A DNA stretch of 64,000 nt. Source: Bacillota bacterium. Its GTDB lineage: Bacteria > Bacillota > Sulfobacillia > JAIMAT01. Positions 1 through 64,000 of this stretch are shown here, one piece after another. Within the stretch, counting starts at the first letter, position 1. Each line of letters opens with the position of its first letter. Where the stretch lies: contig JASBVM010000005.1 in NCBI GenBank assembly GCA_029961055.1, positions 1 to 64,000 of the forward strand, given 5' to 3'. The notes beneath the pieces are model-generated. The model was not told where the DNA came from and ran no database searches. It saw nothing but the letters and a program-made list of their open reading frames with translations. The translations under genes were made by a program, and so were the position numbers.

Positions 1-752
1 AGCCGCACACCATCTCCCGGCTTCTCGGCAGCCCGCCCGGCTACGTCGGTTACGGCGAGGAAGGCCGGCTGGTCAAGGCGCTGAAGGAGCACCCGTACTC
101 GGTCCTCCTCTTCGACGAGGCGGAGAAGGCGCACCCCGACATCTTCAACGCCTTCCTGCAGATGATGGCGGAGGGGCGGATCACGGGAGCCAACGGGCAT
201 ACCGCCGACGCCTCCCATGCCTTCCTGATCTTCACCTCCAACGTGGGGAGCGAGGAGCTGGCGCGGGAGACCATCGGGTTCCGCGGCGACCGGGCGCAGG
301 CGGAGCTCGACCGCCAGGAGCGGGCGATGCGGGCGCTGCGCCGCTCCTTCCGGCCGGAGTTCCTCGGCCGCCTGGATGCCATCGTCGTCTTCCACGACCT
401 CGGGCCCGAGGAGTACCGGAGGGTGGCCGAGAAGTTCGTCCGGCGCCTGAGCGAGCGGCTCGCCGAGCGCTACCCGGGCCTCCGGCTCGAGGTGACCCCG
501 GAGGCGGTGGAGAAGCTGGTCCAGCTGGGAACGGCGCCCGAGACCGGTGCCCGCCAGATGGGGCGCGTGGTGGAGCGCGAGATCACGGACCAGCTGGTGG
601 ACGTGGACGCCTGGATCAGCCAGGGCCGGCTGCAGCCGCCCGCCACCCTGACGGTCGACCTCCCCGGGGAGGGCGAGAGCGCGCCGGAGGGGGCGCACGT
701 GGTGATCCGCGGGCCGCAGGGGTTGCTGACGCGGCCGAAGGTGCGGGCCTGA
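1..752 (+). CDS. Clp-type AAA+ ATPase, C-terminal part (5' end outside window)
   Basis: This is the C-terminal half of a second AAA+ module of a Clp/Hsp100 ATPase, a protein-unfolding or disaggregating machine. The frame is open from the first bases (codons from base 3). Visible motifs are a pore-loop segment (GYVGYGEEG), a Walker B (VLLFDEAEKAHP), a sensor-1 stretch (FIFTSNVGS) and a sensor-2 region (ETGARQMGR). The C-terminal small domain runs on to the stop at 750-752. The Walker A and N-terminal domains lie upstream of the window. The sequence between Walker B and sensor 1 is unlike common ClpB/ClpC, so I do not choose among ClpB, ClpC and ClpE. A strong palindromic hairpin follows the stop. 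Confidence 0.85.
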   Translation, partial: PHTISRLLGSPPGYVGYGEEGRLVKALKEHPYSVLLFDEAEKAHPDIFNAFLQMMAEGRITGANGHTADASHAFLIFTSNVGSEELARETIGFRGDRAQAELDRQERAMRALRRSFRPEFLGRLDAIVVFHDLGPEEYRRVAEKFVRRLSERLAERYPGLRLEVTPEAVEKLVQLGTAPETGARQMGRVVEREITDQLVDVDAWISQGRLQPPATLTVDLPGEGESAPEGAHVVIRGPQGLLTRPKVRA

Positions 753-771
753 GCGGGGGCCTAGCCCGCGG

Positions 772-809
772 CGCCGGGGCCCCGGGTCCTCCGACCCGGG
801 GCCCCGGCG
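772..809. terminator. Convergent bidirectional terminator hairpin
   Basis: A perfect 17-bp inverted repeat (772-788 and 793-809) with a 4-base loop CTCC lies between the ends of the Clp gene (752) and the convergent fabF gene (841). It has no T-run on either strand, so termination would rely on the very G+C-rich stem. Confidence 0.75.
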
Positions 810-840
810 TGCGGCGGCGGCTTGGGGCTTGGCGGCGGCC

Positions 841-2097
841 TCAGGAGTCGCCGGGGAAGCGGCGGAAGAGGAGGCTGACGTTCTGGCCGCCCAGGCCGAA
901 GGCGTTGGCCAGGGCGGCGCGCGCGGCGCTCTCCAGCGGGCGCCCGGCCACCACGGACAGGTCGCACTCGGGATCGGGCTGCTCGTAGTTGGCGGTGGGC
1001 GGCACCAGGCCGCGCGCCAGGCTCAGGACGGTGAAGACCGCCTCCACGGCGCCCGCGGCGCAGGCGGCGTGGCCCATGGCCCCCTTGAACGAGGTGACCG
1101 GCAGCCGCCGGGCGTGGCGGCCGAAGACGGCGTGGATGGCGCGGCTCTCGGCGACGTCGTTGAGCGGCGTGGAGGTGCCGTGCGCCTTGACGAAGCCGAC
1201 CTCCTCCGGATCGGTGCCGGCGTCGGCCAGGGCGCGGCGCATGGCCAGCGCCTGCCCGTCGGGATCGGGGGCCGTGTCGTCGGTGGCGTCGAAGGACCAG
1301 CCCGCACCGGCCAGCTCGGCCAGGACGGGCGCGCCCCGTCGCCGCGCGTGCTCCTCGTTCTCCAGGACCAGGATCCCCGCGCCTTCCGCCAGGACGAAGC
1401 CGTCGCGGCGAGCGTCAAAGGGGCGGGAGGCCCGCTCGGGCTCCTCGTTCCTCCGGCTGAGCGCACCGAGGCGGGCCAGCGCCGCGATGGCCAGGGGCGC
1501 GACGGTGGTGTCCGAGCCGCCGGCCAGCATCACCTGCGCGTGTCCCAGCCGGATCAGGTTGAAGGCCTGGCCGACGGCGTCGGCGCCGCTGGCGCAGGCC
1601 GAGTTGACAGTCGTGTTGGGGCCGCGCAGACCCAGCTCGAGGCCGATGCGAGCGGCGGCCATGTGCGCCCCCACCTTGGGGACCAGCAGGGGGTCGACGC
1701 CGTGCGCACCCCGTTCTTCGAGCCGGCGCTCCTGCACGCCGGTCTCCCAGATGCCGCCCGAGGTGGCGATCGCGACGCCGGTCTCGTCGGGAGCCGGATC
1801 GAGGCCGGCCGAGGCCAGCGCCTGGCGCGCCGCGGCCAGCGCCAGCTGGGCGAAGCGCCCCGTGCGCCGCGCGGTCCGCCGATCCATGTAGAGCAGGGGG
1901 TCGAAACCCTTCACCTCGCCGGCGAAGCGCACCGGCAGCGCGGAGGCGTCGAAGGAGGTGATGGGCGCCACCCCGGATCGCCCGTGAAGAAGGGCCTGCC
2001 AGCTGCTTTCCACGTCCAGCCCGAGGCTGGTCAAAGCCCCCAGACCGGTGACCACCACCCGGGGAAACCGGGTGCGCGTGTCGCCCGTCTCGCTCAA
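841..2097 (-). CDS. fabF: Beta-ketoacyl-ACP synthase II
   Basis: This is the condensing enzyme of type II fatty-acid elongation: it adds malonyl-ACP to acyl-ACP in the cytoplasm. The thiolase fold is complete at about 418 residues, the usual family length. The nucleophile Cys168 sits in NSACASGADA, followed by His306 in VKAHGTST, Lys338 and His343 in KGAMGHAACA. The C-terminal NAFGLGGQN is typical. I choose TTG at 2097 because GAGGAGG is placed correctly for it; the GTG three codons upstream directly abuts that site. No other fab gene is adjacent, so it may be a lone KAS II or a specialised KAS. Confidence 0.92.
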   Translation of the reverse strand: MSETGDTRTRFPRVVVTGLGALTSLGLDVESSWQALLHGRSGVAPITSFDASALPVRFAGEVKGFDPLLYMDRRTARRTGRFAQLALAAARQALASAGLDPAPDETGVAIATSGGIWETGVQERRLEERGAHGVDPLLVPKVGAHMAAARIGLELGLRGPNTTVNSACASGADAVGQAFNLIRLGHAQVMLAGGSDTTVAPLAIAALARLGALSRRNEEPERASRPFDARRDGFVLAEGAGILVLENEEHARRRGAPVLAELAGAGWSFDATDDTAPDPDGQALAMRRALADAGTDPEEVGFVKAHGTSTPLNDVAESRAIHAVFGRHARRLPVTSFKGAMGHAACAAGAVEAVFTVLSLARGLVPPTANYEQPDPECDLSVVAGRPLESAARAALANAFGLGGQNVSLLFRRFPGDS

Positions 2098-2211
2098 GAC
2101 CGCCACCCTCCTCGCGCCGGCTCACCTTCGGCCGAGGCTGCACCGCCCCCTTCCTACCGCCAGGTAGAAACGACGGGCCCCCGGGCGGTTCCTCCGGGAG
2201 GCCCGGCCGGT

Positions 2212-2481
2212 TCAGCCGGAGAGACGCCGGCGCATGTGGAGGAGCAGTTCGCGATGCTTCAGCTCATCCTGCCGGATCGACCAGAGGATGTCGGCGTCGG
2301 CCGCCTCCCGCACCATCCGTGCCATCTGGCCGTACATGCGCGCGGCCGCCTCTTCGTCACGGATCGCCTCGTCCAGCATCGCTTCCAGACCGCCGCCGGG
2401 CGGTACCCTGGCCCCCTGTGCCCCCACCTGCTGCTGGGGAGCGGCAGGGACGCGGGAGCGACTCGTCTCGTGGCGTGGCAA
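2212..2481 (-). CDS. Small ferritin-like protein
   Basis: An 89-residue protein with a low-complexity N-terminal third and two predicted helices resembling half of a ferritin-like/rubrerythrin fold. It has an EAIRDEEAAARMYGQMARM helix and a second helix with DELKHREL, where acidic and His residues could bind metal. One half-ferritin would need to dimerise to complete a di-iron site. TTG at 2481 is preceded by GGGGAG. It is transcribed divergently from spoIIE. Its role is unknown; spore-coat or oxidative-stress functions are known for related small ferritin-like proteins in spore formers, but nothing here proves that. Confidence 0.6.
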   Translation of the reverse strand: MPRHETSRSRVPAAPQQQVGAQGARVPPGGGLEAMLDEAIRDEEAAARMYGQMARMVREAADADILWSIRQDELKHRELLLHMRRRLSG

Positions 2482-2639
2482 GAGCCATCATCTCCCCTTT
2501 CCGGCCCGCACCGGGGTTCGGGCCTCCCTTGCAGGCTATGAGGGAGGCGCCCGGCATGTCCCCGCGGGCCGCCGCGCGGCGCCTCCGGGTCGAAGCGTCG
2601 CGAGAAGGCGCGGGGCGCGCGGGGGAAGCTTGGCCGGAG

Positions 2640-2672
2640 TCGACAGGCACCCGGCCGTGCAGCGGCTAGAAT
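2640..2672 (+). promoter_or_regulatory. spoIIE promoter, TCGACA-21-TAGAAT
   Basis: A -35-like TCGACA (2640-2645) and a -10-like TAGAAT (2667-2672) are separated by exactly 21 bases, about 40 bases before the spoIIE start. In B. subtilis, spoIIE and spoIIG use sigma-A promoters with abnormally long spacers that Spo0A~P activates. The bottom strand over the -35 reads TGTCGAC, one mismatch from the 0A box TGTCGAA, and GGTCGAA at 2588-2594 is another one-mismatch site. The match is by eye only. Confidence 0.5.
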
Positions 2673-2711
2673 GGCCGGCGCGCACTTGCCGAGGGGCAGG
2701 GAGGGGATGCC

Positions 2712-4787
2712 ATGCGAGAGCGGTGGACGAGCCTGCCGGACGTCGCCCGGCGGGCCACCCCTTGGCTGGCCGCCGCCTCGACCGCCCTCTACGCCCGGGC
2801 GGCGCTTCTCGGCTCGCTCGGCGGCTTCGGTGCCGGCTGGTACGCGCTCCTGCTCGGCCGCGGCGCCACCCCGGCCGTCCGCCTGCTGGCGCTGGTCGCC
2901 GGCGCGGCGGGCGGCTTCAGCGCCGGCGGGCCCAGGGGCGCCGTCGGCTTCCTCGCGGGGTCGGCGGTTCTGGAACTGCTCTGGCTCCCCTGGAGCCGGC
3001 GGGGCAGGGGCCGTGCCGGGGCTGCCGCGGTCGCCGCGCTGGCCGCCAGCGCCGTCATGCTCGCGGGCCGCGACGCCCGCTGGCTGCTGGCTGTCTCGCT
3101 GCCCTCGGCCGCTCTGGGCGGCTCGCTGGTCTTCCTGGGCGAGCGGGCGCTGGTCCGGCGGGAGGCGATCGAACGCTGGACCGACCTCCTCCCGGTCGCC
3201 TTCCTGGCGGGTGCGGCCGCCGCCGGACTGCGCGGCCTGGCGCTGGGACCCGTGGCGCTGCAGCCGGTACCCATGGCCCTGGCCGTCCTCTCGCTGGGGA
3301 CGCGAGCCGGGGCGGGCGCCGGCGCCGCGGCGGGGGCGGTGGCGGGGACGCTCCTGGCCTTGAGCGCGGGCGAGCCGGTCGCGGCCGCCTCCCTGGCGCT
3401 GGGGGGCTACCTGGCCGGCGCGGCGGCGCGCCTGGGGCGCGGCGCCGCGGCCCTGGGCATGGCCGCCGGGGCGGCCGCGGTGATCCTCGCCTACGGCGGG
3501 GCGCCCATGGCCGGCGCCGGCGTGCCGGAGGCGTTGACGGGGTCGCTCCTCCTGGGGGAGGCGGGGGGTGCGCTTCTCTTCCTGGTGCTGCCCGCCCGCT
3601 GGCTCGACTGGATCGCGGCGAGCCTGCCACGGCCTGGCGATCCCGGTCCGGGGACGACGCGGCGCCTGGCGCAGCTCTCGCTCCTCCTGGAGGACGTGGC
3701 CCGGCGGGTGGAGATGCCGGTGGGGCGGCCGAAACCGGCGGGCCCGCCGGAGATGGAGGAGCTGATCGGGCAGGTGACGGGCGGCCCCTGCCAGGGTTGC
3801 CCGGCCTTCCAGGAGTGCTGGGAGCGCCGCCTGGTGCGGCGCCGGCGCGAGCTGTCGGACCTGGCCGCGCTTCTCGAAGAGGCCGGCGAGGAAGCGGCGC
3901 TGCCGGAGGCCTGGCGGCCGCCGCGCTGTCTCCGGCCGCCGGCCGTGCGTGCGGCGGTGGAGCGATGGCTGGCGCGCCGGCGGGGCGAGCACGTGGCGGC
4001 GAGACGGCTGGAGCAGGGTCGCTTCCTCCTGGCCAGCCAGATCACCGGTGTGGCCAAGGTGGTGGGAGCCCTGGCCGAGGAGGCGGCAGCCGCGGTGGAG
4101 ACCAGGGCCTGGACGGCGGCGGAGCCGGTCCTGGGCTGCGCCATCGGCGCGGCCAGCTGGCCGGCCCGGGAGGGCGCGCCCAGCGGCGACCGGCACGCGG
4201 CTCAATCGCTGGAAGGCGACCGGATCGCCCTCCTCCTCAGCGACGGCATGGGCAGCGGGCTGGCGGCGGCCCGCGAGGGAGAGGCGGTGCTCGAGCTGCT
4301 GGGGCGGCTCCTGGCCGCTCACTTCCCGCCGGCGGTGGCGGTGGAGACCGCCAGCGCCCTCTTCACCCTGCGCACCCCGCGGGAGAGCGTGGCCGCTTTG
4401 GACCTGGTCCTCCTCGACCTGCGCCGCGCCCGCCTGGAGTCCATCAAGGCCGGTGCGCCGCCGAGCTTCCTGCTGCGGGGAGGCGACGTGGAGGTGCTGG
4501 TCCAGCAGGGGCCGCCCCTGGGCGCGCCGGATTTCCCGCGCCCCACGCCGCTGGAACGCCCGCTCGAAGCGGGCGACCTGCTGATTGTGGCGACGGACGG
4601 CCTCCTCTCCGCCCTCGGCGTGGGGGCAGAGGGCGTGACCCGCCTCCGGCAGCTCCTTCGCCGCCCGCTGCCCCGGGAGCCCCAGGAGGCGGCCGACCGC
4701 CTGCTGGCGCTGGCGCTGGCGGCCTGCGGCGGGGAGCCGAAGGACGACATGACGGTGGTGACCGTCCGCCTCCTGCCCGAGTGCTGA
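2712..4787 (+). CDS. spoIIE: Stage II sporulation protein E (PP2C-type phosphatase)
   Basis: SpoIIE dephosphorylates SpoIIAA at the forespore septum, which frees sigma-F. The 691-residue protein has a hydrophobic, Ala/Leu/Gly-rich N-terminal half with about ten membrane segments (residues about 15-310), a linker with a CxxCxxFxxC cluster (near 360), and a C-terminal PP2C domain. The phosphatase shows DGMGSG with metal-binding Asp511, ATDGLLSA, and a closing KDDMTVV (Asp678/Asp679). It is shorter than B. subtilis SpoIIE (827 residues), mainly in the central region. ATG at 2712 follows GGGAGGGG. It is followed at close range by tilS and ftsH, the same order as in Bacillus, where hpt normally sits between tilS and ftsH but is absent here. 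Confidence 0.92.
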   Translation: MRERWTSLPDVARRATPWLAAASTALYARAALLGSLGGFGAGWYALLLGRGATPAVRLLALVAGAAGGFSAGGPRGAVGFLAGSAVLELLWLPWSRRGRGRAGAAAVAALAASAVMLAGRDARWLLAVSLPSAALGGSLVFLGERALVRREAIERWTDLLPVAFLAGAAAAGLRGLALGPVALQPVPMALAVLSLGTRAGAGAGAAAGAVAGTLLALSAGEPVAAASLALGGYLAGAAARLGRGAAALGMAAGAAAVILAYGGAPMAGAGVPEALTGSLLLGEAGGALLFLVLPARWLDWIAASLPRPGDPGPGTTRRLAQLSLLLEDVARRVEMPVGRPKPAGPPEMEELIGQVTGGPCQGCPAFQECWERRLVRRRRELSDLAALLEEAGEEAALPEAWRPPRCLRPPAVRAAVERWLARRRGEHVAARRLEQGRFLLASQITGVAKVVGALAEEAAAAVETRAWTAAEPVLGCAIGAASWPAREGAPSGDRHAAQSLEGDRIALLLSDGMGSGLAAAREGEAVLELLGRLLAAHFPPAVAVETASALFTLRTPRESVAALDLVLLDLRRARLESIKAGAPPSFLLRGGDVEVLVQQGPPLGAPDFPRPTPLERPLEAGDLLIVATDGLLSALGVGAEGVTRLRQLLRRPLPREPQEAADRLLALALAACGGEPKDDMTVVTVRLLPEC

Positions 4788-4794
4788 ACGCACG

Positions 4795-4838
4795 GCCCCG
4801 CCGGGACGGGGCGGCCTCCCGGCCGTCCCGTCTATACT
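4795..4838 (+). promoter_or_regulatory. spoIIE-tilS intergenic hairpin and -10-like TATACT
   Basis: GCCCCG (4795-4800) pairs with CGGGGC (4807-4812) just after the spoIIE stop. TATACT at 4833-4838 lies 18 bases before the tilS GTG. No good -35 is visible at 17 bases, so the promoter part is weak. Confidence 0.3.
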
Positions 4839-4856
4839 CGACCCGGGGGATCGACC

Positions 4857-6305
4857 GTGGAAGCTTCCGGCGAGAAGCAGACGGTGGACGGCTTCCGCCG
4901 CCGGCTGGCCGAGGAAGCCTTGGCCCGTCACCTCTTCGGCCCGCACCAGCGCGTGCTGGTGGCGCTCTCGGGCGGCCCGGACTCCTCGGCGCTGCTGGAC
5001 GCGCTGGCGGCGGTCCGGGAGATCTGGCCGCTCCGGCTCCACGCGCTCTACGTCGACCACGGCCTCCGACCGCAGGCGCCCGAGGAGGCCCGCTTCTGCG
5101 CCGAACTCGCCGCCGCCCGCCGCGTCCCCCTGGAGGTCCGGAGAGTGGACGTCCCCTCCCTGGCCAGCCGCCCCGGCTGGTCGGTCGAGAGCGCCGGTCG
5201 CCATCTCCGCCTCCGCGCCCTGGAGGAAGAGGCGCTCCGCCTGGGAGCCGAGCGGGTGGCCCTCGGCCACCAGGCGGACGACCGGGTGGAGACGGTGCTG
5301 ATGCGCCTCCTCCGCGGCTCGGGCCGGCGGGGCCTGGCGGCGATGGCCTGGGTGCGACCGCCCTTCGTCCGGCCGCTCCTCGCCTTCCGCCGCGAGGAGA
5401 CCCGCGCGTACTGCCAGGCGGCGGGTATCCGGCCGCGGGAGGACGCGAGCAACGCCGACCCCGCCTTCTTCCGGAACCGCCTCCGCCTCCGGCTCCTGCC
5501 GGAGATGGAACGATACGCGCCCGGCCTCCGCCGCCGCCTCTGGAACCTGGCGGAACTCCTCACCGACGAGGAAGCCTGGCTCGACGAGCTGACCCGCGCG
5601 CTCCTCCCGGAGGTGCGGCTTCCGGACGGCAGCCTGGACCGGCGCCGTTTCCGGCACCTGCCCCCGGCCGCCCAGCGGCGGCTCCTCCGCCTGCTGGCCG
5701 GCTCGCCTCCCCGGCAGCTGGACTTCCTCAGGGTGGAGGCGGCGCGCCGGGCGGTCCTCCGCGGCCGCGGACGCGAGGAGCTCGGCGCCGGCTGGGTGCT
5801 GGCGGCGGGAGGGAGGTCGGCACGGCTCCGCCGGAGGGACGGGGCGGCCCCGGCGGGCCGGGAGCGAAGCCCGGAGCAGGGCGTGACGACGCCGCCCGAG
5901 GCGACGGCCTGGACGCTGCCGCTCTCCGCCGTCCTGCTCTGGCGTGGGGCCGACGGCCGCTACTGGCGCTTCCGCCTGGAAGGGCCGGCGCCGCGCCCCG
6001 GGGAACCGGGCGCCCACTGGCAGCCGCTCTGGCTCGACGGCCGGCGGCTGACCGAAGGTGGCCTGGCCGTGCGCCCCGCCCGGCCGGGCGATCGCTGGCA
6101 GCCCTCCGGCCTCGGGCTGCCGGTCCGGCTCGACCGGGCGCTCCGGCGGCGGCTGGCGCCCGCTTCGCGCGCACGCTGGCCCGTGCTACTCTACCGGGGC
6201 CGGCCGGTCTGGAGCCCCGGGCTGCTGCCCGACGCCCGCATCCTGGCCCCGTCTGGCGCCATGGGCTGGGCGCTCCGGATCGAAGGCCCGGTTGCGCAGC
6301 TCTAG
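4857..6305 (+). CDS. tilS: tRNA(Ile)-lysidine synthase
   Basis: TilS converts C34 of the minor tRNA-Ile (CAU anticodon) to lysidine with ATP and lysine, changing its identity from Met to Ile. The N-type ATP-pyrophosphatase signature SGGPDSS is at residues 38-44, and the GHQADDRVETVLMRLLRGSGRRGL block is characteristic. A central DASNADPAFFRNRLRL stretch and a C-terminal TilS domain (WQPSGL region) follow. The length of 482 residues is normal. The GTG start at 4857 is preceded by GGGGGA at a good distance. It lies between spoIIE and ftsH as in other spore formers. Confidence 0.92.
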   Translation: MEASGEKQTVDGFRRRLAEEALARHLFGPHQRVLVALSGGPDSSALLDALAAVREIWPLRLHALYVDHGLRPQAPEEARFCAELAAARRVPLEVRRVDVPSLASRPGWSVESAGRHLRLRALEEEALRLGAERVALGHQADDRVETVLMRLLRGSGRRGLAAMAWVRPPFVRPLLAFRREETRAYCQAAGIRPREDASNADPAFFRNRLRLRLLPEMERYAPGLRRRLWNLAELLTDEEAWLDELTRALLPEVRLPDGSLDRRRFRHLPPAAQRRLLRLLAGSPPRQLDFLRVEAARRAVLRGRGREELGAGWVLAAGGRSARLRRRDGAAPAGRERSPEQGVTTPPEATAWTLPLSAVLLWRGADGRYWRFRLEGPAPRPGEPGAHWQPLWLDGRRLTEGGLAVRPARPGDRWQPSGLGLPVRLDRALRRRLAPASRARWPVLLYRGRPVWSPGLLPDARILAPSGAMGWALRIEGPVAQL

Positions 6306-6326
6306 GGCACGGATCGAGCAGATGCC

Positions 6327-6337
6327 TATGATAGAAT
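6327..6337 (+). promoter_or_regulatory. -10-like elements upstream of ftsH
   Basis: Overlapping TATGAT (6327-6332) and TAGAAT (6332-6337) lie about 110 bases before the ftsH start. No convincing -35 was found. If used, the transcript would begin before the hairpin at 6375-6427. Confidence 0.3.
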
Positions 6338-6374
6338 CAACTCGCATCTGGCCGCGACCCGCGGTAGCGGGCCG

Positions 6375-6427
6375 AGCGGGGAGCCGTGGGGGAGCAGCCG
6401 GGTCGTGACCGGCACCGGCTCCCCGTT
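6375..6427 (+). terminator. Terminator-like hairpin in the ftsH leader
   Basis: CGGGGAGCCG (6377-6386) pairs perfectly with CGGCTCCCCG (6416-6425), extended by A-T and G-T pairs, with an inner GCCGG/CCGGC stem. TTTCT follows. It ends tilS transcription or acts as an attenuator, because it lies only 20 bases before the ftsH ATG. Confidence 0.5.
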
Positions 6428-6445
6428 TCTGCTAGGAGGGCGAGG

Positions 6446-8428
<1,983 letters not shown>

Positions 8429-8473
8429 GGTGCCAGATCGAGCCAGCGGGTGCGAAGAGGGTGATGAGCCCTG

Positions 8474-8508
8474 AGAACGGCCGGGAGAGTGACCCGGCCG
8501 TTCTTTTT
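8474..8508 (+). terminator. Rho-independent terminator after ftsH
   Basis: A perfect 12-bp stem (8474-8485 and 8493-8504) with a 7-base loop is followed by a T-run through 8508. The T-run adjoins the TTGGCA -35 box of the oxidase promoter. Confidence 0.9.
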
Positions 8509-8511
8509 GAC

Positions 8512-8540
8512 TTGGCATCGACCTGCGCGCGATAGATAAT
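8512..8540 (+). promoter_or_regulatory. Promoter of the cytochrome oxidase operon
   Basis: TTGGCA (8512-8517), a 17-base spacer and GATAAT (8535-8540) form a near-consensus sigma-A promoter, starting four bases after the terminator T-run and about 70 bases before the coxB start. Confidence 0.7.
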
Positions 8541-8611
8541 CAAGGCAAAAGCGCCTAATGTCTGAATAGTACCCCGCCTGGGCGCTCGAGATCGACGGGA
8601 GGTGACGATGC

Positions 8612-9691
8612 TTGGGTGGAGGTGGGCGTCACAGGAAGGTGGCGCTGGTGCCACTCGCTCTGGCGGCGGCGGCGCTGCTGGGTGGATGTGGGACCTATCC
8701 GCAGTCGGACTTCAACGCGGTCGGCCCGGTCTCCCAGCTGCAGCGGTCGGCGCTGGTGGAGGACATGCGCTTCCTGGGCGTCATCGGCATCATCGTGATC
8801 GGCTTGGTGGTCTACGCAGCGCTCCGGTTCCGTCACCGCCCCGGCCAGGAGGAGACCCCGGCGCAGATCGAGGGCAACCCCAGGCTGGAGATCGCCTGGT
8901 GGGTGGTGATCGCCCTGGGTCTCGTCTTCCTGGTGGTGCCGCCGCTCCGGGACGAGTTCGTCCTGGCCGGCGCGCCGAAAGGCCCTGGCGTCGTCCACGT
9001 CAAGGTGATCGGCCACCAGTGGTGGTGGGAGTTCCAGTACCCCGACTACAAGTTCGTGACCGCGAACGAGATGCACATCCCCGTGGGCGCGAAGGTGGAC
9101 CTCGAGGTCACCTCGGTCGACGTCATCCACAGCTTCTGGGCACCCAACATCGCCGGAACGCTGGACGCCATCCCAGGCCGCATCAACAGCGAGTGGATCC
9201 AGGCCGACAAGCCCGGCGTCTACTGGGGCCAGTGCAAGGAGTTCTGCGGGCTGAACCACGCCAACATGCGACTCCGGGTGGTGGCGGAGTCACCGGAGGA
9301 CTTTCAGAAGTGGGTGGAGTCGCATCAGCATCCGGTCGGCGTCTCGCAGCTGACGGGAGAGGCGCTGGCAGGCTGGCAGGTTTTCGACGGTCCCGGCACC
9401 TGCAAGAACTGCCACACCATCGACGGCACCGACGCCAAAGGGGTGATCGGGCCGAACCTGACCGGCATCGGCAGCCGCGTCGGTATCGGAGCGATGACCC
9501 TGGTCCCCAACGATACGGCCAACCTGGTCCGGTGGCTGCACGACCCCCAGTCGGTGAAGCCGGGCAACGACATGATCATCCCGAAGTTGAGCGACCAGCA
9601 GATCCGGGAGCTCGTCGCCTTCCTGCAGTCGCAGAAGACGTATGAGAGCCCCCAGGTGAAGGCTGCGCTGGAGAACCCGCTGGCCCCGTGA
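8612..9691 (+). CDS. ctaC: Cytochrome c oxidase subunit II with fused cytochrome c (caa3 type)
   Basis: Subunit II accepts electrons from cytochrome c and passes them via CuA to subunit I. A lipoprotein signal ends at LLGGC (Cys26), two membrane helices follow (about 53-70 and 92-110), then the cupredoxin domain. CuA ligands are intact: His173, Cys208, Glu210, Cys212, His216 and Met219. A C-terminal cytochrome c domain has CKNCH (Cys264/Cys267/His268) and a likely axial Met321, so the subunit carries its own heme c. The TTG at 8612 is chosen because GGGAGGTGA sits correctly in front of it; the ATG at 8608 is in another frame and overlaps the ribosome site. It heads the oxidase operon. Confidence 0.95.
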   Translation: MGGGGRHRKVALVPLALAAAALLGGCGTYPQSDFNAVGPVSQLQRSALVEDMRFLGVIGIIVIGLVVYAALRFRHRPGQEETPAQIEGNPRLEIAWWVVIALGLVFLVVPPLRDEFVLAGAPKGPGVVHVKVIGHQWWWEFQYPDYKFVTANEMHIPVGAKVDLEVTSVDVIHSFWAPNIAGTLDAIPGRINSEWIQADKPGVYWGQCKEFCGLNHANMRLRVVAESPEDFQKWVESHQHPVGVSQLTGEALAGWQVFDGPGTCKNCHTIDGTDAKGVIGPNLTGIGSRVGIGAMTLVPNDTANLVRWLHDPQSVKPGNDMIIPKLSDQQIRELVAFLQSQKTYESPQVKAALENPLAP

Positions 9692-9775
9692 TCGCGGAGC
9701 AGGCGAGGGGCAGCGCGGTCTGTCTCCGGCGTTGAGGGAGGCCAGACCATCACCTCGAGGGGAGTGAGGAGAGAG

Positions 9776-11632
9776 ATGGCCACGGCGGAACGGGCGCTTC
9801 GCCTGCCCGAGGTGCGGAGGGCGGAGGAGCGCGGTTTTCTGAGCTGGCTGATGACGGTCGATCACAAGCGGATCGGGATTCTCTACCTGGTCACCTCGGC
9901 CGTCATGTTCGGGGCCGGGGGCGTCGAGGCGCTCCTGATGCGCACCCAGCTGATCCGGCCCGACAACACGGTCCTGGGCCCGAAGGCCTTCGATCAGATC
10001 CTGACCATGCACGGGACGACCATGATCTTCCTGGCGGTCATCCCGATGGCGGCGGCGTTCTTCAACTACTTCATGCCGATCCTGATCGGCGCTCGCGACG
10101 TCGCCTTCCCCCGCTTGAACGCGCTCAGCTACTGGCTCTACCTGGCGGGCGCCATCGTCCTCTATTCCAGCTGGTTCCTGGGCGGGGCTCCCGACGCGGG
10201 CTGGTTCAACTACGTGCCGCTCTCGGACGCCTTCTCCGGTCCCGGCGAGAACTTCTACATCCTGGGGCTGCTCCTGACCGGCTTCTCCTCCATCGTCTCG
10301 GCGGTCAATTTCATCACGACGATCCTCAATATGCGCGCGCCGGGCATGTCGCTGCTGCGCATGCCCATCTTCGCCTGGGGCGCCTTCCTCTGGTCGGCGC
10401 TCCTCCTCTTCTCGGCGCCTCCCTTCAGCGTCGCGCTGATCCTGCTCCTGCTCGACCGCATCGCCGGAACCGCCTTCTTCGTCCCGGCCCTGGGCGGCAA
10501 CGCCCTCATGTGGCAGCACCTCTTCTGGATCATGGGCCACCCGGAGGTCTACATCCTGGCGGTGCCGGCCTGGGCCATCATCTCGGAGATCCTGCCGACG
10601 TTCGCGCGGAAGCCGCTCTTCGGCTACCGGGGCGCCGTGGTGGCGCTGATCGCGATCTCGGCGCTCTCCTTCACGGTCTGGTCGCACCACATGTTCGCGA
10701 CCGGCATGGGCCCGGTCGTCAACGACGCCTTCATGGTGACGACCAAGCTGATCTCCCTGCCGACGGGCGCCCTCGTCTTCGTCTGGCTGATGACGCTGTG
10801 GGGAGGGCGGATCCGGTACACGACGGCCATGCTGTATGCCGTCGGCTTCCTCCCGCTCTTCATCTTCGGCGGTCTGACCGGCCTGATGCTGGCGACGGCC
10901 CCGGCGGACCTGCAGCTGACCGACACCTATTTCGTGATCGGCCACTTCCACTACATCGCCATCGGCGGCGTCCTCTTCAGCATGCTGGCGGCGGTCTACT
11001 ACTGGCTGCCCAAGATGACCGGGAGGCTGCTGGACGAGCGGCTGGGGAAGTGGGGCTTCTGGCTGACCTTCGTCGGGTTCAACCTGACCTTCTTCCCCAT
11101 GCACCTGAGCGGGCTCTTCGGCATGCCGCGCCGGATCTACACCTACTCGCCCCTGCTCGGGGTCGACCTCTACAACCTGCTGTCCAGCATCGGCGCCTAC
11201 GTCCTCGCCGTCGGCCTGCTGGTCACCGTCGCCAACGTCGTCTGGAGCCTGCGCTCAGGGAGACTGGCCGGGGCGGATCCCTGGGACGCGCGCACCCTGG
11301 AGTGGGCGACGCCCTCCCCGGTTCCCGCCTACAACTTCCGCGTCATCCCGCTGGTGCGCAGCCGCGACCCGCTCTGGTACGAGAAGCACGCGGCCGACGG
11401 CGACGGCCGGATGCGTGCGGGCGACGAGGCGGCGGCGGCGATCCACATGCCCGGGCTGACTTACCTGCCGGCGCTCCTGGCGCTGGGCCTGATGGTGGCC
11501 GCCTATGGCATCTACTTCAAACTCGCCTGGCTGGCCGCGCTGGGCGCGCTGGTCGGCTTCTACTCGATCTTCCGGCAGATGTTCGAGGCGGACAGGGGCT
11601 ACCTCCTCGAACCGAGGGGTGACAGCGAATGA
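9776..11632 (+). CDS. ctaD: Cytochrome c oxidase subunit I
   Basis: This is the heme a/heme a3-CuB catalytic subunit, reducing O2 and pumping protons. It has about 12-14 membrane helices. Heme a ligands are His79 and His392. CuB ligands are His255 (with the Tyr259 cross-link partner in GHPEVYI), His304 and His305, and the heme a3 ligand is His390. Lys324 in TTKLISLPTG marks a K channel. ATG at 9776 is preferred over GTG at 9764 because GAGGAGAG is well placed for it. The length is 618 residues. The 3' end overlaps the start of ctaE (ATGA), which suggests translational coupling. Confidence 0.96.
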   Translation: MATAERALRLPEVRRAEERGFLSWLMTVDHKRIGILYLVTSAVMFGAGGVEALLMRTQLIRPDNTVLGPKAFDQILTMHGTTMIFLAVIPMAAAFFNYFMPILIGARDVAFPRLNALSYWLYLAGAIVLYSSWFLGGAPDAGWFNYVPLSDAFSGPGENFYILGLLLTGFSSIVSAVNFITTILNMRAPGMSLLRMPIFAWGAFLWSALLLFSAPPFSVALILLLLDRIAGTAFFVPALGGNALMWQHLFWIMGHPEVYILAVPAWAIISEILPTFARKPLFGYRGAVVALIAISALSFTVWSHHMFATGMGPVVNDAFMVTTKLISLPTGALVFVWLMTLWGGRIRYTTAMLYAVGFLPLFIFGGLTGLMLATAPADLQLTDTYFVIGHFHYIAIGGVLFSMLAAVYYWLPKMTGRLLDERLGKWGFWLTFVGFNLTFFPMHLSGLFGMPRRIYTYSPLLGVDLYNLLSSIGAYVLAVGLLVTVANVVWSLRSGRLAGADPWDARTLEWATPSPVPAYNFRVIPLVRSRDPLWYEKHAADGDGRMRAGDEAAAAIHMPGLTYLPALLALGLMVAAYGIYFKLAWLAALGALVGFYSIFRQMFEADRGYLLEPRGDSE

Positions 11633-12243
11633 GCAGCCGCCCGCTGGAGGCGCTGCAGGAGGAAGAGGAGCGCGAGGCGGCCCTTCACGCGGAGAACGTC
11701 CGCCTGGGCTTCTGGGTCTGGCTCTCCTCGGAGGCGGTCTTCTTCGCCTCGCTGATCGGCGTCTACGTGGCGCTGGAGGGGAGGAGCATCTCGGGGCCGA
11801 CTCCCGCGGACGTCTTCGACCTGCCCATGACCACCCTGGCCACGCTCGACCTGCTGGTCTCCAGCCTGACCATGGTGCTCGGCGTCGTCTCCATGTGGAG
11901 GAAGGACCTGCGTGCGGTCAAGCTCTGGCTGGCGGTGACGGCAGTGCTGGGCCTGGTCTTCCTCGGGTTCCAGGCCAGCGAGTACTCCAGCTTCATGCGC
12001 GACGGGCTCCTCTTCAACACCAACGTCTTCTCGGCCAGCTTCTACACCCTGACCGGCTTCCACGGGGCGCACGTGGCCTTCGGCGTCGCCTGGATCGTCG
12101 GGCTCCTGATCAGCGCCTTCCGGGGCCACCTCCGCCCGGAGGAGGCGCACAAGCTCGAGGTGGCCGGTCTCTACTGGCACTTCGTCGACGTGGTCTGGAT
12201 CGTCATCTTCACCGTGGTCTACGTGCTGGGCACCGCAGCCTAG
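11629..12243 (+). CDS. ctaE: Cytochrome c oxidase subunit III
   Basis: A 204-residue membrane subunit of the heme-copper oxidase with five predicted helices. Typical subunit III segments are GFWVWLSSEAVFFASL near the start, FNTNVFSASFYTLTGFHGAHV in the middle and YWHFVDVVWIVIFTVVY at the end. The ATG overlaps the ctaD stop by four bases. It stabilises the core enzyme and is found in all caa3 operons. Confidence 0.95.
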   Translation: MSSRPLEALQEEEEREAALHAENVRLGFWVWLSSEAVFFASLIGVYVALEGRSISGPTPADVFDLPMTTLATLDLLVSSLTMVLGVVSMWRKDLRAVKLWLAVTAVLGLVFLGFQASEYSSFMRDGLLFNTNVFSASFYTLTGFHGAHVAFGVAWIVGLLISAFRGHLRPEEAHKLEVAGLYWHFVDVVWIVIFTVVYVLGTAA

Positions 12244-12256
12244 GAGGCGAGGCGGC

Positions 12257-12565
12257 ATGAGTGCAAGGTCCGAGGCAACCGGACGGCGGGCCGAGAACGA
12301 GCATCCCATCGGCGCCTATGTGATCAGCACGGTGGTGGCCGCACTCCTCACCGTGGCGGCGGTGGTCCTGGCCTACGCGCACGTCGCCATCGGGCTGCTG
12401 GCTCCGCTCCTGCTGGCGATGGCGCTGGTCCAGATCTTCCTGCAGATCTACTACCTGATGCACTTGAACCGGTCACCGCGCGCCTATCAGGTCATCTTCG
12501 GCATCGGCGTGGCGCTGGCCGTTCTGATCGGCGTAGCCCTGGGCGTCCTCGACCGGATCCCCTGA
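12257..12565 (+). CDS. ctaF: Cytochrome c oxidase subunit IV (prokaryotic type)
   Basis: A 102-residue protein with three membrane helices, matching the small bacterial subunit IV by length, position and the IYYLMHLNRSPRA stretch between helices 2 and 3. ATG at 12257 follows AGGAGGCGAGG. It is the last structural gene of the oxidase; a strong hairpin follows before ctaB. Confidence 0.85.
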   Translation: MSARSEATGRRAENEHPIGAYVISTVVAALLTVAAVVLAYAHVAIGLLAPLLLAMALVQIFLQIYYLMHLNRSPRAYQVIFGIGVALAVLIGVALGVLDRIP

Positions 12566-12608
12566 CCGGCGCGGCCAAGGGTGTCGGAACGGGTCCGGGG
12601 CGCGTGGA

Positions 12609-12635
12609 GGGGCCCGGGGCGACCACCCGGGCCCC
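12609..12635 (+). terminator. Hairpin between ctaF and ctaB
   Basis: A perfect 10-bp stem (12609-12618 and 12626-12635) with a 7-base loop and no T-run. It could partially separate expression of the structural subunits from the heme-assembly genes. Confidence 0.5.
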
Positions 12636-12691
12636 GTCCCCGGGCCGGGGAGAGCCGGTCCCGTGACAGGTGGGGACGGGAGGCGGCAACG

Positions 12692-13660
12692 ATGAAGCAC
12701 GAGCCGGGTTCGGTGGCGGCAGAGACCTACCTCGCCGGGGCGGGGGCGACCTCGCTGGAGCGGGGCAAGGCCCGTCCGCGGGAGGGCTTCCTGGCGAGGG
12801 CGTCGGACTACGTGGCGCTGACCAAGCCGGGTATCGTCCTGCTGCTGGTCCTGACGGCCTACGCGGCCATGCTGGTGGCGACGAGAGGTCTGCCTTCGCC
12901 CTGGAGGGTGCTCTGGACGCTGCTGGGGCTGGCGCTGTCTGCCGGCGGCGCCAACGCGGTCAACATGTGGTACGACGCCGACATCGACAGGGTGATGAGC
13001 CGCACGCGCCAGCGGCCGATCCCGGCCGGGCGGATGCGTCGCGAGCAGGCGCTGGGCTTCGGCCTGGCGCTGGGGGCGCTGGCCTTCACCCTCATGGCCT
13101 GGCAGGTGGGATGGCTGGCGGCGGGGCTGACACTGGCCGGCTACCTGTACTACGTCCTCATCTACACCATGTGGCTGAAGCGGCGGACGCCCGAGAACAT
13201 CGTCATCGGCGGGGGCGCGGGCGCCTTCCCGCCGCTGGTGGGCTGGGCGGCGGTCACCGGATCGATCAGCCCGGCCGCCGTGCTCATGTTCCTGATCATC
13301 TTCCTGTGGACGCCGCCGCACTTCTGGTCGCTCTCGCTCTACAGGCAGGAGGACTACCGCCGCGCCCGGATCCCCATGATGCCGGTGGCCAGGGGGGAGC
13401 GGCGGACGAAGCTGGAGAGCTTCCTCTACACGCTGGCACTCCTGGTGGCCTCCCTGGCCATGGGCTGGACCGGGGTCGCAGGCCCGCTCTACATGGTGGT
13501 GGCGGCCGCCCTGGGCGCGGGGTTCCTGGTGCTCCAGGGACTGCTCTGGCGCGAGCGCGACCCGGCGGCGCCCTGGGCCAGGCGCACGTTCCGCTACTCG
13601 CTCCTCTACCTGACCCTTCTCTTCACGGCGCTGGTCGTCAGCCACGTGATGCGCGTATGA
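12692..13660 (+). CDS. ctaB: Protoheme IX farnesyltransferase (heme O synthase)
   Basis: This enzyme attaches a farnesyl chain to heme B to make heme O, the precursor of the heme A used by the adjacent oxidase. The UbiA-type prenyltransferase signature NMWYDADIDRVMSRTRQRP (near residues 90-110) and the second motif YRRARIPMMPV are both present, with about eight or nine membrane helices. ATG at 12692 follows GGGAGG; a longer in-frame reading from 12581 runs through the hairpin and lacks family similarity. The length is 322 residues. The stop overlaps the next gene (ATGA). Confidence 0.95.
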   Translation: MKHEPGSVAAETYLAGAGATSLERGKARPREGFLARASDYVALTKPGIVLLLVLTAYAAMLVATRGLPSPWRVLWTLLGLALSAGGANAVNMWYDADIDRVMSRTRQRPIPAGRMRREQALGFGLALGALAFTLMAWQVGWLAAGLTLAGYLYYVLIYTMWLKRRTPENIVIGGGAGAFPPLVGWAAVTGSISPAAVLMFLIIFLWTPPHFWSLSLYRQEDYRRARIPMMPVARGERRTKLESFLYTLALLVASLAMGWTGVAGPLYMVVAAALGAGFLVLQGLLWRERDPAAPWARRTFRYSLLYLTLLFTALVVSHVMRV

Positions 13661-14127
13661 ACGGCTTCGGCGCGTGGGGGGCGCCGCTTCTCAGCGAGCT
13701 GCTGATGATCGGCAGTGCGGTCTCGCTGGCCCTGGGCTGGCGGCGGATCCGCCAGGGGCGGGTGGAGCAGCACCGGGGGCTGATGCTGACCGCCGCGACG
13801 CTGGGAGCCGCCTTCTTCGTCAGTTACGTCCTGCGTACGCTGCTCGTGGGCGACACCACCTTCGGAGGACCCGAGAGCCTCCGGCTGCCCTACCTCGCCT
13901 TCCTCCAGGCGCACACGGTGCTGGCCACCCTGGCGGGGATCCTGGGCATCGTCACCCTGCGGCGCGCGCTCAGGGCGGAGTTCGACCGCCACCGGCGGAT
14001 CGCCCCCTGGACCGCCGGCATGTGGCTGGTCGCGGCGGCCACCGGGCTGGTGGTCTACCTGATGCTCTACGTCGTCTACCCGCCGGGCCCGACGACCCAT
14101 ATTCTGAAGGCGATTCTTGGCCACTGA
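13657..14127 (+). CDS. DUF420 family membrane protein (YozB/CtaM-like)
   Basis: A 156-residue protein with four predicted membrane helices. The pattern EQHRGLMLTA and LQAHTVLATLAG is typical of DUF420. In Staphylococcus aureus a DUF420 protein (CtaM) is needed for a functional aa3 oxidase, so I infer an assembly role in the oxidase encoded just upstream. ATG at 13657 overlaps the ctaB stop. Conserved His residues in helices 2 and 3 could bind heme or copper. A 13-bp hairpin follows. Confidence 0.8.
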   Translation: MNGFGAWGAPLLSELLMIGSAVSLALGWRRIRQGRVEQHRGLMLTAATLGAAFFVSYVLRTLLVGDTTFGGPESLRLPYLAFLQAHTVLATLAGILGIVTLRRALRAEFDRHRRIAPWTAGMWLVAAATGLVVYLMLYVVYPPGPTTHILKAILGH

Positions 14128-14136
14128 CCGGGCCGG

Positions 14137-14165
14137 GCGCCCCGCAGGGATGCCCTGCGGGGCGC
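14137..14165 (+). terminator. Hairpin after the DUF420 gene
   Basis: A perfect 13-bp stem (14137-14149 and 14153-14165) with a 3-base loop. It lies inside the region that an upstream ATG at 14117 would place in the MFS coding sequence, which argues for the downstream TTG start. Confidence 0.65.
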
Positions 14166-14188
14166 GGGCGCGGGAGGGAGGAAGCGGC

Positions 14189-15574
14189 TTGCAGGCTCTG
14201 CGTTCTCCGGAGAAGAGGCGGAAGGAGGCCAGGAGGTCGCGGGAGCGCCCGAGACTGCCGTGGGGCGAGCTGGCGATCTACCTGCTGGGCGTGGGCGTCG
14301 GAGCGCTGGACACCAGCATCCTGCCGCCGGTGTTGGGCCAGATCGCCCGCGACTTCCACGTCTCGCTGGCGTGGGCCGCCTGGACCCTCACCGCCTACAC
14401 GGTGGCCTACGCCGCCTCCACCCCGGTGATGGGGGCGCTGGGCGACCGGATCGGTCACGTCCGCGTCTTCCGCGCCGGGGTCGCCGCCTTCGGCCTCGCC
14501 TCCGTGCTGGCGGTGCTCTCGCCCAACCTGGCGGTCTTCCTGCTCGCGCGGGTGATCCAGGGGGCGGGCGCGGGGGCCGTCTACCCCAACGCGCAGGCGG
14601 AGGGGATCGCCCTCTTCCCGCCGGAGCGGCGCGGCACGGCCCTGGGCATCTTCGGGGCCGTCTTCGGCCTGGCGAGTGTCATCGCCCCCAACCTGGGCGG
14701 CGTCCTCGGCCAGTACTTCCGCTGGCCCAGCGTCTTCCTGCTGAATCTCCCGCTGGTCCTGATCGTTCTCTGGCGGGCACACGGCCTCCGCCCGGGAGGC
14801 CGCTCCGATCGGCCGCTGCCGGATGTTCCCGCGGCGGCCGCCTTCAGCGGCGGACTCGCGCTCTTCCTCCTGGCGCTGACGGTGCAGGGGACGCCGGGCC
14901 GGGTGCTGGGCGCGGGCTCGGTCGTGGTGCTCGCCCTCTTCCTCCTCCGGCAGCGGCGGACGCCGGTGCCCTTCCTGGATATGGCGCCGCTCCTCCAGGC
15001 GTCGGGCGTCGCCCTGGTGGCGGGGTCGGCGGTGATCGGCTTCGATCTCTCCGCCTCCGCCCTCGTGCCCACCATGGTCCAGAAGGAGTTCGACTTCTCG
15101 GTCCTCGCCTCGGGCGTGGCCATGATGCCTGCCGCGGTGACCGGCGCCCTCCTGGCCGGCCTGGCAGGGGTGCTGGTCGACCGCGCGGGGCCGCGACCGG
15201 TCCTCCAGGGAGGCCTCGGCCTGGCGGTGGTCGGCTCGATCCTCATGGCCTGGCCGCACCTCGACCTGCCCCGCTTCGTGGCCGCCATGGCGCTGCTGGG
15301 CGCCGCCACCGCCTTCACCATGGGGGCCTCCATCAACCGTCTGGCGCTCGCCCTCTATGGCGAGGGACAGGCGGGCGAGGCGCTCTCGCTGGTGGCGGTC
15401 TTCCGCTCGGTGGGGATGGCGGCCGGTCCGGTCCTCCTGGGGCTGGCCGCTTCTGCGGGGAACTTCACGGGCATGTTTGCCGGCGTGGCCCTGGCCTCCC
15501 TTGCCGGCGTCGTCCTCTTCGGCCTGGTCCGCGGCGGGGCGGCCGGGACGGCGGGGGTGGCGGCCGGGCGCTGA
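14189..15574 (+). CDS. MFS drug-exporter-like transporter (DHA2 type)
   Basis: A 461-residue transporter with about 14 membrane helices, like the EmrB/QacA proton antiporters. It has the MFS motif GALGDRIGHVRVFRAG between helices 2 and 3, a LDTSILPPVLGQIARDF helix 1 motif and a motif C-like GAVFGLASVIAPNLGG. TTG at 14189 has GGGAGGAAG at the right spacing; ATG at 14117 would add 24 Arg/Gly-rich residues and read through a terminator-like hairpin. The substrate is unknown. It sits between oxidase assembly genes, possibly only because of genome order. Confidence 0.85.
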   Translation: MQALRSPEKRRKEARRSRERPRLPWGELAIYLLGVGVGALDTSILPPVLGQIARDFHVSLAWAAWTLTAYTVAYAASTPVMGALGDRIGHVRVFRAGVAAFGLASVLAVLSPNLAVFLLARVIQGAGAGAVYPNAQAEGIALFPPERRGTALGIFGAVFGLASVIAPNLGGVLGQYFRWPSVFLLNLPLVLIVLWRAHGLRPGGRSDRPLPDVPAAAAFSGGLALFLLALTVQGTPGRVLGAGSVVVLALFLLRQRRTPVPFLDMAPLLQASGVALVAGSAVIGFDLSASALVPTMVQKEFDFSVLASGVAMMPAAVTGALLAGLAGVLVDRAGPRPVLQGGLGLAVVGSILMAWPHLDLPRFVAAMALLGAATAFTMGASINRLALALYGEGQAGEALSLVAVFRSVGMAAGPVLLGLAASAGNFTGMFAGVALASLAGVVLFGLVRGGAAGTAGVAAGR

Positions 15575-15627
15575 CGGACAGGTCCCCATCCGCGTATGCC
15601 GGCCGGGTATGGAGGTGCTCTGCGACC

Positions 15628-16635
15628 ATGACCAAGCAAGCGACGATGCGCACCCGCGGCACCGGGGACCGAACCGGGGGCGGGCGGGCGGACCGGATCC
15701 CCTCCGGGCTCCGGGCGCTGGCGGTGGCCAGCACCCTGGCCATGCTGGTGGTGGTCATCGCCGGCGCCGTGGTGACCAACACCGGGTCCGGCCACGGTTG
15801 CGGGAACAGCTGGCCGCTCTGCCACGGCACGCTCTTCCCGCAGTGGACGCTGCCGGCGATGATCGAGTTCGGCCACCGCGTGGTGACGGGACTGGCCGGC
15901 CTGCTGCTGGTGCCGCTGGCCGTCTGGAGCTGGCGCCGGGGTGACGCCGAGGCGCGGCGTCTGCTTCTCTTCGGCCTGGCTTTCGTGGTGGTGGAATCCT
16001 TTCTGGGCGCCGCGGCGGTGCTCTGGGGCGAGCCGACGGCCATGCTCGCCCTCCACTTCGGCATCTCTCTCCTGGCCTTCACGGGAATCTGGCTGCTGAC
16101 GGCCTCGCTCCTCCAGGGAGAGGAGGCGCGGCGGCGGCGCAGCCGGCCGGTGCCCGCCCGCTTCCGCCGCCTCGGCTGGGCCTCCGCGGCGGCGGTCTAC
16201 GGCACCATCTACCTGGGCGCCTACGTCCAGCACACCGGCTCCGGCGGCGCCTGCGGCGGATGGCCCCTCTGCCAGGGGGCCCTCGTGCCCCCGCTGGTGG
16301 GCCATCCGGCCGTCGAGTTCGCCCATCGCCTGGCGGCGCTCGTGACCACGCTCCTGCTCCTCGCCTTCCTGCTGGAAGGGAGGAGACTCCGCCCCTCGCG
16401 TCCGGAGCTCGCCCATGCTTCGGAAGCGGCCTTCCTGCTCATGGTGCTCCAGGTGCTGAGCGGAGGCCTGGTCGTCCTGAGCGGGCTCGTCCTGAGCGTC
16501 AAGCTCCTGCACATTACGCTGGTCACGCTCCTCTTCTCGGCGATCAGCTACGCGCTCCTCATGAGCGGGCCCCGGCCCGCGACGCAGCCACTGGAGCGCG
16601 CGGAGCCCGCCCCGCGGCAGGCGGCGCCCGCCTGA
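15628..16635 (+). CDS. ctaA: Heme A synthase
   Basis: CtaA oxidises the methyl group of heme O to a formyl group, making heme A for the oxidase. It has eight membrane helices in two repeats. Each half carries a Cys pair in an extracytoplasmic loop (GCGNSWPLCHG and ACGGWPLCQG), typical of the Bacillus-type enzyme, and conserved His residues in EFGHR, ALHF, EFAHR and LLHI. ATG at 15628 has GGAGGTG ten bases upstream. The length is 335 residues. It follows the MFS gene within 55 bases. Confidence 0.93.
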   Translation: MTKQATMRTRGTGDRTGGGRADRIPSGLRALAVASTLAMLVVVIAGAVVTNTGSGHGCGNSWPLCHGTLFPQWTLPAMIEFGHRVVTGLAGLLLVPLAVWSWRRGDAEARRLLLFGLAFVVVESFLGAAAVLWGEPTAMLALHFGISLLAFTGIWLLTASLLQGEEARRRRSRPVPARFRRLGWASAAAVYGTIYLGAYVQHTGSGGACGGWPLCQGALVPPLVGHPAVEFAHRLAALVTTLLLLAFLLEGRRLRPSRPELAHASEAAFLLMVLQVLSGGLVVLSGLVLSVKLLHITLVTLLFSAISYALLMSGPRPATQPLERAEPAPRQAAPA

Positions 16636-16718
16636 GGCGGCGCCCGGGGATCGCATAGGCGCGCCGGCAGCCGAGCACGGTAGACTGGGACCCGCAGGGG
16701 GGAGGAAGGACGGAGCTC

Positions 16719-18017
16719 CTGGCAGCGGTCCCGCCCGACGTGGTGGCGGTTCTGGCGCGGCTGGAGAACCGGGGTGAGCGGGCCTACCTGGTGGGTGGCT
16801 GCCTGCGCGACCTGCTGCGCGGGCGGGTGCCGCACGACTGGGACGTGGCCACCTCGGCGCCGCCGGAGCGGGTGGGGGCGCTCTTCCCGCGGACGCTGCC
16901 CACCGGGCTGGAGTATGGCACGGTCAGCGTCTGGACCGGCCTCCGCTGGGTCCAGGTGACCACCTTCCGGAGCGAGGGCGCGTACGGCGACCGCCGCCAC
17001 CCGTCCGAGGTCCGCTGGCTCGACCGGGTGGAGGGCGACCTGGCCCGCCGGGACTACACGGTCAACGCCATGGCCCTCGGGCTGGACGGCCGGCTGATCG
17101 ACCCCTGGGGCGGGCTCGAGGATCTGCGCGCCGGCCGGGTCCGCGCCGTGGGCGACCCGCTGGAGCGCTTCCGGGAAGACCCGCTCCGTGTGGTGCGCGG
17201 CGCGCGGCTCTGCGCGGAGACCGGCTGGAGCATGGAGGAGGCCACCGCCCAGGCGGCGCTCCGGGGGGCGGCCGACCTGGCGGGCGTCTCGCGCGAGCGT
17301 CTCTTCGCCGAGATGCAGCGCCTCCTCATGGGCGACAGGGCCGCGCAAGGGGTGGCGCTGCTCTGGCGGACGGGGGCCGTCTGGGCCGTGGTCGGCGGCG
17401 CCGCCGGCGAGCTGGGCGAGGAAGAGGTCGGCCACCTGGGTGAGGCGGTGGAGCGGGCGCCGCGCGAGGAGGCGAGCCGCTGGACCGCCTTCCTCCACCT
17501 CTTCTCGCGCGCCGAGGAGGTGGCGGCGCAGCGGATTCTGGTCGGCCGCCTGCGCCGCCGGGTGGAGGAGCTGCTGCGCGTACTGCGCCGGCTTTCGGGG
17601 GTGGCGGCGCGGGAGGGAGGCGGCGGTGCGACGGCGAATGGCCAGCCCATTCCCTCCCTGGGGGTGGAGGCGCGGGAGTGGGCCTCACGGCTGGCGCCCG
17701 AGGAGGCGAGGCTCCTCGCCGGCTGGCTGGCCGCCCACCCGTGGGAGAGCTGCCCGCGGGCGGTGCTGTCGCCGGCCGCAGGCCGAGCCTGGTCCCGCGC
17801 GTTGCGCGAGGTGGTGGAGCGGGGCGACCCCTGCCGGGTCGGCCAGCTGGCGGTGCGGGGCGACCAGGTGGCGCGCTGGCTGGGCCAGGGGGGGGCGGCC
17901 ATCGGGCGGGAGCTGGAGCGGCTGGCCGCCTGGGTGCGGGAGGATCCGGCCCGCAACCGCCCGGAGCGCCTGCGCCGGCACCTCCTGGAGAGGCGGAGCG
18001 AGGAGGGGAGAGCTTGA
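16719..18017 (+). CDS. cca: CCA tRNA nucleotidyltransferase / poly(A) polymerase family
   Basis: The enzyme adds or repairs the 3' CCA of tRNAs. The nucleotidyltransferase core has LVGGCLRDLLRG with the metal-binding DWDVA, followed by VTTFRSEGAYGDRRHP and RRDYTVNAMALGLDGRLIDP, then RFREDPLRVVRGARL. Homology appears to begin before the first GTG at 16740: residues LAAVPPDV align with the usual family start, and the ribosome site GGAGGAAGG (16701-16709) sits about 30 bases ahead of that GTG. No ATG, GTG or TTG lies in that gap, so a CTG (16719) or ACG (16710) start is possible; I give CTG tentatively. The 3' end overlaps yfmF. Confidence 0.85.
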   Translation: MAAVPPDVVAVLARLENRGERAYLVGGCLRDLLRGRVPHDWDVATSAPPERVGALFPRTLPTGLEYGTVSVWTGLRWVQVTTFRSEGAYGDRRHPSEVRWLDRVEGDLARRDYTVNAMALGLDGRLIDPWGGLEDLRAGRVRAVGDPLERFREDPLRVVRGARLCAETGWSMEEATAQAALRGAADLAGVSRERLFAEMQRLLMGDRAAQGVALLWRTGAVWAVVGGAAGELGEEEVGHLGEAVERAPREEASRWTAFLHLFSRAEEVAAQRILVGRLRRRVEELLRVLRRLSGVAAREGGGGATANGQPIPSLGVEAREWASRLAPEEARLLAGWLAAHPWESCPRAVLSPAAGRAWSRALREVVERGDPCRVGQLAVRGDQVARWLGQGGAAIGRELERLAAWVREDPARNRPERLRRHLLERRSEEGRA

Positions 18018-19327
18018 CGGGTGAGGCGGGCGAGTTCGTCGCGCGGCGGCTGAGCAGCGGGATCCCGTTCTACTTCCTCCCGACGGGGAAGTTCCGGAGC
18101 CTGCGGCTCAGCCTCTTTTTCCTTCGCGACCTGCGGCCGGAGAGCGTGACGGAGACGGCGCTCCTGCCGGAGGTGCTGATCCGGGGGTCGCGGCGGCACC
18201 CCGACCTGCGGGCCGTCCACCGGCGGCTGGACGAGCTGTACGGAGCCGACCTGGCGGTCAACGTGCAGAAGCACGGCGAGGCGGAGAGCGTCGGCTGGCA
18301 CCTCGACCTGCCGGAGGAGCGGTACCTGCAGGGGGGCGAGGGGCTGACCGGGCAGGCGCTGGACTTTCTGGCCGAGATGGTGCTGGAGCCCTACATGGAA
18401 GAAGGCAGGCTCTCGGCGCGCTACGTCGACCAGGAGAAGGTCAACCTGGCGCGGCGCCAGCAGGCGCTGATCAACGAGAAGGGGCGGTACAGCCTCCTGC
18501 GCTGCATCGAGGCGATGTTCGCGGGGGAGCCCTACGCGCTCTCCAAATGGGGGCGGCCGGAGGATCTCCCCGGCATCGACGCGGAGCGCCTGAGCGCGAG
18601 CTTCCGGGAGCTCCTCGCCTCCGCGCCGCGGGTCTTGATCGGTGTCGGCCAGGGGCCCGTGGACCGGATCGAGGCGGAGCTGGAGCGCCGCCTGGAGCGG
18701 CTTCGCCCGGAGGCGCTGAAGCCCCTGGAGGGGACCCGGGCGGCGGAGCCGCGCGGCGGCCAGCCGCGGGTGGTGACGGAGGAGCAGCCGGTGGCGCAGG
18801 GGAAGCTGGTGCTGGGCTTCCGCACCGGCGTCCAGATCGGCGACCCGGACTATGATCCTCTGGTGGTGGCCAACGGCGTCCTGGGCGGCTTCAGCCACTC
18901 CAAGCTCTTCCGGAACGTGCGCGAGAAGGCGAGCCTCGCCTACTACGCCTACTCCTTCCTCGATGCGAGCAAGGGCGTCGCCTTCATCCAGGCCGGCATC
19001 GAGCCGCCGGACTACCACCGGGCGCTCCAGATCGTCCTGGAGCAGGTGGAGGCGGTCAAGCGGGGCGAGGTGAGCGACGAAGAGCTGGAGACGACCAAGC
19101 TCCGCCTCTTCAACCAGCTGCGGGAGAGCACCGACAGCCCGGACGCGCTCATCCACCAGGCGCTGGAGGAGACGCTCTGGGGCATCCGGCGGAGCCTGCC
19201 CGAACGGCTGGAGGCGATCGCCCGCGTGGGGCGGGAGGATCTGGTCCGCGCCTTCCAGCGGGTGGAGCTGGATACCATCTACTACCTGACGGCCACCGGT
19301 CAGAAGGAGGCTCTGGGCCTTGCCTGA
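18014..19327 (+). CDS. yfmF: M16 peptidase-like protein YfmF (EF-P modification-associated)
   Basis: A 437-residue M16-family protein without the zinc motif HxxEH: the equivalent region near TALLPEVLIRG keeps only the fold. The C-terminal R/Y-type segment SLAYYAYSFLD is present. B. subtilis YfmF and YfmH form a pair linked to 5-aminopentanol modification of EF-P, and the same pair is seen here, with the catalytic partner next. TTG at 18014 overlaps the cca stop (TTGA) and has GGAGGGGAG in front. It is probably the non-catalytic subunit of a heterodimer. Confidence 0.85.
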   Translation: MTGEAGEFVARRLSSGIPFYFLPTGKFRSLRLSLFFLRDLRPESVTETALLPEVLIRGSRRHPDLRAVHRRLDELYGADLAVNVQKHGEAESVGWHLDLPEERYLQGGEGLTGQALDFLAEMVLEPYMEEGRLSARYVDQEKVNLARRQQALINEKGRYSLLRCIEAMFAGEPYALSKWGRPEDLPGIDAERLSASFRELLASAPRVLIGVGQGPVDRIEAELERRLERLRPEALKPLEGTRAAEPRGGQPRVVTEEQPVAQGKLVLGFRTGVQIGDPDYDPLVVANGVLGGFSHSKLFRNVREKASLAYYAYSFLDASKGVAFIQAGIEPPDYHRALQIVLEQVEAVKRGEVSDEELETTKLRLFNQLRESTDSPDALIHQALEETLWGIRRSLPERLEAIARVGREDLVRAFQRVELDTIYYLTATGQKEALGLA

Positions 19328-20627
19328 ACAGGCGATCGAGCGCGTGGAGGCGCCGGAGATCGGGGAGCGGATGGAGCGGGCCCTGCTCCCCTCCGGACTG
19401 ATGGTCCAGGTCCTGCCCAAGCCGGGCTTCGCGAAGAAATATGCGACCTTCGCCACCCATTACGGCGGTCTCGACTCCAGCTTCCAGGTACCGGGCGAGA
19501 GCGGGCGGACGGACGTGCCCGACGGGATCGCCCATTTCCTGGAGCACCAGCTCTTCGCCGAGGAAGACGGCGACGCCATGGACCGCTTCTCCCGCCTCGG
19601 CGCCGGCTCCAACGCCTTCACCACGCACACCTCCACCACCTACCTCTTCTCCACCAGCGAGCACTTCGAGGAGGCGCTGGGCATCCTCCTGGACTTCGTC
19701 CAGCACCCCTACTTCACCGAGGCGGGGGTGCAGAAGGAGCGGGGCATCATCCTCCAGGAGATCCGGATGTACCAGGACGACCCGCGCTGGCAGATCGACT
19801 TCCAGCTGCGCCAGGCGCTCTACGTCCGGCATCCCTTCCGGCTGGACGTGGCGGGGACGCCCGACTCCATCCGGCAGATCACCCGCGATCTCCTGGAGCG
19901 CTGTTACCGCACCTTCTACCACCCCTCCAACATGGTGCTGACGGTGGTGGGCGACGTCGATCCCCGGCGGGTGGTGGATCAGGTGGCGGAAGACCAGGCG
20001 CGGCGCGGCCTGCGGGCGCAGGTCCCGATCCGGCGCTTCCGGCCCGAGGAGCCGGACCGGATCGGCCGGAAGCGGGTGGAGAAGCGGATGCCCGTGGCGC
20101 GCCCCTGGGTGGCCGTCGGTTTCAAGGAGCGCGGCGGCGCGGCGGAGGGGCTCGCCGCCTTCCGCCGGGAGCTGGCCACCAGCCTCCTCCTGGAGCTCCT
20201 CTTCGGCCGCGGCTCCGACTTCTACGCCAGCGCCTACGAGGAAGGTCTGATCGACGGCTCGTTCGGCTCCGGATACAACGGCGACGAGGACTTCGGGATG
20301 AGCGTCGTGGAAGGCGAGACGGACGAGCCCGAGCGGCTGGTGGAGCGGGTGCTCGAGGCGGTGGAGGAGACGCGCCGGCGGGGCGTCGACCCGGATCGCT
20401 TCGAGGCGCTGCGCAAGAAGGTACTGGGCGGCCTCGTGCAGGAGCTGGACTCCCCGGAGAGCCTGGCCTACATGGCCAACGAGGCCTACTTCCACGGCCA
20501 CACGCTGTTCGACTCCTTCGCGGTGGCGCGGGAGCTGAGGCTGGAGGAGGTGGAGGAGCGGCTCCGGGGCCACCTCGATCCCGACTTCCACGCCGTCTCG
20601 CTGGTCCTGCCGGAGGGGAGAGCGTGA
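19320..20627 (+). CDS. yfmH: M16 zinc peptidase YfmH (EF-P modification-associated)
   Basis: The catalytic partner of YfmF, 435 residues. The inverted zinc motif HFLEH is near residue 72, with the downstream acidic ligand in KERGIILQEIRMYQDDP. The GAGSNAFTTHTSTTYLF strand pairing is typical of M16. TTG at 19320 overlaps the yfmF stop by eight bases, and the stop overlaps the hutH start, so the four genes cca-yfmF-yfmH-hutH look translationally coupled. The substrate is unproven; the EF-P link comes from the Bacillus pair. Confidence 0.88.
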   Translation: MPEQAIERVEAPEIGERMERALLPSGLMVQVLPKPGFAKKYATFATHYGGLDSSFQVPGESGRTDVPDGIAHFLEHQLFAEEDGDAMDRFSRLGAGSNAFTTHTSTTYLFSTSEHFEEALGILLDFVQHPYFTEAGVQKERGIILQEIRMYQDDPRWQIDFQLRQALYVRHPFRLDVAGTPDSIRQITRDLLERCYRTFYHPSNMVLTVVGDVDPRRVVDQVAEDQARRGLRAQVPIRRFRPEEPDRIGRKRVEKRMPVARPWVAVGFKERGGAAEGLAAFRRELATSLLLELLFGRGSDFYASAYEEGLIDGSFGSGYNGDEDFGMSVVEGETDEPERLVERVLEAVEETRRRGVDPDRFEALRKKVLGGLVQELDSPESLAYMANEAYFHGHTLFDSFAVARELRLEEVEERLRGHLDPDFHAVSLVLPEGRA

Positions 20628-22141
20628 ACGTCCTGGAGGTGGACGGCGAGCACCTGACGGCGGCCGGCCTCGAGGAGGTGGTCCGGGAGGGGCGCCCCGT
20701 CCGCCTGGCGGAGGCTGCCCGGCAGCGGATGCTCCGCTCGCGCCGGGCGATCGAGGAGATGCTCCACCGCGGCACGGCGGTCTACGGCGTCAACACCGGC
20801 TTCGGCCGCCTGGCCGAGGTGGCCATCCCGCCCGAGGAACTCCGCCAGCTCCAGCAGAACCTCCTGCGCAGCCATGCCGCCGGCGTGGGGCCGGCCCTGG
20901 GCCGGGAGGAGGTCCGCGCCCTCCTTCTCCTCCGGGCGAACGCCCTGGCCCGCGGTCACTCGGGCGTCCGGCCCGAGGTGGTCGAGCTGCTCCTGGGTAT
21001 GCTTAACGCCGGCGTCCACCCCCGCGTCCCCGAGCAGGGCTCCGTCGGCGCCAGCGGCGATCTGGCGCCGCTGGCCCATGCCGCCCTGGTCCTGGTGGGG
21101 GAGGGGGAGGCGGAGGTGGACGGTCAGCTCCTTCCTGGGGGCGAGGCGCTCCGCCGGGCCGGCCTCGAACCCATCGCCCTGGAGGCGAAGGAAGGGCTGG
21201 CGCTGATCAACGGCACCCAGCTGATGGAGGCGGTGGGCCTCCTTGCCTGGATGGGCGCCGAGCGCCTGATGGAGTGGGCGGACGCCGTCGGCGCCCTCAG
21301 CCTGCAGGCGCTCCGCGGCATCCCCGACCCCTTCCGGGCCGAGCTCCAGGCGCTCCGCCCCCATCCCGGCCAGATCCGCTCGGCGGCCCGTCTCCGCGCC
21401 TACCTGGAGGGGAGCCGCCTGACCACGGCGCCGGGGGAGCTGCGCGTCCAGGACGCGTACAGCCTCCGCTGCATGCCGCAGGTCCACGGCGCCAGCCGGG
21501 ACGCCCTGGAGTACGTGGGCAGGGTCCTGGAAACCGAGATCAACGCGGTCACCGACAACCCGCTGGTGTTCGCCGACCCGCCCGAGGCGATCTCCGGCGG
21601 CAACTTCCACGGCCAGCCGCTGGCGCTGGCGCTGGACCTGCTGGCCATCGCGGTCGCGGAGCTGGGTGACATCTCCGAGCGCCGGACCGAGCGGCTCCTC
21701 AACCCGCAGTCCAGCGGCCTGCCGCCCTTCCTCGCCCGGAACGGCGGCGTCGAGTCGGGGCTGATGCTGATCCAGTACACCCAGGCGGCGCTGGTCTCCG
21801 AGAACAAGACGCTGGCCCACCCGGCCAGCGTCGACTCGATCCCCACCTCGGCAGGTCAGGAGGACCACGTCAGCATGGGCGCCTGGGCGGCCAGGAAGGC
21901 CCGCCGGGTGGTGGGGAACGTCGCCCTGGTCCTGGCCGCGGAGGCGATGGCGGCGGCGGCCGCGGCCGACCTGCGCGGCCCCGAGGAGCTGGCCCCGGCT
22001 TCGTCGGCGGTCTACCGGCGCATCCGCGCCGTGGTGCCGCCCCTGCGTGGCGACCGCTCCCCGGCCGCGGAGCTGGAGCGTCTGGCGGCGCTCCTGCTGC
22101 GGGAGACCCCGCCCGGAGCGGAGATTCCCGCTTCCGCCTGA
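20624..22141 (+). CDS. hutH: Histidine ammonia-lyase
   Basis: HutH converts L-histidine to trans-urocanate and ammonia. The MIO prosthetic group forms from Ala143-Ser144-Gly145 in GSVGASGDLAPLAH. Other active-site residues are Tyr54 in YGVNTGFG, His84, QDAYSLRCMPQVHG and NPQSSGLPPFL. The length of 505 residues is normal. GTG at 20624 overlaps the yfmH stop. No hutU, hutI or hutG gene is adjacent, so this is an isolated step within the window; phenylalanine or tyrosine ammonia-lyase activity is less likely given the HAL-type His84. Confidence 0.9.
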   Translation: MNVLEVDGEHLTAAGLEEVVREGRPVRLAEAARQRMLRSRRAIEEMLHRGTAVYGVNTGFGRLAEVAIPPEELRQLQQNLLRSHAAGVGPALGREEVRALLLLRANALARGHSGVRPEVVELLLGMLNAGVHPRVPEQGSVGASGDLAPLAHAALVLVGEGEAEVDGQLLPGGEALRRAGLEPIALEAKEGLALINGTQLMEAVGLLAWMGAERLMEWADAVGALSLQALRGIPDPFRAELQALRPHPGQIRSAARLRAYLEGSRLTTAPGELRVQDAYSLRCMPQVHGASRDALEYVGRVLETEINAVTDNPLVFADPPEAISGGNFHGQPLALALDLLAIAVAELGDISERRTERLLNPQSSGLPPFLARNGGVESGLMLIQYTQAALVSENKTLAHPASVDSIPTSAGQEDHVSMGAWAARKARRVVGNVALVLAAEAMAAAAAADLRGPEELAPASSAVYRRIRAVVPPLRGDRSPAAELERLAALLLRETPPGAEIPASA

Positions 22142-22177
22142 GGGAGGGGCTGAACGCGCCGCGGCGGGCATACGTAT

Positions 22178-22208
22178 CCCCGGCGCCGCCTCCAGGTCGG
22201 CGCCGGGG
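22178..22208 (+). terminator. Hairpin after hutH
   Basis: A perfect 10-bp stem (22178-22187 and 22199-22208) with an 11-base loop lies 36 bases after the hutH stop. There is no T-run. Confidence 0.55.
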
Positions 22209-22218
22209 TGGGTGGCCG

Positions 22219-23304
22219 ATGATCCGCCTCTCCCGCGGCCGGGGCTGCGCCGGAAACCGCCTGCTGTCCGGGCCCTGGCTGATCCCGCTGCTCCTGATCG
22301 CGGCGGCCCTGCTGCTCGTGCGCCCCGTCCGCACCGTGGGCGTGGAGCGCCGGGAGCTGGCCAGGCTCCCCTGGGGCTCCGGCCCGGGCCAGGTGGGCCG
22401 GTATCGCTCGCTGGACGGACTCTGGCGCGGACCCACGGCCGTGGCCACGGCGCCCGACGGGACGCCCGTCATCCTCGACGCGGCCAACCACCGGCTGCTC
22501 TTGGGCCGGCGAGGGGACAGGGGGCAGGGGCAAGGCGGGGGGCGCGGCGACCGCGGGCTCCTGCGCGAATGGCGGGCACTCGCCCTGCCCGGCGCCGGCT
22601 GGTACACGGCGCTGGCCCCGCTGCCGGAGGGCTGGCTGCTGGCCGACGGCCGGAGCGGGGCGCTCCTCGCCCTCCGTCCCGGCCCGGACACGGGGACGCC
22701 GCTGCCCCTCCTGGCGGCGCCCGGCGGCCGCGAGCTGCGCTGGCGGAGGATCCTCCTCCTGCGCGGCGGTCCGCAGGCGGTGACGGTGCTGGCCAGCGAG
22801 GGCGGCCTCCACTTCGTCCGGCGCCGGCTCTGGGTGCTGGAACAGGGGGCGCTCCGCCAGGTGGGCGAGAGCGGCGTCCGGGGCCCCGAGGCGGCCGCCT
22901 CCGCGCTTCTCCTCTCCGCGGCGCCCGCCGGGAGGGCCTTGGCCGTCCTCCGCGGCGGCGCCCCCTTGAGCCGCGAGCTCCTGCTCCTGGGAGGGAAGGG
23001 GGGAGAGAGGCTCTTCACCCTGGATCTCCGCTCGCCGGCGGAGGCGGTGGACCTGCTGGGCGAGCTGCCCGGCCTGGGCTGGCTCCTCTGGCGGCAGGCG
23101 CCCGGCCGGCCCGCGGCGGTGGAACTGCGCGACCCCCGGGGGCACCTCCTCTGGAGCGCGCGGGTGGCGGCGGGACCGCCCTACCTCCTCCATCCCGCCT
23201 GGCTCTCGGGCGAGAGCCTCACGCTCCTCGTCCCGCGGGGGGAGGGCGTGACCGTGGAGCGCTGGCGCTTCACCCGGCGCTGGGCGCTCACCTGGCGCTG
23301 GTAG
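22219..23304 (+). CDS. Membrane-anchored protein of unknown function
   Basis: I do not recognise this 361-residue protein. It has one N-terminal membrane helix (about residues 19-37), then a long extracytoplasmic region of beta-rich repeats with GPTAVATAPDGTPVILDAANHRLLL at the start. That segment resembles an NHL or beta-propeller blade, and the following segments (LALPGAGWYTALAPLPEGWLLAD) could be further blades. ATG at 22219 lies 10 bases after the hairpin and has only a weak ribosome site. It stands alone between the hutH operon and a dehydrogenase gene. Confidence 0.55.
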   Translation: MIRLSRGRGCAGNRLLSGPWLIPLLLIAAALLLVRPVRTVGVERRELARLPWGSGPGQVGRYRSLDGLWRGPTAVATAPDGTPVILDAANHRLLLGRRGDRGQGQGGGRGDRGLLREWRALALPGAGWYTALAPLPEGWLLADGRSGALLALRPGPDTGTPLPLLAAPGGRELRWRRILLLRGGPQAVTVLASEGGLHFVRRRLWVLEQGALRQVGESGVRGPEAAASALLLSAAPAGRALAVLRGGAPLSRELLLLGGKGGERLFTLDLRSPAEAVDLLGELPGLGWLLWRQAPGRPAAVELRDPRGHLLWSARVAAGPPYLLHPAWLSGESLTLLVPRGEGVTVERWRFTRRWALTWRW

Positions 23305-23310
23305 CCCTGG

Positions 23311-23316
23311 CATAAT
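23311..23316 (+). promoter_or_regulatory. -10-like CATAAT before the dehydrogenase gene
   Basis: CATAAT (five of six consensus bases) lies about 20 bases before the start codon. No clear -35 is visible. Confidence 0.3.
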
Positions 23317-23336
23317 GGACGCCAGATGACGGGGAG

Positions 23337-24308
23337 GTGGGAGCGACGGCGAGAGCGCGGGTGGTGGTGACGGGCGCCTTGCCCGGCGGCGGGATGGAGC
23401 GCCTCGAACGCGCGGCGGAGGTGATCGGCCCGCCCGAGGAGGGGGCGGATCGCCGCGCCTGGCTGCTCGAGGCGGTGCGCGAGGCGGACGGCCTCCTCTG
23501 CCTCCTCGTCGACCGGGTGGACAGGGAGCTTCTCGAGGCCGCACCGCGGCTGCGGGTCGTCTCCACCTTCTCGACCGGCGTCGACCACGTCGACCTCGAC
23601 GCCTGCCGGGAGCGGGGCATCCGGGTCACCCACGCCCCCGACGTGCTGACCGAGGCGACGGCCGACCTGACCTGGGCGCTCATGCTGGCGGCGGCCCGGC
23701 GGGTGGCGGAGGGCGACCGGATGGTCCGGGCGGGCGCCTTCCGCGGCTGGCGCCCCGACCTGCTCCTGGGAACCGAGGTCTACGGGCGCACCCTGGGCAT
23801 CGTCGGCCTCGGGCGGATCGGCAAGGCGGTGGCCAGGCGCGCCTCGGGCTTCGACATGAACGTCGTCTACTGGAACCGGACCGAGATCAACCCCATGGAG
23901 GACGAGTGGCTGGGCGTCAGCCGGGTCGAGCTGGACGAGCTCCTGGCCAAGGCGGACTTCATCAGCCTGCACCTGGCCTACACGCCCGAGACCCACCACT
24001 TCATCGGCCGGCGCGAGCTGGCGCTGATGGGTCCCCATGCCGTCCTCGTCAACACCTCGCGGGGAGCCGTCGTGGACGAGGAAGCGCTGGTGGAGGCGCT
24101 GGAGGCGGGGCGGCCGGCGGCGGCCGCGCTCGACGTCTTCGAGCACGAGCCAGCCGTCCACCCGCGGCTCCTCCGGCTGCCGCAGGTCGTGCTCACCCCG
24201 CACATCGGCAGCGCCACCCGGGAGACCCGGGAGGCGATGGCCCGCGTGGCGGTGGACAACCTGCTGGCGGTGCTGGAGGGGCGCCGCCCGCCGGCGGCGG
24301 TGGACTGA
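23337..24308 (+). CDS. D-2-hydroxyacid dehydrogenase (glyoxylate/hydroxypyruvate reductase-like)
   Basis: An NAD(P)-dependent D-2-hydroxyacid dehydrogenase of about 323 residues. It has the Rossmann motif GIVGLGRIGKAVARRA, catalytic Arg in NTSRGAVVDEEAL, Glu in FEHEP and His in LTPHIGSAT. The family includes glyoxylate and hydroxypyruvate reductases and phosphoglycerate dehydrogenase; no ACT domain is present. GTG at 23337 overlaps the GGGGAGG ribosome site, so translation may instead begin at ACG 23346 or GTG 23361. The substrate is undetermined; hydroxypyruvate or glyoxylate is a reasonable guess. Confidence 0.82.
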   Translation: MGATARARVVVTGALPGGGMERLERAAEVIGPPEEGADRRAWLLEAVREADGLLCLLVDRVDRELLEAAPRLRVVSTFSTGVDHVDLDACRERGIRVTHAPDVLTEATADLTWALMLAAARRVAEGDRMVRAGAFRGWRPDLLLGTEVYGRTLGIVGLGRIGKAVARRASGFDMNVVYWNRTEINPMEDEWLGVSRVELDELLAKADFISLHLAYTPETHHFIGRRELALMGPHAVLVNTSRGAVVDEEALVEALEAGRPAAAALDVFEHEPAVHPRLLRLPQVVLTPHIGSATRETREAMARVAVDNLLAVLEGRRPPAAVD

Positions 24309-24361
24309 CCCCCGGGTCGCCGCGACACCGATCCTCAGCAGCCCAAGGAAGGAGCGAGAGC

Positions 24362-25861
24362 ATGACCGAGATCCGAACCACCCTCTCCAACCCCCTGGAG
24401 GTGGAGGCGGACGCCCTGGTGGTGGCGGTCTACCAGGACGCCGAGCGGCTGGACGCCAGCGCCCGGGCGGTCGACGAGGCCACCGGCGGCCTGATCAGCG
24501 GCTGGCTGGCGTCCGGCCGGATGCGGGGCAGCCTGGAGGAGACGGCGCTCCTGCCGGCGGCGGGAGCTCTGCGCGCGCCGCTCCTGATCGTCACCGGCCT
24601 GGGCGGGCACGCCGAGGTCGACGGACAAGCCCTCCGCCGGGCGGCCGCCCGCGCCGCCCGGGCGGCGCGACAGGCCGGGGCCCTCCGGCTGGCCAGCACG
24701 CTCTACGGTGCCTTCCTGGGCGACGACCTGGCGGCCGGCGCCATCGTCGAGGGAACGCTGCTGGGGCTCGACCGCTTCCTGACCTACAAGGGCCGCGACC
24801 AGGGGGAGCCGCGCCGGCCGGATCCGGAGCTCTTCCTGCTGCTGGCCGAGCCCGCGCGCGAGGCGGCGGTCCGGCGCGCCGAGGTCCTGGCCCGCGCCAC
24901 CCTTCTCGCGCGCCAGCTCTCCAACGAGCCGGCCAACCAGCTGCCGCCGCGACGGATGGCGGAGCGGGCCCAGGCGGTCGCCGCCGAGGCCGGCCTGGAG
25001 TTCCTGGCACTGGACGAGCGGGAGATGGAGCGGCTGGGCATGGGGGCGCTGCTGGGCGTCAACCGCGGCAGCCACGAGCCCCCGCGCCTGCTGGTCCTCC
25101 GCTACCGCTGCGGCCGCCCGGACGCCCCGCTCCTGGCGCTGGTGGGCAAGGGCATCGTCTTCGACTCCGGCGGCATCTCGCTCAAGCCGGCGGCGGGCAT
25201 GCACGAGATGAAGATGGACAAGTCCGGCGCCGCCGACGTGGTCGCCGCCATGCAGGCGATCGCCGCCCTCCGGCCCGCCGTCGATGTGATCGGCGTCGCG
25301 CCGGTGACCGAGAACATGCCCGGCGGCGGGGCGCAGCGGCCCGGCGACGTGGTCCGGGCCATGAACGGCACCACCATCGAGGTGCTCAACACCGACGCCG
25401 AGGGGCGCCTCGTCCTGGCCGACGCGGTCGCCTACGCCGCCCGGGAGGGGGCGCGCTGGATCGTCACCGTGGCCACCCTCACCGGAGCCGTGGTGACCGC
25501 GCTGGGACACGAGGCGGCCGCCGTCCTGGGCAACGACCGCCGCCTCATCGAGGCCGTGATCGAGGCCGGGCAGAGCGCCGGCGAACGGTACTGGGAGCTG
25601 CCTGCCTGGCCGGAGTACCGGCGGCTGTACAGGAGCGAGGTGGCCGACCTGGCCAACGTCGCGCCGCGCGACGCGGGCGCGGGCACCATCGTCGGCGGCC
25701 TCTTCGTCGGCGAGTTCGTGGGCGAGGCGGCCTGGGCCCACCTCGACGTGGCGGGCACCGCCTGGGTGGAGAAGCCCACGGCCCTGACCGAGTCGGGTGC
25801 CACCGGCTTCGCGACCCGCACCCTGGCCCTCCTGCCCGAGAGACTGGCGGCGCTCCTCTGA
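24362..25861 (+). CDS. pepA: Leucyl aminopeptidase (M17)
   Basis: A cytosolic two-metal aminopeptidase that removes N-terminal residues. The C-terminal catalytic domain has VGKGIVFDSGGISLKP (catalytic Lys and metal Asp), KMDKSGAA and the family signature NTDAEGRL. The N-terminal macro-like domain is present. The total of 499 residues is typical. ATG at 24362 follows GGAAGGAG. The neighbours (enoyl-CoA hydratase, DUF3048 lipoprotein) are closely spaced on the same strand. Confidence 0.93.
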   Translation: MTEIRTTLSNPLEVEADALVVAVYQDAERLDASARAVDEATGGLISGWLASGRMRGSLEETALLPAAGALRAPLLIVTGLGGHAEVDGQALRRAAARAARAARQAGALRLASTLYGAFLGDDLAAGAIVEGTLLGLDRFLTYKGRDQGEPRRPDPELFLLLAEPAREAAVRRAEVLARATLLARQLSNEPANQLPPRRMAERAQAVAAEAGLEFLALDEREMERLGMGALLGVNRGSHEPPRLLVLRYRCGRPDAPLLALVGKGIVFDSGGISLKPAAGMHEMKMDKSGAADVVAAMQAIAALRPAVDVIGVAPVTENMPGGGAQRPGDVVRAMNGTTIEVLNTDAEGRLVLADAVAYAAREGARWIVTVATLTGAVVTALGHEAAAVLGNDRRLIEAVIEAGQSAGERYWELPAWPEYRRLYRSEVADLANVAPRDAGAGTIVGGLFVGEFVGEAAWAHLDVAGTAWVEKPTALTESGATGFATRTLALLPERLAALL

Positions 25862-25905
25862 GCGCCCGAACCCCGAACGCCCGAGAGCGGAAGGAAGGTG
25901 CACGC

Positions 25906-26682
25906 ATGCCCGAGAGCCGTTTCGTCGAGGTGAGCCGCGAGGAGCCGATCGCCGTCCTCACGCTCAACCGTCCCGAGGTGCTGAACGCGCTCAGCTTCGA
26001 TCTGATGGCCGAGCTGGCCGGCCGGCTGGAGGAGCTGGACGCCGATCCCGCCATCGGCGCGGCCGTCCTGACCGGCAAGGGACGGGCCTTCGCCGCCGGC
26101 GCCGACATCGGCGAGATGAGCCGGCTCGGCACCCCCGACCTGCTGGAGCGCCAGCCTTTCGCCGTCTGGCGCCGGCTGGACCGCATCCGGATGCCGCTCA
26201 TCGCCGCGGTCAACGGTTACGCGCTGGGCGGCGGCCTGGAGCTGGCGATGGCCTGTGACCTGATCCTGGCCGCCGAATCCGCCCAGCTCGGCCAGCCGGA
26301 GATCCAGCTGGGCATCATCCCCGGCGCCGGAGGCACCCAGCGGCTGCCGCGCAGGATCGGTCGCTACCGGGCCGGCGAGTGGATCCTGACCGGAGCCCGG
26401 TACTCCGCCCGGGAGGCGCTGGAGGCCGGGCTGGTCAACCGCCTGGTTCCGGACGACCAGCTGCTCGAGGCGGCGCGCGAGCTCGCCCGCACCATCGCCT
26501 CGCGACCCCGCCAGGCCGTCCGTGCCGCCAAGGAGGCGCTGCGCGCGGCGGAGGAGCTCCCCCTGGAGGAGGGGCTGCGCCTGGAGCAGCATCTCTTTCA
26601 GGCGCTCTTCGCCACCGCGGATCAGCGCGAGGGCATGCAGGCCTTCCTGGAGAAGCGGGCGCCGAGGTTCACGGGCCGATGA
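25906..26682 (+). CDS. Enoyl-CoA hydratase/isomerase (crotonase)
   Basis: A 258-residue crotonase that hydrates trans-2-enoyl-CoA in fatty-acid or amino-acid degradation. Both catalytic glutamates of hydratases are present: Glu112 in GGLELAMACD and Glu132 in GQPEIQLGIIPGAGGTQRL. The oxyanion-hole segment AFAAGADI is intact. ATG at 25906 has GGAAGGAAGG upstream. The stop overlaps the next start (ATGA). With no thiolase or dehydrogenase adjacent, the pathway is not fixed. Confidence 0.88.
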   Translation: MPESRFVEVSREEPIAVLTLNRPEVLNALSFDLMAELAGRLEELDADPAIGAAVLTGKGRAFAAGADIGEMSRLGTPDLLERQPFAVWRRLDRIRMPLIAAVNGYALGGGLELAMACDLILAAESAQLGQPEIQLGIIPGAGGTQRLPRRIGRYRAGEWILTGARYSAREALEAGLVNRLVPDDQLLEAARELARTIASRPRQAVRAAKEALRAAEELPLEEGLRLEQHLFQALFATADQREGMQAFLEKRAPRFTGR

Positions 26683-27725
26683 GACGCTCGCCCCTCGGCC
26701 TGGTGGTGGCCGCCGCACTGGCGGTGCTCCTGGCGGCCGCCGGGTGCACGGGGGGCGGCCGCCCGGGCGCCGCCCCGGCCCGCTCCCACGGCGGCGGCCA
26801 GCCCGGACCCGCGGGCGGGAGCGCGGCCGGCACCCCTGCGCCGGCCGACGCCCTGGACGGGCTCTTCGCCGTCACCATCGACAACCAGGCCGGCGCCCGC
26901 CCCCAGAGCGGACTCGACCAGGCGGAGATGGTCTGGGAGGTCCCCGCCGAGGGCTACATCACCCGCTTCGAGGCCTTCTTCCAGAGCCGGGCGCCCGACC
27001 GTATCGGACCCGTCCGCAGCGCGCGGCCCTATCTCGCCGCCATCGCCGCCGGTTACGGCGCGGTCCTCGTCCACGCGGGCGGGAGCCAGGCGGGCTTCGC
27101 CGCCATCCGGGCGCTCGGCCTCCCCCAGATCGACGGGCTCTTTCCCCCGGGCCAGCGCTATCTCTGGCGCGACCCCACCCGCCGCGCCCCGCACAACCTT
27201 TACACGTCGGGTACGGAGCTGCGCCGGGCGACCGCCGACCTGGGTCTCCGCCCGGAGCGGCTGGCGCTCCCGCGCGGGCCGGCCCCGGCGGGAGGGGAGC
27301 CCGCCTCTCAGCTGCGCCTCCACTACCTGACCTCGGGCGCGGACCGGAACCTGATCCTCTGGACCTACCGGGACGGGAGCTACGAGCGGGCGTTGAACGG
27401 TGAGCCCTTCCGGCTCCGGGAGGGGGCGGCCGTCCGCGCCGGGAACGTCGTCGTCCTCCTCACCGACATCCGCCGCCTCCCCGGCAAGGAAGGTTACCTG
27501 GACGTCCGCCTGGCCGGCACCGGCCAGGCCTGGTTCCTGCGCGACGGGCGGCTCTGGCAGGGGCGGTGGTCGAAGCCCTCGCAGGCGGCGCCCGTCAGCT
27601 TCGAGATTCGCTCAGGGGACGGGTGGCGTCCCTTCCCCTGGGCCCCCGGAGCCATTTGGGTCCAAGTGGTGGGCGACCCGCATGCGCTGGGGTTCGGATC
27701 TGCCTCTTCAGGGCCAGGAAGTTGA
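26679..27725 (+). CDS. DUF3048-domain lipoprotein (YerB-like)
   Basis: A 348-residue predicted lipoprotein: the signal peptide ends at AAAGC (Cys23). A Gly/Pro-rich linker is followed by the DUF3048 N-terminal domain (VTIDNQAGARPQSGLDQAEMVWEVPAEGYITRF and DRIGPVRSARPY) and the C-terminal domain ending at PGAIWVQVV. Members such as YerB are secreted proteins of unknown function. ATG at 26679 overlaps the upstream stop. The last 131 bases overlap the convergent spoVB-like gene; the domain itself reaches close to the stop, so this frame looks real to the end. Confidence 0.85.
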   Translation: MRRSPLGLVVAAALAVLLAAAGCTGGGRPGAAPARSHGGGQPGPAGGSAAGTPAPADALDGLFAVTIDNQAGARPQSGLDQAEMVWEVPAEGYITRFEAFFQSRAPDRIGPVRSARPYLAAIAAGYGAVLVHAGGSQAGFAAIRALGLPQIDGLFPPGQRYLWRDPTRRAPHNLYTSGTELRRATADLGLRPERLALPRGPAPAGGEPASQLRLHYLTSGADRNLILWTYRDGSYERALNGEPFRLREGAAVRAGNVVVLLTDIRRLPGKEGYLDVRLAGTGQAWFLRDGRLWQGRWSKPSQAAPVSFEIRSGDGWRPFPWAPGAIWVQVVGDPHALGFGSASSGPGS

Positions 27726-29001
27726 GCGCCAGCGTGACCGCCGTCCCCAGCGCGAAGGCCGGCAGCGGACCCACCTCGCCCAGCGCGGGATTGCCTGTCA
27801 GCCACCAGAGCAGCACCAGCCGCACCGCCAGACCCGCGCTCCCGTTGACCAGGACGGAGGCCGTCCGGCCCATTCCGTTGAGGGCCGAGCTGAAGACCTG
27901 GCCCACGTAGAGGAGGGGCGCGGCGGGCGCCAGCCAGACCATCAGCCCGCCCAGCGTCGCGTCGCCGTAGAGAAGGCGGGCGATGGCGCCGGGCGCCACC
28001 AGCAGCGCCAGCGACGTGCCCATGCCCACGCAGGCGGCCAGGGTCGAGTAGAGGGCGAGCTGCCGCCGGACGGACGTCCGGCTCCCCTGCTCGCTGGCCG
28101 CCGCGATCCCGGAGAGCGCCATGACCGCCAGGGGGTAGACGGCCACCATGGGCAGGTAGAGCACCGGCAGCGCCATGCCCACCACCCGGCCATAGGCGGC
28201 GGTGGCCCCGGCGGCGTCGAAGCCGGCGCTCTCCAGCCTGCGGGGTATGAGGACGGCGTCCAGCATGGAGCTGAGCGCCCCGGTCAGCCCGCCCACCATG
28301 ACCGGCAGAGAGAGGCCGAGGAGCTGGGCGGAGGTGGGTTGGGGTCCGCGGGGCTGCCAGGGGCGCGGCCGGTTGGCCCGGCGGCGGTAGGCCAGGGCGT
28401 AGACGGCCATGCCGGCGGCCTCCCCCAGCGCCACCCCCACCATCGACCCCTCCACCACCGCGCCCAGCCCCCAGGGCAGCAGGAGCCGCGCCAGGACCAG
28501 GACTGCCAGGGCATGAAAGGTCTGCTCGGCGAGCTGCGCCCAGGAGGGCGTCTCGAGATCGTCCAGGCCCTGGAAGTAGCCGCGGAGCAGGCTGCTGGGG
28601 ACCGCGATCAGCACGGCCAGCGGCATCCAGCGCAGCGCGCCCAGCACGCGCGGCTCGTTCAAGAGCTCGCGCGAGAGCCAGGGTGCGGCCGCCCAGAGGG
28701 CGGCGGCCGCCAGGACGGCGGTCGCCAGGGCGAGGCCGAGCGCCTGCCGGAGCGTCGCCTCGATGCGCCGCTCGTCCCGCCTTGCCCGTCCTTCGGCCAC
28801 CAGCTTGGCGACCCCGGTCGGCAGGCCCAGGCTGGCCAGGATGACCACCAGATAGTAGGTGGGCATGGCCATCTGGACCACGCCGATGCCGGTGTCGCCG
28901 ATCATCCGAGCCAGGAGGAGACGATAGAGGGCACCCAGCGCGCGCGAGAGGAGCCCCGCGACGAGCGAGGCCATCGCGCCGCGAAGAAGCCGGCTGCGCA
29001 C
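27595..29001 (-). CDS. SpoVB-like polysaccharide flippase (MVF/MATE family)
   Basis: A 468-residue membrane protein with about 14 helices. It belongs to the SpoVB/MurJ-like exporters that flip lipid-linked wall or cortex precursors; SpoVB itself is needed for spore cortex formation. The start (LLARMIGDTGIGVVQMAMPTYYLV), the YFQGLDDL motif and the late helices fit this family. The core ends near LALKRQI; the final 40 or so residues are Arg/Pro-rich and overlap the DUF3048 gene on the other strand, so they may be a non-essential read-through tail. A sporulation role is inferred from the family. Confidence 0.82.
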   Translation of the reverse strand: MRSRLLRGAMASLVAGLLSRALGALYRLLLARMIGDTGIGVVQMAMPTYYLVVILASLGLPTGVAKLVAEGRARRDERRIEATLRQALGLALATAVLAAAALWAAAPWLSRELLNEPRVLGALRWMPLAVLIAVPSSLLRGYFQGLDDLETPSWAQLAEQTFHALAVLVLARLLLPWGLGAVVEGSMVGVALGEAAGMAVYALAYRRRANRPRPWQPRGPQPTSAQLLGLSLPVMVGGLTGALSSMLDAVLIPRRLESAGFDAAGATAAYGRVVGMALPVLYLPMVAVYPLAVMALSGIAAASEQGSRTSVRRQLALYSTLAACVGMGTSLALLVAPGAIARLLYGDATLGGLMVWLAPAAPLLYVGQVFSSALNGMGRTASVLVNGSAGLAVRLVLLWWLTGNPALGEVGPLPAFALGTAVTLALNFLALKRQIRTPAHAGRPPLGPKWLRGPRGRDATRPLSESRS

Positions 29002-29025
29002 CGGCTTCCCTCCTTCGGCGGAAGC

Positions 29026-29589
29026 TCAGCGTGTACCGGTCGCACCGAGCTGGGCGCCTTCCGGTCGAGCTTCCTCCTCGTCCGAATTGCCGCGTCGCTC
29101 GGATTCGTATGCCCGGCGGAGCCCCTCCATGCCGTCGAAGAGCGCGCGCTCCCCGTAGATCCAGCGCAGGAGGCTGGGTACCTCCGCCTTGATCGTCTCC
29201 GTGGTCAGCTCGTGCCCCTTCGCCTCGAGCAGGGCGATCTGTTCGAAGACGGTCCGGCGGATCTCCTCGGGCGTGCTGCCCCAGCGGATGCGCCGGCGTC
29301 CCTGGACCCGGAGGCCCTGGCCGGACGCGGTCTCGGCCTGCTCGAGAGCGTCCAGGCGCTGCTCCACCTGCGCCAGCCGCTCGGCCAGGGGGCTGACGGT
29401 GGCGTGGAGCAGGTCGGCGACGGCGTCGAGGGTCCGTTCGACAGCGAGGCGGTAGTTCTGAAACTCCTCCTCCATGCGTGCCAGCAGGACGCGCCTGAGG
29501 GCGGGCGTCTCCTGCAGCGTGCGGACGAGGAGGAGCGGGTCGATCGCCTCCGTCTTCCGTCCGGTCGCCTGTTGCTCCGTACGTAACAC
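29026..29589 (-). CDS. Coiled-coil protein of unknown function
   Basis: I do not recognise this 187-residue protein. Residues about 15-90 are predicted long helices with heptad-like Leu/Val spacing (ARMEEEFQNYRLAVERTL and AERLAQVEQRLDALEQ), a likely coiled coil. A conserved-looking C-terminal block follows (RIRWGSTPEEIRRTVFEQI and TIKAEVPSLLRWIYG). The GTG start at 29589 has AAGGGGG upstream. It ends 24 bases from the spoVB-like start on the same strand, so the two may be co-transcribed. It diverges from speD. Confidence 0.55.
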   Translation of the reverse strand: MLRTEQQATGRKTEAIDPLLLVRTLQETPALRRVLLARMEEEFQNYRLAVERTLDAVADLLHATVSPLAERLAQVEQRLDALEQAETASGQGLRVQGRRRIRWGSTPEEIRRTVFEQIALLEAKGHELTTETIKAEVPSLLRWIYGERALFDGMEGLRRAYESERRGNSDEEEARPEGAQLGATGTR

Positions 29590-29699
29590 CCCCTTCCATT
29601 GGGAGATCGTTCCCCTCCCTTTGGATGCTCCTGGTAGGGCAGAAATATACGCCCGCCCTGGCGCCTCCCGGGGCGACCGCGAGCAAGCGGTGTCGTCTC

Positions 29700-29728
29700 T
29701 TGACGCCAGGGGGTACCCACCCTAGAAT
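29700..29728 (+). promoter_or_regulatory. speD promoter TTGACG-17-TAGAAT
   Basis: TTGACG (29700-29705) and TAGAAT (29723-29728) are separated by 17 bases, each one mismatch from the sigma-A consensus. Transcription would start near 29735, giving a leader of about 160 bases before the speD ATG. Confidence 0.75.
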
Positions 29729-29734
29729 CTTCGC

Positions 29735-29896
29735 TGTTGGGTCCAAGCGGCCGAGCGTCGCCGGCCCGCCAATCAGGAACCTAGTTTCGCTCAAAGGGTT
29801 GGGGCAGTGCGGCCCGACTTCTTCCCCCGTGGCGAAAACGATGGTCCCGGCCAGCCTGAGAGGGCTGGAATGTCTGCACAAAGGGGGGCTTTTCTC
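29735..29896 (+). promoter_or_regulatory. Long 5' leader of speD, possible structured RNA
   Basis: About 160 untranslated bases. Visible hairpins include CCAGCC/GGCTGG (around 29852-29867) and a GTTGGG/CCCGAC pairing (around 29798-29818). A C-run at 29824-29828 could pair with the G-run ribosome site at 29883-29888 and block translation. No riboswitch class that I know fits by eye. Confidence 0.4.
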
Positions 29897-30307
29897 ATGG
29901 ATGGGGTCTTCCACGACACCGTCGGGCATCACGTCCTGCTCGACGTGTGGGGTGTGCCGTTCGAGACGCTCAACGACCTCGACGGCATGCGTTCGCTCCT
30001 GCGCGAAGCGGCCCGGATCAGTGGGGCCACGGTGGTGGAGGAGACCTTTCATCGCTTCCCGGTGCAGGGACTGAGCGGGGTCCTGGTGCTCGCCGAGTCC
30101 CATATCTCCGTTCACACCACGCCCGAGCACAGCTATGCCTCGTTCGACGTTTTCACCTGCGGGGAGAACATGCGCCCGCTGGAGGCGGCCCGCTTCCTGA
30201 TCGAAGCGTTGCCTGCGACCCGCTACTACATGCGCGAGTTCGTCCGCGGCACGGAGGACGGGATCGTGGAGGCCCAGGAGCCGCTGGCGGTGAGCGCGGC
30301 GCGCTGA
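29897..30307 (+). CDS. speD: S-adenosylmethionine decarboxylase proenzyme
   Basis: SpeD decarboxylates S-adenosylmethionine to supply aminopropyl groups for spermidine. The proenzyme cleaves itself between Glu67 and Ser68 (AESHISVHT), and Ser68 becomes the pyruvoyl cofactor. His73 and Cys88 (FTCGE) are the other catalytic residues. The length of 136 residues fits the small bacterial class. ATG at 29897 is chosen because the GGGGGG at 29883-29888 is correctly placed; longer in-frame readings lie in the leader. No speE is adjacent. A strong hairpin follows. Confidence 0.93.
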   Translation: MDGVFHDTVGHHVLLDVWGVPFETLNDLDGMRSLLREAARISGATVVEETFHRFPVQGLSGVLVLAESHISVHTTPEHSYASFDVFTCGENMRPLEAARFLIEALPATRYYMREFVRGTEDGIVEAQEPLAVSAAR

Positions 30308-30372
30308 GGCCGGCGACGGCGCGGGCGCGCAGACATACTCGGGCAGGGCCCGGAGAATCGAAGGCGAAAGGG

Positions 30373-30400
30373 CGGGGGCGCCGGCGGGCCGGCGCCCCCG
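30373..30400 (+). terminator. Terminator hairpin after speD
   Basis: A perfect 12-bp stem (30373-30384 and 30389-30400) with a 4-base loop CGGG, all G and C. It has no T-run, but it is the dominant structure between speD and the next gene. Confidence 0.65.
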
Positions 30401-30495
30401 CTGCGCGGGGGGTGGTCCGCCCGTTGGGCGGTACCCCCGGGGAGGAAGGATCCCCCCGCGGACCGGGGGAAGAGGACGGCGGGGAGGGCGTGGTC

Positions 30496-31128
30496 GTGCG
30501 CTGGATGCTGGAGATCCCCCGGCGGCGCGGCTGGGTTCTGGCGCTGATCGCCATCAACTTCGCCGGCTCGATCTACGGCTTTTACTGGTACGCGCCGCAG
30601 CTGGCGGTGACACCTTGGTGGCAGTGGCCGGTGGTGCCCGACTCGCCGTCCGCCAGCTTCTTCTTCACGCTGGCCTTGGCGGGCTTGGCGCTGGGCCGGA
30701 GGTGGCGCTGGCTGGAGGGCTTGGCCGCCATCAACCTGATGAAGTACGGGCTCTGGACCGTGCTGATCTTCGCCCAGTTCGCCTGGGTCCACGGCTGGCT
30801 GCCGGCCGAGGGGCTTCTGCTGGGGCTGACCCACGCAGGCATGGCGCTGGAGTCCTGGCTCTTTCTGCGCGTCTACCGGCCGGGGCCGGCGGCGGGGGCG
30901 CTGGGGGCAGGCTGGACGGTGCTCAACGACGTGACCGACTACCTGGCCGGCGACCTCCACCCGACCCTGCCCGACCCGGCGGCGCTTCCCTTCGCCCGGG
31001 GCGCCGCCCTCTTCCTCTCCCTCTTCTCCATCCTGTATTTCGTCACGGTGGCGGGGCGGCGGATCAGCCCCGTCGACGTCCGCAGCCGGCCGGTCAGCCT
31101 GGTGGGGCCTTCCGGCGGCTTGCGCTGA
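30496..31128 (+). CDS. DUF1405 membrane protein (YpjA-like)
   Basis: A 210-residue protein with about six membrane helices. Segments such as NFAGSIYGFYWYAPQL near the N-terminus, LMKYGLWTVLIF and LNDVTDYLAGDLHPTLP match the DUF1405/YpjA family, whose function is unknown. GTG at 30496 lies eight bases after GGGGAGG; a GTG six bases earlier is too close to it. The pduO-type gene starts 14 bases downstream, so the two are probably co-transcribed. Confidence 0.8.
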   Translation: MRWMLEIPRRRGWVLALIAINFAGSIYGFYWYAPQLAVTPWWQWPVVPDSPSASFFFTLALAGLALGRRWRWLEGLAAINLMKYGLWTVLIFAQFAWVHGWLPAEGLLLGLTHAGMALESWLFLRVYRPGPAAGALGAGWTVLNDVTDYLAGDLHPTLPDPAALPFARGAALFLSLFSILYFVTVAGRRISPVDVRSRPVSLVGPSGGLR

Positions 31129-31141
31129 GGAGGCGGATGCG

Positions 31142-31756
31142 TTGCCCAGGGCACGGATCTACACGCGGACGGGGGATACGGGCGAGACCAGCCTGGTGGA
31201 CGGCAGCCGGGTCCGCAAGTCGTCGCCCCGGGTGGAGGCGTACGGCTCCGTCGACGAGCTGAACGCGGCGCTGGGCGTCGTCCTCAGCCTGGAGCCTGGC
31301 GAGGAGCTGGCGCCTACCCTCCGGCGGGTCCAGGGCGAGCTCTTTGTCCTGGGCGCCCGCCTGGCCGCGCCGGCCGGCGGCGCCAGGGCCGGCTCCGCCG
31401 CACGGGTGGCCGGGTTGCCCACCCTCCCCGCGCAGTGGGTGGAGGTGCTGGAGCGGGAGATCGACCGGCTCGAAGAGACGCTGCCCCCCCTCGACCACTT
31501 CATCCTTCCCGGCGGCGGGCCCGCCGGCGCCTGGCTCCATCTGGCGCGGACCATCTGCCGCCGCGCGGAGCGGGCGGTGATCCGGCTGGGCGAGGAAGAG
31601 CCGGTGGAGCCCGAGATCCGCCGCTACCTCAACCGTCTCTCCGACTACCTGTTCGTCGCCGCCCGCGCGGTCAACCACCGCCAGGGACGGGCGGAGATCG
31701 CCTGGAGGGCGGGGGCGGGGGCCGAGGCCGGGGAGCCGGGCTCAACCGGCGCCTGA
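31142..31756 (+). CDS. Cob(I)alamin adenosyltransferase, PduO type
   Basis: The enzyme transfers the adenosyl group of ATP to cob(I)alamin, making coenzyme B12. Conserved PduO motifs are TRTGDTGETSL near the N-terminus, YGSVDELNAALG, and the ATP-binding helix ARTICRRAERAV followed by YLNRLSDYLFVAAR. The length of 204 residues is normal, with a Gly/Ala-rich tail. TTG at 31142 is favoured by AGGAGG seven bases upstream; the ATG at 31137 is out of frame. Its end overlaps the convergent deacetylase gene by 15 bases. Confidence 0.9.
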   Translation: MPRARIYTRTGDTGETSLVDGSRVRKSSPRVEAYGSVDELNAALGVVLSLEPGEELAPTLRRVQGELFVLGARLAAPAGGARAGSAARVAGLPTLPAQWVEVLEREIDRLEETLPPLDHFILPGGGPAGAWLHLARTICRRAERAVIRLGEEEPVEPEIRRYLNRLSDYLFVAARAVNHRQGRAEIAWRAGAGAEAGEPGSTGA

Positions 31757-32668
31757 GCCGGACGGCCCGGGCTCGTCGTTGGGCGGGTAGTCCGGCCGGC
31801 CCCGCGGGTCGTCCCGCGCCGGAGGCGCCTCCTTGAAGAGCTCGCCCAGCGGGACGGCGCGGTAGCCGCGCGCCTTCAGCGTGGCCAGCACGGCGGGCAG
31901 CGCGACCGGCGTGTCCGGGGCGGAGTCGCTGGCGTGGAAGAGGAGGATCGCGCCGGGGAAAACCAGGGAGGTGACCCGCCGGACGATGGCCTCCGGCCCC
32001 GGTCGCTTCCAATCCAGGCTGTCCACCGACCAGATCACGGTCTCGTACCCCAGCTGGTGGGCGGTCTCCACGACCATGCCGCTGTACGCGCCGTTGGGCG
32101 GGCGGAGGAAGCGCGGCCGGACGTCGACGACGCTCCGGATGTCGCGCTGCGCGGTGAGCAGGTTCTCCCGGACCTGCTCGCGGCTGAGCCGGTCGAGGTC
32201 GACGTGCTCGTCGCCGTGGCTGGCGATCTCGTGCCCCTCCGCCACCATGCGCCGGACCAGGTCCGGGTGCTGCCGCGCCCAGAACCCGGAGAGGAAGAAG
32301 GTGGCGTGGACGTGGTGCTGTTGGAGCACGTCCAACACGAGCGGCGCCACCTTCGACCCCCAGCTGATGTCGAAGGTGAGCCCCGCCACCCGCCGGGTGG
32401 TCCGCGCGTAGAAGATGGGGAGTTGCGGAGGGGAGGCCCCGGGGGCGGGGGCGATCACTTCCTCGTGTTCGGGGACGGGGCGCTCGGCCCGGGCCCCTGC
32501 ACCGGAGGCCAGCCCGCCGGCCCAGCGGAGGCCGTAGGCGGCGGCCAGGAGGAGGGCCAGGGCCGCCACCAGCGCCCGGCGGCCGACGAAGACGAAGAAG
32601 AGACCGCCTGCGCCGGTCCGCGGGCGAAGCCGGCCCCGCGGACTCCACCCCTCTCCGTGGCGACGCAC
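31742..32668 (-). CDS. Polysaccharide deacetylase, PdaB/YlxY-like (sporulation)
   Basis: A 308-residue NodB-family enzyme with an N-terminal anchor helix (LFFVFVGRRALVAALALLL). The first motif is LTFDISWGS, the form seen in PdaB and YlxY, in which one metal-site Asp of the classic TFDDG is replaced. The zinc motif SHGDEH and the RPPNGAYS motif are present. PdaB acts on spore wall or cortex in Bacillus. GTG at 32668 is preferred because GGAGGGGAGG precedes it; a longer reading to 32809 would run into the divergent promoter. Confidence 0.83.
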   Translation of the reverse strand: MRRHGEGWSPRGRLRPRTGAGGLFFVFVGRRALVAALALLLAAAYGLRWAGGLASGAGARAERPVPEHEEVIAPAPGASPPQLPIFYARTTRRVAGLTFDISWGSKVAPLVLDVLQQHHVHATFFLSGFWARQHPDLVRRMVAEGHEIASHGDEHVDLDRLSREQVRENLLTAQRDIRSVVDVRPRFLRPPNGAYSGMVVETAHQLGYETVIWSVDSLDWKRPGPEAIVRRVTSLVFPGAILLFHASDSAPDTPVALPAVLATLKARGYRAVPLGELFKEAPPARDDPRGRPDYPPNDEPGPSGSGAG

Positions 32669-32705
32669 GCTCCCACCTCCCCTCCGATGGCTATGGCGCT
32701 CCACC

Positions 32706-32734
32706 TTGGCGGATGCAGGCGGGGATGATACATT
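32706..32734 (+). promoter_or_regulatory. Promoter of the aminotransferase-serA operon
   Basis: TTGGCG (32706-32711), a 17-base spacer and TACATT (32729-32734), about 50 bases before the start codon. Each box matches four of six consensus bases. Confidence 0.4.
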
Positions 32735-32783
32735 GGCGGCAAATTTCGCGAGGTCGGGCGAATGGGGGCGAGGAAGCAGGACC

Positions 32784-33887
32784 ATGGACGACGACGAGAT
32801 CCTTCTCACGCCGGGGCCGGTGCCGGTGCCGGCCGAGGTACGGGAGGCGGCGGCGCGCCAGGTGATCCACCATCGGGGCGCCGCTTTTCACCAGCTCTAC
32901 GCCTCGGTGCGCAGCCGCCTGCTGCCGCTCTTCGGCGGCTCCGGCGATCCCTTCCTCTTTCCAGGGAGCGGGACGGGCGCCCTGGAGGCGGCGGTGGTCA
33001 ACTTCTTCTCTCCGGGCGACCGCGTCGCGGCGGTGGTGATGGGGGAGTTCGGCCAGCGCTGGGCTTCCATCGCCGAGAGCTTCGGCCTGGAGGTCCGGCG
33101 CTACGAGGTGGAGTGGGGGAAGGCGCCGGAGGCGCCGCAGCTGGCCGCATGGCTCGACCGGAACGGACCCTTCGCGGGTCTCCTGCTCACCTACAACGAG
33201 ACCTCCACCGGCGCCGCCGCCGACCTGCCGGCCATCGGCCGACTGGCCCGGGAGCGGAGCCTGCCGCTCCTGATCGACGCCGTCAGCGCCCTGGGGGGGA
33301 TGCCCCTGGAGGCGGAGCGCTGGGGGGTCAGCCTGGTGGCGAGCGCCTCGCAGAAGTGCCTGATCAGCCCTCCAGGCCTGGCGCTGCTCTGGGTGGCTCC
33401 CGGCGCCTGGCCGCAGGTCGAGCGGGCGGGGCTGCCCCGCGCCTACTGGGACCTGCGCGAGGCGCGCCGCGCGGGGGAGCGGGCGGAGACGCCGTACACG
33501 CCGGCCGTCACCCTCTGGTATGCGCTGGAGGCCGCCCTGGAGCGGATCGAGGCCGAAGGACTGGAGTCCGTCTATGAACGGCACCGGGCGATGGCGGAGC
33601 GGTGGCGCCGGGGCTTGAGCCGTCTGGGGTGCAGCCTCCTGGCCGAGGAACGGGTGGCCTCGCCCACCGTCACCGCCTTCTTCCCGCCGGCAGGCGTGGA
33701 GGCGCCTGAACTCCTGGCCGCGCTCCGGGGGCTGGGCGTGGAGGCGGCCGGGGGCCAGGGGCCGCTCAAGGGCAGGATCGTCCGCGTGGCCCACATGGGC
33801 GAGGTGGGCCCGGAGGACGTGGACCGCGCCCTGGAGCTTCTCGGCAAGGCCCTGGCCCGGCTGGGAGCGCGGGAGGCGAAGGCGTGA
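32784..33887 (+). CDS. Class V PLP aminotransferase (serine-pyruvate/alanine-glyoxylate type)
   Basis: A 367-residue fold-type I aminotransferase. It has LTPGPVPVP at the start, FPGSGTGALEAAV for phosphate binding, and the Schiff-base Lys191 in ASASQKCLISPPGLAL. Next to serA, class V enzymes of this type often provide the transamination step of serine synthesis in lineages without a standard serC, so I infer 3-phosphohydroxypyruvate or glyoxylate as acceptor. ATG at 32784 has GAGGAAG upstream. serA begins within four bases of its stop. Confidence 0.88.
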   Translation: MDDDEILLTPGPVPVPAEVREAAARQVIHHRGAAFHQLYASVRSRLLPLFGGSGDPFLFPGSGTGALEAAVVNFFSPGDRVAAVVMGEFGQRWASIAESFGLEVRRYEVEWGKAPEAPQLAAWLDRNGPFAGLLLTYNETSTGAAADLPAIGRLARERSLPLLIDAVSALGGMPLEAERWGVSLVASASQKCLISPPGLALLWVAPGAWPQVERAGLPRAYWDLREARRAGERAETPYTPAVTLWYALEAALERIEAEGLESVYERHRAMAERWRRGLSRLGCSLLAEERVASPTVTAFFPPAGVEAPELLAALRGLGVEAAGGQGPLKGRIVRVAHMGEVGPEDVDRALELLGKALARLGAREAKA

Positions 33888-35485
33888 TGGGCGAGCCGAA
33901 GCGGGTGCTGCTGGCCGAGAGGATCGCCGAGGAGGGGGTGGCGCGCCTGCGCGAGGCCGGGCTCGAGGTGCTCCTCCACCAGGGTGGCCGCGACCAGCTG
34001 CTGCGCGAGCTGGCGGGCGCCGACGGGCTGGTCGTCCGCAGCGCCACCCGCGTCGACGCCGAACTCTTCGCCGCCGCGCCCCGGCTGAGCATCGTCGGCC
34101 GGGCCGGCGTCGGCGTGGACAACGTGGACGTGGCGGAGGCGACCCGTCGCGGGGTGGTGGTGGTCAACGTCCCGGACGGCAACACCCTCTCCGCCGCGGA
34201 GCACACCTTCGCCCTGATGCTGGCCATGCTCCGGCGTCTTCCCGTCGCCGACGCCGCCCTCCGCACGGGACGCTGGGAGCGCCACCTGGTGGGCGCGCAG
34301 GCCTACGGGAAGACGCTGGGCATCGTGGGTCTGGGGCGGATCGGCCGCCAGGTGGCGCTGCGGGCGCGGGCGTTCGGCATGCGGGTGCTGGCCCACGACC
34401 CCTTCCTCGGCGCGCAGCAGGCGGCGGGGGAGGTGGAGCTGGTGGAGCTGGACCGGCTCCTCCAGGAAGCGGACATCCTCACCGTCCACACCCCGCTCAC
34501 CCCCCAGACCCGCCACCTGATCGGCGCCCGGGAGATCGCCCGCATGAAGCCGGGCGCCTACATCGTCAACTGCGCCCGCGGCGGCATCGTGGACGAGGAG
34601 GCGCTGGCCGCAGCCCTGGAGGAGGGCAGGCTGGCCGGTGCCGCCCTGGACGTCTGGGAGGAGGAGCCGCCGCGCCCCGACCACCCGCTCCTCCGCTCCG
34701 ACCGCGTCGTGGTCACCCCGCACCTGGGCGCCTCCACGGTGGAGGCGCAGCGGCTGAACGCGGAGACGGTGGCGGAGGAGATGGTCCGCTGGTTCTCGGG
34801 CCGGCCCGTGCGCAACGCCGTCAACCTTCCTCCGCTCAGCGAGGAGGAGTGGGCCGCGGTCCGGCCCTTCCTGGGGCTGGCCGGCGTGCTCGGACCCTTC
34901 TTCGTGCAGGCGCTGCCGACCCGGCTGGAGCGGGTGAGCATCGGTCTCTCCCTGGAGGGCCGGGTCGCCGAGCTGGTGGCCGCGGCCGTCCTGGCCGGGC
35001 TTCTCAGCGCCATCCTCAATTCCCCGGTCAACCTGGTCAACGCCGCCGCAGTGGCGGCCGAACAGGGGATCCACTGGGAGCTGCGCAACGAGCACGACGG
35101 CGCCGGCCCGCAGGAGGTGACGCTGGAGGCGGGGCCTCCCGGGACGCGCCGGCGTCTCCGCGCCCGCATCGACCCGGACGGCCGGCCGCGGATCGTGGCG
35201 CTGGACGCCTTCGCCATCGACCTGGTCCCCACGGCGCACATGCTGCTCAGCCGCCACAGCGACAAGCCCGGCGTGGTCGGCCGCTTCGGCGGGCTGCTCG
35301 GGGAGCGCGGGATCAACATCGCCGAGATGCGCCTGGGACGGAGCGCCCCCGGGGGTGAGGCGGTGATGGTGCTGGGCACGGACCAGCCGGTGGACGAGGC
35401 GACGCTCGCCGCCCTCTCCGCCATCGAGTGGATCGAGGAGCTCCGCCGCATCGAGCTGGGCGCCTGGCTGGGCGCGGGGGCGTGA
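33884..35485 (+). CDS. serA: D-3-phosphoglycerate dehydrogenase
   Basis: SerA makes 3-phosphohydroxypyruvate, the first step of serine synthesis. Its 533 residues match the long form: substrate and nucleotide domains (GIVGLGRIGRQVALRA, catalytic Arg in NCARGGIVDEEAL, Glu in EEEPP, His in VTPHLGAST), an intervening ASB domain (about 320-455) and a C-terminal ACT domain (residues about 460-530, SDKPGVVGRFGGLLGERGINIAEM), which usually senses serine. The start is GTG 33884 or ATG 33887, overlapping the aminotransferase stop. The mazG-like gene overlaps its end. Confidence 0.94.
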   Translation: MMGEPKRVLLAERIAEEGVARLREAGLEVLLHQGGRDQLLRELAGADGLVVRSATRVDAELFAAAPRLSIVGRAGVGVDNVDVAEATRRGVVVVNVPDGNTLSAAEHTFALMLAMLRRLPVADAALRTGRWERHLVGAQAYGKTLGIVGLGRIGRQVALRARAFGMRVLAHDPFLGAQQAAGEVELVELDRLLQEADILTVHTPLTPQTRHLIGAREIARMKPGAYIVNCARGGIVDEEALAAALEEGRLAGAALDVWEEEPPRPDHPLLRSDRVVVTPHLGASTVEAQRLNAETVAEEMVRWFSGRPVRNAVNLPPLSEEEWAAVRPFLGLAGVLGPFFVQALPTRLERVSIGLSLEGRVAELVAAAVLAGLLSAILNSPVNLVNAAAVAAEQGIHWELRNEHDGAGPQEVTLEAGPPGTRRRLRARIDPDGRPRIVALDAFAIDLVPTAHMLLSRHSDKPGVVGRFGGLLGERGINIAEMRLGRSAPGGEAVMVLGTDQPVDEATLAALSAIEWIEELRRIELGAWLGAGA

Positions 35486-35892
35486 GCGGCGTGGAGCCGG
35501 AGCGCGAGGCCCCGCAGGGGCGGCTTCGCAGCCTCCAGGCGGAGGCCGACGCCTGGATCCGGGAGCAGGGGGCTTCCTACTGGGAGCCGCTGGCGCTCCT
35601 CGCCCGCCTGAGCGAAGAGGTGGGGGAGCTGGCGCGGGAGGTCAACCACCGCTACGGTCCCAAGCGGAAGAAGGCCGGGGAGCCGCCCGGCTCGGTGGAG
35701 GAGGAGCTGGGCGACGTCCTCTACGTGGTCGCCTGCATGGCCAACCGCCTCGGCATCGACCTGGACCGGGCCTGGGAGGAGACGCTGGCCAAGTACCGGC
35801 GCCGGGACCGGCTGCGCTGGTCCCGGCCGGCCGGCGGGAGCCGGGATGAGGTGCCTGCCGCGCCGCCGCCCCGTCGCCCGCCGGGGGTATAG
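35482..35892 (+). CDS. MazG-like nucleotide pyrophosphohydrolase
   Basis: A 136-residue all-alpha NTP pyrophosphohydrolase. The metal-binding motifs are SEEVGELAREV (EExxE) and EEELGDVLYVV (ExxD), spaced as in small single-domain MazG proteins. It may clean damaged or non-canonical nucleotides. GTG at 35482 overlaps the serA stop (GTGA), so a longer reading from 35428 is unlikely. The tail after about residue 120 is Arg/Pro-rich and probably disordered. Confidence 0.85.
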   Translation: MSGVEPEREAPQGRLRSLQAEADAWIREQGASYWEPLALLARLSEEVGELAREVNHRYGPKRKKAGEPPGSVEEELGDVLYVVACMANRLGIDLDRAWEETLAKYRRRDRLRWSRPAGGSRDEVPAAPPPRRPPGV

Positions 35893-35970
35893 CCGTCCTT
35901 CGGAGACCGGCTCTATGATCGACGTGGAAATGTCGTTTCGTAGAGACGGGGCGCGAGGGAGGTGCGGCCG

Positions 35971-36354
35971 ATGATGGTCACCCTGGACGGTGACGAGGTG
36001 CTCGCCACTCTCGGTTGGAGCGAAGAACGGCTGCGGAAGGCGCCCGACGAGGAGTTCGACCTTTACTGCACCCTGAAGGCGGTCACGGAGGACGAACGCC
36101 TCTGGGCCGCCCTGGCCCTCTTCTTCGACGAGATCCCTGCCGGCCGCCGGGCCGCGGCCGCCGCACGGCTCCGGCGCGACCTGGAAGACAGCGACTACCC
36201 CGGCCTCTGGCTGTATATCCTCCATCGCCTGGAGCGGGAGACGTTCGCGCGGCGGCTGGAGCGCGAACTCGACCGGTACCGCGAGGCCGCCTTCGAACTC
36301 CTGCTCCAGAAGATCGGCGAACGGAAGGAAGCGGGCGACGAGGCCCCGGCCTGA
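35971..36354 (+). CDS. Small acidic helical protein of unknown function
   Basis: I do not recognise this 127-residue protein. It is predicted to be almost all helical, with many acidic and Arg residues and no membrane segment. Distinct stretches are DEEFDLYCTLKAVTEDERLW and SDYPGLWLYILHRLERETF. ATG at 35971 sits well behind GAGGGAGGTG, while GTG at 35962 is too close to it. A TATGAT box lies at 35914-35919. A strong hairpin follows, so it looks like a single-gene unit. Confidence 0.6.
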   Translation: MMVTLDGDEVLATLGWSEERLRKAPDEEFDLYCTLKAVTEDERLWAALALFFDEIPAGRRAAAAARLRRDLEDSDYPGLWLYILHRLERETFARRLERELDRYREAAFELLLQKIGERKEAGDEAPA

Positions 36355-36407
36355 ACCGCCGCCTGCTCCGTAGAGCGGAACCCACCCTCGGATCGGAGTC
36401 CACCCGG

Positions 36408-36453
36408 CCCGGGGTCGCGCGCGGCGGGCACCGCGCCGCGCTGCGGCCCCGGG
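36408..36453 (+). terminator. Long G+C-rich hairpin
   Basis: An outer CCCGGGG/CCCCGGG stem (36408-36414 and 36447-36453) continues into an inner GCGCGGCG/CGCCGCGC stem (36419-36426 and 36434-36441). It is the probable terminator of the preceding small gene. Confidence 0.6.
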
Positions 36454-36511
36454 TCACGCGTCCACACCCCCGGGCGGCCGGCCCCATAGGCTGGCGCGGG
36501 GGTGTACAGGC

Positions 36512-37835
36512 ATGCGCCTCGCTTGGGGTGAGGACCGCCGGCGGCTGGACGGGAGGGCCGCGGCCGGCTCGATGCGGAGGATCGTCGTCTTCCGCCCGGG
36601 AAGCCGCATCGACCTCTCGGAGATCCAGCGCATGGGCGGCGTCGTTCTTCAGCGCGTCTCGCTGATCAACGCCGTGGTGGCCGAGTTCGTCGAAGAGGGC
36701 GCCCTGGCGGCGCTCCACCAGCGGTCGGACGTGATCCGGGTGGACGAGGACCTCCCCCTGCGGCTGGTGGAGGAGGACAGGCACAGGAAGGGGGGACGCC
36801 CAGGAGGCGGGCTGGCCCCCGGGCTTCCTGCGGCGCGCCCGCCTTCCGCGCTGGCTCCGTTCCACCTGCTCCGCGCTCCGTTGCCTCCGCCGGCGCTGGG
36901 GGAACGCTCCCGCCCCCGGCCCTGCTCCGGCACCCGGACCGACGCCCCCGCGCCCGCCCGCCGGGCCGTCCACGCCGGATCACCAGGCCCGCATCCCCTG
37001 GGGGATCAGGCGGGTCCGGGCGCCGCAGGCCTGGGCGTGGAGCCAGGGACAGGGGATCCACGTGGCCGTCCTGGACACCGGCGTCGACCTGGACCACCCG
37101 GCGCTGGCCGGGCGGATCGGGCAGGGCGTCGACCTCCTCCGCCCGGGCCGCCCGCCGGAAGACGACAACGGGCACGGTACCCACGTGGCAGGGGTCATCG
37201 CCGCCCGCGGGGCCGTCCTGGGCGTGGCGCCCCAGGTCTGGATCCATCCGGTGAAGGCGCTGGATCCGTCGGGCAACGGCCGGCTCTCGGACCTGGTGCG
37301 GGGCCTGGAGTGGTGCATCCAGCACCGGATCCAGGTGGTCAACCTGAGCCTGGGCAGCCTCACCGAGAACCGGACCATGCGCGAGGCGATCCGGGCCGCC
37401 TCGCGCAGCATGGTGCTGGTCTGCGCCGCGGGCAATTCCGGCCCCGGCGAGGGGACCGTCCTCTTTCCGGCGCGCTACCCCGAGGTGCTGGCGGTGGGCG
37501 CCATCGACCGCCAGAACCGGGTGGCGCGCTTCTCCAGCCGGGGGCCGGAACTGGACCTCGTCGCCCCGGGGGTGGACATCCTCTCGCTCTGGCCGTCGGG
37601 CGGCCTCCGGCGGCTCTCGGGCACGTCCATGGCGGCGCCGCACGTGAGCGGCAGCGCCGCTCTGGCGCTGGCGGCGGGACTGCGGTTGCACGAGGTGCCG
37701 GCTCGCCTGCGCGCGACCGCCGCCCCCGTCGACCTGGCCGACCGGCGGGCGCAAGGGGCCGGCTGTGTGGACGCCCTCTCCGCCCTGGAGGGCGGCGGTG
37801 GGAGGAGGGCGGCCGGCGTCACCGAAGCTCTCTGA
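36512..37835 (+). pseudogene. Subtilisin-like serine protease, disrupted by a frameshift
   Basis: Two parts of one S8 protease are in different frames. From 36512 the frame encodes an I9-type propeptide (RIVVFRPGSRIDLSEIQRMG and INAVVAEF). The catalytic domain lies one frame over, starting before IPWGIRRVRAPQAW (near 36992) and ending at 37835. The triad is intact: Asp in VLDTGVD, His in GHGTHVAG and Ser in SGTSMAAPHVSG. The second frame has no usable start before the domain. A single extra G would explain it, most easily in the G-runs at 36790-36795 or 36898-36902. It could be a true pseudogene, a sequencing error, or slippage. No signal peptide is visible. Confidence 0.8.
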
Positions 37836-37887
37836 CCGGAAGGAAACGAGAAGGCGCGCTCCGCCGGGCGTGCGGGAGGGTTGCGGC

Positions 37888-38766
37888 GTGGGACAAGTGG
37901 TCTACCTGAATGGCGAGTTCGTGCCGGTCGAAGAGGCGAAGGTCTCGGTCTACGATCACGGCTTCCTGTACGGCGACGGCGTCTTCGAGGGCATCCGCAT
38001 GTACAGCGGGCGGGTGTTCAAGCTGGAGGAGCATATCCGGCGCCTCTACCACTCCGCCCGCGTCATCGACCTCGAGATCCCGCTGGCGCCGGAACAGATG
38101 AGCCAGGCGGTCCTGGAGACCTGCCGGCGGAACGACCTGGACGACGGCTACATCCGGCTTGTCGTCAGCCGCGGGCCAGGGGACCTGGGGCTCGACCCGC
38201 GCAAGTGCTCCAGGCCCACGGTGACCATCATCGTCGACCGGATCGCACTCTTCCCCGCCAGCCTCCTCGAGAAGGGTCTCACGGCGGTGACGGCCTCCAC
38301 GCGGAGGACGGCGGTGGACGCGCTGGACCCGAGGGTGAAGAGCCTCAACTACCTGAACAGCGTCCTGGCCAAGATCGAGGGGAACCTCGCCGGCGTCGAC
38401 GAGATCCTCATGTTCAACCACGAGGGGTACGTCTGCGAGGGGACCGGGGACAACGTCTTCATCGTCCGTGACGGCCGGGTGCTGACGCCACCGGCCTACC
38501 TGGGCATCCTGGAGGGGATCACCCGGGCGACGGTGATCGACCTGGCCCGCGAGCTGGGCATCGAGGCCGGGGAGACGGTCTTCACCCGGTACGACCTGTA
38601 CACGGCGGACGAGTGCTTCCTCACCGGCACGGCCGCCGAGGTGGTGCCGGTCACCGTCATCGACGGCCGCCCCGTGGGCGACGGGCGGCCCGGGCCGGTG
38701 ACCCGGAGGTTGCGCGAGGCCTACTTCGAGTATGCCCGCTCCCACGGAGCGAGCTTCCGCGACTGA
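37888..38766 (+). CDS. ilvE: Branched-chain amino-acid aminotransferase (class IV)
   Basis: A fold-type IV PLP enzyme of 292 residues that transaminates Leu, Ile and Val with 2-oxoglutarate. The start VVYLNGEFVPVEEAKVSVYDHGFLYGDGVFEGIR, the Schiff-base Lys151 in DPRVKSLNYLN, and the GTGDNVFIVRDG and FLTGTAAEVVPV segments are typical. D-amino-acid or aminodeoxychorismate relatives share the fold, but the length and motifs favour IlvE. GTG at 37888 follows GGGAGGG. It stands apart from other ilv genes. Confidence 0.87.
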   Translation: MGQVVYLNGEFVPVEEAKVSVYDHGFLYGDGVFEGIRMYSGRVFKLEEHIRRLYHSARVIDLEIPLAPEQMSQAVLETCRRNDLDDGYIRLVVSRGPGDLGLDPRKCSRPTVTIIVDRIALFPASLLEKGLTAVTASTRRTAVDALDPRVKSLNYLNSVLAKIEGNLAGVDEILMFNHEGYVCEGTGDNVFIVRDGRVLTPPAYLGILEGITRATVIDLARELGIEAGETVFTRYDLYTADECFLTGTAAEVVPVTVIDGRPVGDGRPGPVTRRLREAYFEYARSHGASFRD

Positions 38767-38786
38767 ACACCCCGCCTCCCCGTGCA

Positions 38787-38816
38787 AGCCCGCGGTAGCA
38801 CCCGCTGCCGCGGGCT
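38787..38816 (+). terminator. Terminator hairpin after ilvE
   Basis: A 13-bp stem with a single T-G wobble (38787-38799 and 38804-38816) and a 4-base loop, 20 bases after the ilvE stop. Confidence 0.65.
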
Positions 38817-38897
38817 GGACAGAGTGGCAGCCGGGGACTCCCCTCCCTTTCTGAAGCAGGGCGCCTTCTGCGTAGCCAGCGGTACCATGCTTCCCTA

Positions 38898-38928
38898 GCA
38901 TGGGCGGCGTCGGCGGGCTCCGATACTA
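38898..38928 (+). promoter_or_regulatory. Sigma-G-like promoter of ssp
   Basis: GCATG (38898-38902) fits the sigma-G -35 pattern GHATR, and GATACTA (38922-38928) differs by one base from the -10 pattern CATNHTA. The spacer is 19 bases, close to the usual 18. The downstream gene encodes a spore protein, which supports the call. Confidence 0.5.
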
Positions 38929-38956
38929 GGCGTACCTACAGGGGAGGTGAGAAGCG

Positions 38957-39220
38957 ATGGCGCGAGGTTCGAGCAACAATCGGGTTCTGGTCAAGGAAGC
39001 GGCCAGGGCGCTGGACCAGTTCAAGTACGAGGTGGCTTCCGAGATCGGCGTCAACCCGCCGGCGAGCGGGTACTGGGGCGATCTCGCCTCCCGTGACTGC
39101 GGCGCCGTGGGTGGCCAGATGGTGCGCCGGATGATCCAGCAGGCGGAGCACCAGCTGGCCGGCGGCCAGGCGACCGCCGCGGCCCCCACCGCCTTCGGTC
39201 GCTTCGGCAATCCCCAGTGA
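38957..39220 (+). CDS. Alpha/beta-type small acid-soluble spore protein
   Basis: An 87-residue DNA-binding spore protein that coats forespore DNA and protects it from UV and heat. The core DQFKYEVASEIGV contains the Glu-Ile bond cut by the germination protease GPR, and the second helix GGQMVRRMIQQAE is the family signature. Unusual features are a Trp (YWGDLASRDCG) in the loop and a single Cys. ATG at 38957 follows GGGGAGGTGAG. It is expected in the forespore under sigma-G. A hairpin terminator follows. Confidence 0.92.
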   Translation: MARGSSNNRVLVKEAARALDQFKYEVASEIGVNPPASGYWGDLASRDCGAVGGQMVRRMIQQAEHQLAGGQATAAAPTAFGRFGNPQ

Positions 39221-39240
39221 GCTCCGGCTAGAGACATAGC

Positions 39241-39266
39241 GGTCCCGGGGCGAGATCCCCGGGACC
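39241..39266 (+). terminator. Terminator hairpin after ssp
   Basis: A perfect 10-bp stem (39241-39250 and 39257-39266) with a 6-base loop, 20 bases after the ssp stop. Confidence 0.7.
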
Positions 39267-39447
39267 CCGCCCGCTTCGCGAGCAGGTCGAGGGTCGTGCC
39301 GATGCATGGGCGCGGCCCTCTTGCGGTATGGGAAGGGAGAGGAGAGCCGAGGAGGTACCTCTTCCCACCGGCTGGAGGAGCGGCTCCGGGCGCCGGCGAA
39401 GACTCCAGGCGACCGAGGGACGACAGTCCGCCAGGTGGTTGGTGGGG

Positions 39448-39732
39448 GTGATCCCGGTGGACGAGAGCAGGAGCGAGCAGGACGGCACCCGGGTGGTCCG
39501 GTCGGGACCGCCCGCACCGGGTGCGGAGGGTGACCTGGAGCGAATCCTGGCAGAGGTCTACCGGGCCCTGCAGGAGAAGGGGTATGACCCGATCCGCCAG
39601 CTGGCGTTCTACCTTTTGACCGGCGAGCCGGCCTACATCACCGCGCACCGGGGCGCGCGCAGCCTCGCCACCAAGCTGGAGCGCGACGAGGTTCTGCAGT
39701 TCTTGCTGCGCCACTACCTGCAGGGCCGATGA
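39448..39732 (+). CDS. IreB family regulatory phosphoprotein (UPF0297/DUF965)
   Basis: About 94 residues. The C-terminal domain AEVYRALQEKGYDPIRQLAFYLLTGEPAYITAHRGARSLATKLERDEVLQFLLRHYL is diagnostic of the IreB/YrzL family; IreB is a small protein phosphorylated by the Ser/Thr kinase IreK in Enterococcus. Start candidates are GTG at 39442, 39448 and 39457; an earlier in-frame ATG at 39328 would add 40 unlikely Arg-rich residues. Family members usually neighbour ruvX (yrrK), whereas here the gene lies alone between two spore genes. Length from 39448 is average for the family. Confidence 0.85.
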   Translation: MIPVDESRSEQDGTRVVRSGPPAPGAEGDLERILAEVYRALQEKGYDPIRQLAFYLLTGEPAYITAHRGARSLATKLERDEVLQFLLRHYLQGR

Positions 39733-39823
39733 TCCCCGGGACGGGGGGCCGCGCGCCCCACCCGTCCCCCGTACGTGGAGCCCGCCTCCGTCGCCCGTCT
39801 GCCGGGTGGCCCCGCCGGGCGCG

Positions 39824-39852
39824 GGATGAGCGATGGGCCTCGAGGGATACTA
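39824..39852 (+). promoter_or_regulatory. Sigma-G-like promoter of spoVT
   Basis: GATACTA (39846-39852) is identical to the -10 of the ssp promoter. GGATG (39824-39828), 17 bases upstream, matches GHATR except at one position. spoVT is a sigma-G gene in B. subtilis. Confidence 0.45.
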
Positions 39853-39888
39853 GCCCTTGACCATCGCCGCGACGAGAGGTGAGCGCTG

Positions 39889-40443
39889 GTGAAGGCTACG
39901 GGGATCGTTCGCCGCATCGACGATCTGGGTCGCATCGTCATTCCCATCGAGATCCGCCGCAGCATGAACATCCGCGACGGAGACCCTCTCGAGATCTTCG
40001 TGGAAAGGGATGGCGAGGTCATCCTCAAGAAGTACTCGGCCCTGGCCGACCTCGACCAGCTCGGGGAGGCGGCGATGCAGGCGACCGCCGCCGCCACGGG
40101 CTTCCTCAGCCTGCTGACCGACCGGGACCAGGTGGTGGCCGCGGCCGGCGAGGGTGCTTCGCGCTTCCTCGGCAAGGAAGTGGGCGTCCCGGTCCTCAAC
40201 GCCATGGAGGAGAGGCGGGAGGCGCGCTACAGGACCACCTCGCACCATCACGAGGGGGCCACCGTGGGTGGAGGCGACACCTGTCCCTTCGCCAGCGAGG
40301 TGATCGCCCCCGTGGTGGTGGCCGGAGACCCCGTGGGGGCGGTGGTCGTCGCCTCGCTGGAGAACGGCCGTGATGTGGGCGATGCCGAAGCCAAGGTGGC
40401 AGCCGCCACTGCGGGCTTCCTGGCACGGCACCTGGCGGGTTGA
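39889..40443 (+). CDS. spoVT: Stage V sporulation protein T
   Basis: A forespore transcription regulator that modulates sigma-G genes. The N-terminal AbrB-type swapped-hairpin DNA-binding domain is residues 1-50 (MKATGIVRRIDDLGRIVIP and NIRDGDPLEIF), followed by a GAF-like C-terminal domain (about 56-184). The length of 184 residues is close to B. subtilis SpoVT (178), much longer than AbrB itself. GTG at 39889 follows GAGAGGTGAG. It is monocistronic: the next gene is on the opposite strand. Confidence 0.93.
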   Translation: MKATGIVRRIDDLGRIVIPIEIRRSMNIRDGDPLEIFVERDGEVILKKYSALADLDQLGEAAMQATAAATGFLSLLTDRDQVVAAAGEGASRFLGKEVGVPVLNAMEERREARYRTTSHHHEGATVGGGDTCPFASEVIAPVVVAGDPVGAVVVASLENGRDVGDAEAKVAAATAGFLARHLAG

Positions 40444-40533
40444 AGCGGGCGCGGGGAGAGAAGGCCGGAGACGGAGGGAAGCGGGCGCGCCCGGCTCCGG
40501 CGAGCCGGGCCGTCGCTTGTGGGGCGCTCATCC

Positions 40534-41142
40534 TCATCCCGGGATGGCCCGGCCGGCGTTCCCGTCCTCGCCGCCTGCCGCCGGGGCGCCGGGCCCGGCG
40601 GCCGGGACGGGGTCCGCGAGGGGCGACGGGTCAGCCAGATAGAGCCAGCGCTCGCCGTGACGGAGCCAGGTGCCGGCCCAGCGCTCGGAGAGCAGCTGGT
40701 GGAACCGGCGCCGGCGGAGGGCGGCCGGGGTCAACCGGGCGTCCCCCAGTTCCCGCGCCAGCCGGCGGAAGAAGAGGGCCAGGGTGCGCACCTGCACCGG
40801 ATGGCCGAGCCGGGTGAGCAAGAACCGGTCACCGCCGCCACGCCGCTCGCGGTCCAGGTACTGGGCGAGGTCGTCGACGAGCGGATCGGAGAGCCTCGCC
40901 CAGCCGTTCGCCCTTCGCCAGTGGATCTGCCGCCCGGCCAGGTCGACGTCCGCCAGCCCGAGCCCTTCCAGGTCCCCGGGCATGCATCCGAAGGCGATGG
41001 TCAGGTGGAGGATGACCCGATTCCTGCGAGGGTCGGGGGTGAGCCGCAGCGCGCGCTCCGCGCGCAGCAGCAGCTCGGGTTCCAGGCGCGGGGCCGGGTG
41101 CGGCCCCGCTTCCTCTCGCCGCGGGTGCAGCATGCCTCTCAC
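40534..41142 (-). CDS. Degenerate tyrosine-recombinase-like protein
   Basis: A 202-residue protein whose middle (about residues 35-150) resembles the XerC/XerD catalytic domain: RNRVILHLTIAFGCMPGDLEGLGLADVDL, then RFLLTRLGHPVQVRTLALFFRRLARELG and LTPAALRRRRFHQLLSERW. The catalytic set is broken. The first Arg (normally GLRxSEL) is missing in GCMPGDL, the HxxR motif has lost its His (AALR), and the GH...Y end is absent. There is no N-terminal SAM-like domain. It could be a relic of an integrase or a non-catalytic DNA-binding protein. The GTG start at 41142 has a weak ribosome site. Confidence 0.55.
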   Translation of the reverse strand: MRGMLHPRREEAGPHPAPRLEPELLLRAERALRLTPDPRRNRVILHLTIAFGCMPGDLEGLGLADVDLAGRQIHWRRANGWARLSDPLVDDLAQYLDRERRGGGDRFLLTRLGHPVQVRTLALFFRRLARELGDARLTPAALRRRRFHQLLSERWAGTWLRHGERWLYLADPSPLADPVPAAGPGAPAAGGEDGNAGRAIPG

Positions 41143-41190
41143 CGCCCGGAAGAAGAGAGTGGACCGTTTCCTAGTTTGCCGGCGCGGCGC

Positions 41191-41874
41191 TCAGTCATGC
41201 GGGAAGGCGACCAGCTCCCCCTTCTCGTCCAGGAAGGCGGCCAGCACCCCCTCGGGCTCGCCGATGCCGCGCAGCGCCAGCTGCTCCCGCAGCCAGCGCT
41301 CGTCGCGGCCGAGCCGTTCCAAGGCCCAGTGGTCGACGGCGCCGTCGCGGATGACGGGGAGCTGAAGCCCCCGGTCCTCGGCGGGGATGCCCATCAGGGC
41401 GGGCGTGAGCGGCCGCTTGTCGGCATAGGGGACGACGGTCAGCTTTCCGCCTGTCTCGAGGATGGCGAACTCCACGTCGCGGATGTCGGTGACGTTCTTC
41501 TCCCGCAGCTGGGCCATCAGGTCGTCCAGGTTGTAGCGCATGCGTGCCATCGCCCGCCGGTCGAGGCGGCCGCGGTAGACGACCAGGGCGGGCGTCCCGC
41601 TCACCCACTGGCGGAAGCGGGGACTGCGCAGCAGGATCACGCTGATGAGGAGCTCCAGGGCGACGATGGTGGCCACCGGCACCATGCCCATCCAGAGCGG
41701 CATCTTCTCGTCGATCGCCAGGGTGGCCGCGTCCGCGATCATGATGGTGACGACGAAGTCGCTCGGCGAGAGGCGGCCGAGTTCCCGTTTGCCCATGAGG
41801 CGCGTGACCACCACCAGGGCGACGTAGAAGAAGAGCGTCCGGTAGAAGAGGCCAAGCGGGTCCGGCGAGTCCAC
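41191..41874 (-). CDS. DUF421 membrane protein (YetF family)
   Basis: A 227-residue protein with three N-terminal helices (to about residue 85) and a soluble C-terminal YetF domain (VYRGRLDRRAMARMRYNLDDLMAQLREKNVTDIRDVEFAILETGGKLTV), the standard DUF421 layout. The family is common in spore formers with several paralogs, some made in the forespore; function unknown. The GTG at 41874 follows AGGAGG. It is divergent from tatC with about 100 bases between the starts. Confidence 0.88.
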   Translation of the reverse strand: MDSPDPLGLFYRTLFFYVALVVVTRLMGKRELGRLSPSDFVVTIMIADAATLAIDEKMPLWMGMVPVATIVALELLISVILLRSPRFRQWVSGTPALVVYRGRLDRRAMARMRYNLDDLMAQLREKNVTDIRDVEFAILETGGKLTVVPYADKRPLTPALMGIPAEDRGLQLPVIRDGAVDHWALERLGRDERWLREQLALRGIGEPEGVLAAFLDEKGELVAFPHD

Positions 41875-41973
41875 TCCCGTGCCTCCTAGCGCAGATTACG
41901 CGGGATGCTAGTATGGACCGGGACGGCCGGAGGGCATGCGCCGTTCCGGCCCGGCGGGGGAAGGGAAGAGCCA

Positions 41974-42774
41974 GTGGCCGACACGAGAGAGCCCGGAGCG
42001 GGAGCCGAGGGCGGGGAGACGGCGAACAGCGAGCTCCAGATGACGGTGCTGGAGCACCTCGAGGAGCTCAGGCGACGGCTGGTGATCATGGCCATCGCCG
42101 CCGTCGTGGGCGCGGTGGGGGGATGGTTCCTGGCGCCGCACGGGATCGCCTTCCTCATCCGCCCGGCGCAGCAGCTCCATATCCAGATGATCTACCTGGC
42201 ACCCTCCGAGCTCTTCTGGGTCTACATGCGGGTGGGCGTCATCCTCGGCCTGATCGCGGTCTCGCCCATCCTCCTGTACCAGCTGGGCGCCTTCGTCTGG
42301 CCGGGTCTGCGGCCCCAGGAGCGGCGGATGGTGATCCTGGTCTTCCCCGCCGTCCTCATCCTCTTCCTGGCGGGCAGCGCCTTCGCCTACTTCGTGATCG
42401 TCCCGTACGTGCTCCGGTTCTTCCTCAGCCTCTCCTTCCCCGGTGTCCGGCCCACCCTCTCCGTGCAGAGCGTGCTGGGCTTCATCCTCAACCTGATCTG
42501 GCCCTTCGGCCTCGTCTTCGAGTGGCCGGCGGCGGTGGCCGCGCTGACGGGTATCGGCGTCGTCAACGCCGCGCAATTGGCCCGGGCCCGGCGCTACGCC
42601 ATCCTGCTCATCTTCGTGGTAGCCGCCGTCATCACGCCCCCCGACCCCATCTCGCAGATCGTCACGGCCATCCCCATGCTCGGCCTCTACGAGGCCAGCG
42701 TCTGGATCGCCCGCGCGGTCGGGCGGCGCCGCGAACGCTGGCTGGCCGCCTCCAGCGAGCAGCCTTCCTCCTGA
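41974..42774 (+). CDS. tatC: Sec-independent protein translocase TatC
   Basis: TatC is the twin-arginine signal receptor in the membrane. The N-terminal HLEELRRRLV motif, six helices and the loop residues of the family (PSELFWVYMRVG, FVWPGLRPQERR, YEASVWIARAVGRRR) are present. GTG at 41974 is chosen because GGGGGAAGGG lies upstream; a longer reading from 41905 would add 23 poorly conserved residues. Length is 266 residues. No tatA gene is visible in the window, so tatA must be elsewhere. Tat substrates in this organism could include secreted metalloproteins. Confidence 0.92.
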   Translation: MADTREPGAGAEGGETANSELQMTVLEHLEELRRRLVIMAIAAVVGAVGGWFLAPHGIAFLIRPAQQLHIQMIYLAPSELFWVYMRVGVILGLIAVSPILLYQLGAFVWPGLRPQERRMVILVFPAVLILFLAGSAFAYFVIVPYVLRFFLSLSFPGVRPTLSVQSVLGFILNLIWPFGLVFEWPAAVAALTGIGVVNAAQLARARRYAILLIFVVAAVITPPDPISQIVTAIPMLGLYEASVWIARAVGRRRERWLAASSEQPSS

Positions 42775-42892
42775 AACGGCGAACCGGAGCCGGTGAACCG
42801 GTTGCCAGGAAGGAATTGGAAGACCGGTGACGAAGCCCTCCCTGAAACGGCTGGAACGGGGGATTCGCGGCCTCAGGAGGGGAAACGGAAAG

Positions 42893-42914
42893 ACCGGTCC
42901 CTCGCGGGACCGGT
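42893..42914 (-). terminator. Terminator of the SufR-like gene
   Basis: A perfect 9-bp stem (42893-42901 and 42906-42914) with a 4-base loop. On the minus strand it is followed by a T-rich CTTTCCGTTTCC, so it fits the end of the minus-strand regulator gene. Confidence 0.7.
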
Positions 42915-42945
42915 CGGCGAGCCAGGGGCAGGGCGCGGGTGACCC

Positions 42946-43653
42946 TCAGCCCCGGGCGTGCTGGAGGGCGGGGGTCGGCTCGGGGCAGTCGCTCGGGTCC
43001 TCGCCCCCGGTCGGCCCGGCGCCCTCCCGATCGGCCACGCTGGCGGCGTAGACGCAGGGACCCTCGCCCCGGGCGGCGCATCCGGAGCGCTCCAGGTCGA
43101 CGTCCAGCAGCCGCCGGTAGAGCTGGTACTCCTTTTCGCAGACCTGTGGATAGCGCACGGCGATGCGGGCGATCGGGCAGTTGTAATGGCGCAGGACCAG
43201 GCGGCCCTCCTGCACCTGCACCTCGGACTGGTAGCCCGAGCCGTCCTGGATCTCCGCCAGCTTCCGGAGCCGCTCCTCGCCCTCGGTGCCCTGGAGTTTC
43301 TCGCCCAGGTCCTGCGCGAGCAGCTCCTCGCGCGCGTCGAAGAGCCGGTCCACCAGCTCCGGTCCACCGATCCGCTCGGCGGCTGCCAGCAGCTGGAGCG
43401 CCAGGCGGTCGTAGGCGCGGGGGAAGGACTCCTGGCCCCGCTCGGTCAGGAAGTACAGGTTGGCCGGCCGACCCAGCCCGCCCCGGCGCTTGGTGCTGTA
43501 GATGAGCCCGTCCCGTTCGAGGATGGCCAGGTGCTGGCGCACGCCCATGGCGCTGATCCGGAGCGGCCGGCTGAGCTCTTCGACAGTAGCCCCGGGCCGC
43601 CGCTTCAGGAGCTCCAGGATCTCGTCTCTCGTCGTCGTTGCGGTCGCGGCCAA
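42946..43653 (-). CDS. SufR-like winged-helix regulator with four cysteines
   Basis: A 235-residue regulator. The N-terminal winged helix-turn-helix (ILELLKRRPGATVEELSRPLRISAMGVRQHLAILERDGL) is ArsR/DeoR-like, with a wing (KRRGGLGRPANLYFLTERG). The C-terminal domain carries Cys159 (YNCPIA), Cys172 (YPQVCEKE), Cys192 (ERSGCAA) and Cys200 (GPCVY), the spacing expected for the iron-sulfur sensor of the SufR type. TTG at 43653 is chosen because AGGAGGG precedes it; ATG at 43695 would lie over the likely operator. No suf genes are adjacent, so its targets are unknown. Confidence 0.8.
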   Translation of the reverse strand: MAATATTTRDEILELLKRRPGATVEELSRPLRISAMGVRQHLAILERDGLIYSTKRRGGLGRPANLYFLTERGQESFPRAYDRLALQLLAAAERIGGPELVDRLFDAREELLAQDLGEKLQGTEGEERLRKLAEIQDGSGYQSEVQVQEGRLVLRHYNCPIARIAVRYPQVCEKEYQLYRRLLDVDLERSGCAARGEGPCVYAASVADREGAGPTGGEDPSDCPEPTPALQHARG

Positions 43654-43669
43654 GAGCAACCCTCCTACA

Positions 43670-43688
43670 CGTTCACGAGTCGTGGACG
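43670..43688 (-). promoter_or_regulatory. Imperfect palindrome, possible operator of the SufR-like gene
   Basis: CGTTCACGA (43670-43678), one base, and TCGTGGACG (43680-43688) form an inverted repeat with one mismatch in nine, just upstream of the regulator's ribosome site. Its position suits autoregulation. Confidence 0.4.
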
Positions 43689-43737
43689 CCGGCATGGGAA
43701 TCGCGTCGATTTCAAGCTACCTGAGCAAGGGCCGCTT

Positions 43738-43744
43738 TTATATA
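43738..43744. promoter_or_regulatory. AT-rich spot between divergent genes
   Basis: TTATATA inside a short AT-rich stretch between the SufR-like gene and the secreted-protein gene. It could hold a -10 element for either direction; no clear -35 is seen. Confidence 0.25.
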
Positions 43745-43782
43745 GCCCTTCTGTGTAATTCCGCGCAGGAAGGGGGTCACCC

Positions 43783-44547
43783 GTGATGCCAAGCATCCTG
43801 CCTTCCCGTCCGAGAGGCTCCGCTCGCGCCCTCCGGCCTCTCCTGGCGACGGCGCTCCTGCTGGCGCTCCCGGCCTGGCCGGCGTCGGAGCCGGACTTCG
43901 GAGGCCTCCGCCTCCCCCCGGGCGAGCCTTTCATCGAGGTGGTCTACCACAACCGCCGGACGACGGATCTGGAGCCCAACCAGCCGGGCCACGCGCGCTG
44001 GACCTGGTCCTTCGGCGACGGCAGCGGCTGGATCGACCCGCTCCCGGGGCACACGCGGCCCCTGGTCTTCCACCGCTACAGGCTGCCCGGCATCTACCAG
44101 GTGACCGCCTCCTCGTACAGCGCCGAAGGCCGCCTCTTGCGCCGGCAGCGCTGGCGGGTGGTGGTCCGGCCGGACGAGTTCCTGCCCCGGGACGGTCTTC
44201 CCGCCGCGACGGCGGGGCTCCGCCTCTTCCGTGCGCAGACGGTCGAGATCCCGACCCTGCAGCTCCGTCTCCACGGGCCCAGGCTCTGGTTGAGCGCGCG
44301 GCCCGCCGCCTGGAGGCTGGAGCTGGAGGCCGGCCGCGCACCCTGCCTGGACGGGGTCCGCGTCCGCTACGATCCGGCGCCGCGCTTCCACGTCGCCTGG
44401 AGGAAGCCGGGCACCTTCCAGGTGGACGGCGCGGCGGTCGTCACCCTCCGCTACGCCTGGCCCGACGGCGCCGTCACCACCGTGCGCAAGGTGGTGGTGG
44501 TCCATCGCAGCCTCAGGGTGCTGGGGTCGACCCTGTACCGGCCGTGA
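43783..44547 (+). CDS. Secreted PKD-like protein of unknown function
   Basis: A 254-residue predicted exported protein. The signal peptide (PLLATALLLALPAWPAS, cleavage near residue 35) is followed by a PKD/Ig-like domain with WTWSFGDGSGW and FHRYRLPGIYQVTASSYSAEG, the hallmark strands of PKD folds. A second beta domain ends in VVTLRYAWPDGAVTTVRKVVVV. The start is GTG 43783 or ATG 43786, behind GGAAGGGGG. No partner identifies its function. The stop lies 35 bases downstream of the convergent gene's end, so the two genes overlap slightly at their 3' ends. Confidence 0.6.
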   Translation: MMPSILPSRPRGSARALRPLLATALLLALPAWPASEPDFGGLRLPPGEPFIEVVYHNRRTTDLEPNQPGHARWTWSFGDGSGWIDPLPGHTRPLVFHRYRLPGIYQVTASSYSAEGRLLRRQRWRVVVRPDEFLPRDGLPAATAGLRLFRAQTVEIPTLQLRLHGPRLWLSARPAAWRLELEAGRAPCLDGVRVRYDPAPRFHVAWRKPGTFQVDGAAVVTLRYAWPDGAVTTVRKVVVVHRSLRVLGSTLYRP

Positions 44548-46093
44548 GGCGGAGGAAGAGGCGGAGCGGGAGGTACCAGGCCGCACCCTGCCAGCCCGAT
44601 GTGGGCGCGAAGGGCAGCCCCCAGGCGAGGATGGCCCGGGCGGCCTCCAGCAGCTCCGCGGCGCTGGGGAGGTTCTCCAGCGCCCGGCGGCCGGCCGGGG
44701 GGAGGGCTCGTCTCCGCGGGGCCGGGGCGGGCGAGAGCGCATCGGCCAGGGTGAGGAACCAGAGCGCAGCCTCCGCGTTGAGCGCCGGATAGGCGGCGGC
44801 GCGGCGGAGGCCCAGCGCCCGGGCCGCTTCCTCCGGGAGGTCGTGGAGCGCCCCTGTTCCGCTGCGCAGGCTCTCCAGGGCGCCCGCCGCCAGCTCCAGC
44901 GAGCGCCGGAGGCAGTCGATCCGGCCTCCCGCCGCCCAGGCGGCCAGGAAGGCGCGCCCCAGCGGGGCCAGGTCGCCCAGGTAGCCGCGGAGCGGGGAAG
45001 GTTCGGGGTCGGCCACGCCCGGGAGGTCGTGGGGCAGCCGGAGGGCGGCGCCCGGACCCGCGGGGAGCTCCCGGTCCACTTCCTCCAGGAAGGCGCGCGC
45101 CCTCGCCGCCCGGCCCAGGCCGGCCGCCTCGGCTTCGAAGAGCGCCCGGGCCGCCTGGCTGGCGGCTCCCACCGGCGCCTGGGCCGAGAGAACGGCCCGG
45201 CCGCCGGGCCCGGGCACCGCGTCGAAGGCGGCGGCCCAGCCGTGGTCGCCCTCCATGGAGCGGAGGAAGCCGACCAGCTCCCCGGCCAGCTTCGCCGCGC
45301 GGAAACCGGCGGCTTCCAGCTCGTCGGCCCAGCCGGCCTCCGGCCGGGCCAGCCGCGCCGTCACCGCCAGCAGCCGGGCGTTGTCGGCCAGGAGGCGCTC
45401 GCCTACGGGGTCGCTCCAGTCGGCCTCCGCCGCCAGGCGGCGGAAACCGCCGCGGGGGTCGTGGAGCGGGCTCGCCTCCAGCGCCGCCAGGGTGGCGGGA
45501 AGGAGGCTCCGCAGCCTCTCCGGGAGCTCGCGCGGCGGAAGCGCTGCCAGCGCTTCCAGCGGCTCGAGGGGAAGGAACTTGGGGGCTCCGCCGAAGCCGG
45601 CATGCTCCGGGTCGTACTGGCGCAGGAGCCCCTCTTCCAGCTCCGCGACCCAGCCCGCTCCCGGCTCGGTCAGCAGCTCCGGCAGCTGGTCGGGCAGGCG
45701 GTAGCGCTCGAGGTGCCGCTCCAGGACCGGCTGCCGCGCCCCCCACTCCTCCGCGAGGGCGGCCAGGTAGGCGGCCAGCCGGGAGGGCTCGGCCAGGTTG
45801 GCGGCAGCCAGCAGGTCGCCGCCGGGCGCCAGCACGGCCAGGGTGGGCCAGCCGCCCAGGTTGTACCGGGCGTCCAGGTCGGGGCGCCGGTCCGGGTCGA
45901 CGCGGACGGGGACGTAGCGCTCCGCCAGCACCCCCTGCACGGTGCGATCCGCCAGGGCGCCGTCCTCGTAACGGTGCGTGGCCTCGGCCCAGGCCGGCGA
46001 GAGAAAGAGGAAGAGGGGCCGGCGGCTCCGGGCGGCCTCGTCCAGGACGGCCGCCGACCAGCTGCGCCAGCGGAGCTGCGACGACGAAGACAA
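44513..46093 (-). CDS. Thioredoxin-fold DUF255/YyaL-like protein without active cysteines
   Basis: A 526-residue protein. The N-terminal thioredoxin-like domain (LDEAARSRRPLFLFLSPAWAEATHR, YVPVRVDPDRRPDLDARYNLGGWPTLAVLAP) resembles the DUF255 domain of YyaL/SPATA20, but the CxxC position reads SPAWAEA, so there is no redox pair. The rest is an (alpha/alpha)6-like region with YDPEHAGFGGAPKF and LADNARLLAVTARLA, as in YyaL. It is shorter than YyaL (about 690 residues). TTG at 46093 lies only 20 bases from the divergent yraN start. Function is unknown. Confidence 0.7.
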   Translation of the reverse strand: MSSSSQLRWRSWSAAVLDEAARSRRPLFLFLSPAWAEATHRYEDGALADRTVQGVLAERYVPVRVDPDRRPDLDARYNLGGWPTLAVLAPGGDLLAAANLAEPSRLAAYLAALAEEWGARQPVLERHLERYRLPDQLPELLTEPGAGWVAELEEGLLRQYDPEHAGFGGAPKFLPLEPLEALAALPPRELPERLRSLLPATLAALEASPLHDPRGGFRRLAAEADWSDPVGERLLADNARLLAVTARLARPEAGWADELEAAGFRAAKLAGELVGFLRSMEGDHGWAAAFDAVPGPGGRAVLSAQAPVGAASQAARALFEAEAAGLGRAARARAFLEEVDRELPAGPGAALRLPHDLPGVADPEPSPLRGYLGDLAPLGRAFLAAWAAGGRIDCLRRSLELAAGALESLRSGTGALHDLPEEAARALGLRRAAAYPALNAEAALWFLTLADALSPAPAPRRRALPPAGRRALENLPSAAELLEAARAILAWGLPFAPTSGWQGAAWYLPLRLFLRLTAGTGSTPAP

Positions 46094-46113
46094 GGGGGTG
46101 ACCTGCCTTTCCC

Positions 46114-46521
46114 ATGAAGAGTCGCCCGGAGATCCGTCGAGACGGCGGTCTCTCCGCCCGCCTGGGGGCCGCCGCCGAGGAGGCCGCGGCACGCCTGCTG
46201 CTCTCCCAAGGATACACGCTGCTGGAGCGGAACTGGCGCCGCCCCGGCCTGGAGCTGGACCTCGCCGCCCGGAGCCCGGACGGCCGGCTGGTGCTGGTGG
46301 AGGTGCGGGGGAGGCGGCTGAACGCGACCGTCGACGCCGGCCTCTCGCTGATCCGCAGGAAGCGCCTCCGCTTCCTGCGGGCCGCGCGCCTCTACGCCGC
46401 TCTCCGCGGCGCGGAGGAAGCCCGCCTGGACGTGATCCTGCTGAGCTGGACGGACGGTGCCTGCCAGCTCCGGCACCTGCGCGACCTCGGCGGGGAGCTC
46501 CTGGGGGGCGGCGCGGGATAG
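46114..46521 (+). CDS. YraN family protein (UPF0102, endonuclease-like fold)
   Basis: A 135-residue protein with the UPF0102 pattern: AAEEAAARLLLSQGYTLLERNWRRPGLELDLAARSPDGRLVLVEVRGR and later LIRRKRLRFLRAARLYAALRG. The E-D-ExR arrangement is a PD-(D/E)xK nuclease-like core, although the first acidic position (usually GEIDL) reads LELDL. The biological role is not established. ATG at 46114 has GGGGGTGACC upstream. Its first bases probably share promoter space with the divergent gene. Confidence 0.82.
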   Translation: MKSRPEIRRDGGLSARLGAAAEEAAARLLLSQGYTLLERNWRRPGLELDLAARSPDGRLVLVEVRGRRLNATVDAGLSLIRRKRLRFLRAARLYAALRGAEEARLDVILLSWTDGACQLRHLRDLGGELLGGGAG

Positions 46522-46563
46522 GCGCTGAGCGGGGGTATACTCCGGACAGCGGATCGCGCGCCG

Positions 46564-46593
46564 TTGACCTGGTGAAGGCCCACAAGGTAAGAT
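46564..46593 (+). promoter_or_regulatory. Promoter of the csoR-YHS genes
   Basis: TTGACC (46564-46569), an 18-base spacer and TAAGAT (46588-46593), ending 32 bases before the csoR ATG. Upstream, a GGGGTATACTCC near-palindrome (46533-46544) may be a CsoR-type or other operator. Confidence 0.55.
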
Positions 46594-46625
46594 GGGCCTG
46601 CCGGAATACGCTGGGAGGGTACGGT

Positions 46626-46979
46626 ATGGTGGAGCCGGCCGGAACGGAAGCGGAACTCGGCAAGGAGATGGGGGCGGCTGCCACCACCCGTCCCACCCTC
46701 CATCTCCACCTGAGCCCCTATGCCAACAAGCCCGAGCTCCAGCAGCGGCTGCGCAAGATCGAGGGGCAGGTCCGCGGTATCGAGCGGATGGTCGAAGACG
46801 AACGCTACTGCGTGGACATCCTGACCCAGATCGCGGCGGTGCGCGCGGCCCTGGACCGGGTCAGCCTGCAGCTGCTGGAGGCCCACGTGGAGGGCTGCGT
46901 CTCCGACGCGATCCGGAGCGGCCAGGGCGAGCCCTACATCCGGGAGCTGATGAGCGTCTTCACCCGCCTCATCAGGTAG
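46626..46979 (+). CDS. csoR: CsoR family copper-sensing repressor
   Basis: A 117-residue four-helix repressor that releases DNA on binding Cu(I). The signature [35 protein letters not shown] and the copper ligands Cys62, His87 and Cys91 (EAHVEGC) are all present, as in true CsoR rather than RcnR or FrmR. The N-terminal extension has a His-rich [8 protein letters not shown]. ATG at 46626 follows GGGAGGG. The YHS gene follows 57 bases later, so both are probably copper-induced. Confidence 0.9.
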   Translation: [117 protein letters not shown]

Positions 46980-47036
46980 CCGGGAGCGCTGGCGGGAGCA
47001 TCCGCCCCTGCCGGGACATCGGGGAGGTGTCGATGG

Positions 47037-47210
47037 ATGGCGAAGGATCCGGTCTGCGGCATGGAAGTGGACGAGTCCAAGGCACCGGCCAAGGCCGAGT
47101 ACCAGGGCCAGACATACTATTTCTGCGCCCCGGGGTGCAAGCGCGCCTTCGAGAAGGAGCCCGAACGCTACCTCTCGGGTGGGGGCGAGCACCAGCACCC
47201 TATGGGTTGA
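47037..47210 (+). CDS. YHS-domain metal-binding protein (57 residues)
   Basis: A single YHS domain: MAKDPVCGMEV at the start (Cys7, Met9) and YYFCAPGCKRAFEKEP (Cys30, Cys34), with a C-terminal GEHQHPMG tail rich in potential metal ligands. YHS domains occur in heavy-metal ATPases, copper resistance proteins and metallochaperones, and this gene follows csoR directly, so I infer copper handling. ATG at 47037 follows GGGGAGGTG. The stop overlaps a TTG that may start the next gene. Confidence 0.85.
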   Translation: MAKDPVCGMEVDESKAPAKAEYQGQTYYFCAPGCKRAFEKEPERYLSGGGEHQHPMG

Positions 47211-48163
47211 GCCACCGCCCGGCTGACCTCTTCCTGGCGCGATGGGAGGAGGCGACGGTCGCCGAGCGGTCCGAGTGGGTGGTCGGCGTCAGCCTGGGGA
47301 GCCGCCGGCGCGACTTCGACCTCCGCCTGGAGGCGGAGGGGAGGCGCTGGCGGCTCCTTCGCGTCGGCACCGACGGCGACCTGGAGGCTGCGGAGCAGCT
47401 GATCAGCCGGCTCGACGGCCGGGTGGCCGCCATCGGCCTGGGCGGCATCAACCTGGCCTACCGGCTGCCGGGCCGCTCCTACGCGGCGCCGGAGGCGTGG
47501 CGCCTCGCCCGCCGGGCGCGGCGGACCCCCCTGGCGGACGGTTCCCTCTGGAAGGCGGCGGTCGAGCCGGAGGCGGTCCGGCTCCTCGGGGAGGCGGGCC
47601 TGGAGCCGGGCGAGGCCTTCCTCGCCAGTTACCTGGATCGGCCGGAGCTGGGCGAGGCGCTGGTCCGCGCCGGCTGGCGGGTCCGGGTGGGCGACGCCGC
47701 CCTGGCCCTGGGGCTGCCCTGGGCTCCGGGCCCGGCCGCCTTCCGCCGGGTCGCCCGGTGGACCCTGCCGTGGCTCCGCCGGCTTCCCATCCGGCGGCTC
47801 TACCCCCTGGGCGCCGCCCAGGAAGTGGCGGGCCGGAGCCGCCGCGGTCCCCTGGCGCGGTCCCGCCTTCTGGCGGGCGACTTTCACTTCCTCTACCGTC
47901 ATCTCCCGCTCCGCCTGGAGGGCCGCTGGATGCTGACCAGCACCGTCCGGCCCGGCGAGCTGGACGAGCTGCGTCGGCGCGGTCTCGAGGGCGTGCTCCT
48001 CCTGGGTCCCGGGTGGCGAGGGCTGGCGCCTGGAGCCAACCTGCTGGAGGCGCTGGCACGAGCCTGCGGCGTCCGGACCGACCCCGACGCCCTTCGCGGC
48101 TTCGCCCGCCGGAACGGCCTTCTGCCCACCTTCGCCCTCCGCCCCGCCGGACCGCCGAGGTGA
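47207..48163 (+). CDS. Protein of unknown function, resembling proteins named quinate 5-dehydrogenase
   Basis: About 318 residues. The N-terminal region VVGVSLGSRRRDFDLRLEAEGRRWRLLRVGTDGDLEAAEQLI and RVAAIGLGGINLAYRLPGRSYAAPEAWRLARRARRTPLADGS resembles proteins that databases often call quinate 5-dehydrogenase. I recall this only loosely, no enzyme activity can be read from the sequence, and I see no standard Rossmann GxGxxG motif. The start is unclear: TTG 47207 (coupled to the YHS stop) or GTG 47279 (better fit to the conserved beginning). It sits between the copper genes and ccmE. Confidence 0.55.
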   Translation: MSHRPADLFLARWEEATVAERSEWVVGVSLGSRRRDFDLRLEAEGRRWRLLRVGTDGDLEAAEQLISRLDGRVAAIGLGGINLAYRLPGRSYAAPEAWRLARRARRTPLADGSLWKAAVEPEAVRLLGEAGLEPGEAFLASYLDRPELGEALVRAGWRVRVGDAALALGLPWAPGPAAFRRVARWTLPWLRRLPIRRLYPLGAAQEVAGRSRRGPLARSRLLAGDFHFLYRHLPLRLEGRWMLTSTVRPGELDELRRRGLEGVLLLGPGWRGLAPGANLLEALARACGVRTDPDALRGFARRNGLLPTFALRPAGPPR

Positions 48164-48194
48164 AAGGTGCTCACCTTCAGTTGGGCCCGGGATT

Positions 48195-48671
48195 ATGCGA
48201 AAATGCACGTGCGATGAATTCGAAACGAGCCCGGACGGGGAAGGCCCTCGGTGGAAAGCGGGGCGATTCGGGTTGAGCAGGCGTTGGCGCTTGACGCTGG
48301 CCTTCTTCGTGGTCGTCGCGGTGGTGGGCGGCCTGGCCATCCGCTCCATCGCCCAGTCGGCCTCGGTCTACTACACGGTCGACCAGTACCTGGCCCAGGG
48401 AGCCTCCGCCTGGCAGCGACAGGCGGAGGTGAAGGGGACGGTGGTCCCGGGGAGCATCCGCTGGGACGGGACCCGGCTCCAGCTTCGCTTTTCGCTGGAG
48501 CATGGCGGGCGGGTCCTGCCGGTGCGGTATGAGGGCATGAAGCCGGACACGCTCCAGGCGGGGATCGAGGCGGTGGTGACCGGGAGCATGCGCGGCGGCA
48601 GCTTCGAGGCCCGTCACATCCTGGTCAAATGCCCGTCCAAGTACGTGCCCGCCACGCAGGGCAACGGGTGA
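48195..48671 (+). CDS. ccmE: Cytochrome c maturation heme chaperone CcmE (CxxxY type)
   Basis: CcmE carries heme covalently from the CcmABC(D) exporter to the ligase in System I. One N-terminal helix (LTLAFFVVVAVVGGLAI) is followed by the OB-fold (YYTVDQYLAQG, VKGTVVPGSIRWDG, LPVRYEGMKPDTL). The heme-binding motif is CPSKY (Cys146, Tyr150) instead of the classical HxxxY, a variant known in some sulfate reducers and archaea. ATG at 48195 gives 158 residues; TTG at 48273 (GLSRRWRLTL) would shorten it to a more typical N-terminus. Confidence 0.88.
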   Translation: MRKCTCDEFETSPDGEGPRWKAGRFGLSRRWRLTLAFFVVVAVVGGLAIRSIAQSASVYYTVDQYLAQGASAWQRQAEVKGTVVPGSIRWDGTRLQLRFSLEHGGRVLPVRYEGMKPDTLQAGIEAVVTGSMRGGSFEARHILVKCPSKYVPATQGNG

Positions 48672-49513
48672 GCGCGAGACTCGCCCGCTTCCCGGCCGCG
48701 CTCGTCCTCGCCCTGGCGCTCGTCCTGGTCCCGGGACCGGTCGCCGCGGGCGCGGCCGCTGCGGCCCCGGCGCCGGGCGGGCCGGTGGTGGCGAGCTCGC
48801 TCCGCTGGGTGATCACCCTCCAGGGGGGAGCGCCCGTGGTGCTGGAACTGGTGACCCTGGTCAACACGGGGTCGGAGGCCACCTCGGCCTGGTCCTGGCA
48901 GCTTCCTGCCGGCGCCCGGGAGGCCGCCCTCCAGACGGGGGGCGGCACGGCCAGGCTGAGCGGGGGCCGGCTGACGGACACGCGCGGACTGGCGCCGGGG
49001 GAGCAGCGGAGCTACGCGGTCCGGTACCGGCTTCCTTGGACGGTCCCCGGGGAGTTCCGCCTGCGCCCGTCGCTGCCGGTGGGCGCCGTGGCGGCGCTGG
49101 TGGACGAGGGGAGCGTCCGCCTCAGCGGGCCCGGTTGGGTCCGCCTGGGCGTGGTCAGCACGGCGGGGCGGGCGCTCCGCCAATATGCGCTGGACGAGCC
49201 GCTGGCGCCAGGGCAGACGGTCCGCTTCACACTCACGCCGCCCGACTGGTGGTATGAGCACGGGACGGGCTTCCTGGCCGGCGTCTGGGTGGCCCTGCTG
49301 GCCGGTGTGCCCGCGCTCGCGCTCTGGCTCTGGCGCCGCACGCGCCCCGAGCGGGAGCTGGAGCGGGTCCGCAGGGCGCTGGAACAGGTGGAGCGCCTGA
49401 GGACGGAAGGAAGGCTGGCTGAGGACCGGTACCGTCTCCGCCGCCAGCAGCTGGTGGACGAGGCGGCGGAACTCTGGCCGAAGGTAGGCGGCGGCCCGCG
49501 GCGGGCGGGGTGA
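48668..49513 (+). CDS. Membrane-anchored protein between ccmE and ccmA, unknown function
   Basis: I do not recognise this 281-residue protein. It has a signal peptide (ALVLALALVLVPGPVAA), an extracytoplasmic beta-rich domain (LRWVITLQGGAPVVLELVTLVNTGSEATSAWSWQLP, GEQRSYAVRYRLPW), one membrane helix (FLAGVWVALLAGVPALALWLW) and a cytoplasmic helical tail (ERELERVRRALEQVERLRTEGRLAEDRYRLRRQQL) like a SHOCT-type segment. GTG at 48668 overlaps the ccmE stop, so it belongs to the ccm operon and may be a cytochrome c assembly factor. Confidence 0.55.
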   Translation: MSARLARFPAALVLALALVLVPGPVAAGAAAAAPAPGGPVVASSLRWVITLQGGAPVVLELVTLVNTGSEATSAWSWQLPAGAREAALQTGGGTARLSGGRLTDTRGLAPGEQRSYAVRYRLPWTVPGEFRLRPSLPVGAVAALVDEGSVRLSGPGWVRLGVVSTAGRALRQYALDEPLAPGQTVRFTLTPPDWWYEHGTGFLAGVWVALLAGVPALALWLWRRTRPERELERVRRALEQVERLRTEGRLAEDRYRLRRQQLVDEAAELWPKVGGGPRRAG

Positions 49514-49520
49514 GCGCCGC

Positions 49521-50237
49521 ATGACGCTGCTGGAGGCCAGGGAGCTGGCCCTGCGGTTGGGCGACCGGCTGATCCTGCGCCGGGTGGACTTCGTCCTGGA
49601 GGCGGGCGAGCTGGCGCTGCTGCAGGGCCCGAACGGGGCGGGGAAGACCAGCCTGCTGCGCCTGCTGGCGGGAATGGAGCGGCCCTCGGCCGGCCAGCTG
49701 CTCTGGCGGGGGCGCCCCGTGCGCCAGTGGGGCCCGGCGTACCGGGGCGGGCTGGCGTGGGTGGGCCACCGGACCGGCCTCTACCCGAGGCTGACCGGGC
49801 GGGAGAGCCTCCTCCTCCAAGCCGCCGGCTACCCCTGGCTGTCCGCCGAGGAAGCCGGGCGGCGGGCGGAGGCGTGGCTCGCGCGAGCGGGACTGCTCCG
49901 CTGGGCGGACCGTCCCGTCTCGCACTACTCGCAGGGGATGCGGCAGCGGCTGGCCATCGCGCGGAGCTTCCTGCCGGAGCCGCAGCTGATCCTGCTGGAC
50001 GAGGCGGCGGGCGGGCTCGACGCGGAGGGGCGGCGTTTCCTCCGGCTGGCCCTGGACGAGGCGCGGGGCCGGGGCGCGGCGGCGGTGCTGGTCTCGCACG
50101 AGGCGGAGCCCGGCCTGGGGGAGGTGGACCGGCGCTGGTGGCTGGAGGCGGGCCGGCTGCGGGTGGAGACGGTGGGGCGGGCGGCCGGCGAGCGGAACGG
50201 GGCGCCCGCCCCTATGCCCGGGCGGTGGCCGCGGTGA
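49521..50237 (+). CDS. ccmA: Heme exporter ATP-binding protein CcmA
   Basis: The ABC ATPase of the CcmABCD complex that loads heme on CcmE. Walker A is GPNGAGKTSLL (about 34-44), the signature HYSQGMRQRLAIARSF, Walker B LILLDEAAGGLD and the switch His in VLVSHEAE. The length of 238 residues is slightly above average because of an Arg/Pro-rich tail that overlaps ccmB. It starts 8 bases after the upstream stop and is part of the ccm operon. Confidence 0.9.
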   Translation: MTLLEARELALRLGDRLILRRVDFVLEAGELALLQGPNGAGKTSLLRLLAGMERPSAGQLLWRGRPVRQWGPAYRGGLAWVGHRTGLYPRLTGRESLLLQAAGYPWLSAEEAGRRAEAWLARAGLLRWADRPVSHYSQGMRQRLAIARSFLPEPQLILLDEAAGGLDAEGRRFLRLALDEARGRGAAAVLVSHEAEPGLGEVDRRWWLEAGRLRVETVGRAAGERNGAPAPMPGRWPR

Positions 50238-50881
50238 TCCGCAAGGAGTTGCGGAGCGAGGCGCGGAGCGGCGAGACGCTGGGTGCCAGCCTCCTCTTCG
50301 CGCTCCTCCTCCTGACGCTCCTCAGCCTGACGGGCGGCGCCGGCGAGGATCCGGCGGGCGAGCGGTCGGCGGCCGTCCTCTGGCTCCTCCTCCTCTTCGC
50401 GGGCGCGCTGCTCCTCCATCGCTCCTTCGCCCAGGAGACGGAGGAGGACGCCTTCGCGCAACTCCTCCTCTGGCCGGTCGACCGGAGCGCGCTCTACTAT
50501 GGCAAGGCGGTGGCCAGCTGGCTCTACCTGGCCGTGCTGGGCGCCGTCGTCTGGCTGGCGGCCCTTCCCCTGCTGGGCGTCTCGGTGCGCGGACCGGCCT
50601 GGGTTCTGCCGGCGGTCCTGCTCCTGGGGACGGGGGGCGTGGCGGGAGCCGGCACCTTCCTGGCGGCGGTGACCGCGCGCCTGCGAGCCGCTCCCATCCT
50701 GCTGCCGATCCTGCTCTACCCGCTCCTGGTCCCGCTGGCCTTGGCGGCGATCCGCCTCGGTGGCTGGGCGCTGAGCGGGGCGGCCCCGGCGCCCGCGCTC
50801 TGGTGGGAGCTCCTCGTCGGATACGATCTGCTTTTCACGCTGGTGCCGGCGCTGCTCTTCGAACTCCTGTGGGAGGGATGA
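50234..50881 (+). CDS. ccmB: Heme exporter permease CcmB
   Basis: A 215-residue membrane protein with six helices. The start VIRKELRSEARSGETLGASLLFALLLLTLLSL and the segment QETEEDAFAQLLLWPVDRSALYYGKAVASW are characteristic of CcmB; the helix 5-6 block PILLPILLYPLLVPLALAAI also fits. GTG at 50234 overlaps the ccmA stop (GTGA); GTG 50225 is an alternative. It forms the ABC complex with CcmA and CcmC. Confidence 0.88.
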   Translation: MIRKELRSEARSGETLGASLLFALLLLTLLSLTGGAGEDPAGERSAAVLWLLLLFAGALLLHRSFAQETEEDAFAQLLLWPVDRSALYYGKAVASWLYLAVLGAVVWLAALPLLGVSVRGPAWVLPAVLLLGTGGVAGAGTFLAAVTARLRAAPILLPILLYPLLVPLALAAIRLGGWALSGAAPAPALWWELLVGYDLLFTLVPALLFELLWEG

Positions 50882-51618
50882 GCGCGATGCAGGCCTCGGG
50901 GAGGGGCGATGGCGGGATGCGACGGCCAGGACGGGAGGAGCGGCGGGGGCTTCCCTGGGTGGAGCTGTTCGCCGGGGTGGCGGTGCCGGTGGCGCTCTAC
51001 CTGGGGCTGGTCTGGGCGCCGCCCGAGCGGGTGATGGGCGACGTCCAGCGCATCATGTACTTCCATGTGGGCGCCGCCGTCACCGCCTATCTGGCCTTCG
51101 GGCTGGTGGCGGTCGCCTCCGCCCTCTATCTCTGGCGGCGACAGCCGCGCTGGGATCGGGTGGCGGTGGCGGCGGGCGAGGTGGGCCTCCTCTTCACCAC
51201 CGTCACCCTGCTCTCCGGCAGCGTCTGGGCCCGGTCGGCCTGGAACGTCTGGTGGCTCTGGCAGGACGCGCGCCTGACCACCACGCTGCTCATGTGGTTC
51301 CTCTATGCGGGCTATCTGCTCCTCCACCGGGCGGCCAGGGAGGAGGGCGGCCAGGGGGGCGCACTGGCCGCCGTCTACGGTCTGGCAGCCGTGGCCATCG
51401 TGCCGGTGGTCCACTTCTCGGTGGTCTGGTGGTACTCCAACCATCCGCAGGTGATCACGGCGCAGGGGATCCGGATGGCGCCCTCGATGGTGGCGGCGTT
51501 GATGGCGGCGATGGCGGCCTCCGTCGCGGTGGGAGCCGCCCTCTTCCTGGGGCGCTGGCGGCTGGAGGAGCTGCGCGAACGGGTGGCGGAACTGGAGATG
51601 CGCTCCGAGCGCTTCTAG
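50878..51618 (+). CDS. ccmC: Heme exporter/handling protein CcmC
   Basis: CcmC delivers heme to CcmE in the extracytoplasmic space. It has six helices, the tryptophan-rich WWD-type loop (WNVWWLWQDARLTTTLLMWFLY) and flanking heme-ligand His residues in IMYFHVG and VHFSVVWWYS. The length of 246 residues is normal; the last helix is followed by an Arg/Glu coiled tail. The start is ATG 50878, overlapping the ccmB stop, or ATG 50887, better spaced from GGGAGGG. Confidence 0.92.
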   Translation: MSAMQASGRGDGGMRRPGREERRGLPWVELFAGVAVPVALYLGLVWAPPERVMGDVQRIMYFHVGAAVTAYLAFGLVAVASALYLWRRQPRWDRVAVAAGEVGLLFTTVTLLSGSVWARSAWNVWWLWQDARLTTTLLMWFLYAGYLLLHRAAREEGGQGGALAAVYGLAAVAIVPVVHFSVVWWYSNHPQVITAQGIRMAPSMVAALMAAMAASVAVGAALFLGRWRLEELRERVAELEMRSERF

Positions 51619-51702
51619 GCGAGGGGCCGACGCGGGGGCGCCGCGCCGGGGGAGCAGGCGGAGAGGCGGAGGGGCGCAAGAGGCGGAGAGGGGAGCGGAG
51701 CG

Positions 51703-51903
51703 GTGGCCTGGGTGGCTCTGGCGTATGGACTGATCTGGCTCGGTCTGGCGGCTTACATCGTTCGACTGGCGGTGGCCACGCGCAGGTTGGAGGGGGAGGT
51801 GCGCCGCCTGGAGTCGACCCTGCCGGAGGAGCCGGCCTCCGCCCCCGTCTCCGGGGAGGGAGGCGGGCGAGGCCCGGCAAGGCGGCAGGAAGGCTCGGAC
51901 TGA
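51703..51903 (+). CDS. ccmD: Small CcmD-like membrane protein
   Basis: A 66-residue protein with one N-terminal helix (WVALAYGLIWLGLAAYIVRLAV) and a charged helical tail (TRRLEGEVRRLESTLPEE). This is the CcmD layout, a small subunit that helps release holo-CcmE from CcmC. GTG at 51703 has GGGGAGCGG in front. It follows ccmC by about 85 bases. No ccmF, ccmG or ccmH comes after; malate dehydrogenase follows instead. Confidence 0.75.
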   Translation: MAWVALAYGLIWLGLAAYIVRLAVATRRLEGEVRRLESTLPEEPASAPVSGEGGGRGPARRQEGSD

Positions 51904-51909
51904 CCTGCC

Positions 51910-51938
51910 TTTTCCTGCATCCCGGGCGGCACTATAAT
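51910..51938 (+). promoter_or_regulatory. Promoter of mdh
   Basis: A perfect TATAAT (51933-51938) with a weak TTTTCC (51910-51915) 17 bases upstream. Transcription would begin near 51945, leaving a leader of about 150 bases. Confidence 0.55.
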
Positions 51939-51944
51939 CGGCCT

Positions 51945-52097
51945 CGGATGGCCGGGACCGGGGAAGCCTGAGGCCGGGTGCGAAGGACGAGTTCGCGGGA
52001 CCCGGTCGGGAGACGTCGGCCCGGCCCTTCGTTTTCCCGCCACGGCTCGACGGGACTCGTCCGCACATGACCGTCGCGGACCAGGGGGGAGCACCTG
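51945..52097 (+). promoter_or_regulatory. Leader of mdh, terminator-like element
   Basis: About 150 bases before the mdh start. A CCTTCGTTTTCCC stretch near 52025-52037 follows G+C-rich segments and could end a hairpin (CGAAGG upstream can pair with CCTTCG), so an attenuator is possible. No riboswitch class was recognised. Confidence 0.3.
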
Positions 52098-53042
52098 ATG
52101 GCGAAGAACAGAAGACCCAAGATCGGCATCGTCGGCGCGGGCGCCACCGGAGCCACCACCGCGCACTGGTGCGCCGCCAAGGAACTCGGTGACATCGTCC
52201 TCATCGACGTCGTGGAAGGTCTGCCCCAGGGGAAGGCTCTCGACCTGCAGGAAGCAGCCCCCATCGAGCGCTTCGACGTCCACGTCACGGGATCGAACGA
52301 CTACGCGGCCCTGGAGGGCGCCGACGTGGTGGTGATCACCGCCGGGATCGCGCGCAAGCCGGGGATGAGCCGCTCGGACCTGCTCTCCATCAACGCCGGA
52401 ATCGTCCGCTCCGCCTCCGAGCAGATCGCCCGTCACGCCCCCGAGGCCTACGTGATCGTCCTGAGCAACCCGCTGGACACGATGTGCACCGTCGCCCTGG
52501 AGTCGACCGGCTTTCCCAGGAACCGCGTGGTCGGCCAGTCCGGCATCCTCGACTCCACCCGCTTCCGCACCTTCATCGCCCAGGAGCTGGGCATCTCCTA
52601 CCGGGACGTGAGCGCCATGGTGCTGGGCGGCCACGGCGACAGCATGGTCCCGCTGGTCCGGTACGCCTACGCGGGCGGCATCCCCGTCGAGAAGCTGCTG
52701 CCGGCCGAGCGCATCGAGGCGCTGGTGGAGCGGACCCGCAAGGGCGGCGGCGAGATCGTCGACCTTCTCAAGACTGGCAGCGCGTTCTACGCTCCGGGCT
52801 CGGCGGTCACCGAGATGGTGGCGGCCATCCTGCGCGACCAGAAACGGATCCTCACCTGCGCAGCCTATCTCGACGGCGAGTACGGCCAGCGGGGTATCTT
52901 TGCGGGGGTACCGGTCATCCTGGGCGGCAACGGCGTGGAAAAGGTGATCGAGCTGGATCTGACCGAGGACGAGCGTCGAGCCTTCGAACGCTCCTGCGAA
53001 GAGGTGAAGGGCAACCTGGAGGTCCTCCGCTCCCTCGGCTGA
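52098..53042 (+). CDS. mdh: Malate dehydrogenase (LDH-like type)
   Basis: An NAD-dependent malate dehydrogenase of 314 residues in the LDH-like group. [15 protein letters not shown] binds NAD; the substrate loop reads [11 protein letters not shown] with Arg (not Gln) at the malate-selective position; the catalytic His is in [11 protein letters not shown]. Acidic Asp in LIDVVEG favours NAD over NADP. ATG at 52098 follows a GGGGGGAG site. It is followed by malic enzyme and succinyl-CoA synthetase, a small TCA cluster. Confidence 0.94.
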
Positions 53043-53109
53043 GGCCGAGCGGGCAGGCCACTCGCCGGGCGAGTCATTGGCGGCCCCCGGCAACACGGAG
53101 GTGGACGGG

Positions 53110-54378
53110 ATGGCAGTGACGGAGCGCGAAGCCGACGAGCTTCGGGAGCAGGCGCTCACGCTGCACAGGCAGGTGCGCGGCAAGATCGAGGTGCGTTCGC
53201 GGGTTCCCGTCCGGGATCGTCATGACCTGAGCCTGGCCTACACCCCGGGGGTCGCGGAACCGTGCAAGGAGATCCACGAGCAGCCCGATCTGGCCTACGA
53301 GTACACGGGCAAGGGGAACACGGTGGCGGTGGTGACGGATGGCACCGCCGTCCTCGGGCTGGGCGACATCGGTCCGGAGGCCGCGCTGCCGGTGATGGAG
53401 GGGAAGTCCGTCCTCTTCAAGATCTTCGGCGGTGTCAATGCCATCCCCGTCTGCCTCGCCACCAAGGAAGTCTCCCGCATCACCGAGACCGTGAAGCTCC
53501 TGGCGCCCAACTTCGGCGGCGTCAACCTCGAGGACATCTCCGCGCCGCGCTGCTTCGAGATCGAGGCGCGCCTCCGCCAGGAGCTGGAGATCCCGGTCTT
53601 CCACGACGACCAGCACGGCACCGCCATCGTCACGGCGGCCGCGCTGATCAACGCCCTCAAGCTGGTGGGCAGACCGCTGGCCGCGGTCAAGATCGTGGTC
53701 AACGGCGCGGGAGCCGCCGGCATCGCCATCACCCAGCTCTTGCTGGACATGGGTGCCCGGGACGTCATCCTCTGCGACCGGGCCGGCGCGATCTGGAAGG
53801 ACCGCAAGGAGGACATGAACCCGTATAAGCTCCGCATGGCCGAGCTGACCAACCCGCGGGGCGTCCGGGGCGGCCTGTCCGAGGCCGTCCGGGGCGCCGA
53901 CGTCTTCATCGGCGTCTCGGCGGGAGGTGCCCTCACGCCGGAGATGGTTCGGACCATGGCGCCGGAGAACATCGTCATGGCCATGGCCAACCCGGTCCCG
54001 GAGATCTACCCGGACGACGCGCGGGCGGCGGGATCGCGGGTGGTGGCCACGGGGCGCTCGGACTTCCCCAACCAGATCAACAACAGCCTGGTCTTCCCCG
54101 GCGTCTTCCGCGGCGCCCTCGACGTGCGGGCGCGCGAGATCACCGAGCACATGAAGCGGGCGGCGGCGGAGGCGATCGCTGCGCTGGTCCGGCCCGAGGA
54201 GCTGCGGGAGGAGTACATCATCCCCTCCATGTGGAACGAGGAAGTGGCGCCGGCCGTGGCCGCCGCGGTCGCGCAGGCGGCCATGGAGGACGGCGTGGCG
54301 AGGGTGGAGCGGAAACCCGAGGAGGTGGCGCTCCACACGCGGGAGCTGGTGGCGGCGGCCCGCGCGGAGAGCGCCTGA
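53110..54378 (+). CDS. Malic enzyme (malate dehydrogenase, oxaloacetate-decarboxylating)
   Basis: A 422-residue small-type malic enzyme giving pyruvate, CO2 and NAD(P)H. It has [13 protein letters not shown] with the catalytic Tyr, [20 protein letters not shown] with the catalytic Lys, the metal site [12 protein letters not shown] and [11 protein letters not shown], and the NAD fold [12 protein letters not shown]. There is no phosphotransacetylase domain. ATG at 53110 follows GGAGGTG; GTG-type starts further up would add 11 residues. It is closely downstream of mdh. Cofactor preference is not clear from the sequence. Confidence 0.92.
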
Positions 54379-54386
54379 GCGGGGTG

Positions 54387-54427
54387 GGACGGCGGCCCCG
54401 GTCGCGTCCAAGGCCGGGGCGCCGTCC
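54387..54427 (+). terminator. Hairpin between the malic enzyme gene and sucC
   Basis: GGACGGCGGCCCCGG (54387-54401) pairs with CCGGGGCGCCGTCC (54414-54427) with a single bulged G, followed by GTTCC. It probably separates sucCD from the mdh unit. Confidence 0.6.
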
Positions 54428-54461
54428 GTTCCAAGGACCGATGGGAAGGTGATGTGCGCGG

Positions 54462-55586
54462 ATGAAGCTTTACGAATACATGGCCAAGGGCGTCCTGCGC
54501 GACAACGGGGTTCCCGTCCCGCCGGGGCGCCTGGCGCGGACGCCTGAAGAGGCGGAGGCGGCGGCGCGCTCCCTGGGCCCCTGCGTCATCAAGGCGCAGG
54601 TACTGGTCGGAGGTCGCGGCAAGGCAGGCGGGGTGAAGCCGGCGCCGACGCCCGAGGAGGCGCGTGCCCGGGCGGGCGAGATCCTGGGCATGAACCTGAA
54701 GGGCTACGTCGTCGACACCGTCTACGTCGAGGGCATGCTGGGCGTCGACCGCGAGCTCTACCTGGGCATCGCCATGGACAACGCCAGCAAGCGACCGCTG
54801 CTGATCGCCTCCGCCTCGGGCGGCATGGAGATCGAGGAGGTGCCGGAGCGGGACATCGTCCGCCAGCCCATCCCGGTGGAGTGGGGCCTGATGCCGTACG
54901 CCGCGCGCTGGGTCGCCCACCGGCTGGGCCTCTCCGGAGAGCTCTCCAGGCAGTTCGGCGAGATCGCCCTCAAGCTCTACGAGATCTTCAAGCGGTATGA
55001 CGCCGAACTGGTGGAGATCAACCCCCTGGTGGTGGCCGGGGGCCGGCTGGTGGCGGCCGACGCGCGGTTGAACGTGGATGACGATGCGCTCTACCGGCAT
55101 CCCGACCTGCCCCGGACCAGCGAGGCGACGGAGCTGGAGAAGCGGGTGCGCGAGCTGGGGTTGGCCTACGTCCAGCTCGACGGCGACATCGCGGTGATGG
55201 CCAACGGCGCGGGCATCACCATGGCCACCCTGGACGTGCTGCAGCGCTACGGCGGCCGGCCGATGAACTTTCTCGACGCCGGAGGCGGCGCCGCGGCCGA
55301 GCCCATGGCGGAGGCGCTGAAGGTGCTGGTCTCCACCCGGCCCAGGGCCATCTTCATCAACATCTTCGGCGGTATCACCCGCTGCGACGACGTCGCCCAG
55401 GCCGTCATCACCGCTCGCCGCGAGGTGGGCATCTCCATGCCGCTGGTCGTCCGCCTGGTCGGCACCAACGAGGAGAAGGGCGTGGAGATGCTCCGCGGCG
55501 AGGGAATCCAGGCCTACCGGTCGATGGAGGAAGCGGCGGCCCGCGTGGTGGAGCTGGCCCGCCCGGGTGAGGGGGTCGAGCGCTGA
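54462..55586 (+). CDS. sucC: Succinyl-CoA synthetase beta subunit
   Basis: The ATP-grasp subunit of succinyl-CoA synthetase, 374 residues. The start MKLYEYMAKGVLRDNGVPVPPG, the nucleotide-binding VGGRGKAGGVK, the metal/ATP region EINPLVV and the C-terminal FGGITRCDDVA are typical. ATG at 54462 follows GGGAAGGTG. The sucD gene begins at the base after its stop. The pair makes ATP or GTP in the TCA cycle. Confidence 0.95.
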   Translation: MKLYEYMAKGVLRDNGVPVPPGRLARTPEEAEAAARSLGPCVIKAQVLVGGRGKAGGVKPAPTPEEARARAGEILGMNLKGYVVDTVYVEGMLGVDRELYLGIAMDNASKRPLLIASASGGMEIEEVPERDIVRQPIPVEWGLMPYAARWVAHRLGLSGELSRQFGEIALKLYEIFKRYDAELVEINPLVVAGGRLVAADARLNVDDDALYRHPDLPRTSEATELEKRVRELGLAYVQLDGDIAVMANGAGITMATLDVLQRYGGRPMNFLDAGGGAAAEPMAEALKVLVSTRPRAIFINIFGGITRCDDVAQAVITARREVGISMPLVVRLVGTNEEKGVEMLRGEGIQAYRSMEEAAARVVELARPGEGVER

Positions 55587-56459
55587 ATGGCGATCTTGGT
55601 CGACGACAAGACCCGGGTCGTGGTCCAGGCGATCACGGGTCGTCAGGGGAGCTTCCACACCCAGCTCATGCTCGCGTACGGCACCCGCGTCGTGGCGGGG
55701 GTCTCGCCCGGGAAGAGCGGGCAGGAGGTGCACGGCGTCCCGGTCTACGAGACGGTCCAGGAGGCGGTGGACAAACACGGTGCCAACGCCTCGGTCCTCT
55801 TCATGCCGGCTCCCGCCGTCAAGGACGCGGCCTTCGAGGCCATCGACGCGGGCTGCTCGCTGGTGGTGATCATCGCCGAGCACGTCCCGGTCCACGACGC
55901 CGCGGCCATCGTCGCCTTCGCCCGCCAGCGGGGCGCCACCGTGATCGGGCCCAACACCTACGGGATCTGCTCGCCCGGCAAGTCCAAGATCGGCATCGCG
56001 CCCAACAGCATCTTCCGGCCCGGTGTGACGGGGGTGGTCGCCCGCAGCGGTACGCTCAGCTACGAGATCGTCAACGCCATCTCCCAGGCCGGTCTCGGCG
56101 AGAGCACGGTGATCGGCATGGGCGGGGACCGGGTGGTGGGTCTCACCTTCATCGACGTGTTGAAGCGGTTCGAGGCCGACGAGGCGACGAAGGCGGTCGC
56201 CCTGGTGGGCGAGATCGGCGGCACGGCGGAGGAGGAGGCCGCGGAGTTCATCAAGACCATGTCCAAGCCGGTGGTCGCCTACATCGCCGGTCGCAGCGCC
56301 CCCCCGGGCAAGCGGATGGGCCACGCGGGCGCCATTATCGAGCGCGGCCGCGGCACCTACGAGAGCAAGGTGAAGGCGCTGGCGGCGGCCGGCGTCGAGG
56401 TGGCGGAGTTCCCGTGGCAGGTGGCCGACCTGCTCAAGGCCAAGCTGGCTGCCGCTTGA
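55587..56459 (+). CDS. sucD: Succinyl-CoA synthetase alpha subunit
   Basis: The CoA-binding, phosphohistidine subunit, 290 residues. The CoA site is VQAITGRQGSFHT and VVAGVSPGKSG; the phosphorylated His246 is in GKRMGHAGAII. The phosphate-loop GPNTYGICSPGKSKIG is conserved. Its stop codon overlaps the -35 box (TTGACG) of the trp operon promoter, so the trp unit starts directly behind it. Confidence 0.96.
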   Translation: MAILVDDKTRVVVQAITGRQGSFHTQLMLAYGTRVVAGVSPGKSGQEVHGVPVYETVQEAVDKHGANASVLFMPAPAVKDAAFEAIDAGCSLVVIIAEHVPVHDAAAIVAFARQRGATVIGPNTYGICSPGKSKIGIAPNSIFRPGVTGVVARSGTLSYEIVNAISQAGLGESTVIGMGGDRVVGLTFIDVLKRFEADEATKAVALVGEIGGTAEEEAAEFIKTMSKPVVAYIAGRSAPPGKRMGHAGAIIERGRGTYESKVKALAAAGVEVAEFPWQVADLLKAKLAAA

Positions 56460-56485
56460 CGCTCCCGGAAGAGCGGCGTTAGAAT
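56456..56485 (+). promoter_or_regulatory. trp operon promoter
   Basis: TTGACG (56456-56461), an 18-base spacer and TAGAAT (56480-56485). The -35 overlaps the sucD stop codon. Transcription would start near 56492, just before the T-box. Confidence 0.75.
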
Positions 56486-56729
56486 CGCACCCAAACCGAC
56501 CCAGAACCTGGGCGATGAGGGGAACGAGTAGCCCGGCCGAACCGCTTCAGAGAGCCGGCGGTCGCTGTGAGCCGGCGCGGCAGGCGGGTGAATGGCTCCC
56601 CGAGCCGCGACCCGAGGGCGGAGGACGCCTGTAGGGTACGCCGGAGCTCCCCCCGTTACAGGGGAGCCGGATTCGACCGGATCCGGGCCGAGTGGGGTTC
56701 TCCCCAGGTGGGTGGTACCGCGGAATTCG

Positions 56730-56760
56730 ACTTCCGTCCCATGCGGACGGAAGTTTTTTT
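56730..56760 (+). terminator. T-box terminator 1
   Basis: A perfect 10-bp stem (56730-56739 and 56745-56754) with a 5-base loop and seven T's (56754-56760). Confidence 0.9.
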
Positions 56761-56813
56761 ATCCGCGGACTCCCGCTCGGGAAGGAGAGCTCCAGGTTTG
56801 GGTGGCACCGCGG

Positions 56814-56841
56814 CCTCCGCCCCAACGGGCGGGGCTTTTTT
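56814..56841 (+). terminator. T-box terminator 2
   Basis: An 8-bp stem with one T-G wobble (56815-56822 and 56827-56834), loop CAAC, then six T's (56836-56841). Confidence 0.85.
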
Positions 56842-56889
56842 GCTATCCGCCCCGGCGGGGGGCGGGCAGCTCGAAGCGGGGGTGACGGG

Positions 56890-57942
56890 ATGCTGCGGGA
56901 AGCGCTCCGCAAGGTGGCGTCGGGCGAGCGGCTGACGGTGACCGAGGCGGAGGAGGTGATCGGCGAGGTGATGGACGGGCGCGCCAGCGACGCCCAGATC
57001 GCCGCGCTCCTGACGGCGATGCGCGTCCGCGGCGAGACGCCGGAGGAGATGGAGGGAGCCGCCCGGGCCATGCGGCGCCGGGCCGCGCGGGTGGAGAGGA
57101 AGCGGACCCCGGTGGTGGACACCTGCGGGACCGGTGGCGACGGCGCGGGCACCTTCAATATCTCCACCACCGCCGCCCTGGTGGTGGCCGGGGCGGGCCA
57201 GGCGGTGGCCAAGCACGGGAACCGCTCGGTCTCCAGCCGGGCAGGCAGCGCCGACGTCCTGGAGGCGCTGGGCGTCGCCATCGACCTGGACGCGGAGGCG
57301 GCCGGCCTCTGCCTGGACGAGGTGGGCATCGCCTTCCTCTTCGCCCAGCGCCTCCACGCGGCCATGCGCCACGCCGCCGGCCCCCGGAGGGAGCTGGGCT
57401 TCCGGACCATCTTCAACGTGCTGGGGCCGCTGACCAACCCGGCCGGCGCGGAGAGCCAGCTGGTCGGCGTCTATGATGCGGCGCTGACGGAGCCGCTGGC
57501 CGAGGTGCTGATCCACCTGGGAGCGCGGCACGTGCTGGTGGCGCACTCGCTGGACGGCCTGGACGAGCTCAGCACCAGCTCGCCGGCCCGGGTGACGGAG
57601 GCGCGGCCCGGCCAGCTGCGCACCTACGTGCTGGAGCCGGAGCGCCTGGGGCTGACGCCGGCCCCGCGGAGCGCCCTGCTCGGGGGCGACGCCCGGGAGA
57701 ACGCCGCGATCACCGAGGCGGTGCTCGCCGGGGAGCCCGGCCCGCGGCGCGAGACCGTCCTGCTCAACGCGGCTGCGGCGCTGGCGGCGGCGGACGTGGT
57801 GGAGGATCTCCGCGAGGGTCTGGAGCTTGCCCGTCGGAGCATCGACAGCGGCGCCGCCCGGGAGCGGCTCCAGGCGTTGCGCAGCTTCACCCAGGAGCTG
57901 GCCCGGCGCCGGCCGCCGGCGGAGGAGCGGCGCGGCGCATGA
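56890..57942 (+). CDS. trpD: Anthranilate phosphoribosyltransferase
   Basis: TrpD transfers phosphoribose from PRPP to anthranilate in tryptophan synthesis. The phosphate/PRPP motif DTCGTGGDGAGTFNIST, the KHGNRSVSSRAGSADVLEALG block and the metal site HSLDGLDELS are all present. The length of 350 residues is standard. ATG at 56890 is the first gene after the T-box, with GGGGGTGACGG in front. trpE and trpG are not in this operon. Its stop overlaps the trpCF start (ATGA). Confidence 0.95.
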   Translation: MLREALRKVASGERLTVTEAEEVIGEVMDGRASDAQIAALLTAMRVRGETPEEMEGAARAMRRRAARVERKRTPVVDTCGTGGDGAGTFNISTTAALVVAGAGQAVAKHGNRSVSSRAGSADVLEALGVAIDLDAEAAGLCLDEVGIAFLFAQRLHAAMRHAAGPRRELGFRTIFNVLGPLTNPAGAESQLVGVYDAALTEPLAEVLIHLGARHVLVAHSLDGLDELSTSSPARVTEARPGQLRTYVLEPERLGLTPAPRSALLGGDARENAAITEAVLAGEPGPRRETVLLNAAAALAAADVVEDLREGLELARRSIDSGAARERLQALRSFTQELARRRPPAEERRGA

Positions 57943-59367
57943 TCCTCGACCGCATCGTGGAGGCGAAGCGGCGGGAGCTGGAGGCGGCCGGCCCGCGCCA
58001 GGCCGCGGCCGGGGTGGAACGGCCGCAGGGCCGGCCGCCGCTCTCGCTGGAGAGGGCGCTGAGGAAGAGGGCACGGGCGGGGCGGCTCGGGCTGATCGCC
58101 GAGTGCAAGCGCCGCTCGCCCTCGGCCGGCGAGATCGGCGCCATCCCGGAGCCCGCGCTGCTGGCGCGCCGCTACCAGGCAGGCGGCGCCGCCGCCATCT
58201 CTGTCCTGACCGACCGTTCCTTCTTCGGCGGCCAGCCGGGCGACCTGCCCGCGGTGCGGGAGGCCGTCGAGCTGCCCGTGCTGCGCAAGGACTTCCTGAT
58301 CGACGTACGGCAGGTCGACGAGAGCGTGGAGCTGGGTGCCGACGCCGTGCTGGTGATCGCCCGCCTCTTCCGGGAGCGGGAGCGGCTGGCCGCCATGCTG
58401 GAGGAGGTGGAACGGGCCGGGCTGGAGGCGCTGGTGGAGGTGGACGACGAGGAGGAAGCGGCCCAGGTGGCCCGCCTGGGCGCGCGCCTGATCGGCGTCA
58501 ACAACCGCGATCTCGCCACCTTCCGCGTCGAGGTGGAGCGGGCGGTGCGGGTGGCGCGCTCGCTGCGCGACCCGGGGGCCGCGTGGCCGCCGGGCGTGGT
58601 GGTGGTGGCGGAGAGCGGCTACCGGGAGCCCGCGCAGGTGCGGCCCGCGGCGCAGGCGGGGGTCGATGCCGTCCTGGTGGGCGAGGCGCTCGTCCGGGCA
58701 GAGGAGCCGGAGCGGCTGGCCGCCGGCTTCGCCGCGGTGGAGCGGCCCGGGGCGGGCGGCCGCCGGGGCCGGACCGAGGTGAAGATCTGCGGCCTGGACA
58801 GCCGGGAGGCGACGCGGGCGGCGGTGAAGGCCGGCGCGGACGCCGTGGGCTGGATCCTCCTGGAGGGGCGGCGGCGGAGCGTCCGGCCGGAGCAGGTGGC
58901 CGTCTGGGCGCGGGAGGTTCCGCCGGAGGTGCTGCGCGTCGGCGTCTTCGCCGGGCAGTCCCCGGACGAGGTGGCCGCCGTGGCGCGACGCTGCCGGCTG
59001 GACGCGGTCCAGCTGCACGGCGGCGAGGACGAGGCCTACGTCGAGCGGCTGCGGGCACTCCTTCCCGACGCGGAGGTGATCCGCGCGGTCGCCGCGCCAG
59101 AACGGGCGGTGGGGGAGGCGGACGTCTGGCTCCTGGACCCGGGCGCAGGAGGCGGCGGGCGGCCGGCCTCCGCCGAGAGCGCCGAGGGCTTCCGCCGGCG
59201 GGGCGGGCGCTGGTGGCTGGCAGGCGGCCTCGATCCGGCCAACGTGGCCGGCCTGCTCGAGCGGTACCGGCCCGGCGGGGTCGACGTCTCCTCGGGCGTC
59301 GAGACGGGCGGCAGGAAGGATCCCGCCCGCATCCAGGCCTTCGTGGCCGCGGTTCGGAGGTGGGAAC

Positions 59368-59390
<23 letters not shown>
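57939..59390 (+). CDS. trpCF: Fused indole-3-glycerol-phosphate synthase / phosphoribosylanthranilate isomerase
   Basis: A 483-residue fusion of two TIM barrels. TrpC (about 1-262) shows [13 protein letters not shown] with catalytic Lys57, [16 protein letters not shown] and VVAESGY. TrpF (about 267-483) shows VKICGL with the catalytic Cys, [26 protein letters not shown] and GVDVSSGVE. The isomerase and synthase act consecutively on the product of TrpD. The fusion order matches enterobacterial TrpC(F); separate genes are the usual arrangement in Firmicutes. The 3' end overlaps trpB by 23 bases. Confidence 0.94.
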
Positions 59391-60584
<1,194 letters not shown>

Positions 60585-60588
<4 letters not shown>

Positions 60589-61424
60589 GCCTGGGAGCGG
60601 AGAGCAGGGGCGGCGCGGAGCCCTCCGGAGCCCTCCGCATCGCCGATACGCTTCGCCGGCGACGGCGCCAGGGCACGGTCCCGCTCATCGCCTATGTCAT
60701 GTACGGCGATCCGGACCCCCGGCGCTGGATGGCCGCGGCGTTGGGCGCGCTGGACGGAGGGGCCGCGGTACTGGAGCTGGGCCTTCCCTTCTCCGACCCG
60801 CTGGCCGACGGACCGGTCATCCAGGCGGCCGGGCAGCGGGCGTTGGCCGCCGGCGCCCGTCCCTCCCGGGTCTTCGAGGCGCTGCGGGAGCTTCTCCGCA
60901 GCCGGCCGGGAGCGGTGGTCTGCCTGATGAGCTACTTCAACCCGGTGCTGGCCTACGGCCCGGAGCGGTGGCTGGAGCAGGCGGCAGAGGCGGGGGCCGC
61001 CGGGGTGATCCTCCCCGACCTCCCTCCCGAGGAGGCGGGGGAGCTGCCCGCACGGGCGCGCCAGCTGGGCCTGGCCTGGATCCCCTTCGTCGCCCCCACC
61101 GGCACCGAGGCGCGCCTCCGCGCCGCCCTCTCCGCCGGCACGGGCTTCGTCTATGGCGTGGCGCTGACGGGGGTGACCGGCTCGTCGGCCGGCGTCGACC
61201 CCCGGGTCCCGGCTCTGGTCGGCCGTATCCGGGCGCTCTCTCCCTGGCCGGTGGCCGTCGGCTTCGGGATCTCCACGGCCGCCGACCTGCGCTCCGTGGG
61301 CCAGGTGGCCGACGCCGTGGTGGTGGGCTCGGCTCTGGTCCGGCGCGTGGCAGAGGGAGGAAGCTCCACCGAGATCGGCGAACGGGTCCGTCGAGAGGTG
61401 GTACGGCTGCTGGGTGCTTCCTAG
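60585..61424 (+). CDS. trpA: Tryptophan synthase alpha chain
   Basis: TrpA cleaves indole-3-glycerol phosphate to indole, which passes through a tunnel to TrpB. Catalytic Glu64 is in [12 protein letters not shown] and Asp75 in PLADGPVIQ. The loop [10 protein letters not shown] and GFGISTAAD bind phosphate. Length is 279 residues with a slightly longer N-terminus (about 15 residues). ATG at 60585 overlaps the trpB stop (ATGA). It is the last gene of the operon. Confidence 0.95.
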
Positions 61425-61479
61425 GCGCGCCGCGGGGCGCCAGGGGAGCCGGAGAGGCTTCGAGAGGGGAGGCGGCGGA

Positions 61480-62034
61480 TTGGTCTCGCGCCAGGAGGCG
61501 CTCGCCCTGCTCTACGAGTTCACACAGAGCCCCAACCTGAGGAAGCATGCCCTGGCGGTGGAGGCGGCGATGCGCGCCTACGCCCGCCGCTTCGGCGAGG
61601 ACGAGGAGCGCTGGGGCCTGGCCGGGCTGATGCACGACTTCGACTACGAGCGCTGGCCCGACCCGCCGGACCACCCCCTGCGCGGGGCGGCCATCCTGGA
61701 GGAGCGCGGCTACCCGCCGGACGTGGTCCACGCCATCCGCGCGCATGCGGACTACACGGGCGTGCCGCGGGAGAGCCGGATGGACAAGGCGCTCTTCGCC
61801 TGTGACGAGCTCGCCGGTTTCATCGTCGCCGTCGGTCTGGTCCACCATAACCTCGCCACCGTCACCGTCTCCTCGGTGCGGAAGAAGTTGAAGGACAAGG
61901 CCTTCGCCCGGAATGTAAGCCGCGCCGACATCGAACGTGGCGCCGCCGACCTGGGGGTGCCGCTGGAGGAGCACATCGCCGTGGTGCTGGAGGCCCTGCA
62001 GGAGATCGCCGGCGAGCTGGAGCTGACCGGCTGA
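61480..62034 (+). CDS. HD-domain protein (HDIG type)
   Basis: A 184-residue HD-superfamily protein, probably a metal-dependent phosphohydrolase. Motifs are NLRKHALAVEAAM (first His), GLAGLMHDFDYERWP (His-Asp), HPLRGAAILEERGYPP and the distal Asp in KALFACDELAGFI. This short form is widespread in Firmicutes and its substrate is not known. TTG at 61480 is supported by GAGGGGAGGCGG; ATG at 61414 would overlap the trpA end. It follows trpA by 55 bases and could be read from the same transcript. Confidence 0.85.
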   Translation: MVSRQEALALLYEFTQSPNLRKHALAVEAAMRAYARRFGEDEERWGLAGLMHDFDYERWPDPPDHPLRGAAILEERGYPPDVVHAIRAHADYTGVPRESRMDKALFACDELAGFIVAVGLVHHNLATVTVSSVRKKLKDKAFARNVSRADIERGAADLGVPLEEHIAVVLEALQEIAGELELTG

Positions 62035-62120
62035 AGCCTGGCAAAGTTTTCGGGTTGTGACGCCCCCCGCTCGACACTAGCCTCCAGGTTGGACCGTCGG
62101 AGCCGGGAGGCGTTGTCGAG

Positions 62121-63179
62121 TTGGCCGCGAGAGGGTTTCCGCTGCGCCGGGCCGCCCCTTGGCAGGGCGGCTTCGGCGTGGATTTGGGCAGCGCCAACGT
62201 GCGGCTGGTGGACGGTGGCGGCCGGCGTCTGGCGGAGGCGTCGGTGCTGGCCGTCCGGCGCGCGGATCCGAAGCGGGTGGTCGCCTGCGGGGACGAGGCG
62301 CGCCGCATGGAAGGGAGGGCGCCCACCGGGCTGGAGCTGGTCCATCCCATCCACAGGGGGGCCATCGCCGACTACGACGCCGCGGAAGCGCTGCTCCGCC
62401 GGCTCCTGACCGCGCTGGGCGCCGGCCGGAGCCGCTTCCGCCGGGCACGGCCGGTCCTGGTGGCGGCCCGGTGGCAGCAGAGCCAGGTGGACGAGCGCGC
62501 CATCGAACAGGCGCTGGCCAACGCGGGCGCGGGGCAGGTCCACTTCCTGGCGGCGCCGCTGCTGGCGGCGGCCGGGCTGGGGCTGGAGGTCCGAGCGCCC
62601 CGCGGGCGGCTGATCGTCGACATCGGCGCGGAGGAGAGCTCGGCCGCCGTGGTGACGGCGGGCGGCATCGCCCGGGCGGGCCGCTGGGCGGTGGGCGGCG
62701 CGGCGATGGACGAGGCGCTCGTCCGCTGGTTCCGCCAGCAGCACGGGCTCGTGATCGGCAGGCCCACGGCGGAGGGGTTGAAGAAGGCCGCGGCTGCCCC
62801 GGGGGCCGCGCCGGCGGGGGAGCAGGTGAGCGTGGCAGGTGTCCGCCTCGGCGACGGCCTGCCGGCGGTGGTCACGGTTCCTGCCGCGGAGCTGACCGAG
62901 CCGCTGCTCCCGGTCCTGGACGAGCTGGCGGAGAACGTCGCGCGGCTTCTGGGGGAGACGCCGCCCGAGCTCCTGGCCGACGTCTGGGAGGACGGCGGCC
63001 ACCTGGTGGGCGGGGTGGCCCTGATGCGGGGCCTGGCGGATCACATGGGCAGGAGGATGCAGCTGCGCATGCTGCCGGCCGAGAACGCACCCGAGGCGGT
63101 GGCCGACGGGTTGCAGGCGGTCCTGCGCGGCAGCTGGCCCGCGCAGGGCTCCGGGAGCGTCGCCTACAGGACGGCCTGA
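62121..63179 (+). CDS. MreB/Mbl-like actin homolog
   Basis: A 352-residue actin-fold protein. Phosphate 1 is GVDLGSANVRLV, GRAPTGLELVHPIHRGAIADYDAAEALL matches the MreB region, phosphate 2 is LIVDIGAEESSAAVVTAGG and the adenosine motif GGVALMRGLADHMG is present. These are the usual MreB/Mbl positions, though several residues (AEES, GAIADYD) are divergent, so it may be a specialised paralog. TTG at 62121 has GGGAGG upstream. It probably helps place wall synthesis in the rod or in the forespore. The 3' end overlaps a convergent gene by 16 bases. Confidence 0.8.
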   Translation: MAARGFPLRRAAPWQGGFGVDLGSANVRLVDGGGRRLAEASVLAVRRADPKRVVACGDEARRMEGRAPTGLELVHPIHRGAIADYDAAEALLRRLLTALGAGRSRFRRARPVLVAARWQQSQVDERAIEQALANAGAGQVHFLAAPLLAAAGLGLEVRAPRGRLIVDIGAEESSAAVVTAGGIARAGRWAVGGAAMDEALVRWFRQQHGLVIGRPTAEGLKKAAAAPGAAPAGEQVSVAGVRLGDGLPAVVTVPAAELTEPLLPVLDELAENVARLLGETPPELLADVWEDGGHLVGGVALMRGLADHMGRRMQLRMLPAENAPEAVADGLQAVLRGSWPAQGSGSVAYRTA

Positions 63180-63487
63180 GCCGCCCCGCGGCTGGCCAGG
63201 CAGTAGAGCGCCCCGCCGTCGCGGATGACGCGCACGGTCACGCCCGGGGCCTCGAAGTAGTAGAAGGCGGCCAGGCGGCTCCGCCCGCCGCCGGCCGGGC
63301 GGGGATGGAGGTGCCCGTCCAGGACGTGGACCGGCTCGCCCATGCGGGGGAACCGCCGGTTCTCCTGGGCGCTCTCCAGCTCGACCGCCTCGGGCCAGAC
63401 CGCCAACCGCAGGACGCCGGGGAGCGCGAGCAGCTCCTCGCCCGTGGAGAGTGGCGCCAAGCCCGCCTGCGCCGTCGATCGGATCAA
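63164..63487 (-). CDS. Small protein of unknown function
   Basis: I do not recognise this 107-residue protein. Its middle (LALPGVLRLAVWPEAVELESAQENRRFPRMGEPVHVLDGHLHP) and C-terminus (AAFYYFEAPGVTVRVIRDGGALYCLASRG) look like beta-strands of a compact domain. TTG at 63487 is chosen because GAGGAGG precedes it at a good distance; a reading to 63622 would cross the divergent promoter region. Its end overlaps the MreB-like gene tail-to-tail. It is transcribed divergently from the YitT-family gene. Confidence 0.5.
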   Translation of the reverse strand: MIRSTAQAGLAPLSTGEELLALPGVLRLAVWPEAVELESAQENRRFPRMGEPVHVLDGHLHPRPAGGGRSRLAAFYYFEAPGVTVRVIRDGGALYCLASRGAAQAVL

Positions 63488-63615
63488 GCGACCTGCCTCC
63501 TCGCGCCCGCCGCCCCTCGCCGGATCGGCAAGGGAGCCGCTTTTCACCCCGATTTCGACAGCGTAGGGTAGATTCCTGGCGAGGAAGCGAGGGGGAGAGT
63601 CCGATCCGTCGTCTC

Positions 63616-64000
63616 GTGGCAAAGCTCGTCGACGCCGGCTGGAGCCGGGCGCTGCTGATCACGCTGGGCACCGGTCTGATCGCGCTGGGCGTCAACCTCT
63701 TCCAGGTACCCTTCCGCATCGTGGACGGCGGCGTCAGCGGTGTCGGCGTCATCCTCCTCCACACCCTGGGCGTGCCGGTCAGCGTCACCATCGTGCTCCT
63801 CAACCTGCCCATCCTGGCCCTGGGGCTGCGCGCCCACGGCCACCGGTTCATCGCCCGGACCTTCTTGGGCATCGCTACGCTCGCGGGCTGGGTCCAGCTC
63901 ACCTCCGGCCTTCCCACCGTCACCCACGATCCGCTCCTGGCCTCGCTCTACGCCGGCGTGCTCAGCGGCCTCGGCACCGGCCTGGTGCTCGGGGCGGGTG
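63616..64000 (+). CDS. YitT family membrane protein (3' end outside window)
   Basis: The first 128 codons of a YitT/DUF161 protein. Visible are helix 1 (ALLITLGTGLIALGVNLFQVPFRIVDGGVSGVGVILLHTLGVPVSVTIVLLNLPILALGLRAHG), the family's characteristic opening, and helices 2-4 (FLGIATLAGWVQLT, PLLASLYAGVLSGLGTGLVLG). A C-terminal DUF2179 domain is expected beyond the window. GTG at 63616 lies behind GGGGGAGAG at a longish distance. TAGATT at 63569-63574 may be a -10 element. YitT proteins are multi-copy in spore formers; function is not established. Confidence 0.85.
   Translation, partial: MAKLVDAGWSRALLITLGTGLIALGVNLFQVPFRIVDGGVSGVGVILLHTLGVPVSVTIVLLNLPILALGLRAHGHRFIARTFLGIATLAGWVQLTSGLPTVTHDPLLASLYAGVLSGLGTGLVLGAG

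Follow-up and report, generated by a model that had tools for sequence, protein, structure and literature searches.

The window (the whole stretch of 64,000 nucleotides that was analysed) carries a cluster of cytochrome c maturation genes that has no ccmF, ccmG or ccmH, which raises the question of how this member of the Bacillota completes its c-type cytochromes. The earlier note had concluded that the pathway must be completed elsewhere or by another route, and its grouping of ccmE, ccmA, ccmB, ccmC and ccmD could be confirmed, in gene set and order, by family matches. All genes are on the forward strand: ccmE for the heme chaperone (48195..48671; PF03100 82.1 bits, cut-off 24.6), ccmA for the ABC ATPase (49521..50237; PF00005 107.5 bits; TIGR01189 129.5 bits, just below the cut-off of 131.6), ccmB for the heme exporter permease (50234..50881, GTG start; PF03379 86.3 bits, cut-off 24.9), ccmC for the WWD heme-handling protein (50878..51618; PF01578 90.0 bits, cut-off 29.9; TIGR01191 119.6 bits) and ccmD for a short single-TM protein (51703..51903; TIGR04391 33.6 bits, cut-off 24). 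Between ccmE and ccmA lies a further gene, absent from the list in the earlier note and here called X (48668..49513, GTG start), for which a signal peptide, a beta domain outside the membrane, a single TM helix and a hairpin on the cytoplasmic side are predicted. Start and stop codons overlap at the junctions ccmE/X (GTGA), ccmA/ccmB (GTGA) and ccmB/ccmC (ATGA), and the gap from X to ccmA is 7 bp; because of these coupled junctions the cluster, including X, looks like one operon.

The CcmE protein of the window ends in ...ILVKCPSKYVPATQGNG, and direct reading of its CPSKY (CxxxY) motif, in the context KCPSKY, confirms the claimed Cys at the position of the heme-binding His of proteobacteria. 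The start of this gene is uncertain (ATG at 48195 or TTG at 48273). In another frame, positions 48150-48280 resemble the N-terminus of the CcmE of Bu54, the closest genome, and the true start may differ from ATG 48195.

The remaining System I genes were found in the same genome (2.28 Mb in 54 contigs, 96% complete; the window is on contig C5). Two WWD proteins exceed the PF01578 cut-off, namely CcmC of the window and a CcmF of 755 residues on contig C17 (L006 8956-11223, reverse strand; TIGR00353 427.6 bits, CcmF_C 204.3 bits), which retains the WGGYWGWDPVEN motif. Directly behind ccmF lies a gene for CcdA (DsbD_TM 83.8 bits), and also beside ccmF is a gene for a thioredoxin of the ResA/CcmG type with a WCPPC motif (L006 7040-8200, reverse strand). 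This thioredoxin is extended at its C-terminus by about 200 residues, which resemble a beta-propeller fragment (SGL, E 0.024). The ccmH gene is on contig C9 (LRCPVC motif; PF03918 94.2-94.8 bits) among unrelated neighbours, judged by eye to be smpB-, rnr- and SASP-like ORFs. The absence of ccmF, ccmG and ccmH thus holds for the cluster, as the earlier note had it, but not for the organism, and completion elsewhere proved to be the right one of the two options offered. An ordinary split cluster, which the note had named as the outcome that would speak against its view, is correct in substance, but the genes are on other contigs and not nearby. As for another route, nothing in the genome exceeds the cut-off for ResB (PF05140), the best score of 15.7 bits lying inside CcmF.

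Clients are also present. The c-type subunit II on which the earlier note relied is real: the open frame at 8606..9691 (forward strand, start not set) encodes a cytochrome oxidase subunit II with a C-terminal cytochrome c domain (PF00116, COX2, 89.8 bits; PF00034, Cytochrom_C, 40.4 bits) and a CKNCH motif, and is likely a client of this Ccm system. At least four c-type cytochrome ORFs of the genome exceed the PF00034 cut-off, i.e. this subunit and at least three more.

We therefore conclude, with a probability of about 0.9, that the organism has a complete System I of the variant called I*, with a Cys-type CcmE, split over three loci, so that the puzzle posed by the cluster is closed, with no ligase missing and no new route. 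The window cluster constitutes the heme-export and heme-chaperone half, and the ligase and thiol-reduction half is encoded at the two other places. By analogy with characterised homologues, heme would be transferred by CcmABCD onto Cys146 of CcmE, and from CcmE to CcmF, which together with CcmH would ligate it to apocytochromes, whose thiols CcdA and the ResA/CcmG-type thioredoxin would keep in the reduced state. A minimal System I* that lacks CcmFGH has a precedent in the Desulfovibrio-type System I*, which functions in E. coli without CcmG and CcmH (PMC3601427), but in a genome with CcmF, CcmH, CcdA and a ResA-type thioredoxin, and with no ResB above cut-off, maturation by such a system or by System II is extremely improbable; for this genome it is refuted unless contigs C9 and C17 are contaminants.

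With respect to known systems, the genome contains the CcmA, CcmB, CcmC, CcmE and CcmF of System I, an LRCxxC CcmH and a CcmG/CcdA reductant path, and no PF05140 match above cut-off for the ResB/CcsB of System II. The variant Ccm system with a CxxxY CcmE, System I*, was reportedly described by Allen in 2006 and by Goddard in 2010. The present system has the CxxxY motif, but not the absence of CcmH that belonged to the original 2006 definition, given the CcmH on contig C9. It shares with System I* (reviewed in PMC3601427) the CPSKY CcmE, CcmABCD and CcmF, and members from Firmicutes as well as members with CcmH have already been reported; it differs in the distribution over three loci, a CcmF with a tail like the N-terminal part of CcmI, the extra protein X and a residue inserted in the WxWD motif of CcmC. 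Compared with canonical System I (ccmABCDEFGH of E. coli), a candidate is present for every role from A to H, including the LRCxxC CcmH and the CcmG-type thioredoxin, whereas CcmE is of the Cys type, no canonical CcmI was found, the ResA-like thioredoxin has its C-terminal extension, and the ccm genes are not confined to one operon. The main finding is a further example of a known variant, and it is X, rather than the split System I* itself, that is worth following.

The earlier view that such a system is unusual in Firmicutes holds only in part. A PF03100 search of a sample of 398 genomes from the phylum found CcmE in 84, and Cys-type CcmE in Firmicutes, with or without CcmH, was reported in 2011. 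All 90 full-length CcmE copies of these 84 genomes, in each of which the motif was read, have the Cys, mostly as CPSKY (two partial matches were unreadable and left out of this count). Since the same search recovers the E. coli and Caulobacter controls, a His-type CcmE would not have escaped. CPSKY-type CcmE also occurs in named loci of Bacillota, Chloroflexota, Nitrospirota, deltaproteobacteria and archaea. CcmH exceeds its cut-off in 44 of the 398 genomes and in 42 of the 84 with CcmE, and on this count we rejected the notion that a Cys-type CcmE goes together with absence of CcmH. The 2011 review had listed Cys-type CcmE from delta-proteobacteria, chloroflexi and firmicutes, with CPSKY in 25 of 36 and CcmH in about a third, and had stated that absence of CcmH is not characteristic of these systems (PMC3601427); in M. 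acetivorans, heme attachment needs the Cys of CcmE (PMC9084895). The Cys type is thus the sole CcmE type in the phylum sample, commonly beside CcmH, and 'Cys CcmE means no CcmH' is unfit as an annotation rule.

Protein X matched no Pfam or NCBIfam family, and a search of the open literature found nothing on X or on ccm clusters of Bacillota, which is not proof of absence. A single-sequence search (phmmer) yielded few relatives, others being reached by profile only. Proteins of the same layout occupy the slot just upstream of ccmA in many other genomes: a 12-member profile detected many non-seed relatives, most of which stop where ccmA begins. They occur in Bacillaceae, Alicyclobacillus and other Bacillota and, more weakly, in loci of Chloroflexota, Nitrospirota and archaea, the exceptions to this slot having X beside ccmF. 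As the loci searched with this profile had been pre-selected for ccmE, the evidence lies in the position of X and not in its presence. The latter was addressed with a 25-member profile, which places the outer domain of X in 35 of the 398 phylum genomes; 34 of these 35 have CcmE, versus 84 of 398 overall (Fisher p 6e-25, a significance that is overstated, as such p-values ignore kinship and genomes of the same family are not independent). The sole genome with X and no CcmE, G083, is a fragmented assembly in which CcmH is present. Among genomes with CcmE, X was found in 31 of 42 that also have CcmH (18 families), versus 3 of 42 that have no CcmH (2 families). X is a conserved membrane protein, apparently without a name so far, and has the look of an additional System I subunit.

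The outer domain could be assigned a fold. An AlphaFold2 model of X (25-row alignment) has a mean pLDDT of 84.9 and reaches about 90 or higher across most of the stretch from residue 51 to 200. The best structural match of the outer domain is ribophorin I of the oligosaccharyltransferase (Foldseek E 7e-9; VIA Z 12.5, rmsd 3.1, 158 residues), tied with the M1 aminopeptidase N-terminal domain (Z 12.2). The predicted fold of residues 48-206 thus resembles ribophorin I/Ost1 and the M1 N-domain with Z of about 12 and rmsd of about 3.1-3.5 over 145-158 residues, a likeness of fold only that implies no shared function; the identity to X is 8-18%, X has no catalytic domain, and the cellular systems are different.

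The cytoplasmic tail of X points towards CcmI. In its own genome, a profile of 25 X homologues hits X and one other place only, the C-terminal tail of CcmF; the X tail is also similar to a small ORF that stands by itself after ccmF or ccmH in other clusters. The three groups could be aligned by hhalign: X tails with the small ORFs (97%, E 4e-11), the small ORFs with CcmF tails (99%, E 1e-15) and X tails with CcmF tails (97%, E 6e-10). The family matched by most members is TIGR03142, the N-terminal module of CcmI (11 of 25 X proteins, 9 of 12 small ORFs and 8 of 11 CcmF tails), with almost all matches below the curated cut-off and a best E of 1e-4 among X homologues; one small ORF, of genome G125, exceeds the cut-off (36.6 versus 29.3 bits). 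Neither X of the window nor the CcmF tail of the same genome matches TIGR03142 on its own, and no protein of this genome matched it at E 0.01, i.e. no canonical CcmI was found there. The cytoplasmic C-terminal tail of the CcmF on contig C17 is like the N-terminal module of CcmI; in Bacillaceae its counterpart is encoded on its own, by a small gene behind ccmH. Some of the small CcmI-N-like proteins of ccm clusters end in a zinc ribbon (L165 12933-13418, L136 8469-9029).

These tails might instead be generic hairpins of the SHOCT-like kind that arose convergently in X, the small ORFs and CcmF, with no common ancestry. The hairpin is short, helical and of low information, and a few members weakly match SHOCT or GvpG; however, no family other than TIGR03142 is matched by many of them, the G125 ORF passes the CcmI cut-off, and apart from X itself the X profile hits nothing in the genome but the CcmF tail, and we regard convergence as rather unlikely.

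In proteobacteria, CcmI connects CcmF with CcmH, and its periplasmic TPR domain is believed to hold the apocytochrome (PMC3884852). X resembles CcmI (CycH) in having a membrane helix, a cytoplasmic hairpin and a large extracytoplasmic domain, and in being encoded in or near ccm clusters, but the domain order is reversed, there is one TM helix after a signal peptide, and a beta domain is found in place of the TPR repeats. X is accordingly no member of the CcmI family as defined: it does not reach the TIGR03142 cut-off, and instead of a periplasmic TPR domain a beta sandwich is predicted. Because its membrane helix and the hairpin on the cytoplasmic side are similar to the N-terminal module of CcmI, we propose, at somewhat less than even odds, that X is a CcmI-like accessory subunit standing in for CcmI. 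Its ribophorin I/M1-N-like outer domain would take over the task of the proteobacterial CcmI TPR domain and hold apocytochrome or CcmE.

A role in the other half of the machinery is suggested by gene order, since X lies between ccmE and ccmA, with ccmF elsewhere, not just in this genome but also in Bu54 (L134) and several relatives: it could help CcmABCD to load or release holo-CcmE, and not act with the CcmFH ligase. We consider this rather improbable, as X follows ccmF in L068, L069 and L070 and lies between ccmF and ccmH in L125, tracks CcmH in the counts given above and has its tail module in common with CcmF. Our preferred reading remains the CcmI counterpart. In its fullest form, put forward tentatively and also with the odds slightly against it, this reading makes X a so far undescribed subunit of Cys-type System I that is widely conserved, in Bacillota as well as in other phyla. 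Its ribophorin I/M1-N-like domain, anchored in the membrane and carried by a cytoplasmic hairpin of the CcmI type, would offer apocytochrome (or CcmE) to CcmFH where CcmI uses its TPR domain, and the N-terminal module of CcmI would have become distributed over X, the tails of CcmF and small proteins of their own. If X and the CcmI-like tails are confirmed, they would account for the operation of System I in Bacillota without canonical CcmI, and X would be a testable extra subunit of a machine whose ligation step is poorly understood.

Finally, CcmC of the window deviates in its heme-handling motif WxWD (reviewed in PMC12285233). It reads WNVWWLWQDARL, with one extra residue between WxW and D, and most relatives have WNVWWTWDPRL; i.e. 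WWLWQDAR is found versus WWTWDPR, with Gln at the Asp position and the Asp shifted on by one. The same insertion is present in the MAG Bu54 (L134 11787-13412), whose CcmE is 78% identical. One extra residue in WxWD was seen in 7 of 68 CcmC-like ORFs, five of which are from Bacillaceae with WDDPRL (WWVWDDPR).
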